A stretch of DNA of 64,000 nt, taken from assembly GCA_030706405.1 (NCBI GenBank), contig JAUZOO010000007.1, positions 124,001 to 188,000 on the forward strand. Direction: 5' to 3'. The notes under the pieces were generated by a model. The model was not told where the DNA came from. It searched no databases and worked only from the letters and a program-made list of their open reading frames with translations. The translations under genes and the position numbers were made by a program. The stretch comes from Bacteroidota bacterium (lineage in GTDB: Bacteria > Bacteroidota > Bacteroidia > Bacteroidales > JAAUTT01). Below, one piece after another: positions 1 to 64,000 of this stretch. Numbering within the stretch: position 1 is the first letter of the stretch; the number at the start of each line of letters is the position of its first letter.

Positions 1-270
1 AATCAAAATGTTAGTTTTAACAAAAATACGAGATTATTTGCTTTTAAGGTGTTAAATTCGATTCCCAACCTCATCACCAAGCATTCTACACCCTGTAAAT
101 ACACACGTTACAACCTATTTATGAAATTTAACATGCTTTAACATTCGTTAACGGAAGTTTAAAGTATGTTTGTATCATCAAAAGCAGAGATTAAGATTAG
201 TTAAAATACAAGCATAGTTAGTAGTTTTAGTAGTGTAAAATTTTTTCATATTTAGGTTTGATTGGTTAGT
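1..270. other. AT-rich non-coding stretch at window edge
   Basis: No ORF with credible coding character on either strand. The DNA is AT-rich with several TTAAC-type words (about 127-155). A TAnnTTTG word (TATGTTTG, 165-172) resembles a Bacteroidota -7 element on the plus strand, but it has no TTG at the right distance and no gene downstream of it, so I do not call a promoter. Confidence 0.5.
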
Positions 271-306
271 AAAAAAGCGGGGCTGTCGTGATGACAGCCC
301 CGCTTT
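271..306 (-). terminator. Intrinsic terminator after DUF6427 gene
   Basis: A perfect 11-bp GC-rich stem (arms 277-287 and 293-303, loop GTGAT) is flanked by AAAAAA on the left, which reads as a U-run on the minus strand. It lies 30 bases past the stop of the minus-strand membrane protein gene and most likely ends that transcript. The short T-run on the right makes weak two-way activity possible. Confidence 0.9.
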
Positions 307-334
307 GCATATATAAAGACATTGTTATTAGTTG

Positions 335-1321
335 TCAATAAAATATCTGAATCAAAACAATCAGCAATAGCATTACCGATATGAAAATATTTCCCCACAG
401 TTCCGATTCCATAAAGACGAGATAATGAGCCAAAAGGAAAGAAGCCGGAATTGATGCCAGAATCAACAATTCGCCGGAAGCCTGCGGAACAGCTATATAC
501 ACCGCTATAACATTAATAAACAGCCATAGCAAAACGGTAAACATTTTTCGCGGAAAAATCTTCTTTCCCTGCAATTCCTTCAGCATAAACTCGCTACCCA
601 AAACCATCATCACAATTACAAAACCAATAAAGATGATAAACAACACGTGATAATCGGCAAACGAATATTTCGCCTCAAAAACAGCCTTAAAATCATAAAA
701 TAGCCGAAGAGGCTCGCCTATGGTAAGATAATAATAGCTTCCCATAAAAAACATGGGTAAAGCCAAACCTAAAATAGAAAAGACCCATTCCCGCCAACGA
801 AAAGGACGTAAAACCGTCAATCCTACCCATACAATAAATACAAAAAAGATAAGGAAGGGATAAAACAGCGACCCTGCGGATATATAAAAAGCAGCCTCGA
901 AAATCTCATAGGCAATCCTGTCGCGATGATACGACTTAAATATCCTATTGAGCGCGAAAAGCAGAAAAAATGCAGCAAAGATTACCGGATTCAATCGTTG
1001 CAAACCGGGATACGATGCCGTTATCATTACAAACATGATAGCGGGCAGGTACGATCGGTTATTAAGTATCATAAACCTCGTATTAAGCCGCGACAGAACA
1101 AAACTCAGGATAATCACCAACAACAGGGTAAATCCGGAAGCGTGTATGGTGCCCGGAGGCAGCACACCAACAACAGCCTTATATAAAGGCATGGAAACCC
1201 TATCGAACAGAAACTGGCTGTGAGGAATATTCAACAACGAATGCACCCACAACAACACCCCCAAAAATGGAATGAATACAATTACCTGAGCTCCGGTTGA
1301 CCGGAATAAACGAAGAAACAT
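335..1321 (-). CDS. DUF6427-type integral membrane protein
   Basis: A 328-residue protein made almost entirely of hydrophobic segments: about eight to ten predicted membrane helices, starting with one at residues 11-32 and ending with one at the extreme C-terminus. Sequence and length match the uncharacterised DUF6427 family of Bacteroidota inner-membrane proteins. No catalytic motif is evident and the function is unknown. It starts at ATG 1321, only 11 bases after the purD stop, so it is probably the last gene of a purD transcript ending at the terminator just downstream. Family assignment is from recognition of overall character, not from a diagnostic motif. Confidence 0.7.
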   Translation of the reverse strand: MFLRLFRSTGAQVIVFIPFLGVLLWVHSLLNIPHSQFLFDRVSMPLYKAVVGVLPPGTIHASGFTLLLVIILSFVLSRLNTRFMILNNRSYLPAIMFVMITASYPGLQRLNPVIFAAFFLLFALNRIFKSYHRDRIAYEIFEAAFYISAGSLFYPFLIFFVFIVWVGLTVLRPFRWREWVFSILGLALPMFFMGSYYYLTIGEPLRLFYDFKAVFEAKYSFADYHVLFIIFIGFVIVMMVLGSEFMLKELQGKKIFPRKMFTVLLWLFINVIAVYIAVPQASGELLILASIPASFLLAHYLVFMESELWGNIFISVMLLLIVLIQIFY

Positions 1322-1332
1322 ACGGTATATTT

Positions 1333-2601
1333 TTACAAGTCGAAGCCGATATCTTTCCGGTAGTATTTACCTTCGAAATCGACAACCCCGGCATTTTTGT
1401 TCGACAACACCAAAGCATCTTTAATTGAATTACCATATGAGCTAACGGCTAAAACACGCCCGCCATTGGTAACAACTTTTCCATCATCAGCCTTAGTGCC
1501 GGCATGGAACAATATACTGTCAGAGACCTTATCGAGATTGAGCATTTCTTTACCATTCACATAATCGCCCGGATAGCCACCGGAAACCAGCATGACGGTA
1601 GTAACCGTTCGTGAATCGGTTTCGATTTTAACGTTGGCGAGCTCCCCTTTGGCTGCAGCTTCAAAAACCTCTACCAAATCGTTTTTAATACGAGGCATAA
1701 CCACCTCTGTTTCCGGGTCGCCCATGCGGACATTGTACTCAATAGTGAGGGGCTCTCCTTCAACATTGATAAGTCCCAGGAAGATAAACCCACGATAGAC
1801 GATATTGTCCTTACGAAGACCTTCCACGGTAGGTTTTATGATGCGGTCTTCCACCTTCTTCATAAACGTTTCGTCGGCAAACGGAACCGGAGAAACGGCG
1901 CCCATACCACCGGTATTGAGTCCGCTATCGCCTTCGCCAATGCGTTTATAATCTTTGGCTTCCGGAAGAATAACATAGGACTTCCCGTCGGTAAGCACAA
2001 AAACAGAAAGCTCAATTCCTTTTAAAAATTCTTCAATAACCACGGTAGTGCCAGCCTGTCCGAATTTTCCGGCAAACATTAGTTCAAGTTCCTTTTTAGC
2101 CTCGTTGATATCGTCAAGGATAAGCACGCCTTTTCCGGCAGCTAAACCGTCTGCTTTGAGTACGTAAGGAGCTTTAAGGGTTTCCAAAAAGCTGTAAGCA
2201 TCGTTAAGAGTAGCGGCAGTAAAACTTTTATAGCGGGCGGTAGGCACGCCATGCCTTACCATGAATTGTTTGGCAAAATCCTTACTACCTTCAAGTTGCG
2301 CTCCATCGCGCGAAGGGCCGATTACCGGAATGTCTTTTAAATCTTTACGACCGAGGAAATAATCGTAAATCCCCTTTACTAAAGGTTCTTCGGGACCAAC
2401 CACAACCATGTCAACCTTTTCTTTTAAAACCAATTGGGCAAGGCCGTCAAAATCGTTGACCTTAATATCGACGTTGGTTCCAACCTGACTGGTTCCGGCA
2501 TTTCCCGGTGCTATAAAAAGTTTGTTGAGTTTCTTGCTCTGGGCAAGTTTCCAAGCAATGGCGTGTTCACGTCCTCCTGATCCGATAAGTAAAATGTTCA
2601 T
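1333..2601 (-). CDS. purD: Phosphoribosylamine--glycine ligase (GAR synthetase)
   Basis: Catalyses the second step of de novo purine synthesis: ATP-dependent joining of glycine to 5-phosphoribosylamine to give GAR, in the cytosol. The 422-residue length is normal. The N-terminal domain opens with the typical MNILLIGSGGREHAIAWKL. The ATP-grasp portion includes LKADGLAAGKGV (about residues 148-160) and the signature RMGDPETEVVMPR (about residues 292-304). No other purine genes are nearby. A TACTTTTG -7 element (2622-2629, minus strand) lies just upstream; its nearest TTG is 21 bases away, slightly long for this phylum. Confidence 0.97.
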   Translation of the reverse strand: MNILLIGSGGREHAIAWKLAQSKKLNKLFIAPGNAGTSQVGTNVDIKVNDFDGLAQLVLKEKVDMVVVGPEEPLVKGIYDYFLGRKDLKDIPVIGPSRDGAQLEGSKDFAKQFMVRHGVPTARYKSFTAATLNDAYSFLETLKAPYVLKADGLAAGKGVLILDDINEAKKELELMFAGKFGQAGTTVVIEEFLKGIELSVFVLTDGKSYVILPEAKDYKRIGEGDSGLNTGGMGAVSPVPFADETFMKKVEDRIIKPTVEGLRKDNIVYRGFIFLGLINVEGEPLTIEYNVRMGDPETEVVMPRIKNDLVEVFEAAAKGELANVKIETDSRTVTTVMLVSGGYPGDYVNGKEMLNLDKVSDSILFHAGTKADDGKVVTNGGRVLAVSSYGNSIKDALVLSNKNAGVVDFEGKYYRKDIGFDL

Positions 2602-2687
2602 TGTTCGTCTTGATTATTCGCCAAAAGTATAAAATAAACCGCTACTATCACAATGCTAAGGACTAAGGTTTTGCCCAGCGGCATGGG

Positions 2688-3416
2688 TCAATCCCCAAAA
2701 ATGCTTTGTAAAACGGGCAGAGAGTTAAGGGTTGACAATCCCCCATGATGATGGTTATAATACTCGATAATAAGGTTTAACAGTGCATTACGGGTTTGAT
2801 GATTCATAGCCGGTTGCTCCATACCATCGAACGTCACGTTCATTAACTGATGAAACAACGCACTGATGTATTTCTGTTTACCATCGCCCGATGAAGCTAA
2901 AAAAGCATTAAAATATCCGTTGGCCGGATCGAATATACAATTAGCCTCCGAATAATTATCCTGCGGATAAAAACCAAGGTGCTTGGTAAGATTTAAAAGA
3001 AATACAAGATGAAAATTTGCTGAGCCGGAATCCTTAATATCAAATAACTGAATGGCATGAAACAAAAAATCGAACATAGCAGGGTTCGCTTCTTCCTCCT
3101 TCAATGTTTTATACAGAACTTCGGCAACGAAGAGCGATACGGCACTTTTAATGGTTGTAAATGGAATGGAATGAAAAGGGCATTCGATGGCGACTTCTTT
3201 AATCCGCTGAAGGTCGCGCTTGGGATTGATATAAACATCGAGATTGAGAAGCGTGAGTGGCTGGAAAAAAGTGGGCCGAAACTTCCCCTTTCGCCCATAC
3301 ACACCTTGTACAAGAAATGTTTTCCGCCCAAAAATCTCGGTATAAATGGTCGTCACCAGACTGGTATCGCCATATTTAAGATGATTCAGGACTATTCCCT
3401 TGGTTTTATAAAGCAT
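2688..3416 (-). CDS. recO: DNA repair protein RecO
   Basis: RecO works with RecR to load RecA onto single-stranded DNA coated with SSB during recombinational repair. The 242-residue protein has the N-terminal OB-fold (residues 1 to about 80, beginning MLYKTKGIVLNHLKYGDTSL) followed by a helical C-terminal domain, as in the family. The four-cysteine zinc site of some RecO proteins is not present: only scattered cysteines are seen. It starts at ATG 3416, 29 bases after the dxs stop, consistent with co-transcription behind dxs. Confidence 0.93.
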   Translation of the reverse strand: MLYKTKGIVLNHLKYGDTSLVTTIYTEIFGRKTFLVQGVYGRKGKFRPTFFQPLTLLNLDVYINPKRDLQRIKEVAIECPFHSIPFTTIKSAVSLFVAEVLYKTLKEEEANPAMFDFLFHAIQLFDIKDSGSANFHLVFLLNLTKHLGFYPQDNYSEANCIFDPANGYFNAFLASSGDGKQKYISALFHQLMNVTFDGMEQPAMNHQTRNALLNLIIEYYNHHHGGLSTLNSLPVLQSIFGD

Positions 3417-3445
3417 ACGTTAATTTCGGGAAAGCTTTATTTTCC

Positions 3446-5371
3446 TTACAGAACATTTGTAACAACCTTAGCTCCGACCAACGCCCGTGCAGCCTCAACA
3501 ATTCCGGTCGTATCAAAACCACATTCGTGATAAAGCTGGGCCTGAGTTCCGTGTTCTACAAAGCGGTCGGGTACACCCAGCCGTTTCACTTTTGATGAAT
3601 AACCATGTTCGGCCATAAATTCGAGTACCGCACTTCCGAAGCCTCCGTTAATAACACCATCTTCAATAGTAATCACGGCGTTAAACTTATCCAGAACCGT
3701 ATGCAGAAGTTCGGTATCCAGTGGTTTAAGGAAACGCATATCCACGTGGGCTGCGCTTATCCCCTGTCCAGCAAGAATCGAGCAGGCTTCTTCTGCAAAA
3801 TTACCGACAGCTCCAAGGGTTATAATAACAAGGTCGGAACCATCGCGAAGCATCCGTCCTTTACCAATAGTCATTTTCTTAAACGGTTTATGCCAGTCGG
3901 GTGTCACACCGGGGCCTTTGGGGTAACGAATCACAAACGGCCCATGATTTTCGTCCTGCGCAGTAAACATCAGATCGCGGAGATCTTCCTCAACCATGGG
4001 CGATGCCACAGTAAGGTTAGGGATGCAACGTAGGTAAGCCAAATCGTAAACTCCGTGATGGGTTGCCCCGTCCTCGCCTACCAAACCTCCACGGTCGATG
4101 CATAGTACCACGTGAAGATTCTGAATAGCTACATCATGAATAATTTGATCGTAGGCACGCTGCAAAAACGACGAATAGACATTACAATAAGGTACCATGC
4201 CCTGAGCTGCCAGCCCTGCCGAAAACGTAATTGCATGTTGCTCGGCGATTCCCACATCGAAAGCCCGATCGGGGAAACGTTCGAATAAATAATTCATTGA
4301 ACAACCGCTAACCATAGCTGGGGTAACTCCTACAATTTTAGGGTTTACCTCGGCCAGCTCCAAAAGCGTCCGGCCAAACACCTCCTGAAATTTGGGAGGC
4401 TGTGGAGTAGCCGATACGGATTTTATAATTTCCCCGGTATCCTTATTGAACAATCCGGGAGCATGGAATTTCGTTTGGTCTTCTTCGGCAAACTTATAGC
4501 CTTTGCCCTTGGTAGTTACTACATGAAGAAGCTTGGGGCCGGGGATATCTTTCAGGTCGTTGAGCACTTTAGCCAGAAGCATCACGTCGTGACCGTCAAC
4601 CGGGCCAAAATACCTGAAATTAAGTGATTCGAAAAGATTACTGTGTTTTAATAGAGCCGATTTAACGGCACCTTCCAGTTTCTGGGCTACACGTTGGGGA
4701 TTCGGTTTTAACTTGCCAAACGTACCCAGAACCTTCCATACATCGGATTTAAATTTATTATACGATTTGGAAGTGGACATATTGAGCAGATACTGCTGAA
4801 GCGCGCCAACGTTAGGATCGATGGCCATGTTATTATCATTCAGTATCACCAACAGGTTAGCGTTGGAAAAGCCGGCATTATTAAGTCCTTCGAAAGCCAA
4901 ACCGCCAGTCATGGAACCATCGCCGATAACTGCAATCACATGCCGATCGGGTTCGTTTTTAAGCTTTGAAGCAACAGCCATGCCCAATGCCGCCGAGATC
5001 GATGTGGAAGAATGCCCCACCCCAAAGGAATCGTACACACTTTCGCTCATTTTTGGAAAGCCGCTAATGCCTTTATACTTACGGTTAGTATAAAAAACAT
5101 TCTTACGCCCGGTAAGAATTTTATGTCCGTAAGCCTGATGCCCCACATCCCAAATAAGCTGATCGTAAGGCGTATCGAACACATAATGGAGAGCAACGGA
5201 GAGTTCCACCACTCCCAAACTGGCGCCAAGATGGCCCGGGTTGGCACTTACCAGCTCAATAATAAACTGACGCAACTCTTCGCTCAGCAGAACTAGTTCT
5301 TCCGGACTTAATTTCTTCAAGTCGGAAGGCAGTTCAATGCGGTCTAAATATGTTTTTTTTTGCTCATCCAT
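3446..5371 (-). CDS. dxs: 1-deoxy-D-xylulose-5-phosphate synthase
   Basis: First enzyme of the MEP isoprenoid pathway: thiamine-diphosphate-dependent condensation of pyruvate and glyceraldehyde 3-phosphate. The protein is about 641 residues, a normal length. Visible are the ThDP-binding motif GDGSMTGG running to NDNNMAI in the N-terminal domain, the pyrimidine-domain glutamate region DVGIAEQHAITFSAG, and the transketolase C-terminal domain with DRFVEHG. The frame is open to a TTG at 5392, but ATG 5371 (MDEQKKTYLDRI) fits the family N-terminus better. It means the pathway supplies undecaprenyl and quinone precursors here. Confidence 0.97.
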   Translation of the reverse strand: MDEQKKTYLDRIELPSDLKKLSPEELVLLSEELRQFIIELVSANPGHLGASLGVVELSVALHYVFDTPYDQLIWDVGHQAYGHKILTGRKNVFYTNRKYKGISGFPKMSESVYDSFGVGHSSTSISAALGMAVASKLKNEPDRHVIAVIGDGSMTGGLAFEGLNNAGFSNANLLVILNDNNMAIDPNVGALQQYLLNMSTSKSYNKFKSDVWKVLGTFGKLKPNPQRVAQKLEGAVKSALLKHSNLFESLNFRYFGPVDGHDVMLLAKVLNDLKDIPGPKLLHVVTTKGKGYKFAEEDQTKFHAPGLFNKDTGEIIKSVSATPQPPKFQEVFGRTLLELAEVNPKIVGVTPAMVSGCSMNYLFERFPDRAFDVGIAEQHAITFSAGLAAQGMVPYCNVYSSFLQRAYDQIIHDVAIQNLHVVLCIDRGGLVGEDGATHHGVYDLAYLRCIPNLTVASPMVEEDLRDLMFTAQDENHGPFVIRYPKGPGVTPDWHKPFKKMTIGKGRMLRDGSDLVIITLGAVGNFAEEACSILAGQGISAAHVDMRFLKPLDTELLHTVLDKFNAVITIEDGVINGGFGSAVLEFMAEHGYSSKVKRLGVPDRFVEHGTQAQLYHECGFDTTGIVEAARALVGAKVVTNVL

Positions 5372-5442
5372 CAGGTTACAAATAAGTTGCAAAAGGCTTC
5401 ACGAACTGCCAAAGATATAAATTTATTCCTAAAGTCCCGGCT

Positions 5443-5472
5443 TTGTTTTAAAGCGTCTTGTTAATATCTTTG
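5443..5472 (+). promoter_or_regulatory. Promoter of the OmpA-family gene
   Basis: TTG at 5443-5445, exactly 19 bases, then TATCTTTG at 5465-5472. This matches the Bacteroidota housekeeping form TTG-N19-TAnnTTTG. It points rightward to the OmpA-like lipoprotein, giving a leader of roughly 140 nt. A minus-strand -7 word for dxs (TATCTTTG, 5410-5417) lies nearby without a matching TTG. Confidence 0.8.
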
Positions 5473-5618
5473 GACGTGAAACGTTCTGTTAATAATTGGG
5501 CAAATCAAATAAATACAGCTTATGTAACGTTTATTCAAAAGTTTTGTTTCTATTATCCAATTTTTTAAAAGGCATAATTTTTGTCTTTACCAATGGACTT
5601 TAAAATACATCTTTCATC

Positions 5619-6617
5619 ATGAATAATAAACTCGTCCTTCTGATTTTTGCAGTATTTATCGCCTCGTGTGTTCCTATTTCCAAATTCAACGAAATGAAGC
5701 GGAAAGCCGATGACTGCGACAAATTCAACCAACAAAATAAAACAGATATCGAAAACCTGCAGGTATCTAATACCGAGTTAAAATCGCAGCTCGAAGTGCT
5801 TACCAAAGAACGCGACAAACTGTTGCAGGATTCGCTAACCCGCTACCAGGAGCTCAAACAGATGCAGCTCGACTATAACAAACTGGAACAGCAATACCAC
5901 GATTTTCAATTGGCTCAGGAGAATACCGCCAAAGGTAACGCAAAAGAAACTACCAAGCTTCTCTCTCAATTGCAGGAAGCCCAGGATAATCTTCAAAAGC
6001 GCGAAGACGAGCTCCGAAAACTCGAATACACACTGGAGGAAAAGAAACGCAACCTCGAAGCCCTGGCTCTTCAAAACGAAAAGACCAACAAACAGATGAA
6101 AGAAATGGCCCAATCGCTCAGCCGCAAGGACTCGATTGTAAAAGCTTTAAAGAACAAGCTTTCGGCAGCACTCATGGGATTGGAAAACAACGGGCTTACC
6201 ATTAAAATTGTAAACGGCAAGGTTTATATATCGCTCGAAGAAAAACTCCTGTTCAAATCGGGAAGTACCGCAGTTGACCCGGGCGGAGTTAGTGCACTGA
6301 AGAAACTGGCGCGCGTGCTCGATCAAAACCCCGACATCAACATCATGATTGAAGGCCATACCGACGACGTACCGTATCGTGCCGATGCAGCTATCAAAGA
6401 TAATTGGGATTTGAGCGCGAAACGTGCCACCGCCATTGTCCGCATCCTGCTCGAAGGCACCAACATCGATCCCAAACGCTTTACAGCTGCCGGACGCAGC
6501 CAGTACGTGCCGATTGACAAAGCCAAAAGCGCCGAAGCCCGTCAGAAAAACCGCCGTACGGAAATCATCCTCACCCCTAAACTCGACGAACTTTACAAAA
6601 TACTCGAATCGAACTAA
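5619..6617 (+). CDS. OmpA-family lipoprotein with coiled coil
   Basis: A 332-residue envelope protein. Residues 1-17 form a lipoprotein signal with lipobox IASC, so it should be anchored by acyl groups at Cys17. Residues about 25-190 are a long charged coiled coil rich in Glu, Lys and Gln. Residues about 205-325 are an OmpA/MotB peptidoglycan-binding domain with the signature IMIEGHTDDVPYR and the C-terminal QKNRRTEIIL. The likely role is tethering the outer membrane or a lipoprotein complex to peptidoglycan across a periplasmic spacer. It is transcribed alone from its own promoter and ends at a shared terminator. Confidence 0.88.
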   Translation: MNNKLVLLIFAVFIASCVPISKFNEMKRKADDCDKFNQQNKTDIENLQVSNTELKSQLEVLTKERDKLLQDSLTRYQELKQMQLDYNKLEQQYHDFQLAQENTAKGNAKETTKLLSQLQEAQDNLQKREDELRKLEYTLEEKKRNLEALALQNEKTNKQMKEMAQSLSRKDSIVKALKNKLSAALMGLENNGLTIKIVNGKVYISLEEKLLFKSGSTAVDPGGVSALKKLARVLDQNPDINIMIEGHTDDVPYRADAAIKDNWDLSAKRATAIVRILLEGTNIDPKRFTAAGRSQYVPIDKAKSAEARQKNRRTEIILTPKLDELYKILESN

Positions 6618-6641
6618 GCGATTAGCCGCAGAATTAACGAG

Positions 6642-6679
6642 AAAAGAAAAAGCCCCGGCATCACGTCGGGGCTTTTTTT
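6642..6679. terminator. Two-way terminator between OmpA-like gene and nrdJ
   Basis: Stem AGCCCCG (6651-6657) with CGGGGCT (6667-6673) and a 9-base loop. It has a T-run on the right (6673-6679) and an A-rich tract on the left (6641-6651), so it can end the plus-strand OmpA-like transcript and the minus-strand nrdJ transcript, whose genes converge here. Confidence 0.88.
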
Positions 6680-6703
6680 GAATCGTAAAAATATAGTTAT
6701 AGA

Positions 6704-9286
6704 TTATCCGCATTTTGAAGACCCGCAATTAGTGCAGGTGAGACATCCTTCCTGGTAAACGAGTGCATCTGATCCGCACTCGCCACATTTACCTTTGGTA
6801 ACCTTAGTTCCGTCGGGGATGTATTTTTTAAGCGCACGTACTACTCCGTTTTTCCAGGTATTGATGGTGTCGCTGTCCACGGTTAATGACGATACCAGGT
6901 TTACAATGCCGTCGATAGGCATTCCGTAGCGCAATACGCCGGAGATGAGACGGGCATAGTTCCAGTACTCCTTGTTAAACATATGCGACAAACCTCCAAG
7001 CGTGTTTTTATATCCGTACTTGTCAATATATTGGAAGTCGTAACGTGTATTTCCGTCTTCATCTTTGTTTTTGATGATCTTTCCGGTGGTGATTGATTTC
7101 GGGATGGGGAACATTTCTTCGTCCTTCAGACCGGTAAAAATTTCGTATGGGCGGTCATCCAGAATACCTACAAATGCAATCCACTCTTCTTTTTCGTTTT
7201 TAAACCGGATAACATCGGCGTCCAATACTTTCGGACGTTTGATGGGTTCGGTCATGAGGGCCGGGGCAATTTTCTTTTCTTCTTTTTTATTCGAAATCAA
7301 GACGCCTGCACGTGAACCTTCGCGATAAACCGTTACTCCTTTGCATCCGCTCTTCCAAGCTGTTACATAAAGTTCGTCAACCAATTGTTCCGAAGCTGTT
7401 TCGGGCAGGTTAATGGTTACGCTGATAGAGTGGTCGACCCATTTTTGAACTTCGCCCTGCATGCGAACTTTGTTAATCCAGTCAACATCGGCCGAAGTGG
7501 CTTTATAATAAGGCGATTTTTTAACCAGTTCCTGAACCTTTTCGTCGTCATAAGATTTAACAGCTTCTGCATCGTAGCCGTTAACTTCGAGCCAGGTAAG
7601 GAATTTATGGTGGAAAACGTTATATTCTTCGAAGGAATCGCCCACTTCGTCAATAAACGAAACTTTTACGTTAGTGTCGTTCGGGTTGACTTTACGGCGA
7701 CGTTTGTAAACCGGAAGGAATACAGGTTCGATACCCGAGGTGGTTTGCGACATCAGGCTGGTGGTTCCGGTGGGAGCGATGGTAAGGAGCGCAATATTAC
7801 GGCGTCCGTATTTGGTCATGTCGCGGTAAAGCTGATCGTCTTCATTTTTTAACCTTTCAATAAAAGGATTACCGCGTTCGAGCATGCTGTCGTAAATCGG
7901 GAAGGCTCCACGTTCTTTAGCCAGGTTTACCGAAGCACGATATGCCTCGATTGCCAGCGTTTTATGTACTTCAATAGAGAAGTCGATGGCATCGTCACTT
8001 CCATAACGGAGTCCAAGACCTGCCAGCATGTCGCCTTCGGCAGTGATACCAATACCGGTACGGCGTCCTTCTTCTGCTTTCACGCGGATGTTTTCCCACA
8101 AGCGGCGTTCCACGCGTTTTACTTCAATATCTTCCGGATCGTCGGCTATCTTCTGAATGATCTGGTCGATTTTTTCGAGCTCAAGGTCGATAATGTCATC
8201 CATAATACGCTGAGCATATGCTGCGTGTTTTTTGAAAAGATCGAAATTGAATTTAGCCTGTGGTGTAAATGGATTTTCAACATAGCTGTATAGGTTGATA
8301 GCTATGAGACGGCAACTGTCATAAGGACAGAGAGGTATTTCGCCACAAGGATTAGTGGAAACGGTGCGATAACCGAATTTGGCATAGCTGTCTGGTACCG
8401 ATTCGTTAATAATGGTGTCCCAGAAAAGGATACCGGGTTCGGCCGATTTCCATGCGTTGTGGATTATCTTATTCCATAGGTCGCGTGCATTGATTTCTTT
8501 TTTATAAACTGGCTCGGGCGAATCAATCGGATACTGTTGTACATAAGGTGTATTGTTAACAACAGCATTCATAAATTCATTGTCAATTTTTACCGAAACA
8601 TTAGCCCCGGTAACTTTCCCAGCTTCCATTTTAGCATCAATAAAGTTTTCGGAATCGGGATGTTTAATCGATATCGAAAGCATTAATGCTCCACGACGGC
8701 CGTCCTGGGCAACTTCGCGGGTTGAGTTTGAAAAACGTTCCATAAACGGAACAACACCGGTTGAAGACAAAGCACTGTTAAGTACCGGGCTTCCATGAGG
8801 ACGAATGTGCGAGAGGTCATGTCCCACTCCTCCACGACGTTTCATCAGTTGTACCTGTTCCTGGTCAATTTTCATAATTCCGCCATAAGAATCGGCTGGA
8901 GGCTCGTTTCCAATAACAAAACAATTGGAAAGCGATGCTACCTGGTAGTTATTGCCAATGCCGGTCATTGGGCTACCTTGTGGAATAATGTATTTAAAGT
9001 CGCGGAATAGTTCGTATAACTCACTTTCAGAAAGCGGGTTCGTATACTTTTTTTCGATACGCGCGATTTCGCGGGTAATACGCCAGTGCATGTCGTCGGG
9101 CGACAATTCATAGATAGCACCAAAAGAATCTTTTAATGCATATTTGGTGGCCCAGACACGAGCTGCGAGTTCATCACCTTTGAAATATTCCAGAGCTTTG
9201 GGGAATACTTCATCATACGTGTACTTTTTTGCTTCCATTTGATTGGTTTCAGATTTCTGCTTGGCTACCATTTCTTCAATTTCCAT
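6704..9286 (-). CDS. nrdJ: Adenosylcobalamin-dependent ribonucleotide reductase (class II)
   Basis: Reduces ribonucleotides to deoxyribonucleotides with a radical made from adenosylcobalamin, so it needs neither oxygen nor an iron cofactor. The 860-residue protein has a short N-terminal region, the barrel with GSPMTGIGNNYQVASLSNCF (first redox cysteine), the active-site NPCGEIPLCPYDSCR with catalytic Cys and Glu, and the phosphate-binding APTGTTSLMSQTTSGIEP. The C-terminus has CGECGSDALVYQEGCLTC followed by TNCGSSKCG, a zinc-ribbon-like tail holding mobile redox cysteines. It stands alone, with over 500 bases of non-coding DNA upstream and a strong terminator downstream. No nrdAB or nrdDG is in the window. 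Confidence 0.97.
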   Translation of the reverse strand: MEIEEMVAKQKSETNQMEAKKYTYDEVFPKALEYFKGDELAARVWATKYALKDSFGAIYELSPDDMHWRITREIARIEKKYTNPLSESELYELFRDFKYIIPQGSPMTGIGNNYQVASLSNCFVIGNEPPADSYGGIMKIDQEQVQLMKRRGGVGHDLSHIRPHGSPVLNSALSSTGVVPFMERFSNSTREVAQDGRRGALMLSISIKHPDSENFIDAKMEAGKVTGANVSVKIDNEFMNAVVNNTPYVQQYPIDSPEPVYKKEINARDLWNKIIHNAWKSAEPGILFWDTIINESVPDSYAKFGYRTVSTNPCGEIPLCPYDSCRLIAINLYSYVENPFTPQAKFNFDLFKKHAAYAQRIMDDIIDLELEKIDQIIQKIADDPEDIEVKRVERRLWENIRVKAEEGRRTGIGITAEGDMLAGLGLRYGSDDAIDFSIEVHKTLAIEAYRASVNLAKERGAFPIYDSMLERGNPFIERLKNEDDQLYRDMTKYGRRNIALLTIAPTGTTSLMSQTTSGIEPVFLPVYKRRRKVNPNDTNVKVSFIDEVGDSFEEYNVFHHKFLTWLEVNGYDAEAVKSYDDEKVQELVKKSPYYKATSADVDWINKVRMQGEVQKWVDHSISVTINLPETASEQLVDELYVTAWKSGCKGVTVYREGSRAGVLISNKKEEKKIAPALMTEPIKRPKVLDADVIRFKNEKEEWIAFVGILDDRPYEIFTGLKDEEMFPIPKSITTGKIIKNKDEDGNTRYDFQYIDKYGYKNTLGGLSHMFNKEYWNYARLISGVLRYGMPIDGIVNLVSSLTVDSDTINTWKNGVVRALKKYIPDGTKVTKGKCGECGSDALVYQEGCLTCTNCGSSKCG

Positions 9287-9713
9287 TGTTCGTTGTTTTT
9301 GAAAGATTTATAACGTAGGGTTTCCTCGGGTTTAATGTGATGCAAGTTAACAAGACTACCAAAGCTGCACAAGCCTCCTAAATCGTAGTTATTAACAAAA
9401 CTCCTGAGTTATTAACTTTTGGTTTAATGTGTTGAAAATCAGTAAATGTAAAAAGGGGTGAATAGTTGCATTGCCCTTAAATTTATGACTTTCAAAGGGG
9501 TGGAGTTTTGTTTAAATTATTTACAAATAAACACTCCAAATAACGAAAAGTTTTGCTATATAAATTCTTTTTCCGGCCTTGTGTAATGGAATATTCAGAG
9601 GTTATGCTTCTTAACGGTTGTTACGCCTGTTTAGTTTTGCGTATTTTCAGTTAAACCTGAGTTAGTTTAGTCTGGTTGTTATATTGTATGGGAAAAGTGG
9701 ATTGTGCGAAAAA
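9287..9713. other. Long non-coding region upstream of nrdJ, with hairpin
   Basis: No credible gene. It presumably contains the nrdJ promoter and a leader. A stem is visible at 9501-9538: TGGAGT pairs with ACTCCA and GTTTA with TAAAC, separated by a 3-base bulge, around a 13-base loop. I looked for a cobalamin-riboswitch B12 box and for an NrdR-box pair and could not see either. No clear TTG-N19-TAnnTTTG promoter is visible on the minus strand. Confidence 0.5.
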
Positions 9714-9776
9714 CGGCAGGGGACTTCGTTTTTGACGAAATCCCCTGCCGTAAAATATCGGCTTTGAATTAGCCGA
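9709..9776 (-). terminator. Tandem hairpins ending the gltX-waaA transcript
   Basis: The first hairpin met on the minus strand is TCGGCT/AGCCGA (9758-9776). The second is a very strong stem with 10-bp arms CGGCAGGGGA (9714-9723) and TCCCCTGCCG (9741-9750), one C/A mismatch, then TTCGT/ACGAA and a 5-base loop. AAAAA at 9709-9713 reads as a U-run on the minus strand, so the second is the functional intrinsic terminator for waaA. Confidence 0.88.
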
Positions 9777-9842
9777 CTTGTAAAAGTTGAATTATTTCTG
9801 TCGGTTTTTCAGGTCTTATTTTTCAATAAGCGTTTTTACTAC

Positions 9843-11072
9843 TTACAAAATTGATGATAGGATTTTATTGGTTGCCCCGATGTTTTGCTTGACAAAATTC
9901 CCTGCGGTGTTTCCGGAAGTTTGAAGATATTGTGGATCGTTAAAAAGACGATCTAATTGATTTTTTAACCCAGTGAAACATTGAATTGGGAAAGCTCCCT
10001 TGGCATCAATCAGGTCAAGGGCTTCTTGAAATTTTTTGTGATTTGGCCCGAAAAGTACTGGGAGCCCAAATGTAGCCGCTTCCAGAATGTTGTGAATGCC
10101 TTTGCCAAATCCTCCGCCAATGTATGCCACCTGACCATAACGGTAAAGCGACGACAGCATGCCAATGTTATCGATGATTAACACGTCGAAGTCGCCAGAC
10201 GGGTTGAGTTTCCACGAAGAAAATCGAACAACTTTCTTTTGGATGGATTTTTCGAGACGGTCGATGTGCGACACTTGAATTTCGTGCGGCGCGATGATGT
10301 ATTTTAATGGCGAAGGCGTTTCGTTGATGTATTGCGAAAGTAAATCTTCGTCGGGTTCCCAGGTGCTTCCGGCGATGAGGCATTGTTTGTCGCCAACGAA
10401 CGTTTTTACCTCGTCAATCTCGCGGGCTTGGGAAGCAATGGCATAAACCCTGTCAAAACGGGTATCGCCGGTTACCGTAACATTGGTAAACCCAATATTT
10501 TTGAGTAGCAGTGCCGAAGCCTCAGTCTGAACAAAGAGGTGACTGAAAAACGATAGTATTTTTCGGTACCAGCCTCCGTACGGTTTGAAAAACAACTGAT
10601 TGCTTCGAAATATTGACGAACACAGATAGGCCGGAATGTCTCGTTTTTTAAGGAGTGACAGGTAGTTGTACCAAAATTCATATTTAATAAAAAATACTTT
10701 TTCAGGATTTACCAAGTCGATGAATCTACGCGCATTGCCAGGAGTGTCGGCCGGGAGGTAAAAAATGTAGTCGGCTCCGGCATAGTTTTTACGCACTTCA
10801 TATCCCGATGGCGAAAAAAACGTCAGGAATATCTTGTACTCCGGATGCTGTTCTTTAATTTTTTCGATAAGCGGGCGGCCTTGTTCGAATTCGCCCAGCG
10901 ATGCAGCATGCACCCATATACGACGTTCTCCTGATTGCAACTTGTTTTCGAGGTTTCGAAAAATATCTTTTCGTCCATCAACCCATTGGCGGGCTTTAAT
11001 ATTGCCTGTCAATGCAGCCACGCGAATGGCTATATTGTATAAGCGTATCAGGTTGTTGTATAAAGGTGTCAT
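9843..11072 (-). CDS. waaA: 3-deoxy-D-manno-octulosonic acid (Kdo) transferase
   Basis: Transfers Kdo from CMP-Kdo to lipid A at the inner membrane, building the LPS inner core. The 409-residue protein is the usual length for family GT30. It has a weakly hydrophobic N-terminus, the conserved RIWVHAASLGEFEQGRPLIE with the catalytic-base glutamate region, and the C-terminal nucleotide-sugar domain with YIGGGFGKGIHNILEAA. It begins at ATG 11072, 6 bases after the gltX stop, so the two are co-transcribed. It complements the lpxA, lpxC/fabZ and lpxD genes elsewhere in the window. Confidence 0.95.
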   Translation of the reverse strand: MTPLYNNLIRLYNIAIRVAALTGNIKARQWVDGRKDIFRNLENKLQSGERRIWVHAASLGEFEQGRPLIEKIKEQHPEYKIFLTFFSPSGYEVRKNYAGADYIFYLPADTPGNARRFIDLVNPEKVFFIKYEFWYNYLSLLKKRDIPAYLCSSIFRSNQLFFKPYGGWYRKILSFFSHLFVQTEASALLLKNIGFTNVTVTGDTRFDRVYAIASQAREIDEVKTFVGDKQCLIAGSTWEPDEDLLSQYINETPSPLKYIIAPHEIQVSHIDRLEKSIQKKVVRFSSWKLNPSGDFDVLIIDNIGMLSSLYRYGQVAYIGGGFGKGIHNILEAATFGLPVLFGPNHKKFQEALDLIDAKGAFPIQCFTGLKNQLDRLFNDPQYLQTSGNTAGNFVKQNIGATNKILSSIL

Positions 11073-11078
11073 AAATTA

Positions 11079-12611
11079 TTAGATGCCAATGGTTTTTACA
11101 GCTTTTTCGATGCGTGCGGCAACTTCTTCTTTGCCAAGCATTTCAATAATTACAGGAAGGTCTGGTCCGAAAGAACTACCAACCAACGAAAGCCGGAGAC
11201 AGTTCATTACAGCTCCCATATTTGCTTGTTTTTCGGTGATAAAATCGTGAAGTCCGTGTTTTATGGTTTCGGCATCAAATCCGTCGAAGTTAAGCAGTAC
11301 GTCTTTAGCTTCGGCTATGAGGGCGGGAGCGTTATCTTTCCAGCGTTTTTTAATTACGTCGGCATCATAACTTTTGGGAGCGATAAAGAAGAATGAAGCC
11401 TGTTGCCACATCTCCTTAACAAAATTTACGCGTTCCTTAACCAAAGCAACAACTTTTACTACAAAATTATGCTCGGCAGAAATACCTTTTTCGGCCAGGA
11501 TTTTTTCGAAATCAGCAGCCAGATCTTCGTCCGAACGAGTAACTAAGTACTGATGGTTGTACCATTTGGCCTTTTCGAAATCGAAACGGGCGCCGGCTTT
11601 GTGTACATGGTCGAGAGAGAACGCTTCGGCAAGCTCGTCTAAACTGAAGATTTCCTGAGTTGTTCCGGGATTCCAGCCTAAAAAAGCGAGCATGTTGATG
11701 AACGCTTCGGGGAAATAACCCGATTCGCGGTATCCCGAAGAAATTTCTTCGGTTTTGGGATCCTGCCATTGAAGCGGGAAAACCGGAAATCCGAGGCGGT
11801 CGCCGTCGCGTTTGCTGAGTTTGCCTTTGCCATCGGGTTTTAGAAGTAGCGGAAGGTGGGCAAACTGCGGCATGTTGTCTTCCCAGTCGAGTGCGCGGTA
11901 AAGCATCACGTGGAGTGGGAGTGAGGGGAGCCATTCTTCGCCGCGGATAACGTGAGTAATCTCCATCATGAAGTCGTCCACGATGTTGGCCAGGTGATAC
12001 GTTGGTAACTGGTCGGCCGATTTATAAAGTACCTTATCGTCGAGGGTCGAAGAGTTAACCACAACTTCGCCACGGATAAGGTCTTGCATCCTGATTTGTT
12101 CGTTTTCGGGCATTTTGAAACGGATAACCCATTGTTCGCCGCGTGCAATGCGTTCTTCAACGTCTTCCTTGCTGAGTTTAAGCGAAGTGCTTAAAGAGGT
12201 GCGCACTTGATAATTATAAGTAAAAGCCTTTCCCTGCGATTCTTGTTCTTTGCGCAAAGCGTCGAGTTCTTCGGCAGTGTCGAAGGCGTAATAGGCAAAC
12301 CCGTCGTCAATCAGCTGAAGGGCATAATCCAGGTAAAGTTCCTTACGTTCACTCTGACGATATGGTGCATGTGCCCCATCGCCAAAACCTACGCCTTCGT
12401 TGGGGACAATACCGCACCATCTAAGCGATTCGATAATGTATTTTTCAGCTCCCGGGACAAAACGTCCTGAGTCAGTATCTTCAATACGCAGGAGAAAGTC
12501 TCCACCGTGTTTTTTTGCAAAAAGATAATTATACAAAGCCGTGCGAACACCGCCAATATGCAAAGGCCCTGTAGGACTGGGCGCAAAACGTACTCTTACT
12601 TTACTGTTCAT
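11079..12611 (-). CDS. gltX: Glutamate--tRNA ligase
   Basis: Charges tRNA-Glu with glutamate. The protein is about 510 residues and class I. The HIGH element appears as [21 protein letters not shown] near the N-terminus, and the KMSKS equivalent is [10 protein letters not shown] at about residue 270. The C-terminal anticodon-binding part is complete. The frame stays open upstream to a TTG at 12692, but ATG 12611 places the catalytic motif where the family has it and lies about 10 bases past the predicted transcription start. First gene of a gltX-waaA operon. Confidence 0.97.
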
Positions 12612-12627
12612 CTTGTGAAAATTTTTG

Positions 12628-12656
12628 CAAAGATAATACTCCAAAAGTATAGACAA
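12628..12656 (-). promoter_or_regulatory. Promoter of gltX-waaA
   Basis: On the minus strand, TTG (12654-12656), 18 bases, then TATCTTTG (12628-12635). This fits the Bacteroidota consensus. The start of transcription would lie near 12621, leaving a very short leader before the gltX ATG at 12611. A second -7 word, TACTTTTG (12642-12649), lies just upstream without a partner TTG. Confidence 0.72.
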
Positions 12657-12772
12657 CAGCTTGCCGTAAATAATAAAATCTGCCCTTAACAATAATTAAC
12701 CAAAAATGAGGTAGTATAAATACTTATTCTAGTGAAAAAGGCGTACATTTGACTTTCCCTAAATCTTTCCGT

Positions 12773-13429
12773 ATGGAAAACTTTCTTGAAATCCTGAAGC
12801 AACTCGTTAATCCCGAAAGCATTATTGTTCATGGAGGTTTGTACCTCTTGTTGTTCGTTATATTTGCTGAAACCGGTTTGTTTTTTGGGTTCTTTTTGCC
12901 TGGCGATTCGCTTGTTTTTACTTCCGGACTTTTATGCGCAACCGGCCTGTTACCTGTTAGCATCCCAATACTAATCCTATTGATAATACTTGCGGCAGTT
13001 CTTGGTAATTTTGTAGGCTATCTTTTCGGAAAGAAGGTAGGGGTATTGTTATTCCGGCGAAAGTCTAGCTTTTTCTTTAAGCATCAACATTTAGTTGCCG
13101 CCAGGGTGTTTTATTATAAACATGGAGGTATGGCATTGATTATTTGCAGGTTTCTGCCGATTGTGCGTACTTTTGCACCTATCGTTGCCGGAATTGTGAA
13201 GCTAAATCCTCGCAGGTTTTTATTGTATAACGTTATCGGTGCGGTACTTTGGATAAATTCGCTTGCCCTTTGTGGTTATTTTTTAGGCATTTATGTTCCT
13301 AATGTTAAGGATTACCTGGGTTATATCATTATTTTCCTCGTCGTAATTACAACCCTTCCAGTAATGGTGTCGAGCCTGAAACGAAAAAGAGCCAGAGTTA
13401 AAGTGGCTGCCGATGTAGTGGTAAAATAA
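12773..13429 (+). CDS. DedA-family membrane protein
   Basis: A protein of about 218 residues in the DedA/VTT superfamily, which includes lipid flippases for undecaprenyl phosphate or phosphatidylethanolamine and supports envelope homeostasis. Features include an acidic residue followed by GFFLPGDSLVF near the first re-entrant helix, and the arginine-containing CRFLPIVRTFAPIVAG (about residues 130-145) typical of the family. It has four to five hydrophobic segments and a basic C-terminal tail. The frame opens at TTG 12749, but that TTG is inside a TACATTTG -7 element (12744-12751), so ATG 12773 is the likely start. The substrate is not deducible. Confidence 0.9.
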   Translation: MENFLEILKQLVNPESIIVHGGLYLLLFVIFAETGLFFGFFLPGDSLVFTSGLLCATGLLPVSIPILILLIILAAVLGNFVGYLFGKKVGVLLFRRKSSFFFKHQHLVAARVFYYKHGGMALIICRFLPIVRTFAPIVAGIVKLNPRRFLLYNVIGAVLWINSLALCGYFLGIYVPNVKDYLGYIIIFLVVITTLPVMVSSLKRKRARVKVAADVVVK

Positions 13430-14443
13430 TCAATTATTTCCGTAAACATCTTTCTCCGACTGAAAGCCATCGGCAATTACCGTGCTTTTCAGGTTATTTT
13501 TATCAACCAGTTTGGGCTCGAATAAAAGAGCAGGAACATTAATGGCGCCATTCCAAATGGTTGTGGTCGTTTCTGTTATTTTTTCACCTTTAGCCAGAAG
13601 CATTCCGAGTTCTGCCGCTTTAATGGCCAATCCTTTAAATGGTTTATAGATTGTAAGGGTCTGATCTCCTTTTACAATATTACGACACGCCGCTAGAGAG
13701 GCGTCCTGCCCAGTAACTAATATTTTCCCATTGAGCCCATGTGCTTTTAAAGCTTCAATAACTCCGGTAGCAACACCGTCGCCCGACGAGAGAATTACGT
13801 CCGGAGCATCATTCAGCGAGAGGTCAAAATATTTAGAGGTTTCACTTTGGGCGTTCTCGGCAGACCACGACTCAAGAAACGAATCATAAACAACCTTTAT
13901 TTTTCCTGATTTGACAAAAGGGTCGAGCTCTTTATGCTGTCCTTCTTTAATCCAGATGGCATTGTGATCGGCCTTGTCTCCGCCAAGGAGCATATATTTG
14001 CCTTCGGGTTTAAGTTTGGTAACATATTGCGCCATTAATTCGCCAACTTTTACATTGTTGAAAGAAATATAAAAGTCGAGATCGCAGTTTTTGATAATAC
14101 GATCGTAAGCAAGAACTTTTACTCCGTGCCGATGGGCATTACGAACAATAGCTGCGGCCGAATTGAAGTTCACCGATGACACGATAATAACTTTTACACC
14201 TTTTTGAATCATGTCGTCGGCCTGACTGATCTGAACCTTATCGTCATACTCCGCTGATGCGATAATCGCTTCGCCGCCTAATTCCTGTATTTTTTGAGTA
14301 AAGTATTCTTTTTCTCTTTTATTTCGATCCGACTGTAAATGAGGAAACAGTACGCCGATTTTGGGTTTTTCGATTAAACTACAGCTAACTAATAAAGAAA
14401 ATACTAAAACAACTGCTATTGACGTTAAATTAGCACGTTTCAT
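13430..14443 (-). CDS. Periplasmic sugar-binding lipoprotein, xylose-binding (XylF) type
   Basis: About 337 residues. A lipoprotein signal with lipobox LVSC (Cys about residue 20 from ATG 14443) is followed by a two-lobe periplasmic binding fold of the ribose/xylose class: IGVLFPHLQSDRNKREKEYF, KVLAYDRIIKNCDLDFYISF, then VILSSGDGVATGVIEAL and GKILVTGQDASLAACRNI. These match the D-xylose-binding protein family. No ABC permease or ATPase, sugar kinase or isomerase is beside it, so it may serve as a sensor or partner of an unlinked transporter. Its stop codon abuts the stop of the convergent dedA gene with no intervening base. A TACCTTTG -7 element (14476-14483, minus strand) precedes it. Confidence 0.85.
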   Translation of the reverse strand: MKRANLTSIAVVLVFSLLVSCSLIEKPKIGVLFPHLQSDRNKREKEYFTQKIQELGGEAIIASAEYDDKVQISQADDMIQKGVKVIIVSSVNFNSAAAIVRNAHRHGVKVLAYDRIIKNCDLDFYISFNNVKVGELMAQYVTKLKPEGKYMLLGGDKADHNAIWIKEGQHKELDPFVKSGKIKVVYDSFLESWSAENAQSETSKYFDLSLNDAPDVILSSGDGVATGVIEALKAHGLNGKILVTGQDASLAACRNIVKGDQTLTIYKPFKGLAIKAAELGMLLAKGEKITETTTTIWNGAINVPALLFEPKLVDKNNLKSTVIADGFQSEKDVYGNN

Positions 14444-14488
14444 TCTTTTATATTTTATTGGATGAAAATTATTTACAAAGGTATTCAT

Positions 14489-15001
14489 TTGTCGAAACGG
14501 AGAGGTTAATTCCTTGAAATATTTTCTTTTTTATATTGTAACTATTTTGTTTTTATGTAGTTGTATTGCGTTATCGTTTGCGCAATAGTTGCTTGATAAA
14601 ACCTGGGTTTTTGAAATCTTTGCGGGGCTTTGCATTTACGCATCCTTAACACTCCCAGTTTTTTAAATCCGACGAATCTCACAGCGTTGATAAACATGAA
14701 CCTTCGGTAAATGAAGCATAATCTCCTGCGGGAAATTATATGTCTTAATTCCCAGGCGGCACATTTCCCTTAGGAAATATACCGCCAGACTTTTTAGAAA
14801 TGAAATTTTCCACGGGCGATTGCATGCCTGAGTTTCTAAAGGGGTAATTTCTTGCCGGAGATGGCGCATTTGAGTTGTGGTTTGTAGAATTTCCCTTTGC
14901 TGGTACAAGTTTATGTTTGGTGAAACCACTTCGCACTGTTGTGATTCGAGGCAGGTAATTATCAGCCGTTTTTCATCCCTCTAAACATTCAAACAACCAC
15001 T
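14489..15001. other. Non-coding, hairpin-rich intergenic region
   Basis: No credible gene: two overlapping minus-strand frames of 88 and 63 codons (about 14663-14936) are low-complexity readings of repeated AAATT/GGGAAAT words. The DNA instead shows nested inverted repeats. One pairs GGCGG (14755-14759) with CCGCC (14782-14786) and, inside it, ATTTCC with GGAAAT around CTTA. Another pairs TTTAGAAA (14793-14800) with TTTCTAAA (14833-14840). It could be a dispersed intergenic repeat, a structured RNA or a decayed element. Confidence 0.5.
14755..14786. repeat. 32-bp imperfect palindrome in intergenic region
   Basis: GGCGG-CAC-ATTTCC-CTTA-GGAAAT-ATA-CCGCC: 11 paired positions with a symmetric 3x3 internal loop and a 4-base apical loop. 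Neither side carries a T-run, so it is not a standard terminator. Confidence 0.6.
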
Positions 15002-15931
15002 TCAATCGCCTTTCACAAAATCAATATTTCGTTTCAGTCCTGCATATTTTGCCCGTTTGACGGCCGATTTACGAAACAGTTGCCGAAAGGTGTCTTTGTC
15101 GAGATTTTGCCAGTCTGCACTAGTCATGGAACGAAGTTTTTCGTTGGGCAAAAATGACGGTTCGGAGTGAGGCTTAACTTTCCGATTCCATGGGCAAACA
15201 TCCTGACAAATATCGCAACCAAAAATGCGGTTTTGAAATTTGCCCTCTAGTTCAGTCGGAATCTCTGATTTATTTTCGATGGTTTGGTACGAGATACAAC
15301 GGTTACTGTCTACTGTTCGGTTGGGAGTAATCGCTCCGGTCGGGCATGCTTCGATGCATCGTTGGCAAGTGCCACAATAATCGCGTGCGAAAGGCTCGTC
15401 GTATTGAAGCTCGAGCGAGGTTATAATTTCGGCTATAAAGAAGAAGGAGCCGTGTTTTCGGGAAATGAGACAACTATTTTTTCCCATCCAGCCCAATCCG
15501 GAGTTTTGCGCCCAAAAGCGTTCCAAAACCGGTGCAGAATCGACAAAACAGCGCTGTTCCGCATCGTCATTCGAGATTCGGATAAAAGCATCGAGCTGAA
15601 AAAGCTTGCCTTTTACCACATCGTGATAATCCTCGCCATAAGCATATTTGGCAACAATTAACGGAGATGATATTTCTTGGGAAGGATAGTAATTATAAAG
15701 AAGGGAAATTACGGACTTAGCTCCGGGAACCAGCAACGACGGGTCGAGGCGTTTGTCGTTGTTGCGGGCCATGTAATCCATTCCGGCGTGATAGCCTTTG
15801 GCAAGCCACGCGTGATAACTGTTTTCAATTTCCAATAGGGGTTTAACGCGGGAAAAACCGCAATCGAGAAAGCCCAAACGAAAGGCCTCCCGACGAATTA
15901 TTGAAGTCAGATCTGTATTGTCTCCGATCAC
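15002..15931 (-). CDS. queG: Epoxyqueuosine reductase
   Basis: Performs the last step of queuosine synthesis: reduction of epoxyqueuosine to queuosine in the anticodon of tRNA, using cobalamin and two [4Fe-4S] clusters. The 309-residue protein has the two cluster motifs CGTCQRCIEACPTGA (about residues 186-200) and CDICQDVCPWNRK (about 238-250), plus the cobalamin-binding N-terminal half with VISLLYNYYP. It starts at GTG 15931, overlapping the previous stop by 4 bases (GTGA), so it is translationally coupled as the last gene of the SUF operon. That placement suits an enzyme that needs two Fe-S clusters. Confidence 0.95.
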   Translation of the reverse strand: MIGDNTDLTSIIRREAFRLGFLDCGFSRVKPLLEIENSYHAWLAKGYHAGMDYMARNNDKRLDPSLLVPGAKSVISLLYNYYPSQEISSPLIVAKYAYGEDYHDVVKGKLFQLDAFIRISNDDAEQRCFVDSAPVLERFWAQNSGLGWMGKNSCLISRKHGSFFFIAEIITSLELQYDEPFARDYCGTCQRCIEACPTGAITPNRTVDSNRCISYQTIENKSEIPTELEGKFQNRIFGCDICQDVCPWNRKVKPHSEPSFLPNEKLRSMTSADWQNLDKDTFRQLFRKSAVKRAKYAGLKRNIDFVKGD

Positions 15932-16248
15932 AGGAAACCTAATTCCAGCATGGCTTCTTCCGACATCATATCCTTATCCCACGGTGGGTCGAAGGTAAGG
16001 TTAATGTTTACCGCCTTCACGCCTTCAATGGCTTCTACTTTAAGTTTAATGTCAAAAAGCAGATCGTCGGCCATCGGACAGTTAGGCGCAGTAAGGGTCA
16101 TGGTGATGTCGACCTGGTTGTAATCGTCAACGTCAATTTTATAGATAAGTCCTAAATCGTAAATATTTACGGGTATTTCGGGGTCGTACGTATTTTTGAG
16201 GGCTTTTACAACCTCGGTTTCTATTCTGAGTAAATCGTTATCTGGCAT
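15928..16248 (-). CDS. MIP18/DUF59-family Fe-S assembly protein (SufT-like)
   Basis: A 106-residue single-domain protein of the MIP18 (DUF59, PaaD-like) family, which helps mature Fe-S proteins. The signature YDPEIPVNIYDLGLIY (about residues 18-33) and the TLTAPNCPMADDL segment with the conserved cysteine are present. The family is often found in suf operons as SufT. It sits between sufE and queG, overlapping queG by 4 bases, so a role in Fe-S cluster delivery is a reasonable inference. Confidence 0.9.
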   Translation of the reverse strand: MPDNDLLRIETEVVKALKNTYDPEIPVNIYDLGLIYKIDVDDYNQVDITMTLTAPNCPMADDLLFDIKLKVEAIEGVKAVNINLTFDPPWDKDMMSEEAMLELGFL

Positions 16249-16336
16249 ATTGAAAAGATATGAGTACGAAGTACTGGGTACTACGGCTTTTATAGATTAT
16301 AAAACAATTGTAAAGGCAATAAGTTTAAGGAAAGCC

Positions 16337-16765
16337 TTAAGCTTGCGACAGCTTGGTATGATAAGCCAGTGCATACATCTTCATCTGCTTAACCATTGAC
16401 AGCAAGCCGTTGGAACGGGTTGGCGACAGGTTCTGGCGAAGGCCAATCTGGTCGATGAAATACAAGTCAGCATTCATCACTTCTTCGGGCGAACGTTTAT
16501 TCAGCACCCGGATTAATAGCGCAATAATTCCTTTAGTGATGATGGCATCGCTATCGGCCGTAAAGCTGAGCTTCCCGTCGACCACATCGGCCACCAACCA
16601 TACCCTCGATTGACATCCATGAATCACATTTTCGGGTACTTTATATTTGGCGTCGAGCGGCTCCAGGTCCTTGCTAAGCTCAATCAGGTAATTGTATTTT
16701 TCCATCCAATCGCCAACATCTTCAAACTCGGCAATTATTTCTTCTTGTATTTCGTCAAGTGTCAT
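16337..16765 (-). CDS. sufE: Sulfur acceptor protein SufE
   Basis: Accepts persulfide sulfur from the cysteine desulfurase SufS and passes it to the SufBCD scaffold. The 142-residue length is standard. The acceptor cysteine is in NVIHGCQSRVWL and falls at residue 51, the same number as in the E. coli protein. The C-terminal part contains the typical RSNGL segment. It starts at ATG 16765, 45 bases after sufS, in operon order sufB-C-D-S-E. Confidence 0.95.
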   Translation of the reverse strand: MTLDEIQEEIIAEFEDVGDWMEKYNYLIELSKDLEPLDAKYKVPENVIHGCQSRVWLVADVVDGKLSFTADSDAIITKGIIALLIRVLNKRSPEEVMNADLYFIDQIGLRQNLSPTRSNGLLSMVKQMKMYALAYHTKLSQA

Positions 16766-16810
16766 TCTGGTACTAATTTAATGCGCAAAAGTAACAAATT
16801 AATGCGTTAC

Positions 16811-18031
16811 CTATTCCAACATTTGTTTTGCTTTAAGAACGGCTTCGCACAAGCGGTCCACTTCTTCGAAAGTATTATAAAACGCCATCGAAGCGCGGAT
16901 GGTACCTTCAATTTCGTATCGGTCCATAATGGGCTGCGTACAATGGGTACCGGTTCGTACCGCAACGCCAAGCTTGTCCATAATCATCCCCATATCGTAG
17001 GGGTGAATATCGCCAACGAGGAACGAAATCACCGAAATTTTATGTTTGGCCGTTCCGTAGATACGCAGGCCGTCAATTTGCAAAAGCTTGTCGGTCGCGT
17101 AATTTAAAAGTTTCTGTTCATATTCGGCAATATCTTCAATTCCTACACTTTTTACATAATCGATGGCTGCTCCAAGGCCAATGGCACCGATGAAATTGGA
17201 TGTCCCTGCCTCGAATTTAAATGGAAGCGAGTTGTATGTCGTTTTTTCGAACGATACACATTCAACCATATCGCCACCTCCCTGATACGGTGGCATGTCG
17301 AACAACAGTTTTTCTTTGCCGTAAAGCACGCCAATTCCGGTTGGGCCGTAAATTTTATGGCCAGAGAAAGCATAGAAATCGCAGTCGAGCGACTGAACAT
17401 CGATACCACCGTGCTGCACGCCCTGAGCGCCGTCTATCAAGACTTTGGCACCAACGCCATGTGCAAGGTCGATAATTTCTTTAATAGGATTGACGGTCCC
17501 CAAGCTGTTTGACGCCTGGTTAACGGCAACTAACCGCGTTTTATTCGATAGCAGTTTTTTGTATTCATCAAGCATCAGTTCGCCCTCGTCGGTAAACGGA
17601 ATGACGCGGAGTTTGGCACCTTTACGGTCACACATCATCTGCCACGGAATAATGTTGGAGTGATGTTCCATGCCCGAAACAATGATCTCATCGCCGGGGC
17701 GTACGTACAATTCGCCAAACGAAAAGGCGACAGCATTTATCGAGCCCGTCGTTCCTGACGTAAATATAATTTCCTGTGAATGCTCGGCATTGATAAACTC
17801 CTGCACCTTACGACGGGCACCTTCGTACAATTCCGTCATCTGCTCGCTAAGGTAGTGAACGCCACGGTGAATGTTGCTGTTAAGCTCTGTGTGAATTTGG
17901 TTTGTACAATCGATAACAACCTGAGGCTTTTGCGTGGTAGCGCCATTGTCGAAATAAGCCAAAGGCTTACCATATACGGTTTGCGTAAGAATAGGAAAAT
18001 CTTGTCGAATTTTATTTACATCAAGGCTCAC
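16811..18031 (-). CDS. sufS: Cysteine desulfurase SufS
   Basis: A pyridoxal-phosphate enzyme that takes sulfur from cysteine for Fe-S assembly. At 406 residues it matches group II desulfurases. The PLP lysine lies in SGHKIYGPTGIGVLYG, the N-terminal YFDNGATTQKPQ and NIHRGVHYLSEQ are typical, and the catalytic cysteine is Cys364 in RTGTHCTQP on the short loop that marks SufE-dependent enzymes. The start is GTG 18031 with GAAAGTGAG just before it. Partner SufE follows immediately. Confidence 0.96.
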   Translation of the reverse strand: MSLDVNKIRQDFPILTQTVYGKPLAYFDNGATTQKPQVVIDCTNQIHTELNSNIHRGVHYLSEQMTELYEGARRKVQEFINAEHSQEIIFTSGTTGSINAVAFSFGELYVRPGDEIIVSGMEHHSNIIPWQMMCDRKGAKLRVIPFTDEGELMLDEYKKLLSNKTRLVAVNQASNSLGTVNPIKEIIDLAHGVGAKVLIDGAQGVQHGGIDVQSLDCDFYAFSGHKIYGPTGIGVLYGKEKLLFDMPPYQGGGDMVECVSFEKTTYNSLPFKFEAGTSNFIGAIGLGAAIDYVKSVGIEDIAEYEQKLLNYATDKLLQIDGLRIYGTAKHKISVISFLVGDIHPYDMGMIMDKLGVAVRTGTHCTQPIMDRYEIEGTIRASMAFYNTFEEVDRLCEAVLKAKQMLE

Positions 18032-18067
18032 TTTCAGAATATTAACGGGTTCTAAATTTGTTTATTT

Positions 18068-18098
18068 TAGTCCCCTTTTGGGGGATTTAGGGGGCTTC
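18068..18098. repeat. C/G-run intergenic element between sufD and sufS
   Basis: Between the two suf genes lies CCCC-TTTT-GGGGG-ATTTA-GGGGG (about 18072-18095), ending at the sufD stop. Read on the minus strand it is a run of CCCCC, TAAAT, CCCCC, AAAA and GGGG. It can form a small CCCC/GGGG hairpin. From memory, similar C-run/TAAAT/C-run strings recur between genes in Bacteroidota genomes, which suggests a REP-like element; only one copy is seen in this window. Confidence 0.45.
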
Positions 18099-19439
18099 TC
18101 AACCGCAGTTTACCGCGCAATTATTGCACCGCGTAAGGTCGCCACGCAAACGACGTTCAATTAAATCGGCCATACGAACATGCAATGGCTCAATTTTAAT
18201 TTCGTCGATGATTTCGTAAGCGAAAGCATACATCAGCATAAGCTTGGCTTCGCGTTCCGATATTCCACGGGCACGCAGGTAGAACAAAGCATCTTCATCG
18301 AGCTGACCAACGGTAGCTCCGTGGCTACATTTCACGTCGTCGGCATAAATTTCGAGCTGAGGTTTGGAGTCCATCTTGGCTTCGTCGGAAAGCAAGATAT
18401 TGCTGTTGCGTTGATAAGCCGCCGTCTTCTGCGAATCGCGATCAACTAGGATACGACCGGCAAACGCTCCGTTCGACTGGTCGTCGAGAATGCCTTTAAA
18501 AAGCTGGTTACTCGTGCAGTTTGGTTTAGCATGATCGACAAAAACAGAATTATCAACGTGCTGGGCCTGGTCGGTTACGAATAGACCGAAAGCGTGACAC
18601 TCAGCTCCTTCGCCATCGAGTTTAATATTGAGATTGTTCCGAACTAATCCACCGTGCAAAGTAATGGTGGAAGTGCGCAACGAACTTGCTTTGTCCTGAT
18701 AAAAATAGGTATGCGAAACCTGAACCGAATCGTTATGTTCGTTCTGAACTTTGAAATGGTCGAACGTAGCATTTTCGCCCAGATATACTTCGGTAACCGC
18801 ATTGGTCAGAAATTTATTAGGGCTAAGCGTATGGTCGCACACCACAACCCTGGCCTGACTGTTTGGCTCAAGAATAACCAGATTACGGTGCTGAACCATC
18901 AATTCTTCGTCCGAAATCAGCACATTAATAACCTGTATCGGCTTTTCAACGACTTTACCCTTCGGTACATAGAGAAAAATTCCGTCGCGAGAGAAAGCGG
19001 TATTCAGCGCCACAAAGCTATCTCCCGATGTGTATTTACCGAGATATTTGGCAACCAGTTCGGGGTATTCTTTTACAGCCTGTGCAAAACTGCCAACAAT
19101 TACATCGCCCGGAAGCGTTTTGAGAGGATTGGCAGCATCAAAATAAAATCCGTTAACCAACAGAATCACATGCGTGTCAAGCTTAGGGACATCGCAATGA
19201 AAAATTTCGTTAACGTCGAACTGTATATTTTTAGGCGACAGATATTTGTTATAGCCGTTATTAAAATAAGGCTCCAGATAAGTGTATTTGTACGATTCAT
19301 CCTTTTTCCCCGGAAATCCCTTTTGGATGAAGTGTTGCATGGCATCCTCGCGCAACTTCACTAAAAAGTCGGGCGACAGCGACTGCAACAGTTCTTTGTT
19401 TTCCTGATATAATGCAGTATATATATTGGTGTTATCCAT
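18099..19439 (-). CDS. sufD: Fe-S scaffold subunit SufD
   Basis: SufD joins SufB and SufC in the SufBC2D scaffold complex where Fe-S clusters are built. The protein is about 446 residues, with a helical N-terminus followed by the right-handed beta-helix core. Typical late segments are FAGRILVDRDSQKTAAYQRN, DDVKCSHGATVGQLDEDALF and YLRARGISEREAKLM. The frame opens at TTG 19472 inside sufC, but ATG 19439 lies 10 bases after the sufC stop and begins the natural N-terminus. The C-terminus ends CNNCAVNCG, a cysteine-rich tail. Confidence 0.95.
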   Translation of the reverse strand: MDNTNIYTALYQENKELLQSLSPDFLVKLREDAMQHFIQKGFPGKKDESYKYTYLEPYFNNGYNKYLSPKNIQFDVNEIFHCDVPKLDTHVILLVNGFYFDAANPLKTLPGDVIVGSFAQAVKEYPELVAKYLGKYTSGDSFVALNTAFSRDGIFLYVPKGKVVEKPIQVINVLISDEELMVQHRNLVILEPNSQARVVVCDHTLSPNKFLTNAVTEVYLGENATFDHFKVQNEHNDSVQVSHTYFYQDKASSLRTSTITLHGGLVRNNLNIKLDGEGAECHAFGLFVTDQAQHVDNSVFVDHAKPNCTSNQLFKGILDDQSNGAFAGRILVDRDSQKTAAYQRNSNILLSDEAKMDSKPQLEIYADDVKCSHGATVGQLDEDALFYLRARGISEREAKLMLMYAFAYEIIDEIKIEPLHVRMADLIERRLRGDLTRCNNCAVNCG

Positions 19440-19449
19440 GTTTCGAAGC

Positions 19450-20223
19450 TTATTGTGCGTCTTCTGTACCAAAAACCTCTTTCTTAATCCAGTCGTAACC
19501 CTTTTCTTCGAGTTCGTAAGCGAGTTCCTTGGTGCCGGATTTTACAATTTGACCGTTCATCAGTACGTGTACGAAATCGGGAACGATATAATCGAGCAAG
19601 CGCTGGTAGTGGGTAATGACGATGGTAGCGTTTTCGGCTGTTTTTAATTTATTTACGCCATTAGCGCAAATCCGTAAAGCGTCGATGTCGAGGCCGGAAT
19701 CGGTTTCATCGAGGATAGAAAGTTTCGGTTCTAGCAAAGCCATCTGGAAAATTTCATTTTTCTTTTTCTCGCCACCCGAAAAACCTTCGTTAACCGCACG
19801 GTTGGTAAGGTTGGAGCTGATTTCGACAATCTCTTTCTTTTCGCGCATCAGCTTTAAAAATTCAGATGCGGATAATGCCGGTAACCCTTTAAACTTACGG
19901 TGCTCGTTGATGGCGGTCTTCAGGAAGTTAACCATGCTTACGCCGGGAATTTCAACAGGATACTGAAAACTTAAGAAAATACCTTTGCGGGCGCGGTCTT
20001 CCGGAACCATGTCGAGAAGATCTTCGCCAAGAAAAGACACTTTTCCGTGGGTAACTTCAGCGTAATCGCGACCGGTAAGCACCGATGCCAGCGTGCTTTT
20101 CCCGGAACCATTCGGTCCCATGATAGCATGTACTTCACCTGGATTCACCTGAAGGTTGATTCCTTTTAATATTTCTTTTCCGTTTATGGAGGCTTTTAAA
20201 TCTTTAATCGTGAGCATATTCAT
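19450..20223 (-). CDS. sufC: Fe-S assembly ATPase SufC
   Basis: ABC-type ATPase of the SufBC2D scaffold; ATP binding drives a shape change needed for cluster assembly. It is 257 residues, with Walker [14 protein letters not shown] signature [13 protein letters not shown] and Walker [13 protein letters not shown] (the DETDSGLD form is characteristic of SufC), then the H-loop histidine in [12 protein letters not shown] codons occur at 20223 and 20217, either of which could be used. Follows sufB after about 80 bases. Confidence 0.97.
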
Positions 20224-20303
20224 TTTTTATTCTGAAGTAGCAGAAGTGGTTTCAATAAAGAATCTTTAACTTCTCTTACTTCGTTTAACTTCCTTCTTAT
20301 TTT

Positions 20304-21752
20304 TTATCCAACACTTCCTTCCAGACTTATTGCCAAAAGTTTTTGAGCTTCTACCGCAAACTCCATCGGCAGCTGATTGAGAACCTCGCGGGCATAACCA
20401 TTTACGATAAGGCCAACCGCATCCTCGGTACTGATTCCTCGCTGGTTACAATAGAAAATCTGGTCTTCCCCAATTTTTGACGTGGTTGCTTCATGCTCTA
20501 CTTTGGCCGTTTTGTTGTCAACTTCAAGGTATGGGAAAGTGTGCGAACCACATTTTGAACCAAGCAGAAGCGAATCGCACTGCGAAAAATTACGGGCATT
20601 TTCTGCACCGCGGGTAACTTTTACCAAACCACGATAGCTATTATTACTTAATCCGGCCGAAATTCCTTTTGAAACAATCCGGCTGCGGGTATTTTTGCCA
20701 ATGTGAATCATCTTGGTTCCGGTATCGGCTTGCTGATGATTGTTGGTAACTGCTACCGAATAGAATTCTGCGCTCGAATTATCGCCGCGCAAGATGCAAC
20801 TCGGGTATTTCCAGGTGATGGCCGAACCGGTTTCAACCTGGGTCCACGATATTTTGGAGTTGGCTCCTTTGCAGATGCCACGTTTGGTTACAAAATTATA
20901 GATACCGCCTTTACCTTCCTTGTTTCCCGGGTACCAGTTTTGTACGGTCGAATATTTAATTTCGGCATTCTCCATGGCTACCAGTTCTACAACGGCGGCG
21001 TGAAGCTGATTTTCGTCGCGTTGCGGAGCAGTACAACCTTCGAGGTACGAAACGTAGGCGCCTTCGTCGGCAATGAGTAATGTGCGTTCAAACTGTCCGG
21101 TATTAGCTGCGTTGATACGAAAGTAGGTAGACAATTCCATCGGGCAACGGATTCCTTTGGGAACATAACAAAACGAACCGTCGCTAAACACGGCCGAATT
21201 CAATGCTGCAAAGAAATTGTCTGTAGAAGGCACTACCGAGCCAAGATATTTTTTAACTAAATCCGGATGTTCGCGAATAGCTTCGCTCATGGAGCAAAAA
21301 ATGATGCCTTTTTCGGCCAGCGTTTCGCGAAACGTCGTCTTTACCGAAATACTGTCCATGACAGCATCAACGGCAACACCGGCAAGATGGTTGCGTTCGT
21401 TGAGCGGAATACCGAGTTTATCGAAGGTTTCGAGCAATTCCGGGTCAACCTCGTCAAGACTGGCATATTTGGCTTGTTGCTTAGGTGCAGCGTAATAGAT
21501 AATATCCTGGTAGCTTATTTCAGGAATGGTGAGGTGCGCCCATGTAGGCATGGTTAAGGTCTGCCAGTGACGGAAAGCTTTAAGACGCCATTCGAGCATA
21601 AATTCCGGTTCGTTTTTCTTGGCCGAAATCAAGCGTACCACGTCTTCGTTCAACCCTTTAGGGATGGTTTCCGTATCTATGTCGGTCACAAAGCCATACT
21701 TGTAGTCGCCTTGCGTTACCTCGTTCAATATATTGTCATTCGTCTCATTCAT
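20304..21752 (-). CDS. sufB: Fe-S scaffold subunit SufB
   Basis: Core scaffold subunit on which the nascent Fe-S cluster forms, using sulfur relayed by SufS and SufE. At 482 residues it is a normal length. The conserved C-terminal region is clear: NCRSR-type segments appear as [38 protein letters not shown] carries the functional cysteine, and [21 protein letters not shown] is the family signature. First gene of the SUF operon, downstream of a promoter with a candidate operator. Confidence 0.97.
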
Positions 21753-21802
21753 AGCGTCACAAAATTACAATGAACATCGATACAATGGTGTTCTTAATTT
21801 AT

Positions 21803-21834
21803 ATTTAGATTTATTCTAAATTGTCGCAAAAGTA
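21803..21834 (-). promoter_or_regulatory. SUF operon promoter with operator-like inverted repeat
   Basis: On the minus strand a TACTTTTG -7 element lies at 21827-21834, about 75 bases before sufB. No good TTG is found 19 bases further out (TTT at 21854-21856 instead). Immediately downstream, covering the predicted transcription start, is a perfect inverted repeat ATTTAGA (21803-21809), spacer TTTAT, TCTAAAT (21815-21821). A further TCTAAAT half-site is at 21844-21850. The position suits a repressor such as a Fur- or Rrf2-type Fe or Fe-S sensor; the regulator's identity is inference. Confidence 0.7.
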
Positions 21835-21990
21835 TAAAAACAATCTAAATCAGAAATACTAATTTTAATTTTTCTGACATTAAATCATTCATCTGGTTAA
21901 TCATAAACAAGGTAAATAGCTGTTTGTTTCCTCGAAAATCTCATAAAATTGAAGTATTTTCGCGGGTTCAAAAACTAAAACACGAATTTG

Positions 21991-23034
21991 ATGAGCGATT
22001 CCAAAAAATCACTGACCTTGTTGAGCGATCTTGGCGAATTTGGACTGATCGACCGGTTAACATCCGATCTTCCTGTATATCATAAAAGTACGATTAAAGG
22101 CGTTGGCGATGATGCCGCTGTGCTTGATTATGGAGATAAATATCTGGTAATGACCACCGACATGCTGATGGAAGGAATTCACTTCAATCTGGTTTACACT
22201 CCGTTAAAGCATCTGGGATACAAGGCCGCGGTAGTCAATTTTTCAGACATCTTTGCAATGAATGCCCGTCCTCGTCAGTTAGTAATATCCATTGCCGTTT
22301 CCGGAAAATTTTCGGTGGAAGCTATGGACGAATTTTATGCCGGACTTCGCTTGGCCTGCGACCAGTACCACGTTGACCTGGTTGGCGGAGATACTTCGAC
22401 ATCGCTTACCGGTATGGCCATCAGCATTACAGTGCTTGGCGAAGTTTCCAAAGATAAAGTGACATATCGTTCCACAGCCAAAGAAAACGACCTTATCTGC
22501 GTAACTGGTGACCTTGGCGCTGCTTTTATCGGGCTTCAGGTTTTGGAACGCGAAAAAAATATATTTGAAGGGGCGCGAGGCCCGCAACCCAAACTCGAAG
22601 ATTACAACTACGTTCTTCAACGGCAGATTAAACCCGAAGCCCGTAAGGAAATCATCGAGTTTTTTGAGACCAACAACATTGTGCCCAACGCCATGATTGA
22701 CATCTCCGACGGTCTGTCGTCCGAGCTATTGCATATCTGTAAACAGTCTGACACCGGATGCACCGTATATCAGCATAAAATACCCATTGACGAACAGACG
22801 GTAAAAATAGCCGAGGAGTTTAATTTCGAACCTACAGTAGTAGCGCTCACCGGAGGAGAGGATTATGAGTTGTTATTCACGCTTCCTCTGAATTACTATG
22901 ATATTGTATTGGCCCGGGAAGACATTTCCATTATCGGCCATATCACACATAAATCGGAAGGCTGTAATTTGGTTACCGAAGACAATACGCAGGTTCCGCT
23001 GGTAGCTCAGGGCTGGAACGCTTATAAGCAATAA
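21991..23034 (+). CDS. thiL: Thiamine-monophosphate kinase
   Basis: Phosphorylates thiamine monophosphate to the active cofactor thiamine diphosphate with ATP. The protein is about 347 residues. The PurM/ThiL-fold motifs are present: GVGDDAAVLD, TTDMLMEGIHFN, VNFSDIFAMNARPRQLVIS, LVGGDTSTS, VTGDLGAA, AMIDISDGLSSEL and TGGEDYELLFTLP. The frame includes an adjacent TTG at 21988, but ATG 21991 is the natural start. It supplies ThDP to enzymes such as Dxs. Monocistronic, with a terminator right after. Confidence 0.97.
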   Translation: MSDSKKSLTLLSDLGEFGLIDRLTSDLPVYHKSTIKGVGDDAAVLDYGDKYLVMTTDMLMEGIHFNLVYTPLKHLGYKAAVVNFSDIFAMNARPRQLVISIAVSGKFSVEAMDEFYAGLRLACDQYHVDLVGGDTSTSLTGMAISITVLGEVSKDKVTYRSTAKENDLICVTGDLGAAFIGLQVLEREKNIFEGARGPQPKLEDYNYVLQRQIKPEARKEIIEFFETNNIVPNAMIDISDGLSSELLHICKQSDTGCTVYQHKIPIDEQTVKIAEEFNFEPTVVALTGGEDYELLFTLPLNYYDIVLAREDISIIGHITHKSEGCNLVTEDNTQVPLVAQGWNAYKQ

Positions 23035-23037
23035 AAT

Positions 23038-23065
23038 AAAAAAAGCCGGGTTAACCCGGCTTTTT
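23038..23065. terminator. Two-way terminator between thiL and lpxA
   Basis: Palindrome AAAAGCCGGG-TTAA-CCCGGCTTTT (23041-23064) with an A-run before and T-run after, located between two genes that converge. It can end both the thiL and the lpxC/fabZ-lpxA transcripts. Confidence 0.92.
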
Positions 23066-23090
23066 CATTCATATATAAACGTTGTAAATC

Positions 23091-23888
23091 TTAGTCTTCA
23101 TCAGATACTACCGAGGTAAAGCCACGCATAATTCCGCGTTTAGCACTTCGGATAAAGTTAATCACCATATCACGCTCAGACGTTTGCGTCATATTGGCCT
23201 CAATGAAGTTTACCGCCTGATTGTGGTTCATATCGCTTTGATAGATATGACGATACATATCCTGAATGGCATAAATCGCTTCATTGGTAAAACCTCGGCG
23301 ACGCAGGCCTACGGAATTAATACCGGCATACGACAGCGGTTCGCGTGCCGCCAGCACAAACGGCGGGACGTCTTTACGAACGAGAGAACCACCTGTAATC
23401 ATAGCATGGGCACCAATCTTAACAAATTGGCGAACCGCAGAATTTCCGCCAAAAACAACCCAATCGCCAACTTCTACTTCGCCGGCAAGGTTTACGGAAT
23501 TGGCAATAATTACGTTGTTTCCTAAAATGCAATCGTGGGCAACGTGCACATAAGCCATAATCAAGCAGTTATTTCCAATGGCGGTTTTGCCTTTGGCTGC
23601 AGTTCCACGGTTTACGGTAGCACATTCACGAATGGTGGTGTTGTCCCCAATTTCAGTAGTAGAATCTTCGCCAACAAATTTCAGGTCCTGTGGAATACCG
23701 GAAATAACGGCACCCGGGAAAACCTTACAGTTTTTACCCATTCGGGTACCATCCATAATAACAGCATGAGGGCCTATCCAGCTCCCATCGCCAATTACCA
23801 CATCTTTGTAAACCGTTGCAAAAGGTTCAATTGTTACATTCTCGCCGATTTTAGCTTCAGGATGAACGTATGCCAAGTTACTGATCAT
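23091..23888 (-). CDS. lpxA: UDP-N-acetylglucosamine acyltransferase
   Basis: First step of lipid A synthesis: transfer of a 3-hydroxyacyl chain from acyl-ACP to the 3-OH of UDP-GlcNAc. The protein is about 265 residues with many left-handed beta-helix hexapeptide repeats, and the catalytic histidine in AYVHVAHDCILGNNVIIAN. The C-terminal helical domain follows GLRRRGF. The frame is open further upstream into lpxC/fabZ, but ATG 23888 (MISNLAYVHPEAKIGENV) is the family N-terminus and lies 5 bases after the previous stop. Confidence 0.97.
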   Translation of the reverse strand: MISNLAYVHPEAKIGENVTIEPFATVYKDVVIGDGSWIGPHAVIMDGTRMGKNCKVFPGAVISGIPQDLKFVGEDSTTEIGDNTTIRECATVNRGTAAKGKTAIGNNCLIMAYVHVAHDCILGNNVIIANSVNLAGEVEVGDWVVFGGNSAVRQFVKIGAHAMITGGSLVRKDVPPFVLAAREPLSYAGINSVGLRRRGFTNEAIYAIQDMYRHIYQSDMNHNQAVNFIEANMTQTSERDMVINFIRSAKRGIMRGFTSVVSDED

Positions 23889-23893
23889 AAATA

Positions 23894-25291
23894 TTATGCT
23901 TTGTTTTTTACAATTTGGGCTGTCATTTCGCCTTCGCAAACAACATTGTCTCCGACAAAGGCTTGTGCCCACATCGTTGCAATGCCACGACGGATTTCGC
24001 CGATCAAATCACATTTAAAAATGAGGGTGTCGCCTGGAACCACTTTCCGTTTAAATTTTACTTTGTCGATTTTCAGGAAGTAGGTAAGGTAGTTTTTCGG
24101 ATCGGGAACAGTGCCTAACACTAAAACTCCGCCCAACTGCGCCATGGCTTCAATCTGAAGAACTCCAGGCATTACCGGCTCGTCGGGGAAGTGCCCAACG
24201 AAAAAAGGCTCGTTCATGGTCACATTCTTAATCCCAATCACCGTCTTTTCGTCCAATGACATTACTTTGTCGATTAAAAGCATTGGGGGACGATGAGGAA
24301 GGATTTCCTTGATCTGATTAATGTTATATAAAGGCTGTTGGTTTGGGTCATATTTTGGAACATCCCCTTTAAGCATTTCGCGCTTGATAAGCTGGCGAAG
24401 CATCTTTGCCGTTTCGGTGTTGGCTGCATGTCCCGGACGGGTAGCTACAATACGGCCTTTAATTGCCGTGCCGATCAACGCAAGGTCGCCAATAAGATCG
24501 AGCAGTTTGTGACGCGCTGGTTCGTTGGAGAAATGGATGTCGATATTGTTAAGAATACCTTCAGGCTTAACATGAATCTTCGGTTTATTAAAAAGTTCTG
24601 CTAAACGGTCGAGTTCGTCTTGTGTTACCTGACGATCCATGATAACGATGGCATTATTTAAATCTCCGCCTTTTATTAGATTATGTTTCAAAAGAAGTTC
24701 CACCTCATGCAAAAATACGAAAGTACGACACGACGAAATTTCCTTTTCGAAATCTTCCATCGAGTTAATCATGGCGTATTGATGCCCCAAAACTTTCGAA
24801 TTGTAGTCGATCATTACGTCAATACTCAGATGGTCGTCGGGGAAAATTGCAATTTCCACGCCTCGTTGAGGATCAGAATACACAATTTTTTCTTTAATTT
24901 CATAATAACGGCGATCGGCTTCAAGTTCAACAACTCCGGCATCTTTCAGAGCTTCAAGAAAATATTTGGAACTACCGTCGGCTATAGGAGTTTCGGGTCC
25001 GTTAATTTCGATCAACACGTTATCAATGCCCATACCCACAAGGGCAGCCATTACATGTTCGATAGTACTTACGCGTACTCCTTTTTCTTCGATGGTTGTG
25101 CCACGCGAAGTGTCCACAACATTCTCGGCAACAGCCGAAATTACAGGTTGATTATCAAGATCGACCCGTTTAAATTTAAATCCGTGATTTTCAGGTGCAG
25201 GCTGAAATGTAAGTTCAACATCTACACCGGTATGCAAACCTTTGCCTTTGATTGTTGCCGGTTTTTGGATTGTTCTCTGCTTAACTACCAT
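23894..25291 (-). CDS. lpxC: Bifunctional LpxC deacetylase / FabZ dehydratase
   Basis: A 465-residue fusion typical of Bacteroidota. Residues 1 to about 305 are LpxC, the zinc-dependent deacetylase that commits UDP-3-O-acyl-GlcNAc to lipid A. Its zinc-site histidines are in STIEHVMAALVG and ARHKLLDLIGDLALIG. Residues about 320-465 are FabZ, the hot-dog-fold 3-hydroxyacyl-ACP dehydratase, with the active-site stretch FVGHFPDEPVMPGVLQIEA. The fusion places two enzymes that compete for the 3-hydroxyacyl-ACP pool in one chain. Followed closely by lpxA. Confidence 0.97.
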   Translation of the reverse strand: MVVKQRTIQKPATIKGKGLHTGVDVELTFQPAPENHGFKFKRVDLDNQPVISAVAENVVDTSRGTTIEEKGVRVSTIEHVMAALVGMGIDNVLIEINGPETPIADGSSKYFLEALKDAGVVELEADRRYYEIKEKIVYSDPQRGVEIAIFPDDHLSIDVMIDYNSKVLGHQYAMINSMEDFEKEISSCRTFVFLHEVELLLKHNLIKGGDLNNAIVIMDRQVTQDELDRLAELFNKPKIHVKPEGILNNIDIHFSNEPARHKLLDLIGDLALIGTAIKGRIVATRPGHAANTETAKMLRQLIKREMLKGDVPKYDPNQQPLYNINQIKEILPHRPPMLLIDKVMSLDEKTVIGIKNVTMNEPFFVGHFPDEPVMPGVLQIEAMAQLGGVLVLGTVPDPKNYLTYFLKIDKVKFKRKVVPGDTLIFKCDLIGEIRRGIATMWAQAFVGDNVVCEGEMTAQIVKNKA

Positions 25292-25346
25292 AAATTGAGT
25301 TTAGTAACGCAAAAATAAGTTACAAATTTATTTTATAATGAGATGC

Positions 25347-26378
25347 TTATTTGTCTTCCAGCTTCTTTTTAAGAAGGTCCAAGTCTCGTTTCATGTCGGG
25401 AAGGCGACGGAAAATAGCCGAACATTTCATGAAGTCCGTAAATGGCTGAACAGGAGCACCTATCAATACTTCGTTTTCTTTTTTTAGCGAATTGTTAACC
25501 CCCGATCGGGCGCCCAGTTTAACACCGTTTGCGATGGTCACATGCGGGGCAATGCCTACCTGTCCGCCAAACATACAATCGCGGCCAATTTTCGTTGAAC
25601 CTGCAATTCCGGCTTGGGCTGCCATTACGGTATTTTCGCCTACCTCCACATTGTGGGCAATATGAATGAGGTTATCAAGTTTTACCCCTTTACGGATGTA
25701 GGTTGATCCCATGGTAGCTCTGTCAATAGTGGAGTTAGATCCAATCTCAACATAATCTTCAATGACTACATTACCGATCTGGGGAATCTTCTTGTAATTA
25801 TTTTCTGCCGATTGGGGAGCAAAACCAAAACCGTCGGCCCCGATGACTACCCCACTATGAATGGTGCAGTTAGCCCCGATTTTACAATTATGATATATCC
25901 GGGCTCCAGCAAAAATGGTAGTATTGTCGCCAATAACCACATTATCGCCAACATAGCACTGTGGATAAATTTTTACATTATTACCGAGTTTAACATTTTC
26001 GGAGATATAACTAAACGCACCGATGTAAACATCTTCACCCATCTGTACTGACGAAGCAACTGACGATGGCTGTTCAATGCCTTTACGTTGTGGCTGAAAA
26101 GAATTGTACAATTCCAGCAACGAGGCAAACGATTCATACGCGTTGGGCACCCTTACCAGCGTAGCTTTTACTGGTTCTGCAAGTTTCTGATCGTTATTTA
26201 CGATAACGATAGTTGCTTCGGTTGTATAAAGATATTTTTCGTATTTCGGATTAGCTAAAAAGCAAAGGGTTCCGGGACGCCCCTCCTCAATTTTCGATAC
26301 ATCGGAGACCTTTGCATCGGGATTTCCTTCCACTTTTCCCTGAAGAAAATCGGCTATTGTTTGTGCTGTAAATTCCAT
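25347..26378 (-). CDS. lpxD: UDP-3-O-acylglucosamine N-acyltransferase
   Basis: Third step of lipid A synthesis: N-acylation of UDP-3-O-acylglucosamine from hydroxyacyl-ACP. It is 343 residues, with an N-terminal uridine-binding domain (residues 1 to about 100), then hexapeptide repeats forming a beta-helix with the active-site [19 protein letters not shown] and [20 protein letters not shown], and a short helical C-terminus. It has its own promoter inside the 3' end of the preceding gene and is followed after 55 bases by lpxC/fabZ. Confidence 0.96.
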
Positions 26379-26392
26379 ACAAAAATTTTCGA

Positions 26393-26421
26393 CAAAACTA
26401 ATGATTAAATTTGTTTTACAA
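26393..26421 (-). promoter_or_regulatory. Promoter of lpxD
   Basis: Minus strand: TTG (26419-26421), 18 bases, TAGTTTTG (26393-26400). It overlaps the stop codon region of the upstream HD-domain gene, so lpxD can be transcribed independently. The leader would be about 8-10 nt before ATG 26378. Confidence 0.62.
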
Positions 26422-27666
26422 CCGCACCTCTTTGGGGTAGCATAAAAAATGTTTCACTACGGTCTTAGCAAGAACGGATTGGTCCAGCATGTCCGAAGCC
26501 TCTGTAATATCTTTAATATCACCACTCTTCATTAAAATTTTAATACGGTCATCGCTCGTGGTATAGGTATTGTTGGAGATTTCGCCTGTAAACACGAAAT
26601 AATCCACATCATCACGAGAAATACCCAACACATCATTTACCTTATTGCGATAATAATCAACTATTTCGCCCGAAAACTGTTCATATTGGACTTCGATGCG
26701 CGACAGTTTTCGGGCAGTAAGATTTTGACTCAGAACAGAAAGCGTCTTGTCGGAATGTTCTGCCCATACTTTAGCCGAAACAATGATGTCGTTATCGTCG
26801 AGCTTGGCAAAATTATCCAGAAGCACTTTTCGTTCATCAGCATCGTTGCTGTTAATATATTTCGACACATTTAGTTCCTTATTAAGAAAGAATCCCAGAT
26901 ACGGCGTTGAAAATACTTTTTCGCCATTGGCAGACAGCTGCTGTACCCTACGCAACGTATTAACCAGCAACCTTTCAGCCGACATTACCGTTTTGTGGAA
27001 ATAAACCTGCCAGTACATCAAACGGCGGGCAACGAGAAATTTTTCGATGGAATATATTCCTTTTTCTTCAACCACCAATTCGTCGTTAACCACGGTGAGC
27101 ATCTTAATAATACGGTCGGACCCGACAGCCCCTTCGGTAACCCCTGTGAAAAAACTATCACGGCGCAGATAATCAAGACGATCCATGTCCAACTGGCTGG
27201 AAACAAGCTGATTTAAAAATTTCTTATGATATTGATTCCGAAATATCTCGATCGCCAGGCTCAACCGTTCGTCAAATTGACGGTTAAGTTCCAACATAAA
27301 CAAAAGCGACATTTTTTCGTGCGAAACATCGGGAACGATCGAACTTTCGAGAGCGTGAGAAAACGGGCCATGGCCGATGTCGTGCAACAATATGGCAATC
27401 ATTACGCCTTCGGCTTCATCTTCGGTAATCTCCTGATTTTTTGAGCGTAAAACGGCAATAGCCTGTTCCATCAGGTGTACAGCCCCCAACGCATGCTGAA
27501 AACGGGTATGATTGGCCCCGGGATATACATAATTGGTAAGTCCCAGTTGCTGAATTCTCCGTAACCGTTGAAAATAGGGATGCTCTATCAAATCGTACAA
27601 AATGGCATAGGGAATATTAATAAACCCATAAACCGGATCGTTAACGATTTTTCGTTTGTTAATCAT
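26416..27666 (-). CDS. HD-domain phosphohydrolase (dNTPase-like)
   Basis: About 416 residues. The HD metal-binding residues are visible: the first histidine in [15 protein letters not shown] (about residues 52-66), the HD pair in [18 protein letters not shown] (about 95-112), and a later aspartate in [19 protein letters not shown]. This arrangement matches the SAMHD1/dGTPase-like HD family common in Bacteroidota, so hydrolysis of a nucleoside triphosphate is likely but the substrate is not proven. The frame extends to a TTG at 27729; ATG 27666 ([16 protein letters not shown]) is the natural start. Confidence 0.88.
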
Positions 27667-27835
27667 AACATCTGCGGATTTGGCTGCAAAAATAGCAATT
27701 ATTACGCAATTCGGCAGGACACATGCCACGAAAGCTACCAGCAGGTAGAACCAGAAACTATTTCAAACACTTCAGCGTAGAATGTTAATCGTAATCGTTC
27801 TTTACTATTTCTCAATAGCTTATTGAAAAATTTAT

Positions 27836-27865
27836 TTGACAATTAATAAAAAAGTTATACTTTTG
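27836..27865 (+). promoter_or_regulatory. Promoter of rimP-nusA-infB
   Basis: TTG at 27836-27838, 19 bases, TACTTTTG at 27858-27865: an exact match to the Bacteroidota housekeeping promoter. Transcription would start near 27872, giving a leader of about 60 nt before rimP. Confidence 0.9.
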
Positions 27866-27874
27866 CAGCGGTTT

Positions 27875-27920
27875 TTGTGTTTTCACAAGGCTTTTATAGG
27901 GGACATCTGTCCCCTATTTT
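27875..27920 (+). promoter_or_regulatory. rimP leader with two hairpins (possible attenuator)
   Basis: The short leader holds hairpin 1, TTGTG-TTTT-CACAA (27875-27888), and hairpin 2, ATAGGGGAC-ATCT-GTCCCCTAT (27896-27917). Hairpin 2 is followed at once by TTTTATTATT. It has the shape of an intrinsic terminator yet stands only 15 bases before the rimP ATG at 27933. It could attenuate the operon or be the binding site of one of its products. Confidence 0.65.
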
Positions 27921-27932
27921 ATTATTGATAAT

Positions 27933-28397
27933 ATGATTACAGACAAGCTTATAAGCGAAATTGTTAATAACGCCATCAGTCAGAGCGAACTTTTTATTGT
28001 TGACATTACCGTGAAAGCCGGCAATAAAATTCTGGTACTGGCGGACAGTCCAAACGGCATCTCCATCGACGAATGTGCCATGATTAGCCGCGCTATCGAG
28101 CAACATTTAAATCGCGATGTAGAAGATTTCGAACTGGAAGTCTCATCGCCCGGACTCAGCCAACCGTTTAAAGTTATTCAACAATTCCAGAAGAATATTG
28201 GTCGCCAGGTAGAAGTAATTCTTAAAGACAGCGACAAACATTACGGAAAACTCATCTCCGCCGAAAATGGCTCGTTTACCGTAGAAACCAAAGAAAGAGT
28301 AAAACTCGAAGGCAAAAAGAAAGCCGAACAGGTAATACAACAACATATAATTAATCTCGACGAAGTAAAATCGACAAAAGTTGTCATAAACTTTTAA
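27933..28397 (+). CDS. rimP: Ribosome maturation factor RimP
   Basis: Assists maturation of the 30S subunit. The 154-residue protein has the two-domain RimP layout. The N-terminal alpha/beta domain contains GISIDECAMISRAIEQHLNRDVEDFELEVSSPG as two consecutive conserved stretches, and a C-terminal SH3-like barrel starts with KNIGRQVEVILKDSDKHYG. First gene of the classic rimP-nusA-infB operon. Confidence 0.96.
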   Translation: MITDKLISEIVNNAISQSELFIVDITVKAGNKILVLADSPNGISIDECAMISRAIEQHLNRDVEDFELEVSSPGLSQPFKVIQQFQKNIGRQVEVILKDSDKHYGKLISAENGSFTVETKERVKLEGKKKAEQVIQQHIINLDEVKSTKVVINF

Positions 28398-28421
28398 CCA
28401 CGATATTAAAAGTAGGAAGCA

Positions 28422-29660
28422 ATGGAAAATCTGAACCTGATTGACACATTCTCAGAATTCAAAGAATTAAAAAACATCGACCGGGCAACCATGATGAGTG
28501 TCCTCGAAGACGTTTTTCGTAACATGTTATTAAAGAAGTATGGTACCGATAAAAACTTCGACATCATTATAAATATTGACAAAGGGGACTTTGAAATTTG
28601 GAGAAACCGTGAAGTTGTAGAAGACGACGAGATCACCGACCCCAATCTTCAAATCACAATCTCTGATGCCAAAAAAATTGACGATGATTACGAAGTTGGA
28701 GAAGACGTAACCGACGAAGTTAAGCTCCTTGATTTTGGTCGTCGTGCCATCCTTGCCCTCAGGCAGAACCTTTCCTCCCGAATCCTTGAACTCGAAAAGG
28801 GTAACATTTATGGCAAATACAAAGATCGTATCGGCGACATCGTAACCGGCGAAGTTTACCAGATTTGGAAACGCGAAATGTTGGTGCTCGACGACGAAGG
28901 CAACGAACTCATCCTTCCCAAAGCCGAACAAATCCCATCCGACCATTTCCGTAAAGGCGACGCCGTAAGGGCCGTTGTTCTGCGCGTTGAAATGAAAAAT
29001 AACAACCCGATAATTGTCCTTTCCCGTATTTCGCCGGTATTTCTCGAACGTCTGTTCGAACTTGAAGTTCCCGAAATTTTCGACGGACTTATCACCATCA
29101 AAAAGATTGTACGCATCCCAGGCGAACGCGCCAAGGTAGCCGTAGAATCGTACGACGAACGCATTGACCCCGTAGGTGCATGTGTTGGTATGAAAGGATC
29201 GCGTATCCACGGTATCGTTCGCGAGCTTCGCAACGAAAATATCGACGTAATAAATTATACCAATAATAACCAGCTCTTTATTTCGCGTGCTTTAAGCCCC
29301 GCCAAGATTTCGTCAATCAAAATCAGCGAGCCCAACAAACGCGCCGAAGTTTACCTGAAACCTAACGAAGTATCCCTGGCCATTGGTAAGGGAGGCTTAA
29401 ACATAAAACTAGCCAGCCAACTCACCGGTTACGAAATAGACGTTTACCGCGAAGATGAAGAAGAAGATGACGAAGATGTTAACCTCGACGAATTCTCCGA
29501 TGAAATTGAAAGCTGGGTTATCGACGAACTCAAAGCTGTTGGTTGCGATACAGCCAAAAGCGTACTCGAGATTGGTGCCGAAGATCTCCTAAAACGTACC
29601 GACCTCGAAGAAGAAACTATTCGTGAAGTAATAAAAATTTTGCGCTCCGAATTCGAATAA
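28422..29660 (+). CDS. nusA: Transcription termination/antitermination factor NusA
   Basis: Binds RNA polymerase and RNA to modulate pausing, termination and antitermination. The 412-residue protein has the N-terminal polymerase-binding domain (about 1-125), an S1 domain starting DIVTGEVYQIWKREML, then two KH domains with RIDPVGACVGMKGSRIHGIV and VSLAIGKGGLNIKLASQLTG. The C-terminal tail is very acidic (EDEEEDDEDVNLDE) followed by a short helix-hairpin-helix segment. It begins 24 bases after rimP. Confidence 0.97.
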   Translation: MENLNLIDTFSEFKELKNIDRATMMSVLEDVFRNMLLKKYGTDKNFDIIINIDKGDFEIWRNREVVEDDEITDPNLQITISDAKKIDDDYEVGEDVTDEVKLLDFGRRAILALRQNLSSRILELEKGNIYGKYKDRIGDIVTGEVYQIWKREMLVLDDEGNELILPKAEQIPSDHFRKGDAVRAVVLRVEMKNNNPIIVLSRISPVFLERLFELEVPEIFDGLITIKKIVRIPGERAKVAVESYDERIDPVGACVGMKGSRIHGIVRELRNENIDVINYTNNNQLFISRALSPAKISSIKISEPNKRAEVYLKPNEVSLAIGKGGLNIKLASQLTGYEIDVYREDEEEDDEDVNLDEFSDEIESWVIDELKAVGCDTAKSVLEIGAEDLLKRTDLEEETIREVIKILRSEFE

Positions 29661-29728
29661 AATTGCTGATATATTTTAATTTAGCGATTCCATTTTCGCG
29701 GAAATATCATTAAGACAGGGGTTACCGT

Positions 29729-32700
29729 ATGACAGAAAAGAAAGAACTCAGACTCAGTAAATTAGCCAGGGAATTTAACGTTGGCATCACTACCATCGTA
29801 GATTTTCTCAAAAAGAAAGGTCACGATATTGAATCCAACCCTAATACTAAGGTTGCACCCGAATTGTACAATTTGCTTTCGAAAGAGTACAGCTCGGACA
29901 TCAATGCCAAAAAAGAATCCGAAAAGGTTAACCTCCGCAGTCTGAGGGAGAAAAAAGAATCCGTTTCTCTCGACGAATTTGAGCCGGAGGTAAGTGAGAA
30001 CGAGGAAGAAGAAATTGAAGAAACCAAAATTCTCATCAAAGATACCAGTACCGGTAAAAAGGCCCCTTTAATATTCGAACCCAAACGAGAAGTTAAAGAA
30101 CCCGAAGTTAAAATTGTTGGCAAAATAGACATTGAAAATGCCAGCAAACCCTCTAAACCGGAACCCAAACCGGAACCAATCCCAACCCCGGAACCCGTAA
30201 GGCCTGAAGAAGAAAAGCCCGAGGTTCAGGTAATCCCTGAACCCGTGATTGAAGCGCCTAAACCTCCTGTGGTTGAAGAACCTAAAAAGGAAGAAATGGC
30301 ACAAAAGACCGAACCCGTGGTTGAAAAAACGGAGGAAACTTTTATCGTTGAACCGGTAATAAAAATTACCGAACCGGCTGCTGAAGAGGCTCCCGTTGAA
30401 GAAGAACCTCTTACCACAAAACCTGAGGTGGAAAACGAAATTAAGGTGGTTGGAAGAATCGACCTCAATTCGTTAAACCAACGCACTCGCCCACCCAAGA
30501 AAACGAAGGAACAACGTAACGAAGAACGTAAAGAACGTCAACAACAGTCCCGAAATATCGAACCGAAAACTGAGACTTCCGAAAATGAAACGGAAAGTCA
30601 GCAAAAATCCGGTCCCGAAGTTATTCGAGCAGAGGTAAAAAAACTCTCCGGGCCTACCGTTGTGGGAAGAATCGACCTTCCCTCAGACGACCGAAAAAAA
30701 CCGGTAGCTTCGTCTGACGAGCACGACCACCGTAAAAAGCGGAAACGCATCAAAAAGGAAAAAGAAAAAGTCAATATTGCAGAAAAACCAAAGCCTGCCG
30801 AAGGTGGAACCGGGACTCCTGCAAGAAAACCCGAATTTATTAAACGGGATAAAGACAAAGATAAGGACAAGGCAAAACCCAAAAATGTTCGTCGTCCGTT
30901 GCTTCGTACCGAAGTAAGCGAAGAAGACGTCCAAAAACAGATTAAAGACACCCTTGCCCGCCTTACCTCAAAAGGTAATAAATCGAAAACATCGAAATAC
31001 CGGCGAGAGAAACGAGACATCTACACTCAGCGCATGCAAGAGGAGATGGAACAACAGGAACGGGAAAAAAATATTCTCAAAGTTACTGAATTCGTATCAG
31101 TTAACGAATTGGCATCAATGATGGATGTGCCTGTAACCGAAGTGATTGCCACCTGTATGAACATGGGGTTATTTGTTTCGATCAACCAGCGTCTCGATGC
31201 CGAAACCATGGCTCTTGTTGCTGATGAATTCGATTACAAAGTTGAATTTGTTTCCATCGAACTACAGGATGCCTTAAAACAGGAAGAAGTAGTAGATCAA
31301 CCGGAAGATATGGAATCCCGGCCGCCAATTGTAGCGGTAATGGGACACGTTGACCACGGTAAAACTAAATTGCTCGACTTTATCCGGAGTGCTAATGTAG
31401 TAGCCGGAGAAGCGGGAGGTATTACCCAGCATATTGGAGCCTACACGGTTCGCGATGCTAAAGGACGTCAGATAACCTTCCTCGACACTCCTGGTCACGA
31501 AGCTTTTACCGCGATGCGTGCCCGTGGAGCCAAGATTACCGACGTTGCCATTATCGTAGTTGCTGCCGACGATGGCGTGAAGCCTCAAACCAAGGAAGCA
31601 ATTAACCATGCTTCTGCAGCAGGCGTCCCGATCGTATTTGCTATCAATAAAGTAGATAAAAAAGAAGCCAACCCCGAAAAAATTAAAGAAGAGTTAGCTC
31701 AGATGAACTATCTCGTTGAAGATTGGGGTGGTAAATATCAGTCGCAGGAAATTTCTGCAAAAAATGGTTTAAACATCGACCTGTTACTCGACAAGGTACT
31801 TCTTGAAGCCGAGCTGCTCGAGTTAAAAGCTAATCCGAACAAGAAAGCATCAGGTACCGTAATTGAATCGACTCTCGATAAAGGTCGTGGTTATGTGGCT
31901 ACCATTTTAGTTGAGCAAGGTACGCTTCGCAATGGCGACATCGTTCTTGCCGGAAACTATTTTGGTCACGTAAAGGCCATGTACAACGAGCGTAACCAAC
32001 GAATTACCGAAGCCGGCCCGGCAACTCCGGTGCTTTTACTTGGTCTCGACGGAGCTCCTCAGGCTGGTGACACTTTTAATGTAATGAACGACGTTAAGGA
32101 AGCTAAAGATATCGCAACAAAACGTAGCCAGTTGATTCGCGAACAGGGTATTCGTACCAAGAAACACATTACCCTCGACGAAATTGGCCGTCGTATTGCC
32201 ATCGGAAACTTCCAGGAATTAAACGTTATCGTTAAAGGTGACGTTGACGGTTCAGTAGAAGCATTGTCTGATTCGCTCATTAAACTTTCAACCCCTGAAA
32301 TTCAGGTAAACGTAATTCATAAAGCCGTAGGTCAGATTTCAGAATCTGACATCCTGTTAGCCGCAGCTTCCAATGCTATTATTGTAGGCTTCCAGGTACG
32401 ACCTTCTGTAAATGCACGCAAACTGGCCGAAAAGGAGCAAATCGACATCCGCCTGTACTCGATTATATACGATGCTATCGAAGAAATCAAGGCAGCTATG
32501 GAAGGTATGCTTTCGCCTGAGATTAAGGAAGAAATCGTGGCTACGATCGAAATTCGTGATGTATTCAAGATTACCAAAGTTGGTACCGTTGCCGGTTGTT
32601 TTGTCCGTGAAGGAAAGATTACCCGTAACACTAAAGTACGTATCATCCGCGATGGAATTGTAATCTACTCCGGAGAGTTGGGTTCGTTAAAACGCTTCAA

Positions 32701-32824
32701 AGACGATGTGAAAGAAGTGGCCAGTGGCTACGAATGTGGGTTAAATATCCATAATTTCAACGACATCCAAATGGGAGACGTTATCGAAGGATATCAGGAA
32801 ACAGAAGTAAAGAAAAAGCTATAA
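29729..32824 (+). CDS. infB: Translation initiation factor IF-2
   Basis: GTPase that brings initiator fMet-tRNA to the 30S subunit. At 1031 residues it is long for the family because residues about 55-445 form a low-complexity Pro/Glu/Lys-rich linker containing repeats such as VVGRIDL (three or four copies). Before it is an IF2_N domain (LSKLAREFNVGITTIVDFL). The G domain starts near residue 530 with GHVDHGKTKLLDF, followed by DTPGHEAFTAMRARG and NKVDKKEA. Domains II to IV complete the C-terminus. Start ATG 29729. Long acidic/basic linkers are common in Bacteroidota IF-2. Confidence 0.97.
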   Translation: MTEKKELRLSKLAREFNVGITTIVDFLKKKGHDIESNPNTKVAPELYNLLSKEYSSDINAKKESEKVNLRSLREKKESVSLDEFEPEVSENEEEEIEETKILIKDTSTGKKAPLIFEPKREVKEPEVKIVGKIDIENASKPSKPEPKPEPIPTPEPVRPEEEKPEVQVIPEPVIEAPKPPVVEEPKKEEMAQKTEPVVEKTEETFIVEPVIKITEPAAEEAPVEEEPLTTKPEVENEIKVVGRIDLNSLNQRTRPPKKTKEQRNEERKERQQQSRNIEPKTETSENETESQQKSGPEVIRAEVKKLSGPTVVGRIDLPSDDRKKPVASSDEHDHRKKRKRIKKEKEKVNIAEKPKPAEGGTGTPARKPEFIKRDKDKDKDKAKPKNVRRPLLRTEVSEEDVQKQIKDTLARLTSKGNKSKTSKYRREKRDIYTQRMQEEMEQQEREKNILKVTEFVSVNELASMMDVPVTEVIATCMNMGLFVSINQRLDAETMALVADEFDYKVEFVSIELQDALKQEEVVDQPEDMESRPPIVAVMGHVDHGKTKLLDFIRSANVVAGEAGGITQHIGAYTVRDAKGRQITFLDTPGHEAFTAMRARGAKITDVAIIVVAADDGVKPQTKEAINHASAAGVPIVFAINKVDKKEANPEKIKEELAQMNYLVEDWGGKYQSQEISAKNGLNIDLLLDKVLLEAELLELKANPNKKASGTVIESTLDKGRGYVATILVEQGTLRNGDIVLAGNYFGHVKAMYNERNQRITEAGPATPVLLLGLDGAPQAGDTFNVMNDVKEAKDIATKRSQLIREQGIRTKKHITLDEIGRRIAIGNFQELNVIVKGDVDGSVEALSDSLIKLSTPEIQVNVIHKAVGQISESDILLAAASNAIIVGFQVRPSVNARKLAEKEQIDIRLYSIIYDAIEEIKAAMEGMLSPEIKEEIVATIEIRDVFKITKVGTVAGCFVREGKITRNTKVRIIRDGIVIYSGELGSLKRFKDDVKEVASGYECGLNIHNFNDIQMGDVIEGYQETEVKKKL

Positions 32825-32841
32825 TAGACAAAGTAGCCCAT

Positions 32842-32876
32842 AAAAAAAGGATGTCAATATTGACATCCTTTTTTTA
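32842..32876. terminator. Terminator of rimP-nusA-infB (two-way)
   Basis: A perfectly symmetric sequence: AAAAAAA then GGATGTCAA (32849-32857), TA, TTGACATCC (32860-32868), then TTTTTTT. It ends the infB transcript and can also stop minus-strand transcription of the polysaccharide genes converging from the right. Confidence 0.93.
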
Positions 32877-32902
32877 TGGTTATAATCCTGCGGTTTCGCT
32901 AT

Positions 32903-33547
32903 TTATTTCCTTAAGATTAAAATCGTATAAGCCGAAGAAGAAATAAGTGTAGTAATAAAGGATAATAATGACCAGTTAAATTCAATTGGTTCTTTTACAT
33001 AAACCGTATCTCCCGGATATAATAAAACTTCAGGCGCCTTCTCTGATATCTTTTTTGTTGTCTTAAAAAAAGCTCGCAAATTAACAGTCTCCATGCTGCC
33101 ATTAGCCCGTACAATATTCACCTGAGACACCCTCTTTAAATTTTTAATACCGCCAGCCATACTTAGGGTAGTGAGCAGATCAACCGGTTCGAACACCTGA
33201 TATTGCCCGGGCTTGTTAACAAATCCAAAAACATTAACCTGCTGTTTTTGAATCTTTTGAACATATACCGTCACAATTGGGTTTACTACAAATTTTTGAA
33301 GGGATTTGGTTAAGGTGTCAGTCAGGGTATAAGAACTCATGCCAGCTACTTTAACGCTTCCTAATGCCGGGTATTGAATTAATCCATCCGGCAGTACCAA
33401 CAACCCGGTTATTGTAAATTCGGGATGATCCATTACAGAGATATCCAACTGGTCGCCCCGTTGTAAAATATAATTTGTTTGGGATTTAAGCGTTCCGAAG
33501 CAGAATGAAAAGGTTACTAAAAGACAGAATAGAAGCTTTTTAATCAT
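32903..33547 (-). CDS. Polysaccharide export protein, Wza-like, short form
   Basis: A 214-residue exported protein: signal peptide (residues 1-22), a Poly_export domain (YILQRGDQLDISVMDHPEFT to about residue 100), one SLBB domain (VNVFGFVNKPGQYQVFEPV, about 105-170), and a hydrophobic C-terminal helix (about residues 190-210). No lipobox cysteine is evident. E. coli Wza is about 380 residues with more domains, so this is a reduced form, as commonly seen next to Wzc-type kinases in Bacteroidota. It lies 1 base after the SLBB-LCP gene, so the three minus-strand genes form one operon. Confidence 0.88.
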   Translation of the reverse strand: MIKKLLFCLLVTFSFCFGTLKSQTNYILQRGDQLDISVMDHPEFTITGLLVLPDGLIQYPALGSVKVAGMSSYTLTDTLTKSLQKFVVNPIVTVYVQKIQKQQVNVFGFVNKPGQYQVFEPVDLLTTLSMAGGIKNLKRVSQVNIVRANGSMETVNLRAFFKTTKKISEKAPEVLLYPGDTVYVKEPIEFNWSLLSFITTLISSSAYTILILRK

Positions 33548-33548
33548 A

Positions 33549-34937
33549 TTAATACAATTTTTGATTCCCAGGTTTTTGATATATTTTCACCATATTTCGC
33601 AACTCTTCATTTTTTAAATTGATAAAATTAGAAATATTAGGGTAAAAATACAGATTTCGACCTTCATCAGAATACGTTCCGGGAATGGTAGCAAACGAAA
33701 AATCATTAGACGAAAGCAAATCTTTATACATACGAAATAAAAGTTCTTTACCCAGATTGGTCTGAAACGAATTCATAGTACTCTGTACAACAGAAATTTT
33801 ATCCACTGCAGGCAGTTGTAAGAATGCCTCTCGCATGGCTTTTACAACAATATGCAATCGATTATTCCTTAATCCGTAAGCCAACTCCTGATCTCTCCCA
33901 CTAATAAGCACATCACCATTAATGGCCATCGAAGCAGCTTTACTTTGGTATTCCTTTAATGTTTTGGAGGCGAGATGAGGGTCTTGGGATATTGCTTTCA
34001 TTTCTGTCGCCGAAAAGCGTCTTCCATTAAACTTTGACAGCCTTGAAACAGCTTCTCGCTGCCTGGCAAGAGAAAGATTGGTTGCGGCCTGCGTCTGATT
34101 ATTATCCGCCATATTAAAATTAGAGTTTACACGTTTCATATCTACAAAACGCATGTAATCCCAAGTCTGGAAACCATCGAGATGCCGGGTTGAGGCAGTT
34201 AAATGATAGGCTTCGGCAAAATACTTATCAGCTGGAATATTGATACCTCCTATTTTGTTTATTGTTTCAATAAACGACATTCTGTCTTGAATAAGATAGT
34301 AATCAATTCTTCGATGAAGAACCCTCTCAAGCAGGTTCTTTGTGACATTCACACCCATTGTAAAAAAAAAATCCACGAGCCGGTTGTTGTCGTATAAAAA
34401 AACGCTTGAATGTGGAATATTTACAATGCTAACCCTTTTTTGGTCAGGATAGTAAGTTACCAGCATAAAGATGGAAGGGAATTCTACATAAAAAATATTA
34501 ATCGATTTTATCTCCGGTATATTTATTGGAACTGGCATTGCCGGACTTTTGGACTGAATCTGTGATAAATCGACAGAAGGTAGTGACGGTACGGAATCCC
34601 GAATCTTTTCGCGTAACGGAATAAGATAAACACTGTCATTTTTCAGGATAAGGTTAAGATCAATCGTCCTGATATCTGCTGTATTCCTAAGTCCTCCTGC
34701 TTCCAAAATGAGCTGAGAAAGGTCTGAACCTTCAGGCAACTTATAAATGCCAGGCTTTCGAACAGGCCCACATATACCTACTGTTAGGTGCGACTTACTG
34801 CTTTCTTCTTCATTATCTTTCGAAACCGGGAAAATCCAGATAAAAGAAATAATTCCGAATAAAAGTAAGCACGATATTAACCAGAATAAAAATTTCCGTA
34901 ATCTGTAAATCGACAGATGCTTTCTGCGATGAGACAT
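33549..34937 (-). CDS. Membrane-anchored SLBB-LCP fusion protein
   Basis: A 462-residue protein with a basic N-terminus, one membrane helix (about residues 14-33), a single SLBB-type domain (GICGPVRKPGIYKLPEGSDL and LILEAGGLRNTADI, about 52-98), a linker, and a LytR-CpsA-Psr-like domain (about 150-300). The LCP part shows YPDQKRVSIVNIPHSSVFLY, VLHRRIDYYLIQDRMSFIE, and GFQTWDYMRFVD ending in ARQREAVSRL. LCP proteins move lipid-linked glycopolymers onto an acceptor. The usual IPRD-type arginine/aspartate strand reads NIPHSS here, so catalysis is uncertain. Position between the Wza-like and Wzc-like genes places it in polysaccharide export. Confidence 0.78.
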   Translation of the reverse strand: MSHRRKHLSIYRLRKFLFWLISCLLLFGIISFIWIFPVSKDNEEESSKSHLTVGICGPVRKPGIYKLPEGSDLSQLILEAGGLRNTADIRTIDLNLILKNDSVYLIPLREKIRDSVPSLPSVDLSQIQSKSPAMPVPINIPEIKSINIFYVEFPSIFMLVTYYPDQKRVSIVNIPHSSVFLYDNNRLVDFFFTMGVNVTKNLLERVLHRRIDYYLIQDRMSFIETINKIGGINIPADKYFAEAYHLTASTRHLDGFQTWDYMRFVDMKRVNSNFNMADNNQTQAATNLSLARQREAVSRLSKFNGRRFSATEMKAISQDPHLASKTLKEYQSKAASMAINGDVLISGRDQELAYGLRNNRLHIVVKAMREAFLQLPAVDKISVVQSTMNSFQTNLGKELLFRMYKDLLSSNDFSFATIPGTYSDEGRNLYFYPNISNFINLKNEELRNMVKIYQKPGNQKLY

Positions 34938-34940
34938 GTT

Positions 34941-37202
34941 CTATTCTCTATTTCTAATAACGTTAAAAATATTAAATAAACTTTTAGATTGCGGACGGTC
35001 TTCATAACCATACCCGTAACCATAATACCCTTTGTAATGATAATTTGAATATCTAGTTAAAGGACTAACTTTTACGTCTGTAATAATGGTACCCAAAATA
35101 TTGCAGTTACCTGCCTCCATTTTCTCCAGCGTTTTTTCAAACGATCGTCTTGTGGTATGCATCATTCGGGCAATTAATACAACTCCGTCCATTTGCTCCA
35201 TCAGGTTTACAATGTCTGGAATATATAACAAAGCCGGTGTATCCACAATTATTAAGTCGTACTTAGGCTTTACTTCAGCAATGAAGGAATTAATTAAAGG
35301 ATGGTCAAAGGAAATGATTTTTCCACTAGTATTACTTCCGGCACCAACCATCCAAAGGTTTTCGAATACAGTTGGAGCGATAATTTCATCCAGAGTGTGT
35401 TCTCCGGTAAGGTAATTCTGGAATCCAATTATTCCATTATCACTCGCCACCTTGGTCATTCGGGGAAGAAATATATCAGCATCAACTAACAACACTTTAG
35501 CCCCTTTCTGTGCAAAATTAATAGCAAGGTGCATACTCAACGTTGTCTTCCCTTCTGTTCGTAAAGCACTACTAATTGAGAAGATTTTCTTACCATCTCG
35601 TAATTTCTGTTTCAGGTTTACCCATATTTCAGAAAATTCATGATTGGTAATTTGTTGTTCTTTAGTCATCGTGGCAGTGTCAAATGGCATACTAAAGAAC
35701 TCTGAATTTCTTTTATGGGAAACTGTTCCCAATATGGGAACCTTAAAAAATTTCTCAAAATCAGATAAAAGACGAAGCCTGTTATCCAGTAAATCATATA
35801 TATATACCATTAGAAATCCCAACGCACATCCCGCAACTAATCCGATCAACAAAAAGAAACTTAATTTTTTGTTGGAAGGATGAGTTGGTATTACCGGAGG
35901 ATCTATCATGGAAAATTTGCTAAGTTTACCTTGATTAGCGGATTGTGCTTCAATTAGTTTTCCGTTAAGCAAGTTGATGGTTGACAGTAACATATCCCGT
36001 TTTCTAATAAGCATCTGAAGCCCTTCATTTTTGTCATTAGGATCAAGTTGAAGATCCAGCTCCTTAACCACTTTTTGTAACGATGCGACTTTGGTTTCAA
36101 GAGATATTTCCTGAATCCTGTAATCTACAAGCTTGGCATTTAATTGAGCTTTTATAGGATTGGAAGACAAACTTTTTACCTCAATATTTTGTTCTATCCC
36201 ATTCTTTATCAATGCCGACACCTGTTGTATATTTTCCTTAATCCCTTTTACAATAGGATGATCTTCCGTATATTTTGTCAAAGCCCTGGCTAAGTCAACC
36301 TGAAGGTTCATCAGCTGAACCTTTAAAGGCTCAGACAATGCTGTTTCGTTAACAACAGTCCCGTCAATATCTTTAAGCTCATGCTCCGTCCTCAGTCTAG
36401 ATGCTTTTATGGAAGAGTATTCAACCTGGGCATCCATCAGACTCTTTTGAAAATTTTGCTGCGTGCTGGTAACCTGTCCCAGATCATTAATCTTATTAAC
36501 ACTGAATTGAGATCCTAAAGATCTTATCTGAGTGTCAATATCATCAAGTTTGGTATTACTTTCTGCTATTTGTTTGGTGAAATAATCAATCAGGTTTCCT
36601 GAACTTCTGATATGGTTCGTCTGATCCATATCATTCAATGCTTCAACATAAGCCTTACTAAGCACAGGGATATCACTCGCTCTTTTTAAGCTAAGTGTTA
36701 TCCGGAATATGTTATCTACTTTTTTATCCTGAACTTCGGCACTAATCATTCCTTTTAACATATCCAAAGAATAGGGAAGTGATGAATTTTCTTGTATTAT
36801 TTTCATCATTTGCCCCGAAACCATTGCATTAGTCCAGTAGTTTTTATCAAAATCCGATTTAATTACCGGAACATTCGATTCTACAACATATTCCTTTACT
36901 GATTGATCGTAATAAACAGAAAAACTAGCAATATAATTTTTAGGAGAACGGATAAAAATTACCCCTGAAGCCAAAATGCATAATAAAAGGATGACAGTAA
37001 AAATCCATTTATGCAACATTACAATTTCAAAATAACGAAAGAAGTCAAAGGTGTCGTTTTGGTTATTTTCATCCAAAGTATCATCTGCGACCTTAACATA
37101 AAGATTGCGCTCTTCTTTTGCCGGAGATTCGTAATAATTGGACCCGTTTTTGCCATTATCGGAAGAGGAGGCTTGTTTATTTAAATTATTTTTAAAATAC
37201 AT
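34941..37202 (-). CDS. Wzc-like polysaccharide co-polymerase / tyrosine autokinase
   Basis: A 753-residue inner-membrane protein controlling polysaccharide chain length and export. It has a cytoplasmic N-terminal tail, TM1 (about 75-95), a large periplasmic coiled-coil region (about 100-475), TM2 (about 478-500), and a C-terminal BY-kinase. Walker A appears as SSALRTEGKTTLSMH (about 540-552), Walker A' as VLLVDADIFLPR (about 570-580) and Walker B as YDLIIVDTPALL (about 655-665). The tail carries a tyrosine cluster, YSNYHYKGYYGYGYGYE, the expected autophosphorylation region. First gene of the export operon; the upstream region is 930 bases long and may regulate it. Confidence 0.93.
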   Translation of the reverse strand: MYFKNNLNKQASSSDNGKNGSNYYESPAKEERNLYVKVADDTLDENNQNDTFDFFRYFEIVMLHKWIFTVILLLCILASGVIFIRSPKNYIASFSVYYDQSVKEYVVESNVPVIKSDFDKNYWTNAMVSGQMMKIIQENSSLPYSLDMLKGMISAEVQDKKVDNIFRITLSLKRASDIPVLSKAYVEALNDMDQTNHIRSSGNLIDYFTKQIAESNTKLDDIDTQIRSLGSQFSVNKINDLGQVTSTQQNFQKSLMDAQVEYSSIKASRLRTEHELKDIDGTVVNETALSEPLKVQLMNLQVDLARALTKYTEDHPIVKGIKENIQQVSALIKNGIEQNIEVKSLSSNPIKAQLNAKLVDYRIQEISLETKVASLQKVVKELDLQLDPNDKNEGLQMLIRKRDMLLSTINLLNGKLIEAQSANQGKLSKFSMIDPPVIPTHPSNKKLSFFLLIGLVAGCALGFLMVYIYDLLDNRLRLLSDFEKFFKVPILGTVSHKRNSEFFSMPFDTATMTKEQQITNHEFSEIWVNLKQKLRDGKKIFSISSALRTEGKTTLSMHLAINFAQKGAKVLLVDADIFLPRMTKVASDNGIIGFQNYLTGEHTLDEIIAPTVFENLWMVGAGSNTSGKIISFDHPLINSFIAEVKPKYDLIIVDTPALLYIPDIVNLMEQMDGVVLIARMMHTTRRSFEKTLEKMEAGNCNILGTIITDVKVSPLTRYSNYHYKGYYGYGYGYEDRPQSKSLFNIFNVIRNRE

Positions 37203-37635
37203 GTTGTTATTTTTATAGACAACGATTCTTTTAAAACTGACGATTAAAGGTAAAGGTCAGTTTTGGAAACCTTAGCCACATTCTATTAATAATAGTTATT
37301 TATTTAAAAATCAATCTAGTAGTCCCTACCAACAAATTCATATGCTAATCGGACAAATACCAACAGGAACTGCAAATTTCATTTCCCTCCTACGTGTAGA
37401 CTAGAAATAATGGGGAGCGACTTTTTACGTTTACGCAAACTTATAAATTTGGTTTATAAATTATTACTTTTTTTAATCAAAAGTACTTCTGGTTATTTGA
37501 AACCGTCTCCTCCCATACAAAAAAATTGATTAATATATTCTTTTATAAGGAAATAATTCATCAATTTACTATTAGCCTAAAAGAACATCAGAAAACGATT
37601 CAAAAGTAATGCTATTTTTCTCATTAATCCGGAGA

Positions 37636-37651
37636 GGTGATACATATCACC
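37636..37651. promoter_or_regulatory. 16-bp palindrome, Crp/Fnr-type operator candidate
   Basis: GGTGATA-CA-TATCACC, perfect on both arms. The core TGAT-N4-ATCA is the shape bound by Crp/Fnr-family regulators. Its centre is about 50 bases upstream of the start predicted from the minus-strand -7 element at 37601-37608, which lacks a TTG element. That arrangement suits an activator. The regulator is unknown. Confidence 0.5.
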
Positions 37652-38059
37652 AATTTCAAATTCATTTAATGTTGCACATTTGGGTTATACATGCGTTCTT
37701 TGTTAAGATAATTAATGAGAATGATCGTCCATATTTGAACATATAATTACGAATAAATCACATTGACATTTAGCCTTTTTTAAAAGATAATAAATCCAGT
37801 TACCTTTAAAAAAGTATTATTCTATAGGAGAGATGTTAATTGTTACAATTATATCAATAAATAACGGTTTGAGGGATTGCGTTAATTCTGTCATTATTAC
37901 TTAAGAGCCTCTCATTGGGCTGTACAATAACTAATACAATAAAAGCTGCTCCATTTAGGAATACTAAAAATGAAGCAATCTCAATTTTAAACAAAATTAC
38001 GAAAGCATGATAATATATTTTTTTAAATTTGATCAATTATATGAAACTTAATTATTTCC

Positions 38060-38089
38060 AATGTCGTAAAAAATATACTTTTCGACATT
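38060..38089. promoter_or_regulatory. Inverted repeat over promoter-like site of OMP gene
   Basis: AATGTCG (38060-38066) and CGACATT (38083-38089) are perfect 7-bp arms; AAAA/TTTT next to them can extend the pairing. The spacer contains TATACTTTTC, one base off a TAnnTTTG -7 element, about 80 bases before the ATG at 38167. It is a possible operator. Confidence 0.45.
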
Positions 38090-38166
38090 ATCCTTTGTGA
38101 CAGCAATATTTTTCGAGTAGTGCTAATTTTATAATGTTTGGGGCTATTTACATTTTGATTAAGATT

Positions 38167-38724
38167 ATGATACGGTCGTTTATTTGTATTTTCTTTTTGT
38201 CATTTCCCATTATATCTACCTATGGGCAGCGAAATCTAAGATTAGACGCTTCGCCTCCGGGTTATTTTAACCTGACAGAAGCGTACGTAGCAAAAGGTCT
38301 AAGCTATACAACTACTCCCTTTTCAGCTAGTACCCTAGGCTTTACGACTATAAACGGCTACAAGGTCGATGAAAATTTCCGTACAGGAGTCGGTGTTGGA
38401 TATTATGCCTATAATGGAGGGGGGCTGATTCCTCTGTTTCTCGATTTACGATATTCTTTTAGAGCAACCCCTTTAAATTATAAGCAAATCCAGTCAGGCA
38501 AGTTCAAACCTTCATTTTTTTTATACGCTGATGGGGGGTATCTAATTAATCCACAAAATATTATGCACGGAACAAGAATGATGCTTAACCCCGGTGTTGG
38601 ATTTATGAAACCCATCACGGAATTAATATCTGCCAGTTTCTCAGTTGGAATTATGACACAAATGGGAGATGGCTTACCCAAATCATCTTTCTTGAATACA
38701 AAAATAGGACTTCATTTCCAGTAA
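38167..38724 (+). CDS. Small outer-membrane beta-barrel-like protein, unknown role
   Basis: About 185 residues from ATG 38167 (an upstream ATG at 38134 would add 11 residues). Signal peptide IRSFICIFFLSFPIISTYGQ, then alternating polar/aromatic strands (GVGVGYYAYNGGGLIPLF, FLDLRYSFRA, SFFLYADGGYLINP, ASFSVGIMTQMG) and a C-terminal aromatic strand ending FLNTKIGLHFQ. This pattern fits an 8-stranded outer-membrane barrel. I do not recognise a family. It lies between the polysaccharide export operon and the WcaJ-like gene, so an envelope role is an inference from place only. Confidence 0.65.
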   Translation: MIRSFICIFFLSFPIISTYGQRNLRLDASPPGYFNLTEAYVAKGLSYTTTPFSASTLGFTTINGYKVDENFRTGVGVGYYAYNGGGLIPLFLDLRYSFRATPLNYKQIQSGKFKPSFFLYADGGYLINPQNIMHGTRMMLNPGVGFMKPITELISASFSVGIMTQMGDGLPKSSFLNTKIGLHFQ

Positions 38725-38836
38725 ATGACTGATTTCCGGAAGCAACATTGGATCGACATCTTAAGAGGCATTTCACATGAACTAGTTTAGATTGGCCTAG
38801 CTATACCATAGACGTTAGAGGAATTATTTTTTAGCC

Positions 38837-40225
38837 TTATCCTGCGTTCTTCTCTCCTTTTAACATATTAAGCACGGTATAAATAATTATCTGGAGGTCT
38901 AATAAAAAAGACCAATTTTCCATATACCACACATCATGCAGCACCCGGAGGCGCATTGCTCTGGATGTTTTAGTTTCACCTCTAAACCCCTTTATTTGCG
39001 CCCAACCGGTTATTCCGGGTTTAATAGAATGGCGCAACAAGTAACGATCAATGAGCCGACTGTATTCTTCGGTATGTTTAAGCATGTGTGGACGAGGCCC
39101 CACCACCGACATTTCTCCTTTCAGTACATTAATAAACTGAGGAACCTCATCGAGGTTGGATTTTCGTAAAAAACGTCCCAACCTTGTAATACGGGAATCA
39201 TTTTTTTGGGCTTGAAGCGAATTTGCTTGGGCATTAACCTTCATTGTTCGCAGTTTTATGCACCGAAATATGTCATTATTTTCACCATTACGTTCCTGGA
39301 TAAAAAACACTGGTCCTTTCGAATCAAGTTTGATTAAGATTGCCAATATAGGTAATAACCAAGATAGCAACAACACAATCACAAGTAAGGCAAAAACAAC
39401 ATCAAATGCCCGTTTTATCACACGGAAAGTGTAACGGCTTAACGGCTCTTTACGGATAGTAATAATAGGGAAATTATCAAAGAAATCAACACTAATATTT
39501 CTAAGCACATAACGCCCAAGATCGGGAACTATCTTTACTCGGATGAGATGATTCTCTGCAAAAGCGATAACTTCACGCACATAATCGTTTAAGAGATCGG
39601 GCATGGTAATAAAGACCTCATCAACCTGTTCACGTTCCATATAAGTAAAAACCTCATCAAAATTACCTAGTATTGAATTTTCATTTCTTACCGAAGCTTT
39701 GGTATCATCAAAAAAACCAAGAAATCGGTAACCCAGAGCCGGCTGATGTTTAAACGTATTGCTCAGTTGTCGACCGGTACGTCCGGCCCCAATGATTATA
39801 TAATTAACGTGCAACTTAACTTTTTTATGTTCAATATATTGAGCAAAAACAAAACGCCATAAAGTTAGCAATACCAATGCAAACACGGAAAAGAAGCCAA
39901 TCACCAAACGTGAAGTTATTTCAATCTTGCCAATAAATACGACTGTAGTAATTACAAGAAACAAAAGAAAAATACCTCGAATGATATCAAATAAGGATTC
40001 ATACCATTTTTGGATCTTTTGTAATGAATATAACCTCCAGTTAATCGAAATGACAGCCCATGAAACAAGGATAATAGCAAGAAGAAATAAATAAGCCACT
40101 TCTTGCCCGGAGTAACGGTCCACATCATACCGTAAAAAAAACGCAACCAGAAATGCCACGGTAAGGCATACCAGATCGCCAATTAAAAAAGCTCGCTTAA
40201 ACGTATCCGAAAATCCTCTTTCCAT
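38837..40225 (-). CDS. Exopolysaccharide initiating sugar-phosphate transferase (WcaJ-like)
   Basis: A 462-residue polyprenyl-phosphate hexose-1-phosphate transferase that begins repeat-unit synthesis by moving sugar-1-phosphate onto undecaprenyl phosphate. There are four N-terminal membrane helices (about 12-110), a CoA-binding-like Rossmann domain (VNYIIIGAGRTGRQLSN, about 140-250), another helix (about 275-300), and the catalytic domain with GPVFFIQERNGEN, KLRTMKVNA, LDEVPQFINVLKGEMSVVG followed by PRPH, and KPGITGWAQIKGFRGET. The sugar is probably glucose or galactose but cannot be fixed by sequence. It is near the export genes, yet no other glycosyltransferases are here. Confidence 0.92.
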   Translation of the reverse strand: MERGFSDTFKRAFLIGDLVCLTVAFLVAFFLRYDVDRYSGQEVAYLFLLAIILVSWAVISINWRLYSLQKIQKWYESLFDIIRGIFLLFLVITTVVFIGKIEITSRLVIGFFSVFALVLLTLWRFVFAQYIEHKKVKLHVNYIIIGAGRTGRQLSNTFKHQPALGYRFLGFFDDTKASVRNENSILGNFDEVFTYMEREQVDEVFITMPDLLNDYVREVIAFAENHLIRVKIVPDLGRYVLRNISVDFFDNFPIITIRKEPLSRYTFRVIKRAFDVVFALLVIVLLLSWLLPILAILIKLDSKGPVFFIQERNGENNDIFRCIKLRTMKVNAQANSLQAQKNDSRITRLGRFLRKSNLDEVPQFINVLKGEMSVVGPRPHMLKHTEEYSRLIDRYLLRHSIKPGITGWAQIKGFRGETKTSRAMRLRVLHDVWYMENWSFLLDLQIIIYTVLNMLKGEKNAG

Positions 40226-40452
40226 TAGAATATTACCCCGCCTCTTTCTACTAATAAAAAAATTAAACCAACGAAGGTCTGCTTAAATAACAAAGAAAGG
40301 CATCTTATTTTTTAATAACTTATGTTTAACAAAAAAAGAATACTATTTAATTACTTTTTGATAATAAATACTTTCGGAAGGTATGGTGTTAGATTTCGAT
40401 TATTTTTATAAATTAAACCCAACTTTTACAAACTCAGTTTTTAATATCTACC

Positions 40453-40484
40453 GCCAGATAGAAAGTTTTCACTTTTTATCTGGC
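40453..40484. terminator. Hairpin downstream of frr
   Basis: A 14-bp stem (GCCAGATAGAAAGT with ACTTTTTATCTGGC, one G-T wobble) around a TTTC loop lies 13 bases past the frr stop. It lacks a good T-run on the minus strand, so it may be a transcript-end or stabilising hairpin and not a classic intrinsic terminator. Confidence 0.6.
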
Positions 40485-40496
40485 TGTAAAATATTA

Positions 40497-41060
40497 TTAC
40501 ACGGTCATAATTTCTTGTTCTTTCTTAATCAACAGCTCTTCCACTTTTTTATAAAAAGCTTCAGTCAATTTATCAACTTTTTCTTCAGATGTCTTAGCCA
40601 CATCTTCAGCCAAGCCATCCTTTTGCATTTTCTTAAAGGCTTCAATGGCATCCCGACGAGCATTACGGATACTAACCTTGGCATTTTCGCCCTCTTGTTT
40701 TACAGTTTTTACCAATTGTTTTCGCCGTTCTTCGGTAAGCGGAGGAAGGTTTAAGCGGACCATTTCACCATTATTCATAGGTGTAACTCCAATATTTGCA
40801 CCCAAAATGGCCTTTTCTATCGAGTCAATCATTTTTTTTTCCCATGGCTGAATTACGATTGACTTGGCATCGGGAGTATTAATATTTGCTATCTGCGAAA
40901 GTGGTGTACTCGCCCCATAGTAGTCAACATTAATACCGTCGAGCATTTGTGGGGTAGCCTTGCCGGCTCGCAGTTTCATGAGTTCGCTCGAAAGATGGGA
41001 GACTGACTTTTCCATCTGATCTTTTGTATCTTCGAGGTACAATTGAACTTCTTCTTCCAT
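40497..41060 (-). CDS. frr: Ribosome recycling factor
   Basis: With EF-G, splits the post-termination ribosome so it can be reused. The 187-residue length is standard. It carries the typical LRAGKATPQMLDGI (about residues 30-43), DAKSIVIQPWEKKMIDSIEKAI (as adjacent conserved segments), MNNGEMVRLNLPPLTEERRK, and NARRDAIEAFKKMQKDGLAED. It follows pyrH by about 97 bases in the conserved rpsB-tsf-pyrH-frr gene order. Confidence 0.97.
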   Translation of the reverse strand: MEEEVQLYLEDTKDQMEKSVSHLSSELMKLRAGKATPQMLDGINVDYYGASTPLSQIANINTPDAKSIVIQPWEKKMIDSIEKAILGANIGVTPMNNGEMVRLNLPPLTEERRKQLVKTVKQEGENAKVSIRNARRDAIEAFKKMQKDGLAEDVAKTSEEKVDKLTEAFYKKVEELLIKKEQEIMTV

Positions 41061-41157
41061 AGAACTGAAGATTTTATATTGGTTACAGTTATTTTCGAAA
41101 CAAATATAAACAGAATAATTTTTCTAAACCAGAAACAGGGACGTTGAAATCAGCTTT

Positions 41158-41871
41158 CTATTTCACCTTTACAAGAGTACCAATTTTCTCGCCAGATAAA
41201 AGTTTTTTGAGGTTTCCGTTGGTGTTCATGTCAAAAACAATGGTTGGAATGTTATTTTCCTTGCTCATGGTAAACGACGTAAGATCCATTACATTCAAAC
41301 CTCGAGAATATGCTTCATCGTAAGTAAGTTCATCAAACTTGGTTGCAGACGGATCCTTCTCGGGATCTGCGGTATAAACGCCGTCAACTCGGGTACCTTT
41401 CAGGAGAACTTCAGCATCCATTTCAACGGCACGAAGAGCTGAAGCTGTATCGGTTGTGAAATAGGGATTACCTGTACCGAAAGAGAAAATAGCAATTTCG
41501 CCCCTCTCAAACGCTTCATTAATTTTTTGCTTGCTAAATCGTTCACCTACCGGCTCCATATTTATTGCCGTAAAAAGACGAACTTTGGCTCCAATGCTTT
41601 CAAGAGCAGACTGTAAGGCGAGGCTGTTAATAACCGTTGCCAACATACCCATATAATCGCCTTTAACACGATCAAAACCCTGCGAAGTGCCTTTAAGACC
41701 CCGAAAAATATTTCCTCCACCAATTACTATTCCAATTTTCACACCTAAGTCTGCAGCTTCTTTAACCTGGTTGGCATACTCAATTAATCGAGGAGTATCA
41801 ATACCATAGGGTTTATCAGCCATTAAAGCTTCGCCGCTTAATTTTAATAAAATACGCTTATACGCTACCAT
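41158..41871 (-). CDS. pyrH: Uridylate kinase
   Basis: Phosphorylates UMP to UDP for pyrimidine nucleotide synthesis. At 237 residues it belongs to the amino-acid-kinase fold: KRILLKLSGEALMAD at the N-terminus, IGIVIGGGNIFRG, DYMGMLATVINSLALQ, and the C-terminal VMDLTSFTMSKENNIPTIVFD. It lies about 110 bases after tsf, past a terminator, so it is probably transcribed partly on its own. Confidence 0.97.
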   Translation of the reverse strand: MVAYKRILLKLSGEALMADKPYGIDTPRLIEYANQVKEAADLGVKIGIVIGGGNIFRGLKGTSQGFDRVKGDYMGMLATVINSLALQSALESIGAKVRLFTAINMEPVGERFSKQKINEAFERGEIAIFSFGTGNPYFTTDTASALRAVEMDAEVLLKGTRVDGVYTADPEKDPSATKFDELTYDEAYSRGLNVMDLTSFTMSKENNIPTIVFDMNTNGNLKKLLSGEKIGTLVKVK

Positions 41872-41930
41872 ATCTATATTTTAATTATCCTATTTAACTA
41901 TTAAAGATATATAAAGACAAGTTATAGAAC

Positions 41931-41957
41931 AAAAAAAGAGAGCCGTTGGGGCTCTCT
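41931..41957 (-). terminator. Terminator after tsf
   Basis: Stem AGAGAGCC (41937-41944) with GGCTCTCT (41950-41957), loop GTTGG. AAAAAAA at 41931-41937 gives a U-run on the minus strand. It separates rplM-rpsI-rpsB-tsf from pyrH-frr. Confidence 0.88.
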
Positions 41958-41982
41958 CTTATATTTTTATAACCGCGAAAGA

Positions 41983-42822
41983 CTATGCATTTAGAGTATA
42001 TCTAACAAAACTGGTTACTTTAAGGTCTTTATCAACTTGTTCGAGATATTGACGAACAGTTAATTTAGAATCTTTAATGAATTCCTGATTTAACAGGGTG
42101 TTTTCTTTAAAGAATTTCTCCAATCGGCCTTCAGCAATCTTTTCAACAATATTAGCCGGTTTGCTGGCGTTTTTAGGATCTTGTTGAGTTTGTTCCAAAG
42201 CTATTTGTTTTTCTTTAGCAACAACTTCAGCAGAAACTGAATCTTTGTCAACAGCTACAGGAGCCATAGCAGCAACCTGCATAGCTACGTCCTTACCAAC
42301 CTGAGCATCGCTAAGTTTTTTGCTGAAACCAACCATAGTAGCCAATTTGTTACCAGGGTGGATGTAAGCAATAACCTGAGCAGCTTCAATCTTTGAATAA
42401 GAGATCAAATCAATTTTTTCGCCGATTACGCTAAGCTTTTCCATTACAGCTTCAGCAACAGTGATGTTACCAACTTTTAGCTGTTTAAGAGTATCGATAT
42501 CGGCAGGTTTTTCAGCCACAGCAACATCGTTGATTGATGCAGCGAACTGAACGAACCCATCGTTTTTAGCAACGAAATCGGTTTCACAGCAAACTACGGT
42601 TAATGCACCGAAAGTTTCGTCGGCAGATACTTTTGAAAGAACCACGCCTTCGGTAGCTTCACGGTCGGCACGTTTAGCAGCAACCAATTGACCCTTTTTA
42701 CGGATAATTTCCTGTGCTTTTTCGTAGTCGCCATTAGCTTCTTCCAAAGCTTTTTTGCAATCCATCATACCGGCACCGGTCATCTGACGGAGTTTATTTA
42801 TTTCAGCAGCAGTAATTGCCAT
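41983..42822 (-). CDS. tsf: Elongation factor Ts
   Basis: Nucleotide-exchange factor that recycles EF-Tu-GDP. The 279-residue length is normal. It opens with the UBA-type domain (INKLRQMTGAGMMDCKKALEE), followed by the conserved CCETDFVAKNDGFVQFA core and the C-terminal YIHPGNKLATMVGFS dimerisation part. It sits 18 bases after rpsB, its usual partner. Confidence 0.97.
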   Translation of the reverse strand: MAITAAEINKLRQMTGAGMMDCKKALEEANGDYEKAQEIIRKKGQLVAAKRADREATEGVVLSKVSADETFGALTVVCCETDFVAKNDGFVQFAASINDVAVAEKPADIDTLKQLKVGNITVAEAVMEKLSVIGEKIDLISYSKIEAAQVIAYIHPGNKLATMVGFSKKLSDAQVGKDVAMQVAAMAPVAVDKDSVSAEVVAKEKQIALEQTQQDPKNASKPANIVEKIAEGRLEKFFKENTLLNQEFIKDSKLTVRQYLEQVDKDLKVTSFVRYTLNA

Positions 42823-42840
42823 TGTACTTCTGATTTAAGA

Positions 42841-43710
42841 TTAATCTTCTTTTCTAACTTTTTTGGCTACTTTGCGAACAGCAGCACTCTTGTCGAATTT
42901 TGCCTTAGGGATAGAGAGGTCTTCTTCGTCTCCTTCAACATCGGATTTCGAACGTTTGTCGCCACCTTTGCGGGCTTTGGCTTTAGCAGCTTCTTTGTCG
43001 CCGCCTTCTTTTTCGCGTTCTACCTTGCGTTCGTTCAAACCTTCCTGAATAGCAGATGCTACAACATCAATAATCAGAGCAATAGAGTTTGAAGCGTCAT
43101 CGTTAGCAGGAATTGGGAAGTCTACCACGTTAGGATCCGAATTGGTATCAACCATTCCGAATACCGGTATATTGAGTCTTTTTGCTTCTTTAACTGCGAT
43201 ATGTTCTTTAGTAACATCAACCACAAACAAGGCAGCAGGCAAACGGGTCAAATCGGCAATACTTCCAAGATTCTTTTCAAGTTTTGCACGTTGACGCGAA
43301 ATCTGAAGTTTCTCACGTTTCGAAATATTTTCGAAAGTTCCGTCAGTTGCCATTTTGTCGATCGACGACATCTTCTTCACAGCCTTACGGATTGTGGGGA
43401 AGTTTGTTAACATACCACCGGGCCAGCGTTCTGTAACGAAAGGCATAGCTACGGTTTGGATACGTTCAGAAACAATTTCTTTTGCTTGTTTTTTGGTAGC
43501 AACGAATAAAATTTTGCGACCGGATTTTGCTATTTGCTTAAGAGCCAAAGCGGCATCTTCTAATTTAGCTTGGGTTTTGTGAAGGTCGATGATGTGGATT
43601 CCGTTGCGCTCCATGAAGATATAAGGAGCCATGGCTGGATTCCATTTTCTGCGGAGGTGACCAAAGTGTACACCTGCGTCTAATAATTGATCAACAGTTA
43701 CTCTTGACAT
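42841..43710 (-). CDS. rpsB: 30S ribosomal protein S2
   Basis: Small-subunit protein uS2. It is 289 residues; the globular part (1 to about 225) holds [22 protein letters not shown] at the start and [16 protein letters not shown], plus [20 protein letters not shown]. The C-terminal 60 residues are a Lys/Glu/Asp-rich extension longer than in E. coli, as commonly seen in Bacteroidota. A TACGTTTG -7 word (43797-43804, minus strand) in the rpsI-rpsB gap may give it an internal promoter. Confidence 0.97.
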
Positions 43711-43814
43711 TTAAAATTATTTAATTGTTTACATTCCATAGGGCCAATTGCCAAGTAGTTCCGATTAACAGAAGTCTTAGCAATTTAGATACTAAACAAA
43801 CGTAATGATAACGA

Positions 43815-44201
43815 TTAACGCTTGCTGAACTGGAAGCGCTTGCGTGCTTTTGGACGACCCGGTTTTTTACGTTCTACTTCACGAGGATCACGAGTGGTGA
43901 AACCTGCAGTTTTCAATTTAGGCTTGCATTCTTCGTCAATTTTGATCAAAGCGCGAGTAATACCTAAACGCAAAGCTTCAGCCTGACCTTTAATTCCTCC
44001 TCCATCGAGGTTAACCTTGATGTCATATTTCTGAGCTACCTCCAACAATTGCAAAGGTTGTTCAACAATATACTGAAGAACGGTGCTTGGGAAATATTCT
44101 TTATAGTCACGGTCGTTAATAACGATGTTTCCTTTTCCGGGAACCACGTAAACACGGGCAACAGCAGCTTTTCTTCTCCCGATTGCATTAACTACTTCCA
44201 T
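43815..44201 (-). CDS. rpsI: 30S ribosomal protein S9
   Basis: Small-subunit protein uS9, 128 residues. It contains NAIGRRKAAVARVYV near the N-terminus, GGGIKGQAEALRLGITRALI in the middle, and the basic C-terminal tail ending RKRFQFSKR that reaches the P-site tRNA. It starts 5 bases after the rplM stop, the universal rplM-rpsI pair. Confidence 0.98.
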   Translation of the reverse strand: MEVVNAIGRRKAAVARVYVVPGKGNIVINDRDYKEYFPSTVLQYIVEQPLQLLEVAQKYDIKVNLDGGGIKGQAEALRLGITRALIKIDEECKPKLKTAGFTTRDPREVERKKPGRPKARKRFQFSKR

Positions 44202-44206
44202 ACGAA

Positions 44207-44662
44207 CTATTTGATTGTATTAATGTTATACTCTTTTGGCTGTTGAGCAGAATGCGGATGCTCACTTCCGGCATAAACATGCAAATTGCCATAGATGGCA
44301 TCACCCAAACGATTTTTAGGCAACATTCCACGTACAGCCTTCTCGATTAATGCGATCGGGTGTTTCACCATCAGATCTTTTGCATTAATAAAACGTTGAC
44401 CTCCAGGGTACCCCGTATAACGGATGTATTCTTTTTGATCCCATTTTTTTCCTGTCAAACGAATCTTATCTGCGTTGATAACAATCACGTTGTCACCGCA
44501 GTCTACGTGAGCGGTAAAACTAGGTTTGTGCTTCCCTCTTAAAACTTGGGCAACTTTCGACGAAAACCTTCCCAACGTTTGGTTGGTCGCATCAACCACT
44601 AACCACTCTTTATTGACGGTTGCCTTATTGGCCGATACCGTTTTGTAACTCAAAGTGTCCAC
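44207..44662 (-). CDS. rplM: 50S ribosomal protein L13
   Basis: Large-subunit protein uL13, 151 residues. Typical segments are WLVVDATNQTLGRFSSKVAQ, HVDCGDNVIVINADKIRLTG, YIRYTGYPGGQRF, and VRGMLPKNRLGDAIYGNLHVYAGSEHPH. The start is GTG 44662 (MDTLSYKTVSANKATV), which fits family length. First gene of the ribosomal run on the minus strand. Confidence 0.97.
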   Translation of the reverse strand: MDTLSYKTVSANKATVNKEWLVVDATNQTLGRFSSKVAQVLRGKHKPSFTAHVDCGDNVIVINADKIRLTGKKWDQKEYIRYTGYPGGQRFINAKDLMVKHPIALIEKAVRGMLPKNRLGDAIYGNLHVYAGSEHPHSAQQPKEYNINTIK

Positions 44663-44722
44663 TTTATCTCTAAGTTTTTAATTAATATGCAAATACAAAA
44701 TAATCCACCTCAAAATGGACTG

Positions 44723-44751
44723 CAAAAATACAACTTATTTTGTTTTTTCAA
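44723..44751 (-). promoter_or_regulatory. Promoter of rplM-rpsI
   Basis: Minus strand: TTG (44749-44751), 18 bases, TATTTTTG (44723-44730), matching the Bacteroidota consensus. The start near 44716 gives a leader of about 55 nt before the GTG start of rplM. Confidence 0.78.
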
Positions 44752-44925
44752 CACTATTGCTGAAATTTCTTTTGTCCATTCTGAAAAATGTGAGGCACAA
44801 AATTACAAGAAATTCAGAATATTATTGCTGTCTTTAGAATATTATTCGGAGAATAATTGTGACCTCTGAAAAAAACATGTAGGTTTGGCTTGTAATCGCT
44901 TTTTACATCTATTATCAGCCTTTTA

Positions 44926-46500
44926 ATGCTATTGGGCATGTTTAAAACTTCCAGCAGTTTTCATAACGCAATTTATTGGGGTTCACTTATCCTGCTATCG
45001 GTATCTCTGCCGTGTTCGCTTTTTTTGCTTAGCCTTTCACAAATAATACTCATGGCCAACTGGCTGTTGGAAGGAAATTTCCACCAGAAATGGCTGTTAA
45101 TAAAGAATCGGCCTGCAGTATGGATAATAGGTCTCTTTTACCTGATGCATTTAATCGGGATGATTTATACAACAAATCAGGCTTGGGGGGTAAACGATTT
45201 GAAGGGTAAATTACCTTTATTGATTTTACCACTTGTTATTGGAACGTCCACTCCATTAACAAAAAAACAGTTCTCGATTATCCTGAATTGTTTTGCAGGA
45301 TCAGTATTAATATTTACGCTTTACAGTGCCTGGTTCATTTTCGGGTTTGACGGCAAAGCGGCTCACTCAGTTAATGATATTTCACCGTTTGTTTCTCATA
45401 TTCGTTGGGCGCTTATGGTCGACATGGCGGTATTCAGCCTTTTATGGCTTTTCGATAATATTCGCAATAAATTTCGGGGGATTTATATTCTTCTTATTCT
45501 TTGGTTTACGCTGTATATCTTCTTATTACAATCGCTCACGGGGATTATCGTATTTATCATAACTTCAGGAATTATGCTTTTGCGAAAGGCATTCCGCAGC
45601 CGTCAACTGATGGTGCGCTGGTTTATGGTTGTAGCCAGCCTCACCCTTCTATTATTAGTTTCTTCTTATCTCATCAAGGCTTATGCCCGATTTTACACTT
45701 TTGAAAAAATCGATGTTGCTCATTTGGACGAATTTACCTCAAAAGGCAATATTTACCAGCACCACCCTGAACTTAAATTTGTGGAAAATGGCCACTATAT
45801 CTATTTATATATATGTGAACCAGAGCTACGGGAAACATGGAAAAAACGAAGCTCGATCAATTTCGACGGAAAAACTTCTGATGGAGGAGAGCTTAAGGCC
45901 TGCCTAATCCGTTATCTGGCATCAAAGGGGTTTCGCAAAGATTCCGATGGCGTAAACAAACTGACCAATCGCGAAATCAAGTACATTGAAGCCGGAAAGA
46001 CCAATTACATCGACACCTTAAAATATGGGTTTTATCCACGTATTTACCAGTCGATATGGGAAGTATATAACTACATGCACGGTGCTAATCCAACGGGATA
46101 TTCCATTGCCCAACGCTTTGAGTTTGCAAAAACATCTATACATATTATTACTGACAACTTTTGGTTTGGCGTTGGTACTGGCGACATAGCCGAAGCATTT
46201 GACCTTCAGTATGAAAAAGACAAGACAATGCTGGCGCCGGAAAACCGGTTTCGCGCACACAATCAATTTTTACGCTTTGGGGCGACGTTTGGAATCGTAG
46301 GACTGACAATTATCCTGTTCTCACTAATAGCCCCGCCATTCTTCGAGCACAAATACAAAGACTACCTGTTTTTATGTATTTTCATCATCAGTTTTTTATC
46401 ATTTATTAACGAGGATACACTCGAAACCCATCATGGAATTTCATTCGTTGCTTTTTTTTATGCGTTGTTCCTTTATTATAAGAACCCGGACAACAATTGA
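44926..46500 (+). CDS. O-antigen ligase/polymerase-like membrane protein
   Basis: A 524-residue protein with about ten membrane helices. A large soluble loop of roughly 140 residues (about 255-395, polar and rich in Lys, Glu and Tyr) separates the N-terminal helix bundle from the last three helices. The layout and the segments LLQSLTGIIVFIITSG and ENRFRAHNQFLRFGATFGIVG resemble the Wzy_C/WaaL ligase family, which transfers lipid-linked glycans. Whether it acts as a ligase or polymerase is not clear. ATG 44926 is used here; ATG 44938 is an alternative. It stands alone between the ribosomal run and the metal locus. Confidence 0.82.
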   Translation: MLLGMFKTSSSFHNAIYWGSLILLSVSLPCSLFLLSLSQIILMANWLLEGNFHQKWLLIKNRPAVWIIGLFYLMHLIGMIYTTNQAWGVNDLKGKLPLLILPLVIGTSTPLTKKQFSIILNCFAGSVLIFTLYSAWFIFGFDGKAAHSVNDISPFVSHIRWALMVDMAVFSLLWLFDNIRNKFRGIYILLILWFTLYIFLLQSLTGIIVFIITSGIMLLRKAFRSRQLMVRWFMVVASLTLLLLVSSYLIKAYARFYTFEKIDVAHLDEFTSKGNIYQHHPELKFVENGHYIYLYICEPELRETWKKRSSINFDGKTSDGGELKACLIRYLASKGFRKDSDGVNKLTNREIKYIEAGKTNYIDTLKYGFYPRIYQSIWEVYNYMHGANPTGYSIAQRFEFAKTSIHIITDNFWFGVGTGDIAEAFDLQYEKDKTMLAPENRFRAHNQFLRFGATFGIVGLTIILFSLIAPPFFEHKYKDYLFLCIFIISFLSFINEDTLETHHGISFVAFFYALFLYYKNPDNN

Positions 46501-46521
46501 CTAATCGTTAATTTTTGTTAA

Positions 46522-46567
46522 GTTTAAATTAAGATATTTAAGTCTTAATTTAAACTTCTTATCTTTG
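46522..46567 (+). promoter_or_regulatory. Promoter and operator-like repeat of metal locus
   Basis: A perfect inverted repeat with 13-bp arms, GTTTAAATTAAGA (46522-46534) and TCTTAATTTAAAC (46543-46555), 8-base spacer, is followed by a TATCTTTG -7 element (46560-46567). The -33 position (46538-46540) falls inside the repeat and reads TTA. A protein bound there would block the promoter. An alternative reading is a weak AT-rich hairpin ending the upstream O-antigen-ligase-like gene. Confidence 0.65.
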
Positions 46568-46586
46568 AATATTCTAATTGCTGTTG

Positions 46587-46970
46587 ATGATAAAAAAGGT
46601 TTTCCATATTATTATTGCCCTGATAATGATTCTGGGGACTGCTGGAATTAGCTTAACCCGCCATTATTGCGGAGGCTTATTGGTATCTACAACAATCTAC
46701 GATTCCGATCATTCCTGCTGCGGAGAACATTGCAAAAAATGCCATAACGAATTAATCTCGATAAAAATATCCGATAGTTTTACAGAGCCGTCGTCATCTG
46801 AATCAGCTCTTTTTACAGTATGCAAGCTTTTAAATCAGCCATATTACATTGATTTATACCAACATTCAACCATTCAATCTCAGGCAACTGACCCATTCTC
46901 TATCCCCGGCAAACCGCCACCATTGGTAACGTCAGTTCAAATAGCTAAACTGCAGGTATTTCGATGTTGA
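46587..46970 (+). CDS. HYC_CC_PP-family small exported protein
   Basis: About 127 residues. A hydrophobic signal/anchor (MIKKVFHIIIALIMILGTAG) is followed by the family's landmark residues: HYC (RHYCGG), CC (HSCCGEHCKKCHN, four cysteines and two histidines) and, near the end, PP (GKPPPL). The family is Bacteroidota-restricted and of unknown function, often found near copper or heavy-metal efflux genes. The Cys/His cluster suggests periplasmic metal binding. ATG 46587 is preferred over an in-frame TTG at 46578. First gene of the metal locus. Confidence 0.8.
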   Translation: MIKKVFHIIIALIMILGTAGISLTRHYCGGLLVSTTIYDSDHSCCGEHCKKCHNELISIKISDSFTEPSSSESALFTVCKLLNQPYYIDLYQHSTIQSQATDPFSIPGKPPPLVTSVQIAKLQVFRC

Positions 46971-47053
46971 TTGAAAGGTTCATTTAACTTTTCTACCGAA
47001 TAATTGTTTATCACAGAAGATTAATGTATCCTGAAATATTAAAACATCACAAA

Positions 47054-47401
47054 ATGAAAACTTTAGCATCTATATTAGTAATTGTATTATCATTAGCAGT
47101 ATCGACCAACATATTTGCGCAGACAAAAGCGTCATCGAAAACCGAATCGATTAAGGTATGGGGGAATTGCGAGTCGTGTAAAGCCCGAATCGAAGGAGCC
47201 CTGAAAGTTGATGGCATTTCAAAAGCCGATTGGAACGAAAAAACGCAAATGCTCAAGGTTACCTATAACCCGGCAAAAATCACCAACGACGCCATCCAAA
47301 AACGAATTGCTGCGGTTGGACATGATACCGAAAAATACAAAGCCGACAACAAAGTATACGCAAAGCTCCCGGGCTGCTGCAAATACGAACGGAAGAAGTA
47401 A
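47054..47401 (+). CDS. Periplasmic HMA-domain metal-binding protein
   Basis: About 115 residues: a cleavable signal (MKTLASILVIVLSLAVSTN to IFAQ) then one heavy-metal-associated domain with the metal-binding GNCESCKARIE (CxxC), and a C-terminal GHDTEKYKADNKVYAKLPGCCKYERKK in two parts with an extra CC pair. It probably acts as a copper or similar ion chaperone in the periplasm, handing metal to the RND pump encoded just downstream. ATG 47054 starts a proper signal peptide; the frame's earlier ATG (47024) would add ten residues. It is followed at once by a terminator. Confidence 0.87.
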   Translation: MKTLASILVIVLSLAVSTNIFAQTKASSKTESIKVWGNCESCKARIEGALKVDGISKADWNEKTQMLKVTYNPAKITNDAIQKRIAAVGHDTEKYKADNKVYAKLPGCCKYERKK

Positions 47402-47426
47402 TTTGTACCGGTAAATAGCATAATTT

Positions 47427-47459
47427 AAAGAGCGAAACAGAAATGTCTCGCTCTTTTTT
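47427..47459 (+). terminator. Terminator after HMA-domain gene
   Basis: Stem AAAGAGCGA (47427-47435) with TCGCTCTTT (47448-47456), 12-base loop, then T-run to 47459. It splits the locus into two transcripts, the second starting at the Cys-rich 98-residue gene. Confidence 0.87.
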
Positions 47460-47503
47460 GTTCATTGCAAAACAAAAAGAACATTCATTTCATTTGAAAC
47501 ATT

Positions 47504-47511
47504 TATATTTG
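47504..47511 (+). promoter_or_regulatory. -7 element before DUF6660-like gene
   Basis: TATATTTG (47504-47511) fits TAnnTTTG, without a TTG at 19 bases. The predicted start (about 47517-47518) coincides with the ATG at 47518, so either the mRNA is leaderless or a promoter further upstream is used. It lies right after a terminator, so a fresh promoter is expected here. Confidence 0.5.
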
Positions 47512-47517
47512 TCAGAT

Positions 47518-47814
47518 ATGAAATGGATGACCTTCATATTAAGCATTTATATTCTCTGCCTCGTATCACTTCCCTGTGCCGACGGAGCCGATCATACCTG
47601 CTCATCGCAAAATGAGCAAACCACCCCGGTCAGCGACAATTCATGCTCACCTTTTTGTGTTTGTGCCTGTTGCAACGTGATGGTTACAATTGCTAACTAT
47701 TCCGTTCTGCCTGTACCCTCAGAACAAATTTATTCTCAAATAAGCCTTTATTACGAAGGTCTTACTTCCCGTTTCAATACTGCCATCTGGCAGCCGCCAA
47801 AAGTGAACGCATAA
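47518..47814 (+). CDS. DUF6660-like small Cys-rich exported protein
   Basis: About 98 residues: signal peptide (MKWMTFILSIYILCLVSLPC), then a mature part with many cysteines (CADGADHTCSSQ, NSCSPFCVCACCNV) and a C-terminal stretch ending WQPPKVNA. It resembles the DUF6660 family, Bacteroidota proteins commonly encoded just before CusA/CzcA pumps. Function is unknown; the cysteine cluster suggests metal binding. The frame is open to TTG or ATG codons further up (47443), but ATG 47518 gives a clean signal peptide. Confidence 0.75.
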   Translation: MKWMTFILSIYILCLVSLPCADGADHTCSSQNEQTTPVSDNSCSPFCVCACCNVMVTIANYSVLPVPSEQIYSQISLYYEGLTSRFNTAIWQPPKVNA

Positions 47815-47901
47815 TTCTTCACCTATAGTCACCGAACTATGGGCCTTAGGCCATCTTACATGGTCTGATGAATCCATTATGTTCACTTTTAAACGCAAAT
47901 C

Positions 47902-50900
47902 ATGATTGACAAAATCATCAGTTTTTCGATAAAGAATAAAATTCTTATCGGGGTACTGACGTTGGCCTTAGTGGGTTGGGGAACTCATTCCCTCACCCGG
48001 TTGCCAATCGACGCAGTCCCCGACATCACCAACAACCAGGTGCAGATTATTTCCTGGGCACCGACACTGGCCCCTCAGGAAGTAGAACAATCCGTAACTG
48101 CGCCCATTGAGGTGGCCGTTGCCAACATCCCCGATATGGTTGAACTCCGTTCTATTTCCCGCCTGGGACTTTCGGTGGTCACCATCGTTTTTGAGGACAA
48201 AGTTGATATTTACAAAGCCCGCCAGCTGGTAGGCGAACGCCTCAAGGAAGCCGAGGAGCAAATCCCCGAAGGGATAGCCAGACCCGAGCTTGCTCCGGTT
48301 TCTACCGGATTGGGCGAAATCTACCAATATATATTAAAGGTAAAACCCGGTTCGGAAAAGAAGTATTCCCCCATGGAACTGCGGACTATCCAAGACTGGA
48401 TTGTACGCCGCGAGATGCTCGGCACACCGGGCGTGGCCGACGTAAACAGTTACGGTGGGTTCCTGAAACAGTACGAAGTGGCCGTAAACCCCGACCGGCT
48501 CCGCAGCCTTAACCTCACGCTAACCGATATTTTCGACGCGCTTGCCAAAAACAACGAAAACACCGGCGGGGCATATATCGATAAGAAACCAAACGCGTAC
48601 TTTATCCGCGGGGTAGGTTTGGCAACCTCGCTTGAGGATGTCGGAAAAATCGTGGTTAAGTCCGGCACACAAGGCATGCCTGTCCTGGTGCGCGATGTGG
48701 CTACCGTTCAGTACGGGCACTCGCCACGTTTCGGGGCTTTTGTAGCCGATACGTCCGAAGTGGTTGGCGGTGTGGTGATGATGCTTAAAGATGCCAACGC
48801 ACACCAGGTTATTAATAATGTAAAGAAGCGACTGGAAACCATTCAGCAAAGCCTGCCCGAAGGCGTGACCATTGAACCGTACCTCGACCGCACCGATTTG
48901 GTGGGACGGGCTATCGGAACGGTTTCGAAAAACCTCATCGAAGGAGGGCTGATTGTCGTTTTGGTGCTGGTCTTACTTCTTGGAAACCTTCGTGCCGGAC
49001 TGATTGTAGCTTCGGTAATCCCGCTGGCCATGCTCTTTGCCATTTCGCTGATGAACCTTTTCGGGGTCTCCGGAAACCTGATGAGCCTCGGGGCAATCGA
49101 CTTCGGCCTGATTGTGGATGGCGCCGTCATCATCGTTGAAAGTGTCGTGCATCGCATCACGCAGAGCCGGCACCATCACCAGGGCATTGCCCGGCTCAAC
49201 CAAAACCAGATGGACGCCGAGGTCAGTTCCTCAGCCCGTCGCATGATGAGCTCGGCAACGTTCGGACAAATCATCATCCTCATTGTTTACCTTCCCATCC
49301 TCGCACTGGTTGGCATCGAAGGCAAAATGTTCCGCCCAATGGCGCAGGTTGTAAGTTTCGCCATTTTCGGGGCTATCCTACTGTCGTTAACGTACGTGCC
49401 AATGGTTTCGGCTTTGTTCCTCAGCAAAGAAACCGCGCACAAACCCAACATTTCCGACCGTTTAATGGAGAAAATCCAACATCTTTTCGACCCGATAATC
49501 CACTGGGCTTTAAAACAAAAACGCGTGGTTATCATTGTTTCCGCACTGCTGTTTGTGGGTAGCGTGGTTGTTTTCAGCCGTCTTGGCGGAGAATTCCTTC
49601 CGCAGCTCGAAGAAGGAGACCTTGCCGCAGGTGTTATGACCCTACAGGGCGGTTCGCTCTCGAACACCGTGGAGACTGTTAAAAAAGCCAACTACATCAT
49701 GCGGAGCAATTTTCCGGAAATAAAAAAGGCCGTTTGTAAGATTGGAGCCGGCGAAATACCGACCGACCCCACCCCCATGGAAACGGGCGATTATATCATT
49801 ACGCTGAAAGATAAAAAAGAATGGACTTCGGCAGAAACCCGCGAAGAGCTGGTGGAAAAACTGGAAGAAAAACTTTCCGTACTGCCCGGCGTGGTGTTCG
49901 AATTTCAGCAACCCATACAAATGCGTTTTAACGAACTGATGACCGGATCGAAACAAGATGTTGCCGTAAAGATTTTTGGTGATAACCTCGACCTGCTTGC
50001 ATCTACCGCCAGCAAAGCGGCAAAAATCATCAGCAGGACGAAAGGTGTAGAAGACATCAACATCGAAAAAGTAACCGGCCTGCCCCAAATCCAGATTGAA
50101 TATAACCGCGACCGGATTGCCCAGTACGGCCTGAATATCGCCGACATCAACCGCATCCTGAAAACCGCGTTTGCCGGAAGTGCGGCAGGTGTTATTTATG
50201 ACGAAGAAAAACGCTTCGACCTCGTAGTCCGTCTCGACAAAGATTACCGCCAGGATTTGGATAATGTGAGAAGCCTTTATATCCCGCTGCCATCGGGAGG
50301 CCAGATAACCCTCGACCAGGTTGCGGATGTGAATATCAAGGACGGCCCGGCACAGATTTCGCGCGAAAACACTAAACGGCGCATCACCATTGGCTTTAAC
50401 GTTCGCGGCCGCGATGTGGAGAGCGTTGTGGATGAAGTACGGCACGCCATAGACTCGCGGTTGAAACTTCCGGCAGGCTATTACGCCACCTATGGCGGTC
50501 AGTTCGAAAACCTGGTTGCCGCCAAAAAACGCCTGTCCATCGCACTTCCCATCGCAATGGCCTTAATTTTTGTACTGCTGTATTTCACGTTTCACTCGTT
50601 AAAAGAATCGCTGTTGATATTCTCCGCAGTCCCGCTCTCGGCCATCGGCGGGGTGCTTGCCCTTTGGATGCGTGGGATGAACTTCAGCACCCCGGCAGGC
50701 ATCGGGTTCATCGCCCTTTTCGGGGTTGCCGTGCTTAACGGCATCGTGCTGATTGCCGAGTTCAACCGGCTCGAACGCGAGGAAGGCATCGCCGACATCC
50801 ACCGCCGGGTATTGAAAGGCCTTCGCTCAAGGCTCCGTCCGGTTATCATGACCGCTTCGGTGGCATCGCTCGGCTTCTTGCCCATGGCATTATCGACCTC

Positions 50901-52278
50901 GGCAGGTGCCGAAGTCCAAAAACCGTTGGCAACGGTCGTCATCGGCGGACTTATCACGTCAACCCTGTTAACACTGGTGGTATTGCCGGTGCTGTATATT
51001 CTTTTTTCAGGAAAGAAGAAGAAATCAGGGAATGGCTTTGAGTTCAACCCAACCGTAATTGCATTGTTGCTTTTAGCGGGAGGGCTTGGTTTTTCGACAA
51101 AAAGTTCAGCCCAGACAGCCATGCCGTTAACACTTGCCAAAGCCATTCAACTGGCTACGGACAGCAACCTTTCTGTCCGTTCGGCAGGTTTAAAAGTGGA
51201 GATGCAAAAAACGCTGAAAGGTTCGGCGTGGGATATCGAAAAAACAAACATCGGTTTCGAATACGGACAGAGCAACTCGCTTCACAAGGACAACGGTTTT
51301 ACCATTTCGCAGACGTTCGCTTTCCCCACGGTTTATGCCAACCAAAGCAAATTGGCATCGGCCACAACCAAAAGCAGCGACATTGAACTTAACGTAACGA
51401 AAAACGAAATCATAAGCCGGGTAAAATCCATCTGGTGGCAACTTGCCTATCAGCACGCCAAACTAAGGCTGATGCAATATCAGGATAGTCTTTATGCAGG
51501 TTTCCTGAAGGCTGCCGAGCAAAAAGCGCTGGCCGGAGAAACCAATAACCTGGAAAAATTAAATGCCGAAACGCAACGGCTCGAAGTAGAAAACGCCATG
51601 CGACAGGTTTTTGCTGACATTGAAATTGGTCAACAAAAACTTCAAACCCTGTTAAATCTTCGCCAGCCCATAAAGATGGCCGATACAACACTGACAAGAC
51701 TCGGTTTTTCGGGAAGCCCAAACAGTCAAAACCCGCAACTGGCCTGGCACGAGCAACAATCGAAAATGGCGCGGCTAGAAACCAAAGTAGAACAGGCAAA
51801 ACTGGCCCCCGATTTCACTATCGGCTACTTCAATAAATCCATCATCGGTTCACAGGACGACAACGGCACAACCCGTTACTTCTCGGCTTCCGACAGGTTC
51901 TCGGGAATCCAGGCCGGCATAGCCATTCCGCTATGGTTTAAACCTCAGGCATCCAAGATTAAAGCCGCAAGGATTAACGAACGGATTGCGCAGACCAATG
52001 CAGAAAACTTCCGGCAAACCCTGAACAGCGAATATACCGCCCTGTTGCAGGAACTTCAGAAAAACAGCTTAAGTGTGGATTATTACGAAAAGACCGCACT
52101 GGTACATGCCGACAAAATCATCAACCAGTCCACGCTTAGCTATAAAGCCGGTGCGCTCGACTATTCCGACCATATCCAGAACCTGGCCCGCGCACTGCAA
52201 ATCAAAAGCAATTATCTCGAATCGCTTAATCAATATAACCAAACCGTCATCGTCCTCGAACAGTTGACGGGCAAATAA
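47902..52278 (+). CDS. CzcA/CusA-family RND metal pump fused to TolC-like outer-membrane factor
   Basis: A 1458-residue fusion. Residues 1 to about 1040 are a heavy-metal RND pump with 12 membrane helices and two large periplasmic loops. TM4 reads DFGLIVDGAVIIVES, the DFG-x3-DGA-x3-E pattern associated with CzcA-type (divalent Zn/Co/Cd) pumps rather than the Cu/Ag type. Residues about 1048-1073 add a further hydrophobic segment ending SSAQT, which looks like a signal-peptidase site. Residues about 1075-1458 are an outer-membrane efflux (OEP/TolC) domain with long coiled coils and YKAGALDYSDHIQNLARAL. Pump and exit duct are thus made as one chain. The adaptor gene follows 15 bases later. Confidence 0.93.
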   Translation: MIDKIISFSIKNKILIGVLTLALVGWGTHSLTRLPIDAVPDITNNQVQIISWAPTLAPQEVEQSVTAPIEVAVANIPDMVELRSISRLGLSVVTIVFEDKVDIYKARQLVGERLKEAEEQIPEGIARPELAPVSTGLGEIYQYILKVKPGSEKKYSPMELRTIQDWIVRREMLGTPGVADVNSYGGFLKQYEVAVNPDRLRSLNLTLTDIFDALAKNNENTGGAYIDKKPNAYFIRGVGLATSLEDVGKIVVKSGTQGMPVLVRDVATVQYGHSPRFGAFVADTSEVVGGVVMMLKDANAHQVINNVKKRLETIQQSLPEGVTIEPYLDRTDLVGRAIGTVSKNLIEGGLIVVLVLVLLLGNLRAGLIVASVIPLAMLFAISLMNLFGVSGNLMSLGAIDFGLIVDGAVIIVESVVHRITQSRHHHQGIARLNQNQMDAEVSSSARRMMSSATFGQIIILIVYLPILALVGIEGKMFRPMAQVVSFAIFGAILLSLTYVPMVSALFLSKETAHKPNISDRLMEKIQHLFDPIIHWALKQKRVVIIVSALLFVGSVVVFSRLGGEFLPQLEEGDLAAGVMTLQGGSLSNTVETVKKANYIMRSNFPEIKKAVCKIGAGEIPTDPTPMETGDYIITLKDKKEWTSAETREELVEKLEEKLSVLPGVVFEFQQPIQMRFNELMTGSKQDVAVKIFGDNLDLLASTASKAAKIISRTKGVEDINIEKVTGLPQIQIEYNRDRIAQYGLNIADINRILKTAFAGSAAGVIYDEEKRFDLVVRLDKDYRQDLDNVRSLYIPLPSGGQITLDQVADVNIKDGPAQISRENTKRRITIGFNVRGRDVESVVDEVRHAIDSRLKLPAGYYATYGGQFENLVAAKKRLSIALPIAMALIFVLLYFTFHSLKESLLIFSAVPLSAIGGVLALWMRGMNFSTPAGIGFIALFGVAVLNGIVLIAEFNRLEREEGIADIHRRVLKGLRSRLRPVIMTASVASLGFLPMALSTSAGAEVQKPLATVVIGGLITSTLLTLVVLPVLYILFSGKKKKSGNGFEFNPTVIALLLLAGGLGFSTKSSAQTAMPLTLAKAIQLATDSNLSVRSAGLKVEMQKTLKGSAWDIEKTNIGFEYGQSNSLHKDNGFTISQTFAFPTVYANQSKLASATTKSSDIELNVTKNEIISRVKSIWWQLAYQHAKLRLMQYQDSLYAGFLKAAEQKALAGETNNLEKLNAETQRLEVENAMRQVFADIEIGQQKLQTLLNLRQPIKMADTTLTRLGFSGSPNSQNPQLAWHEQQSKMARLETKVEQAKLAPDFTIGYFNKSIIGSQDDNGTTRYFSASDRFSGIQAGIAIPLWFKPQASKIKAARINERIAQTNAENFRQTLNSEYTALLQELQKNSLSVDYYEKTALVHADKIINQSTLSYKAGALDYSDHIQNLARALQIKSNYLESLNQYNQTVIVLEQLTGK

Positions 52279-52293
52279 TAAAATTCCGAACTC

Positions 52294-53466
52294 ATGAGAA
52301 GTATCATATCTATTTTAATTATAACGACGTTTCTTTTTTCCTGTAAAACCGGCAAGAAGGAAGAAACCCACGAAGGACACGAAGTTTTGTCGGAAGACAT
52401 TGTAGAACTGAACGCCGACCAGATTAAGATGGCCGGCATCGAATACGGACAGGTGGAACAAAAAACACTGAGCAATACGTTAAATGTAAACGGCATTGTA
52501 ACGGTTTCGCCGCAAAACCTGGCTTCGGTTTGTGCCCCGCTGGGAGGAATTGTAAAAAGCACGTCCTTAACTACCGGCGCTTCGGTAAAAAAAGGCCAGG
52601 CATTGGCAATTCTCGAAAACCCGGAGTTTATAGAGCTTCAGCGCAATTACCTCGAAAGCCGCAGCAAGCTCGAATACGCCGAATCGGAATACAAACGCCA
52701 CAGCGACCTGTACAAAAGCGACGTTTACTCGAAACAAAACGTACAACAGGTAACGGCCGATTATCAAAGCCTGAAAGTACAGGTTAGCGCGCTTGCCCAG
52801 AAGTTGGCGCTCATCGGCATCGATGCCGCGCATTTAAAAGAAAGCACCATTTCGCGGAGTGTCGCCATCGCCTCACCGATTAACGGGTTTATCAAAACCA
52901 TGAATGTAAACATTGGAAAATCGGTTTCCCCGTCGGATGTGATGTTCGAAATCGTCAACACCGCCAGCCTCACGTTGGAACTGACCCTTTTTGAAAAGGA
53001 CATCAACAAGATTGCCGTAGGACAAAAGCTACGGTTCTCGGTTTCAAACGGAAGTCCGCAGGAACAAAATGCCGTTGTAACCCAAACAGGGAAAGCCATC
53101 GCCAGCGACAAAACGGTAAAAGTTTATGCTTCGGCAGCCAACGCAGGCAACGAAAAAGTCCTTCCGGGAATGTACGTCAATGCCCGCATCGAAACCAGCA
53201 ACAACCCGGTAACTGCACTTCCCACGGAAGCCATCGTCCGTTTTGACGAGAAAGATTTCATCTTCGTTTTTGATAAAACTAAAAAAGAAGGTGCAAAAAT
53301 TATTGGCGAATTCCGTATGGTTCAGGTAAAACGAGGCGTGACCAACGGCAATTATACCGAGGTGTTATTTCCTGAAAATTTTAATTTAAAAACTGATAAA
53401 ATTGTAACAAAAGGATCATATAACCTATTGTCGGCCAAAAAGAATGCAGGAGATATGGCTTGTTGA
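52294..53466 (+). CDS. RND efflux periplasmic adaptor lipoprotein (CusB/CzcB-like)
   Basis: A 390-residue membrane-fusion protein joining the pump to its outer-membrane duct. Signal with lipobox FLFSC (Cys17) indicates lipid anchoring. Then a barrel-sandwich half (VCAPLGGIVKSTSLTTGASV), a coiled-coil hairpin (about 105-175), the second lipoyl half (VAIASPINGFIKTMNVNIGK), a beta-barrel and a membrane-proximal domain (LPTEAIVRFDEKDFIFVF). The histidine-rich stretch near the start (THEGHEVL) may bind metal. It is the last gene of the efflux transcript. Confidence 0.92.
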   Translation: MRSIISILIITTFLFSCKTGKKEETHEGHEVLSEDIVELNADQIKMAGIEYGQVEQKTLSNTLNVNGIVTVSPQNLASVCAPLGGIVKSTSLTTGASVKKGQALAILENPEFIELQRNYLESRSKLEYAESEYKRHSDLYKSDVYSKQNVQQVTADYQSLKVQVSALAQKLALIGIDAAHLKESTISRSVAIASPINGFIKTMNVNIGKSVSPSDVMFEIVNTASLTLELTLFEKDINKIAVGQKLRFSVSNGSPQEQNAVVTQTGKAIASDKTVKVYASAANAGNEKVLPGMYVNARIETSNNPVTALPTEAIVRFDEKDFIFVFDKTKKEGAKIIGEFRMVQVKRGVTNGNYTEVLFPENFNLKTDKIVTKGSYNLLSAKKNAGDMAC

Positions 53467-53490
53467 GAATGGAAATCTTTTTATTTTTAA

Positions 53491-53540
53491 TATTTAATAT
53501 TTAATAAAGCCTAGGCCTAGGCTTTATTAAATATTAAATA
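53491..53540. terminator. Perfect 50-bp palindrome between convergent genes
   Basis: Two 25-base arms (53491-53515 and 53516-53540) are exact reverse complements with no spacer. The centre is CCTAGG-CCTAGG flanked by GC pairs and then long AT arms. It lies between the ends of the adaptor gene and the PafA-like gene. RNA from either strand would form a GC-rich stem followed by an AU-rich extension, so a two-way terminator is the simplest role; the perfection of the repeat is unusual. Confidence 0.85.
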
Positions 53541-53559
53541 GACGGGGGCAGAACTTCCG

Positions 53560-55206
53560 TTACTGTGCCAGCAGCCCAATGATTGGTTTCCCTACGGATG
53601 CATTTGGGTTGGCAATGTTAAGGTAATAGCTGATGGTTGGGGCAATATCGGTCATATCAACCGGGTCGAGGATAGTAGCGCGTTTTACCCGCCATCCGTA
53701 CCAGATAAGCGGCACGTGCGTATCGTACGAGTACGGCGAGTTATGTCCGGTAGTTCCTCCGTTTTTTTCGACCCAGCCCGGAAGCAGGTTTATGAGTATA
53801 TCGCCGGAGCGTTTCTGGTTATAGTTTTTTTGCATTTTAGAAAATATGCCGTCCGGGAAATAAGAGTTTAACAGCGTAGTTGAGGTTACCGTGTTGGCAA
53901 CGCCCGAAAATTGAAGCAGAAACTGCGCTGCCTTTTGCTGAAAATCGGCAAGGTTCAGTTTCGAATCTTCGATGAGGTTGCGGTTAAGGAATAGCTGTTG
54001 GGCGTAATAATTCCGAATCCAGTTTCCTTTGCCATAAACGGCGTTGAGGTAACTGGTAAGTAACGAAATGGCACCATTTTGATTGAAAAAGCCTACGGGG
54101 ATGCCTTTGTCGGCCAGGTATTCCGGACTTTGTGCCACGCCATGGTCGGACGTGAGGAACACCAACAGGTTTTGTTTTCCAATTTCCTGGTCGAGGAAGG
54201 AGAGGAGGTGCTCAATGTCTTTGTCGAGCTGCAGGAAGGCATCCATCACTTCAACCGATTCGGGGCCGAAATTTTTGCCGATAGATTCGGTGGAGGAAAA
54301 CGAAATCATCAGTAAATCGGTATTGTCGTCCTTGCCAAGCTGTTCGTTAACGATGGAGGCGATGGCAAAATCCTTGGTAAAGGTGTTGCCGAAAGGGGTA
54401 GACTTTAACAGGTTGTACTTCTTCTTCGATTCGTTTTTATTCATTTCGGCGAGGTTGTACGGAAAGGTTTTCCGCCCCTCGATACCGGTTTCGAACTTAT
54501 TGTCATCGGGCAGGCAATACCCGGCATAGCTTTGTATCGGATACTTGGTTTCCCAGCTTCGGGTGAGGTAAACATCGGCTAGTTTTTTATCGTTAAAATC
54601 CTTAATCCAGCCCGGGAGTTCGGGCATATAGTACGAGCTGGTTACCCATTTCCCGTTTTCCTCGTCGTACCAATACGCGGCGTTGGCGGTAATTCCTCCC
54701 GAAAGGATGGCCGATTCACTCTGAAGTGAGATGCTCAGCACTTTGGATTTGTTGTAATTGGCCAGTCGAATTTCGTCGCCAATGGTTGAGGTAAGCAATT
54801 GCTTGGGCGATACCCGTCCGGCAGTATAGCTTCCGCCCACGGTTTTGTAATTTTCGTCGGCCACGCAGTTAACCACTTTATCGTTTAACGATGTGTACCA
54901 CTCTTCGGCCACAATGCCGTGGTAGGAGGGGGAAGTGCCGGTGGCAATGGTTGCATGCCCTACGGCGGTTTGGGTAAACTGGTAGTTGAAATTGGCATTT
55001 TTACAATAAGTGCCCTCGTTTAGCAGGCGTTTGAAACCGCCTTCGCTCAGCTTGTCCCAAAATTTGTATATATAATCGTGCCGCATTTGTTCCACCACAA
55101 TGCCGACAATAAGTTTCGGCTTGTCCGAAGGTATCCTCGAATCAATCTGAGCGTTTAACCATCCTGCAATGCCGATAAAAACCAGCATAAATCCCAATCG
55201 TTTCAT
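53560..55206 (-). CDS. PafA-like alkaline phosphatase superfamily protein
   Basis: About 548 residues from ATG 55206: signal peptide (MKRLGFMLVFIGIAGWLNAQ), then a type I phosphodiesterase/PafA fold. The nucleophile region reads FTQTAVGHATIATGTSPSYHG, with a conserved Thr, and metal residues are visible in LTSDHGVAQ and YDTHVPLIWYG. Three usual metal ligands look substituted: VVEQM where PafA has VVDQM, and STESIGKNFG where the family has a D-x3-H pattern. It may be a diverged or non-classical phosphatase of the periplasm. It has its own promoter. Confidence 0.82.
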   Translation of the reverse strand: MKRLGFMLVFIGIAGWLNAQIDSRIPSDKPKLIVGIVVEQMRHDYIYKFWDKLSEGGFKRLLNEGTYCKNANFNYQFTQTAVGHATIATGTSPSYHGIVAEEWYTSLNDKVVNCVADENYKTVGGSYTAGRVSPKQLLTSTIGDEIRLANYNKSKVLSISLQSESAILSGGITANAAYWYDEENGKWVTSSYYMPELPGWIKDFNDKKLADVYLTRSWETKYPIQSYAGYCLPDDNKFETGIEGRKTFPYNLAEMNKNESKKKYNLLKSTPFGNTFTKDFAIASIVNEQLGKDDNTDLLMISFSSTESIGKNFGPESVEVMDAFLQLDKDIEHLLSFLDQEIGKQNLLVFLTSDHGVAQSPEYLADKGIPVGFFNQNGAISLLTSYLNAVYGKGNWIRNYYAQQLFLNRNLIEDSKLNLADFQQKAAQFLLQFSGVANTVTSTTLLNSYFPDGIFSKMQKNYNQKRSGDILINLLPGWVEKNGGTTGHNSPYSYDTHVPLIWYGWRVKRATILDPVDMTDIAPTISYYLNIANPNASVGKPIIGLLAQ

Positions 55207-55303
55207 GTGTAAAAACATTAAATTTTAAATATGACGAATAGTAAACGACAGCTAAAATTTGTCGTTCGTTATTCATTTCCAACAGCGTAATTGAAAAATC
55301 CTG

Positions 55304-55333
55304 CAAAGGTAAGTTTTATCAGTGAGCCCCCAA
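55304..55333 (-). promoter_or_regulatory. Promoter of the PafA-like gene
   Basis: Minus strand: TTG (55331-55333), exactly 19 bases, TACCTTTG (55304-55311). It matches the Bacteroidota consensus and lies about 100 bases before ATG 55206. Confidence 0.82.
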
Positions 55334-55346
55334 ACCAATAGGACGG

Positions 55347-57116
55347 TTAATCTTTTAGCACCTTCCCCGAGATATTCCGGTTACCTGCCCGGACTGTGAC
55401 AATGTAAAGCCCTTTCGGTAACATCGAAAAATCGACAGCAAGTTCGTAATACAGGTTTGAATACTGATAATTTGCAATATGCTTGCCGGAGATGTCAGTA
55501 ATTTCGACGGCAACCGGCAAATTATATGCCACGTTGGGAAGAATGTGCAAAATATTGCGCACCGGATTGGGGTAAAAAGTAATGTTTAGCGAATCGTTGG
55601 TGAATGCCTTGGTAGTTTTCCTTAGCGGGATGTCTAATGTGAGTTTTGCCTGCGGGCCTATAGGCAGCGATGAAAACGTGCGGGTATAGTACCCCGGGGC
55701 GGAAACCCTTGCCTGGTAAGTGCCCGCGGCTATCGGACGAAAATACATTCCGTTAACGGAGTCGGAATAAACCTGAGAGTTTAAATTATCGTGATTGACG
55801 AGGGTTATCGAGGCTTTTACGGGCAAGCCGGTTTCTTCGTCGGTAACTTTACCCTGAATGCCATACCGGCATTGCTGCAAATAATAAAACATCGACCGGA
55901 AATGATATTGCCACAGGTTTTCGAGCTGACTTTCGGAGGGTATCTTGTCGGCATTCATCTCAATGGTAACTTCACGGCACGAGGCGTAATACGTTGCATA
56001 ATCCTGTCGGCTTCCATCGGCAGAGTACCAATTGTAGCCATTGGTAATTCCGTTGTTTTCGTAGGTGAAAAACAGTGCAGGCGAATGTGCATGAACGGTA
56101 TCGGCATATTGACGGGATATTTCTTCAAACCACGCATCGTCGGCATGCAGCCCTCGGCGACTATCCCACGGATAATTGACCAACTCGGCGCCGGAATGGA
56201 AGTTGGCACTCAGCTCCAGGTGGTGAGTGTTGAGAAATGCCATCATTGCCTGAGTTTCGGGTTGCCAGTCATTGCCGTCGGGATGGAGGTTTCCGGTAGG
56301 GTCGGGGAAGTTCCGATTTAAATCGACACTGTTGGCATTGTAACGGGTCGCTTCGGCGATGCTCATATCTCCGCCGAAATAAGTGCCATCGGGGTTTGCC
56401 AGCGGACATATCCATATTTCGGAACTGTCAACCAATGCTTTTACCTGAGGTGTATTGTAGTTGGAAAGCAGATAATCGATAAACCGGAGCATGAGGGCAT
56501 AGCCAACAGGCTCGTCACCATGAATAGTGCCAACGTACAAAACTCCGGGAGATGCCTTATTCTCATCGGGTTTATTGCTGATTTTAATGCTCATGAGGCT
56601 GCGTCCGGAAACGCTTTTGCCAAACTCCGAAACGCGGCATAAGGCAGGATAATCGGTGGCAAACTTTGCCATCAGGGCCAGGTATTCGGGATAAGTCGGG
56701 AAATGATCCCAAGGGCTCGTGCCTGTCGATCTTATCGAAACTCTGGCGCGGATCTGGGCTTCGAGGGTAAAGGGGAGATTAAGTTTGCGAAAACGTATAA
56801 ATTCGCGCCGGTTGGCATAAGCCCACACCCTTCCGTTTTTTAATTTATCAACAGATAGCTGTTTCCCGATAATGTATATAGGTATAGTTTCAGGGAGGTC
56901 GAACGAAAAGTAAACCTCGCCACGTTTTGACAGGATGCTATCGGCGGTTTTGAGCTGGGCCGGAGTTTGCGAAAGAGCGCTGCCAGTTGATATTATTGTT
57001 AAAATTACGAATAACCAAACAAGCTTTTTTAAACGAAAACGGATTGAACCCTCCCGGAATAGGGAGTTCTCAATCCGCCTTTTTAAGGATAATATCAGTA
57101 ATGATACGTTATACAT
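55347..57116 (-). CDS. Secreted M14 zinc carboxypeptidase with T9SS sorting domain
   Basis: About 589 residues. After a long basic N-terminus, a hydrophobic signal core (LVWLFVILTIISTGSALSQ) is followed by a propeptide-like part and an M14 catalytic domain: zinc ligands in VGTIHGDEPVG (HxxE) and NFHSGAELVNYPWD (His), catalytic Glu in EVTIEMNADK. A carboxypeptidase regulatory-like beta domain follows (GKVTDEETGLPVKASIT), then a type A T9SS C-terminal sorting domain (ITFYPNPVRNILHI to KGLYIVTVRAG). It should be secreted across the outer membrane. The only plausible start is ATG 57116, which overlaps the ychF stop by 8 bases; the first codons run through a hairpin. Confidence 0.85.
   Translation of the reverse strand: MYNVSLLILSLKRRIENSLFREGSIRFRLKKLVWLFVILTIISTGSALSQTPAQLKTADSILSKRGEVYFSFDLPETIPIYIIGKQLSVDKLKNGRVWAYANRREFIRFRKLNLPFTLEAQIRARVSIRSTGTSPWDHFPTYPEYLALMAKFATDYPALCRVSEFGKSVSGRSLMSIKISNKPDENKASPGVLYVGTIHGDEPVGYALMLRFIDYLLSNYNTPQVKALVDSSEIWICPLANPDGTYFGGDMSIAEATRYNANSVDLNRNFPDPTGNLHPDGNDWQPETQAMMAFLNTHHLELSANFHSGAELVNYPWDSRRGLHADDAWFEEISRQYADTVHAHSPALFFTYENNGITNGYNWYSADGSRQDYATYYASCREVTIEMNADKIPSESQLENLWQYHFRSMFYYLQQCRYGIQGKVTDEETGLPVKASITLVNHDNLNSQVYSDSVNGMYFRPIAAGTYQARVSAPGYYTRTFSSLPIGPQAKLTLDIPLRKTTKAFTNDSLNITFYPNPVRNILHILPNVAYNLPVAVEITDISGKHIANYQYSNLYYELAVDFSMLPKGLYIVTVRAGNRNISGKVLKD
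57034..57081 (-). terminator. Hairpin after ychF, inside start of M14 gene
   Basis: CGGATTGA (57040-57047) pairs with TCAATCCG (57070-57077) and CTCCC with GGGAG, around a 3x3 internal loop and GGAATA apex. It is followed on the minus strand by GTTTTCGTTTAAAA. It resembles a terminator for ychF but lies inside the reading frame of the downstream peptidase, so it may attenuate that gene. Confidence 0.6.
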
Positions 57117-58206
57117 TAAACCTGAAGTGCATGATGTCGCCGTCCTGCACCACGTATTCCTTGCCTTCGATGGCAATTTTACCGGCTTCGCGGCAGGCAG
57201 CTTCCGAGCCGTATTTGATGTAATCGACATATTTAATAACCTCGGCACGGATAAACCCTTTTTCGAAATCGGAGTGGATAACACCTGCCGCCTGAGGGGC
57301 CAGCATGCCTTTGTGATAAGTCCACGCACGTACTTCAACCTTACCTGCTGTGAAATAAGTTTCGAGGTTGAGCAGATGGTATGACATACGGATGAGCTTG
57401 TTTACGCCAGGTTCGTCGAGACCTATATCGGAAAGGAACATTTTTCGTTCTTCGTAAGTTTCCAGTTCCGAGATGTCGGCTTCGGTAGCGGCTGCTACAA
57501 CAAGAACTTCTGCATTTTCTGCTTTTACGGCTTCGCGAACCATATCGACATATTTATTGCCCGATACTGCTGCAGATTCATCGACATTACAAACGTAGAT
57601 TACCGGTTTGTTGGTTAGTAGGTACATGTCGGCAACCAAGGCCTTTTCTTTTTCGTCGAGGGCAAGGGTACGGGCTGAAAGTCCTTTTTCGAGATGATTT
57701 TTATAAAGTAATAAAAGTTCGTATTCTTTCTTGGCATCTTTGTCGCCCACTTTGGCGGCTTTGGATGTTTTAATCAGACGGGTCTCGATGGTTTCGAGGT
57801 CTTTGAGCTGAAGTTCGGTATCGATGATTTCTTTATCACGAACGGGGTCAACTGAACCGTCAACGTGGGTAACGTTTTCGTCTTCGAAACAGCGCAAAAC
57901 GTGGATGATAGCATCGGTATTACGGATATTGCCCAAAAATTTATTACCAAGTCCTTCGCCTTTGCTGGCTCCTTTTACTAAACCGGCAATATCCACGATT
58001 TCAACAACAGCCGGAACAATGCGGTCGGGTTTAACAAATTCGGCAAGTTTATTGAGCCTTTCGTCGGGTACGGTGATAACGCCAACATTAGGCTCGATGG
58101 TACAAAACGGGAAGTTGGCAGCTTGCGCCCTGGCATTTGACAAGCAGTTAAAAAGGGTCGATTTTCCGACATTAGGTAAACCTACAATTCCACACTGAAG
58201 CGACAT
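57109..58206 (-). CDS. ychF: Redox-regulated ATPase YchF (Obg family)
   Basis: A widely conserved P-loop NTPase of the Obg family that prefers ATP and is linked to ribosomes and stress responses. The 365-residue length is standard. G1 is GLPNVGKSTLFNCL at the N-terminus, followed by FPFCTIEPNVGVITVPDERL and DIAGLVKGASKGEGLGNKFL, and the C-terminal TGS domain ends with the typical VQDGDIMHFRFNV. It starts at ATG 58206; a TAACTTTG -7 word (58249-58256, minus strand) lies upstream. Confidence 0.97.
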   Translation of the reverse strand: MSLQCGIVGLPNVGKSTLFNCLSNARAQAANFPFCTIEPNVGVITVPDERLNKLAEFVKPDRIVPAVVEIVDIAGLVKGASKGEGLGNKFLGNIRNTDAIIHVLRCFEDENVTHVDGSVDPVRDKEIIDTELQLKDLETIETRLIKTSKAAKVGDKDAKKEYELLLLYKNHLEKGLSARTLALDEKEKALVADMYLLTNKPVIYVCNVDESAAVSGNKYVDMVREAVKAENAEVLVVAAATEADISELETYEERKMFLSDIGLDEPGVNKLIRMSYHLLNLETYFTAGKVEVRAWTYHKGMLAPQAAGVIHSDFEKGFIRAEVIKYVDYIKYGSEAACREAGKIAIEGKEYVVQDGDIMHFRFNV

Positions 58207-58294
58207 ATAATTGATTTTGAATAGTTTAAACTTTATCTTTTACATGCGCAAAGTTATATTTTTAAATTGATTTCACCGCCTGTATGCTGTAAAG

Positions 58295-58353
58295 TAAAAA
58301 GAGACGAAGTGCAGTTTTGTCAGGTTCCGAAAAACCGACAAGCCTGTACTTCG
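58295..58353 (-). terminator. Long hairpin after charged-protein gene
   Basis: An imperfect stem of about 50 bases, ACGAAGT (58304-58310) with ACTTCGT (58347-58353), continuing inward through CAG/CTG, TTGTC/GACAA and GGTT/AACC around CCGAAA. On the minus strand it is followed by CTCTTTTTAC, so it can serve as the terminator for the gene ending at 58382. Confidence 0.75.
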
Positions 58354-58381
58354 TAAATGTATCAGTACTTAATTTTGATTT

Positions 58382-58819
58382 TTATTCGTTTACTTCGGCA
58401 GCCTGTTGGTTGCGTTTTACGCGGTTACGGTTTAATTTGCGACGGTCTTTGTTAACCTCGCGTTGATCTTTATTGCGGTCTTTTACATCCTGTTTGAGAT
58501 CTTTCGCATCTTTTTTCAATTCTTTCTTGTCAGACTTGATTTCCTCTTTTGATGCTCCGGAAACCTTGTCGGCCTTTAATTCTCTGGCATCGGCACGCAC
58601 TTCTTTTTTGTCCTGGCGTACTTCGCGGGTGTCGGCATTGCGTTCGCGGCGATCACGACGTAACTCACGCCGTTCTTTGTTTACCTTCACCTGATCCTTT
58701 ACCAATTCTTTCTTTTCCTGTGTTTTGTCATCACCTGTTGAGGTTGAAGCTGGCGTCTGGGCTAACATTGAACTCAACGAAATTGAGGCTACAACTGCGG
58801 ATAAAACAATTCTTTTCAT
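58382..58819 (-). CDS. Secreted, highly charged Lys/Arg/Asp/Glu-rich protein
   Basis: About 145 residues from ATG 58819 (other in-frame ATGs at 58822, 58828 and 58852). A signal peptide (MKRIVLSAVVASISLSSMLAQ) is followed by a mature region made almost wholly of K, R, D, E, Q and N with short repeats such as RRELRRDRRERNAD, KKEVRADARELKADK and RNKDQREVNKDRRKLNR. Helix breakers are nearly absent, so it likely forms a single charged alpha-helix or coiled coil. No family is recognised and no enzyme motif is present; a structural, nucleic-acid- or glycan-binding role cannot be told apart. Confidence 0.72.
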   Translation of the reverse strand: MKRIVLSAVVASISLSSMLAQTPASTSTGDDKTQEKKELVKDQVKVNKERRELRRDRRERNADTREVRQDKKEVRADARELKADKVSGASKEEIKSDKKELKKDAKDLKQDVKDRNKDQREVNKDRRKLNRNRVKRNQQAAEVNE

Positions 58820-58910
58820 CATACTCATGTCATTTAAATTAAAAAGGTTCATGTTTTTTGTTGGATGTTATCTAAGACCTCGTTACTGAGAAAAGGTTTA
58901 AATGGCGGAA

Positions 58911-59834
58911 TTATTTTTTTCGAAATGCACTAATCAGTCTATCCACAGCTTCTTCGGGCGTAACTGGCTGATAGTTGAATTGTTTTTCGAACTTACTGCT
59001 ATCGAACAGGTAATCACGATCGTATTGATACATCATTTCTTTCATCTCTTTTAAAACCGGAACAAATATGCCCACCAACGACAACTGCCAGTTTGGAAAT
59101 ACCTTTGCTTTGGAAGGAACGCCAAGTTTGTCGGCCACCAGATCGACCCATTGCCGGCCTGTTATAGGCGTCTTGCTGGTCGGAAGATGCCATACCTGTC
59201 CGAAAGCTTCGGGCGTATTGCCAAGCAGTGCGGTGGCACGGGCAGCATCAGAAGTGTCGGTAAAATTGTGAACCTTGTCTAAATGCGACAACCAATAGGC
59301 GCTCCGACGTTTTGCCAGGTTTTTGTAAACCATTTCGGTCAGGAAGCTATTGCGGGATCCGATGAAATCGGCAGAGCGGGCTATCACAGCTTTTAGTTGT
59401 CCGCGTTTAATTTCGGACAGTAGCATGTCGGCTACCTGTGCCCTCACTTCGCCCTTTTTACTGGTTGGGCGTATGGGCGTTTCTTCGGTCATGGGGCTCA
59501 GAAAATCGCGATCGTACATGTAAACATTATCGAAAAAGACCAGCCGCGCCTGATGCCTTTTGCAAGAGGCAATAACCAGCTTCATAAACGACGGCCATTT
59601 CTCCTGCCATACTTTGCTGTCGTATTTGAAACCGATGGTTACATAAACAACGTCGGAGCCTTCGATAGCGCGATCGATGGGTAGTGGAGCCGTGAGGTCG
59701 GCCGGGAAAAGTTCGTCGGTTTCGTTTACCTTTTTTGGGTTGCGACTAACCAGTCGGATTTTATCGGTATATTTTACAAGTTCTTTGGCCAGCTCTGTGC
59801 CAATACTGCCGCCAGCCCCTAATATTGTTTGCAT
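58911..59834 (-). CDS. NAD-dependent epimerase/dehydratase family protein
   Basis: A 307-residue extended short-chain dehydrogenase/reductase (SDR). The Rossmann nucleotide-binding motif appears as ILGAGGSIGTELAKEL at the N-terminus. The YxxxK pair of the catalytic site is not plainly visible: the region after VYVTIGFKYDS has VFFDNVYMYDRDF, which may carry the tyrosine. The C-terminal half is typical of NmrA/epimerase relatives, ending EEAVDRLISAF. Substrate unknown. It lies just before (downstream of) nudC in the same direction with a 44-base gap. Confidence 0.78.
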   Translation of the reverse strand: MQTILGAGGSIGTELAKELVKYTDKIRLVSRNPKKVNETDELFPADLTAPLPIDRAIEGSDVVYVTIGFKYDSKVWQEKWPSFMKLVIASCKRHQARLVFFDNVYMYDRDFLSPMTEETPIRPTSKKGEVRAQVADMLLSEIKRGQLKAVIARSADFIGSRNSFLTEMVYKNLAKRRSAYWLSHLDKVHNFTDTSDAARATALLGNTPEAFGQVWHLPTSKTPITGRQWVDLVADKLGVPSKAKVFPNWQLSLVGIFVPVLKEMKEMMYQYDRDYLFDSSKFEKQFNYQPVTPEEAVDRLISAFRKK

Positions 59835-59878
59835 GGGATTGAATTTTAGAAATGAGAAGTTAAGTTTATTATAATGGG

Positions 59879-60706
59879 TTATAGTTTTCCGGCTTCGAAC
59901 AATTCGATCATTTCACCGGCAATGCTCACATTGGTTGGGTGTACAGGTAAACTTCCGCGTTGAAACCATTCGGCATCAATGATTTCGTTCGGGTCTATTT
60001 TTATGGGCTGACTATCGTCGGCTTCGGCGATATAGCCTATCATCATTGAACTCGAAAATGGCCACGGCTGACTTTTGTAATACCGGATGTTCTTTACATC
60101 AATGCCCACTTCTTCTTTTACCTCTCGGGCTACGGTTTCTTCGAGTGATTCTCCTACTTCAACAAAACCCGCAACTAACGAATAAAAGTTGCTCCGAAAA
60201 TTTTTGCCGCGTGCCAGCAAAATGCGGTCGCCGCAGGTAATAGCCACGATGATGGCCGGAGAAATTTGCGGATATACAACGGTATGGCAATGCGAACAAA
60301 TCAGTGCTCGTTCTTCCGTCTTTCGTTGGTTTTTGTGTCCACATTTTCCACAGAACTGATGGTTCTCATACCATGTAAAAAGCTGATGACCGAGTACGCC
60401 AATCCAGGCGATTTCCTTATCAGGTAATGTGCGTAGTGCAAAAGTGTCTTCGTAAACAAATGGCGCGTCTGCTACGATAATGTCATTGGTTAGAAAACAA
60501 TTATCGCCATTGAGCGAAAATAGAAATACATGGTTTTTATCTGTGGTTGGCTTTAAATCTTTTTTTCGGGGAATCTCATAGCCTTCGCTGGTCTTTTTTA
60601 ACAGTATGCGGGGGCCATCATAAGCCAGAATGTAATCATCAGTTTTTATAACTTTTTCGTCAACAAACTTGTTGCTAAATATCCCAGGACCTATATCGTG
60701 GAGCAT
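59879..60706 (-). CDS. nudC: NAD(+) diphosphatase (NADH pyrophosphatase)
   Basis: Nudix hydrolase that splits NAD(H) to NMN(H) and AMP, and in some bacteria removes NAD caps from RNA. At 275 residues it has the zinc ribbon CGKCGHKNQRKTEERALIC (four cysteines in all with the next HC), the Nudix box GFVEVGESLEETVAREVKEE ending VGI, and the NudC-specific SQPWPFSSSMMIGY just after. Start ATG 60706. Confidence 0.94.
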   Translation of the reverse strand: MLHDIGPGIFSNKFVDEKVIKTDDYILAYDGPRILLKKTSEGYEIPRKKDLKPTTDKNHVFLFSLNGDNCFLTNDIIVADAPFVYEDTFALRTLPDKEIAWIGVLGHQLFTWYENHQFCGKCGHKNQRKTEERALICSHCHTVVYPQISPAIIVAITCGDRILLARGKNFRSNFYSLVAGFVEVGESLEETVAREVKEEVGIDVKNIRYYKSQPWPFSSSMMIGYIAEADDSQPIKIDPNEIIDAEWFQRGSLPVHPTNVSIAGEMIELFEAGKL

Positions 60707-60747
60707 GGTTTTCTTTTTAATAAATAATACCTCCAGAACAGGCTTGT

Positions 60748-62031
60748 CTAAGCATCAATTTCAACAGGAAGAATAAAAGCGAATATTGTTCCCGACATGT
60801 ATTCCGAGTTGACCCAAATGTTGCCTTTGAGCATCGTTACCAGTTCTTTTGACAAAGATAAACCTAAACCTGCACCTCTGGCAAAAGCGGGCCCATTATT
60901 ATCGGCACTTTTTACAAACCGGTCAAATACATAAGGAAGAAATTCTGGCTTTATGCCGATGCCGCTGTCTTCTACAAAAAAGAGTACTTTGTTATTTTCG
61001 TATTGAAATCCGAATTTAATAAATCCTTCGGTTGTGAATTTTATAGCGTTGTTTAGGAGGTTTTCCATTATCTGTTCAAGCCGTATGGGATCGGTTTTTA
61101 TTGTAATTTCTTCTGAAGGGATTTGTAACTGAAGGTTTATATCTTTCTTATGTTTATTGGTTAGTTCCTGTTCATATGTGAGAAGTAATCTGTTAAATAA
61201 GTTGTTTAATTCCACTTCGGTTATTTTAATTTTAAGCTGGCCGGATTCTATTAAAGAAACATCAAGAATTTCTGATACCAGGGTCATCAGGCTTAGCCCA
61301 CTTTCATCAATCAGTTTTGCATATTTTTCTTTTTTTTCGGAAGATAATTCCTGTGTAGCTATCAATTGTGAAAATCCTAAAATAGCATTAAGTGGTGTGC
61401 GTATTTCGTGGGACATATTTGCTAAAAAAGCAGTTTTTAGCTTGTCGGATTGTTGTGCCTTTTTAAATTGTTTTATATAGTTGTGTTTTGCACTTAAGGC
61501 AAGAATGGCAAATACGCTGATGAAAATTAATAAGCTTGAATAGCTGTCTGATATTCGGGCCAATTCAGTAGGGTACTTAGGGATAATGTTTGGAAAAGAC
61601 AACTCAAGCCAGAATAAGAAGATTACATTGGCTACAACTAAAATAGATATCACTAGGATCCTCGTGTTGTCCCAAACGAAAATCATGGAGCAATAATACG
61701 CCAGGAAAATATACATTGCAGCTCCATGAGATCCGTAATTGAAAAGCCATAAAGCATCGCAAAAGACAAAGGTGCTAATAGAGAAAATGATTTTGGAGCT
61801 ATTTGTTTTTTTGAAAAAGCGGTCTAAAACATAAATAGCTGAATAAAATATTGAAAAAACGGCAACAACGTATGTGGCATATTTATTCAGTTGTAATCCC
61901 CAGTTTCCAAATATTGAAACAAAGCACAGCATTCCTGAATAAAGAATACATGATAGTACTACTTTGTCTTCGAAACTAGTATTATCTTTTTTTCCAAGAA
62001 TGATTGTCAATAACCGGTTGATGAAATTCAT
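60748..62031 (-). CDS. Membrane sensor histidine kinase
   Basis: A 427-residue sensor kinase with six predicted membrane helices in the first 180 residues and no obvious periplasmic sensor domain, so the signal may be sensed in the membrane. HisKA has ANMSHEIRTPLNAILGFSQL (phospho-acceptor His about 209), followed by a HATPase_c domain with N-box ENLLNNAIKFT, G1 VEDSGIGI and G2 GAGLGLSLSKELV. No response regulator is adjacent, and there is no receiver domain, so it is an orphan. Start ATG 62031. Confidence 0.92.
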   Translation of the reverse strand: MNFINRLLTIILGKKDNTSFEDKVVLSCILYSGMLCFVSIFGNWGLQLNKYATYVVAVFSIFYSAIYVLDRFFKKTNSSKIIFSISTFVFCDALWLFNYGSHGAAMYIFLAYYCSMIFVWDNTRILVISILVVANVIFLFWLELSFPNIIPKYPTELARISDSYSSLLIFISVFAILALSAKHNYIKQFKKAQQSDKLKTAFLANMSHEIRTPLNAILGFSQLIATQELSSEKKEKYAKLIDESGLSLMTLVSEILDVSLIESGQLKIKITEVELNNLFNRLLLTYEQELTNKHKKDINLQLQIPSEEITIKTDPIRLEQIMENLLNNAIKFTTEGFIKFGFQYENNKVLFFVEDSGIGIKPEFLPYVFDRFVKSADNNGPAFARGAGLGLSLSKELVTMLKGNIWVNSEYMSGTIFAFILPVEIDA

Positions 62032-62290
62032 CGCTTAACTGGTTAGTGGTTAAATGTTCCATAAATTTGGAAATAATTTTCAAATTTTCCTATCAAAAAA
62101 GTACTGTCTCATCTTAAGAAATTTTTATTTTTACAAATAGTAAACCTTATCGATTACTGCGTAGTTGTAAGTGATCTTTAAGTTGGACAGGACTTTGGCA
62201 GGGTTTGGATTTAAAGTTTTAAAGAAATGTAGCATTTTATTTTTGGTCAAGTTTTTAGCTTGCCCTTATCGGCTATATACACATTCCAGG

Positions 62291-62737
62291 TTACCCAACC
62301 TTTCTTTTTTGCCCACGTTGCGGATGTGTGAGCTCTTCAATTTTTTCCTGTAGATTTTCGATTGTTATTTCCTGCGCTTTTACAGTCTTTTCCATGGCTG
62401 TAATTGTGCGATCTTTTTCTTTGCACAACTCACAAGCTAAATTTGGAAGTGCCGCCATCTTTCTTTCTTCGCCAGGAGGACTCAGGACCTCCTGCATTTT
62501 TGTTGCATGATCTTTTGGTAATAACATCATGTCGCCTTCGCCGGTAATAAACCATCGTGGATTTATGTCGGAAAATGTTGATATTATTTTGTGTATAACT
62601 TCAAATGATGGATTTGTTCTTCTGCCCGAGACGATATGGTGTAGCGTTTGAGGTTGGATGTTTGTTGCAGTACTAAATGAGTTTTTGTTCAGTCCTTTAA
62701 TTTTGATTATTTCTAAAATCCGATCCTGAATATTCAT
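62291..62737 (-). CDS. XRE-type helix-turn-helix regulator with coiled-coil tail
   Basis: About 148 residues. The N-terminal helix-turn-helix (NIQDRILEIIKIKGLNKNSF, then IQPQTLHHIVSGRRTNPSFE, residues 1 to about 65) resembles phage-repressor-like XRE regulators; the segment NPRWFITGEGDMM is typical of the class. The C-terminal part has a CELC pair and a coiled coil (about 105-140) suited to dimerisation, ending in a basic tail. The frame includes an upstream TTG at 62743, but ATG 62737 is preferred. It diverges from the PLP-enzyme gene, and a palindrome between them is a likely binding site. Confidence 0.85.
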   Translation of the reverse strand: MNIQDRILEIIKIKGLNKNSFSTATNIQPQTLHHIVSGRRTNPSFEVIHKIISTFSDINPRWFITGEGDMMLLPKDHATKMQEVLSPPGEERKMAALPNLACELCKEKDRTITAMEKTVKAQEITIENLQEKIEELTHPQRGQKRKVG

Positions 62738-62765
62738 ATGCAATTTTTCTTACGTAAGAATAAAT

Positions 62766-62811
62766 ATATAGGAATATGTTGCAATATTCATAAAACATAT
62801 TCCTATATTTG
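62766..62811 (+). promoter_or_regulatory. Divergent promoter region with 15-bp-arm operator
   Basis: Perfect inverted repeat ATATAGGAATATGTT (62766-62780) and AACATATTCCTATAT (62794-62808), spacer 13. On the plus strand TTG (62779-62781) and TATATTTG (62804-62811) overlap the two arms, though the 22-base gap is longer than the usual 19. A protein on this repeat would cover both elements. The adjacent XRE gene is the natural candidate regulator. Confidence 0.7.
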
Positions 62812-62829
62812 TTATATAAAAATACATCA

Positions 62830-62881
62830 AATAATTCATAAAAATGGGATAGTTCGTGCCTTTCTAAAACGATGAATTATT
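62830..62881 (+). promoter_or_regulatory. Long-looped hairpin in leader of PLP-enzyme gene
   Basis: AATAATTCAT (62830-62839) and ATGAATTATT (62872-62881) are perfect 10-bp arms separated by 32 bases. They lie in the leader about 60 bases before the ATG at 62941. The pairing is AT-rich and there is no T-run after it, so it is a structured or protein-bound leader rather than a terminator. Confidence 0.5.
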
Positions 62882-62940
62882 CTATGCCTCGTTAGCCATA
62901 AACAATGTTCACATTTCTATAAATTAAAATTTCAAAAGTA

Positions 62941-64000
62941 TGAGCAGTAAATTTTATGATCAGTTGACGACAATCGTTCAATCGTCTATTAATTTGGGAA
63001 TTGGCCATTTAACAACTGACGCCAATGGCTTTGCAGGTAATTCATTTGTGGCGCGCGGCAAAAAACTTATCAATTTTGCTCTTTGCGATTATTTGGCTTT
63101 AGGGCACGATGACAGACTAAAAAAGGGAGCTATCAGGGCAATTTTGGATCATGGGTTCTTTGCTTCTGTGTCCAAAGTTTATGTGAAGTTGGACATCTAT
63201 GAGAAAGCAGAGGAATACCTTTCGTATGTTTTTGACAAACCAACCTTGTTGTTTCCCCGAACAACGCTTGCTCACATGGGAGTGTTACCCGTACTTGCGG
63301 ATAAGGACGATGCTGTGATTCTTGATCATCATGTACATACCAGTGTACGTGTGGCATCGGACCTGCTTAGAAGTTACGGTGTACATGTCGAAACTATTCG
63401 GCATAACCGAATGGATATTCTGGAAGATCGAATCAAAGATCTCAAAAACAAATACACACATGTTTGGTACCTTGCCGATGGTATATATTCGACGTATGGA
63501 GACAATCTTCCAATCAATGATATACGCCGACTGCTCAATGATTACGAACAATTTCATGTTTACATCGACGATTCGCATGGCATGAGCTGGGCTGGAACCA
63601 ATGGTAAAGGATTTATAAACGAGAATCTGGGAAGTCATCCGCATATGATTCTATCCACATCCCTTTGTAAGGGTTATGGAGCCGAAGGAGGCGTAATTGT
63701 TTGCAATGACGAAGAAGTTAAGAAAAAGTTGGGAACCTGCGCTGCTCCCCTAATCTTTACTTCGCCTATAAGTCCGTCAACCTTGGGCGCTATTATTGAA
63801 TCAGCCAAAATTCATCTTTCCAGCGAAATTGACATACGGCAAGCCGAACTTAAAGAGCGTATCGATCTTTTTAATACAACATCGCAACAATTAGAACTTC
63901 CGTTAATCAGTGCTCCCAATACTCCCATTGGCTTTTTCTTTACAGGTGCAACCGATTTAAGTCAGGAGCTCTGCGCAAGCCTTATGCGAAGAGGATATTA
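62941..64000 (+). CDS. Alpha-oxoamine synthase-like PLP enzyme (partial, runs off window)
   Basis: An uninterrupted frame from ATG 62941 to the window end (353 codons seen), missing its C-terminus. It reads MSSKFYDQLTTIVQSS, then FALCDYLALGHDDRL, VILDHHVHTSVRVASDLL, TIRHNRMDILEDRI, VYIDDSHGMSWAGTNGKG and STSLCKGYGAEGGVIV. These line up with the alpha-oxoamine synthase family (KBL, BioF, serine palmitoyltransferase, CqsA): DDSHG is the PLP-aspartate motif and the Lys in CKGYG is the expected PLP lysine. Such enzymes join an amino acid to an acyl-CoA with loss of CO2. The sequence differs clearly from BioF, so the product is unknown. Controlled by an operator-bearing promoter. Confidence 0.85.

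Follow-up and report, generated by a model that had tools for sequence, protein, structure and literature searches.

SLBB domains contribute to the rings formed by Wza-type polysaccharide exporters, and one is also carried by ComEA, a membrane-anchored, extracytoplasmic protein. In streptococcal capsule operons, the LCP (LytR-CpsA-Psr) protein CpsA/Wzg is encoded beside CpsC/CpsD. The LCP domain is described as Mg-dependent, with R118 of TagT assisting deprotonation (PMC7831098). According to the same source, in Cps2A, which also carries an accessory domain, D234 and D246 bind Mg, R267, R362 and R374 hold the pyrophosphate, and D371 and Q378 are stabilising; the corresponding residues given for TagT are R118 and R219. 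By 2008, just two strains of Bacteroidetes had been reported to have LCP proteins (PMC2632651), and PMC12220298 describes the mechanism by which Gram-negative Wzy-dependent capsules are retained as not exactly known.

We analyzed a gene in a 64,000-nt stretch of a Bacteroidota genome (hereafter the window) in which an SLBB domain is fused to a degenerate LCP domain. The protein has the same fold and topology as the LCP transferases (Cps2A/Wzg, TagT/TagU/TagV), with an N-terminal transmembrane helix, an accessory domain and an LCP domain, but it has neither the Mg aspartates nor the IPRD arginine, its accessory domain is an SLBB, and an insertion of approximately 30-80 aa lies near the old active site. 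The SLBB of ComEA (8dfk, 8dss) was the best structural and sequence match for residues 48-111; unlike ComEA, the fusion joins this domain to an LCP domain, and Pfam listed no DNA-binding HhH domain for it up to E 1. With the Wza/Wzc group 1 capsule exporter and class 3 OPX proteins (the latter described in PMC9603273), the operon shares genes for a PCP/BY-kinase of Wzc type and for an OPX protein with Poly_export and SLBB domains. Its order is wzc-fusion-wza, whereas wza-wzc was the order seen in the window's genus, and the fusion is an extra, third inner-membrane component. The canonical LCPs of the phylum resembled the fusion in matching PF03816 (15 of 15 aligned), but none of the 15 had an SLBB at E ≤ 0.01 and their catalytic residues were complete. 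The individual parts (SLBB domain, LCP domain, Wzc, Wza) are well known; the fusion of an SLBB to a degenerate LCP and the wzc-fusion-wza order were not found in the literature searched. That search, which mostly covered papers outside subscription, returned neither work joining SLBB with LCP domains nor work on LCP (LytR) pseudoenzymes.

Architecture of the fusion and its operon

Both domains of the window copy scored above the curated Pfam cut-offs: the SLBB matched PF10531 (E 3.9e-11, 43 bits, cut-off 27) and the LCP domain matched PF03816 (LytR_cpsA_psr; E 6.9e-8, 33.2 bits, cut-off 24.6). PF02563 (Poly_export) was absent from the Pfam matches of the fusion up to E 1. The operon (Table 1) is transcribed in the order wzc (37202 to 34941), fusion, wza (33547 to 32903), with 3 bases between wzc and the fusion and 1 base between the fusion and wza, and contains both the PCP/BY-kinase gene and the OPX gene that mark a Wzc/Wza export locus. 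The window Wzc matched TIGR01007 (polysaccharide tyrosine autokinase) at 117.8 bits (cut-off 108.05). ORF coordinates, domain matches and the hydrophobic segment thus bear out the first-pass annotation, which had described one helix, an SLBB and an LCP-like domain in a single protein placed between Wza-like and Wzc-like genes with gaps of 1 and 3 bases.

Table 1 Features of the fusion gene and its surroundings in the window (residue numbers are those of the window fusion)
Feature	Position	Strand	Remarks
SLBB-LCP fusion gene	33549..34937	-	462 aa; TM helix 12-41, SLBB 53-97, linker, LCP-like domain ~143-462
SLBB domain, residues 53-97	34647..34781	-	Pfam PF10531; closest structures ComEA 8dfk, 8dss
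LCP core, residues 157-264	34146..34469	-	PF03816; IPH (174-176) replaces IPR; Arg263 retained
Insertion region, residues 271-351	33885..34127	-	Contains ARQREA 291-296; window copy ~50 aa longer than relatives
LCP C-terminal half, residues 352-462	33549..33884	-	R357/R360 in RNNRL; RxxRQ in the other 4 full-length members
wzc-like PCP-2a/BY-kinase gene, operon gene 1	34941..37202	-	753 aa; NCBIfam eps_fam TIGR01007, Pfam
wza-like OPX gene, last operon gene	32903..33547	-	214 aa; Poly_export and one SLBB; hydrophobic C-terminal stretch
Terminator-like inverted repeat	32838..32879	.	19 pairs, then T-rich tail; between convergent wza and infB
WcaJ-type undecaprenyl-phosphate glucose phosphotransferase	38837..40225	-	TIGR03023 457.2 bits, cut-off 410.75; upstream of operon

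The fusion has a single hydrophobic segment (residues 12-41), preceded by a net charge of +4, and a similar N-terminal hydrophobic segment after a positive stretch was found in the five relatives. Because of this N-terminal helix and its positive flank, the protein is probably oriented with its N terminus inside, facing the periplasm from the inner membrane, rather than located at the cell surface as had been proposed.

The WcaJ-type transferase is likely the initiating enzyme. The approximately 930 bases upstream of wzc (37203-38133) are AT-rich and contain no ORF of at least 100 aa (GC 0.31 over 37000-38499). Terminator-like sites were as frequent in the window as expected from shuffled sequences (3 found, 3.0 expected); the one that follows wza has the longest stem. 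Elsewhere in the window, one 1458-aa ORF (47902-52278) combines an AcrB-type RND pump with a C-terminal outer-membrane efflux (OEP) domain and is followed by an HlyD-type partner (52294-53466).

Distribution and conservation of the fusion family

A Pfam search for LCP domains in 393 genomes of the order gave a match in five, namely two canonical LCPs (L003 and L004) and three fusions; besides that of the window, the fusions were L005 and L006, in which the SLBB was recognized by alignment. Scanning genome contigs with a three-row alignment yielded the fusion loci L061-L065, among which L062 and L064 duplicate the contigs of L005 and L006, respectively, and L065 is cut by a contig end. There are at least six distinct fusion loci by this pattern-based scan, all in Bacteroidales, the five beyond the window coming from metagenome-assembled genomes (MAGs). 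The window fusion is 36-38% identical to its four full-length relatives. PF03816 and PF10531 each matched five of the six members at E ≤ 0.01; the member without a PF03816 match is presumably the truncated L065. The SLBB of L062 scored 18.1 bits, below the Pfam cut-off of 27, and that of L064 was not listed up to E 1.

The architecture was rare. In searches that scored at most four candidates per genome, 26 of the 393 order genomes matched the first fusion profile, and three of these matches were full-length (G000, G055 and G373); 20 others covered the SLBB region alone, two were canonical LCPs (G153 and G382) and one was a fragment with stops (G085). At the level of the phylum, 77 of 390 genomes matched; in 76 the match was confined to the SLBB with its flanks (positions 25-154), and the window's own genome was the only one with a full-length fusion among the matches scored. 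A widespread architecture was therefore not seen among the scored matches of either sample, in which many genomes are MAGs and absence is not proof. The fusion was found in none of 40 relatives of the window genome (including 0/4 congeners), in one of nine genomes of G373's family and, at full length, in one of three of G055's family, and the site beside infB carried other genes in the three congeners read. This patchy distribution suggests horizontal spread. A separate group of LCPs in the phylum (L007-L030; 24 matches, 373-495 aa with the starts as assigned here) occurred in 22 of 395 genomes besides the window's; in the 13 that were aligned, no catalytic residue was missing and the C terminus was extended by a long stretch.

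Purifying selection on the fusion was strong where it could be measured (dN/dS of 0.074 for L061/L063 and 0.072 for L061/L065; omega ~0.07 in the L061/L063/L065 group), which rules out a pseudogene for these three loci. For the window copy, an open frame maintained when identity to the full-length relatives is down to 36-38% argues against decay.

The operon context was also conserved. wzc lay directly upstream of the fusion in 6/6 loci, and wza lay downstream in all five loci in which its position was present (directly so in the window, L061, L063 and L064; also in L062, where it is interrupted by a stop; the L065 contig ends before this position). The L061 Wzc scored 84.8 bits against the kinase model (cut-off 108.05), and the L062 Wzc was 33% identical to that of the window. 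In L062, wza is split by an in-frame TAA into two ORFs of 113 and 75 aa (9248-9889), which is either a real inactivation or a MAG error. As a contrast, we took 11 other wzc loci of the window's genus, that is, matches to the window Wzc including a second copy in the window genome (L078 and L079 were left out). A Pfam-confirmed wza was directly upstream of wzc, with no intervening gene, in eight; no wza was found in the short flank of the other three (L069, L076 and L077). At E ≤ 1e-40, the subtype to which the operon's wza belongs was detected in two of 344 order genomes (G000 and G055; at most eight candidates scored per genome), both of which carry the fusion; G373, whose wza was part of the query, was not listed in this search, presumably because it was not drawn. 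Given this contrast in gene order, and a wza subtype detected among the candidates scored only in genomes with the fusion, the operon looks like a distinct type whose parts travel together.

Long genes for secreted proteins lie upstream on the same strand in L061 (2455-5061), L063 (2263-5058) and L064 (2073-4856), and are possibly glycan-linked cargo. A T9SS type A sorting domain was matched in those of L061 and L063 and not in that of L064, and no long secreted gene of T9SS type lies directly upstream of the operon in L062 or the window; for these reasons T9SS cargo was rejected as a defining part of the operon.

Fold and active-site residues of the LCP domain

Searching the PDB with the family profile recovered ComEA (E 1.6e-10), TagV (1.4e-7), Cps2A (3.9e-7) and TagU (4.6e-7); the C-terminal half of the LCP domain was partly aligned, in second stretches that are weak alone. 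Together with the two Pfam matches above their cut-offs, this result rules out a chance domain match. The profile-profile comparison of the fusion with canonical LCPs was weaker than the HMMER matches (probability 51%, E 1.6e-4) and counts against a close relation between the two. Structure prediction, which the first-pass annotation had named as a check of the LCP fold, gave a mixed outcome: within residues 152-395 of the window model, the highest Z for an LCP structure in VIA-align was 11.6, from an alignment of just 89 residues, and the AlphaFold2 model itself was poor (pLDDT 47.7, pTM 0.34). A second model, with L061 first, was worse (pLDDT 43.8); its alignment left out the distant LCP of the one contig that the viral contigs yielded (L099/L100). 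DNA-pattern scans of the viral contigs for LCP motifs gave no match. Residues 48-111 of the window model matched ComEA best (Z 12.1 and 11.8), whereas SLBBs from Wza-type proteins scored Z ≤ 7.7. We take the LCP fold of the fusion as established by homology and its fine geometry as putative.

Active-site positions were mapped by sequence alignment and not from a reliable model. For comparison we used 15 aligned LCPs of 26 fetched (L003, L004 and 13 of L007-L030). All 15 were invariant at D65, D82, R103, R193, D201, R204 and Q208 (L003 numbering, the pairing of which with Cps2A numbers is our assignment), and [IV]PR together with both Mg-type aspartates was present in 16/16 when L099 was added. 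In the fusion family, IPH replaces IPRD in all six members, placing His176 at the position of Cps2A R267 and TagT R118. Both Mg-binding aspartates (Cps2A D234 and D246) are missing in the five full-length members, in which the loop is deleted and the stretch between the first two LCP strands is approximately 10 residues shorter than in canonical LCPs; a glutamate near the lost site (E152) was found in the window copy alone. The sign of a non-catalytic domain that the first-pass annotation had read in NIPHSS was thus reinforced, whereas ARQREA, which it had taken for conserved LCP residues, lies in sequence absent from the other four full-length relatives.

Other parts of the site were retained. 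Arg263 (Cps2A R362) was the same in all five full-length members, as were D266, R269 and R357. The PDB profile alignment places R357 at Cps2A R374, and a second alignment instead places D266xxR269 at D371/R374. The equivalent of Cps2A Q378 is Gln in four of the five and Leu in the window, where the RxxRQ equivalent spans residues 357-361. With both the loop for Mg and the arginine of IPRD lost, Mg-dependent LCP chemistry is unlikely in the family; with one or two of the arginines that grip the lipid pyrophosphate in Cps2A kept, binding of lipid phosphate could persist. Judged from the alignment, the fusion belongs to the LCP fold family but lacks residues expected of a catalytic LCP transferase. 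An intact lipid tunnel is only putative, the models being poor.

Possible roles in polysaccharide export

From the observed architecture, operon, conservation and residue losses, we infer a ligand, partners and a function for the fusion. Our main reading, to which we give a probability of approximately 0.5, is that it acts as a dedicated receptor-adaptor of the inner membrane, facing the periplasm and with little or no catalytic activity, in a distinct Wzc/Wza-type polysaccharide export system of Bacteroidales. The LCP domain would hold either the chain on undecaprenyl-PP or the carrier once freed, without carrying out the ordinary transfer chemistry; the SLBB would self-assemble or dock with the Wza/Wzc ring; and the fusion would thereby link export to the completion of the polymer. 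Although plausible, docking on Wza is a guess, because the SLBB is closer to that of ComEA than to those of Wza-type proteins. The interpretation offered by the first-pass annotation is partly supported overall.

The distribution of conservation along the protein bears on a reading that we consider unlikely, in which the SLBB and the LCP fold serve only to bridge Wzc and Wza in the periplasm, as a ring or a spacer, and the old active site is free of ligand. The loss of the catalytic loop, the fixed gene order with wzc and wza, and the presence of SLBB domains in the rings of Wza-type exporters are all consistent with such a scaffold. However, the first LCP half, which holds most of the old active site, was better conserved between the window and L061, L064 and L062 (58-70 of 128 residues identical) than the SLBB (26-27 of 61) or the second LCP half (37-43 of 108-110), the margin over the SLBB being small in L062, and the retained phosphate-site arginines also speak for a ligand site.

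The histidine of IPH, invariant at the place of the catalytic arginine in 6/6 members, could mean altered chemistry and not loss. An active, rewired LCP-type enzyme would then free the chain from undecaprenyl-PP, or pass it to an acceptor in the envelope, through this histidine and the arginines in place of the usual Mg site; Arg263 and Arg357, retained in the five full-length members, and the strong purifying selection agree with it, and the mechanism of capsule retention in Gram-negative bacteria, in the account cited above (PMC12220298), leaves room for it. The loss of both Mg aspartates with their loop and of the IPRD arginine, set against the described Mg dependence of the LCP domain and the part of TagT R118 in deprotonation (PMC7831098), makes this rather unlikely. 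More specifically, and in our judgment quite improbably, a rewired LCP held to Wzc/Wza by its SLBB might carry out the terminal step, cutting the finished polysaccharide from undecaprenyl-PP or attaching it to such an acceptor, using His where LCP enzymes have the catalytic Arg and working without a canonical metal site. If true, a Gram-negative outer-membrane polysaccharide exporter would contain its own finishing enzyme of LCP type.

It is very unlikely that the fusion would sense lipid-linked glycan and set the autophosphorylation of Wzc by analogy with CpsA/Wzg beside CpsC/CpsD, a role that the inner-membrane topology and the shared operon of an LCP with a polysaccharide co-polymerase/BY-kinase, as in streptococcal capsule operons, would fit, but that leaves the addition of the SLBB unexplained and requires a purely hypothetical contact with Wzc.

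By placing the fold of the Gram-positive attaching enzymes in one operon with Wzc and Wza, the fusion offers a concrete way into how polymer synthesis ends and how the product passes to export. The fusion family would, in addition, represent a branch of pseudo-enzymes among the LCP proteins.
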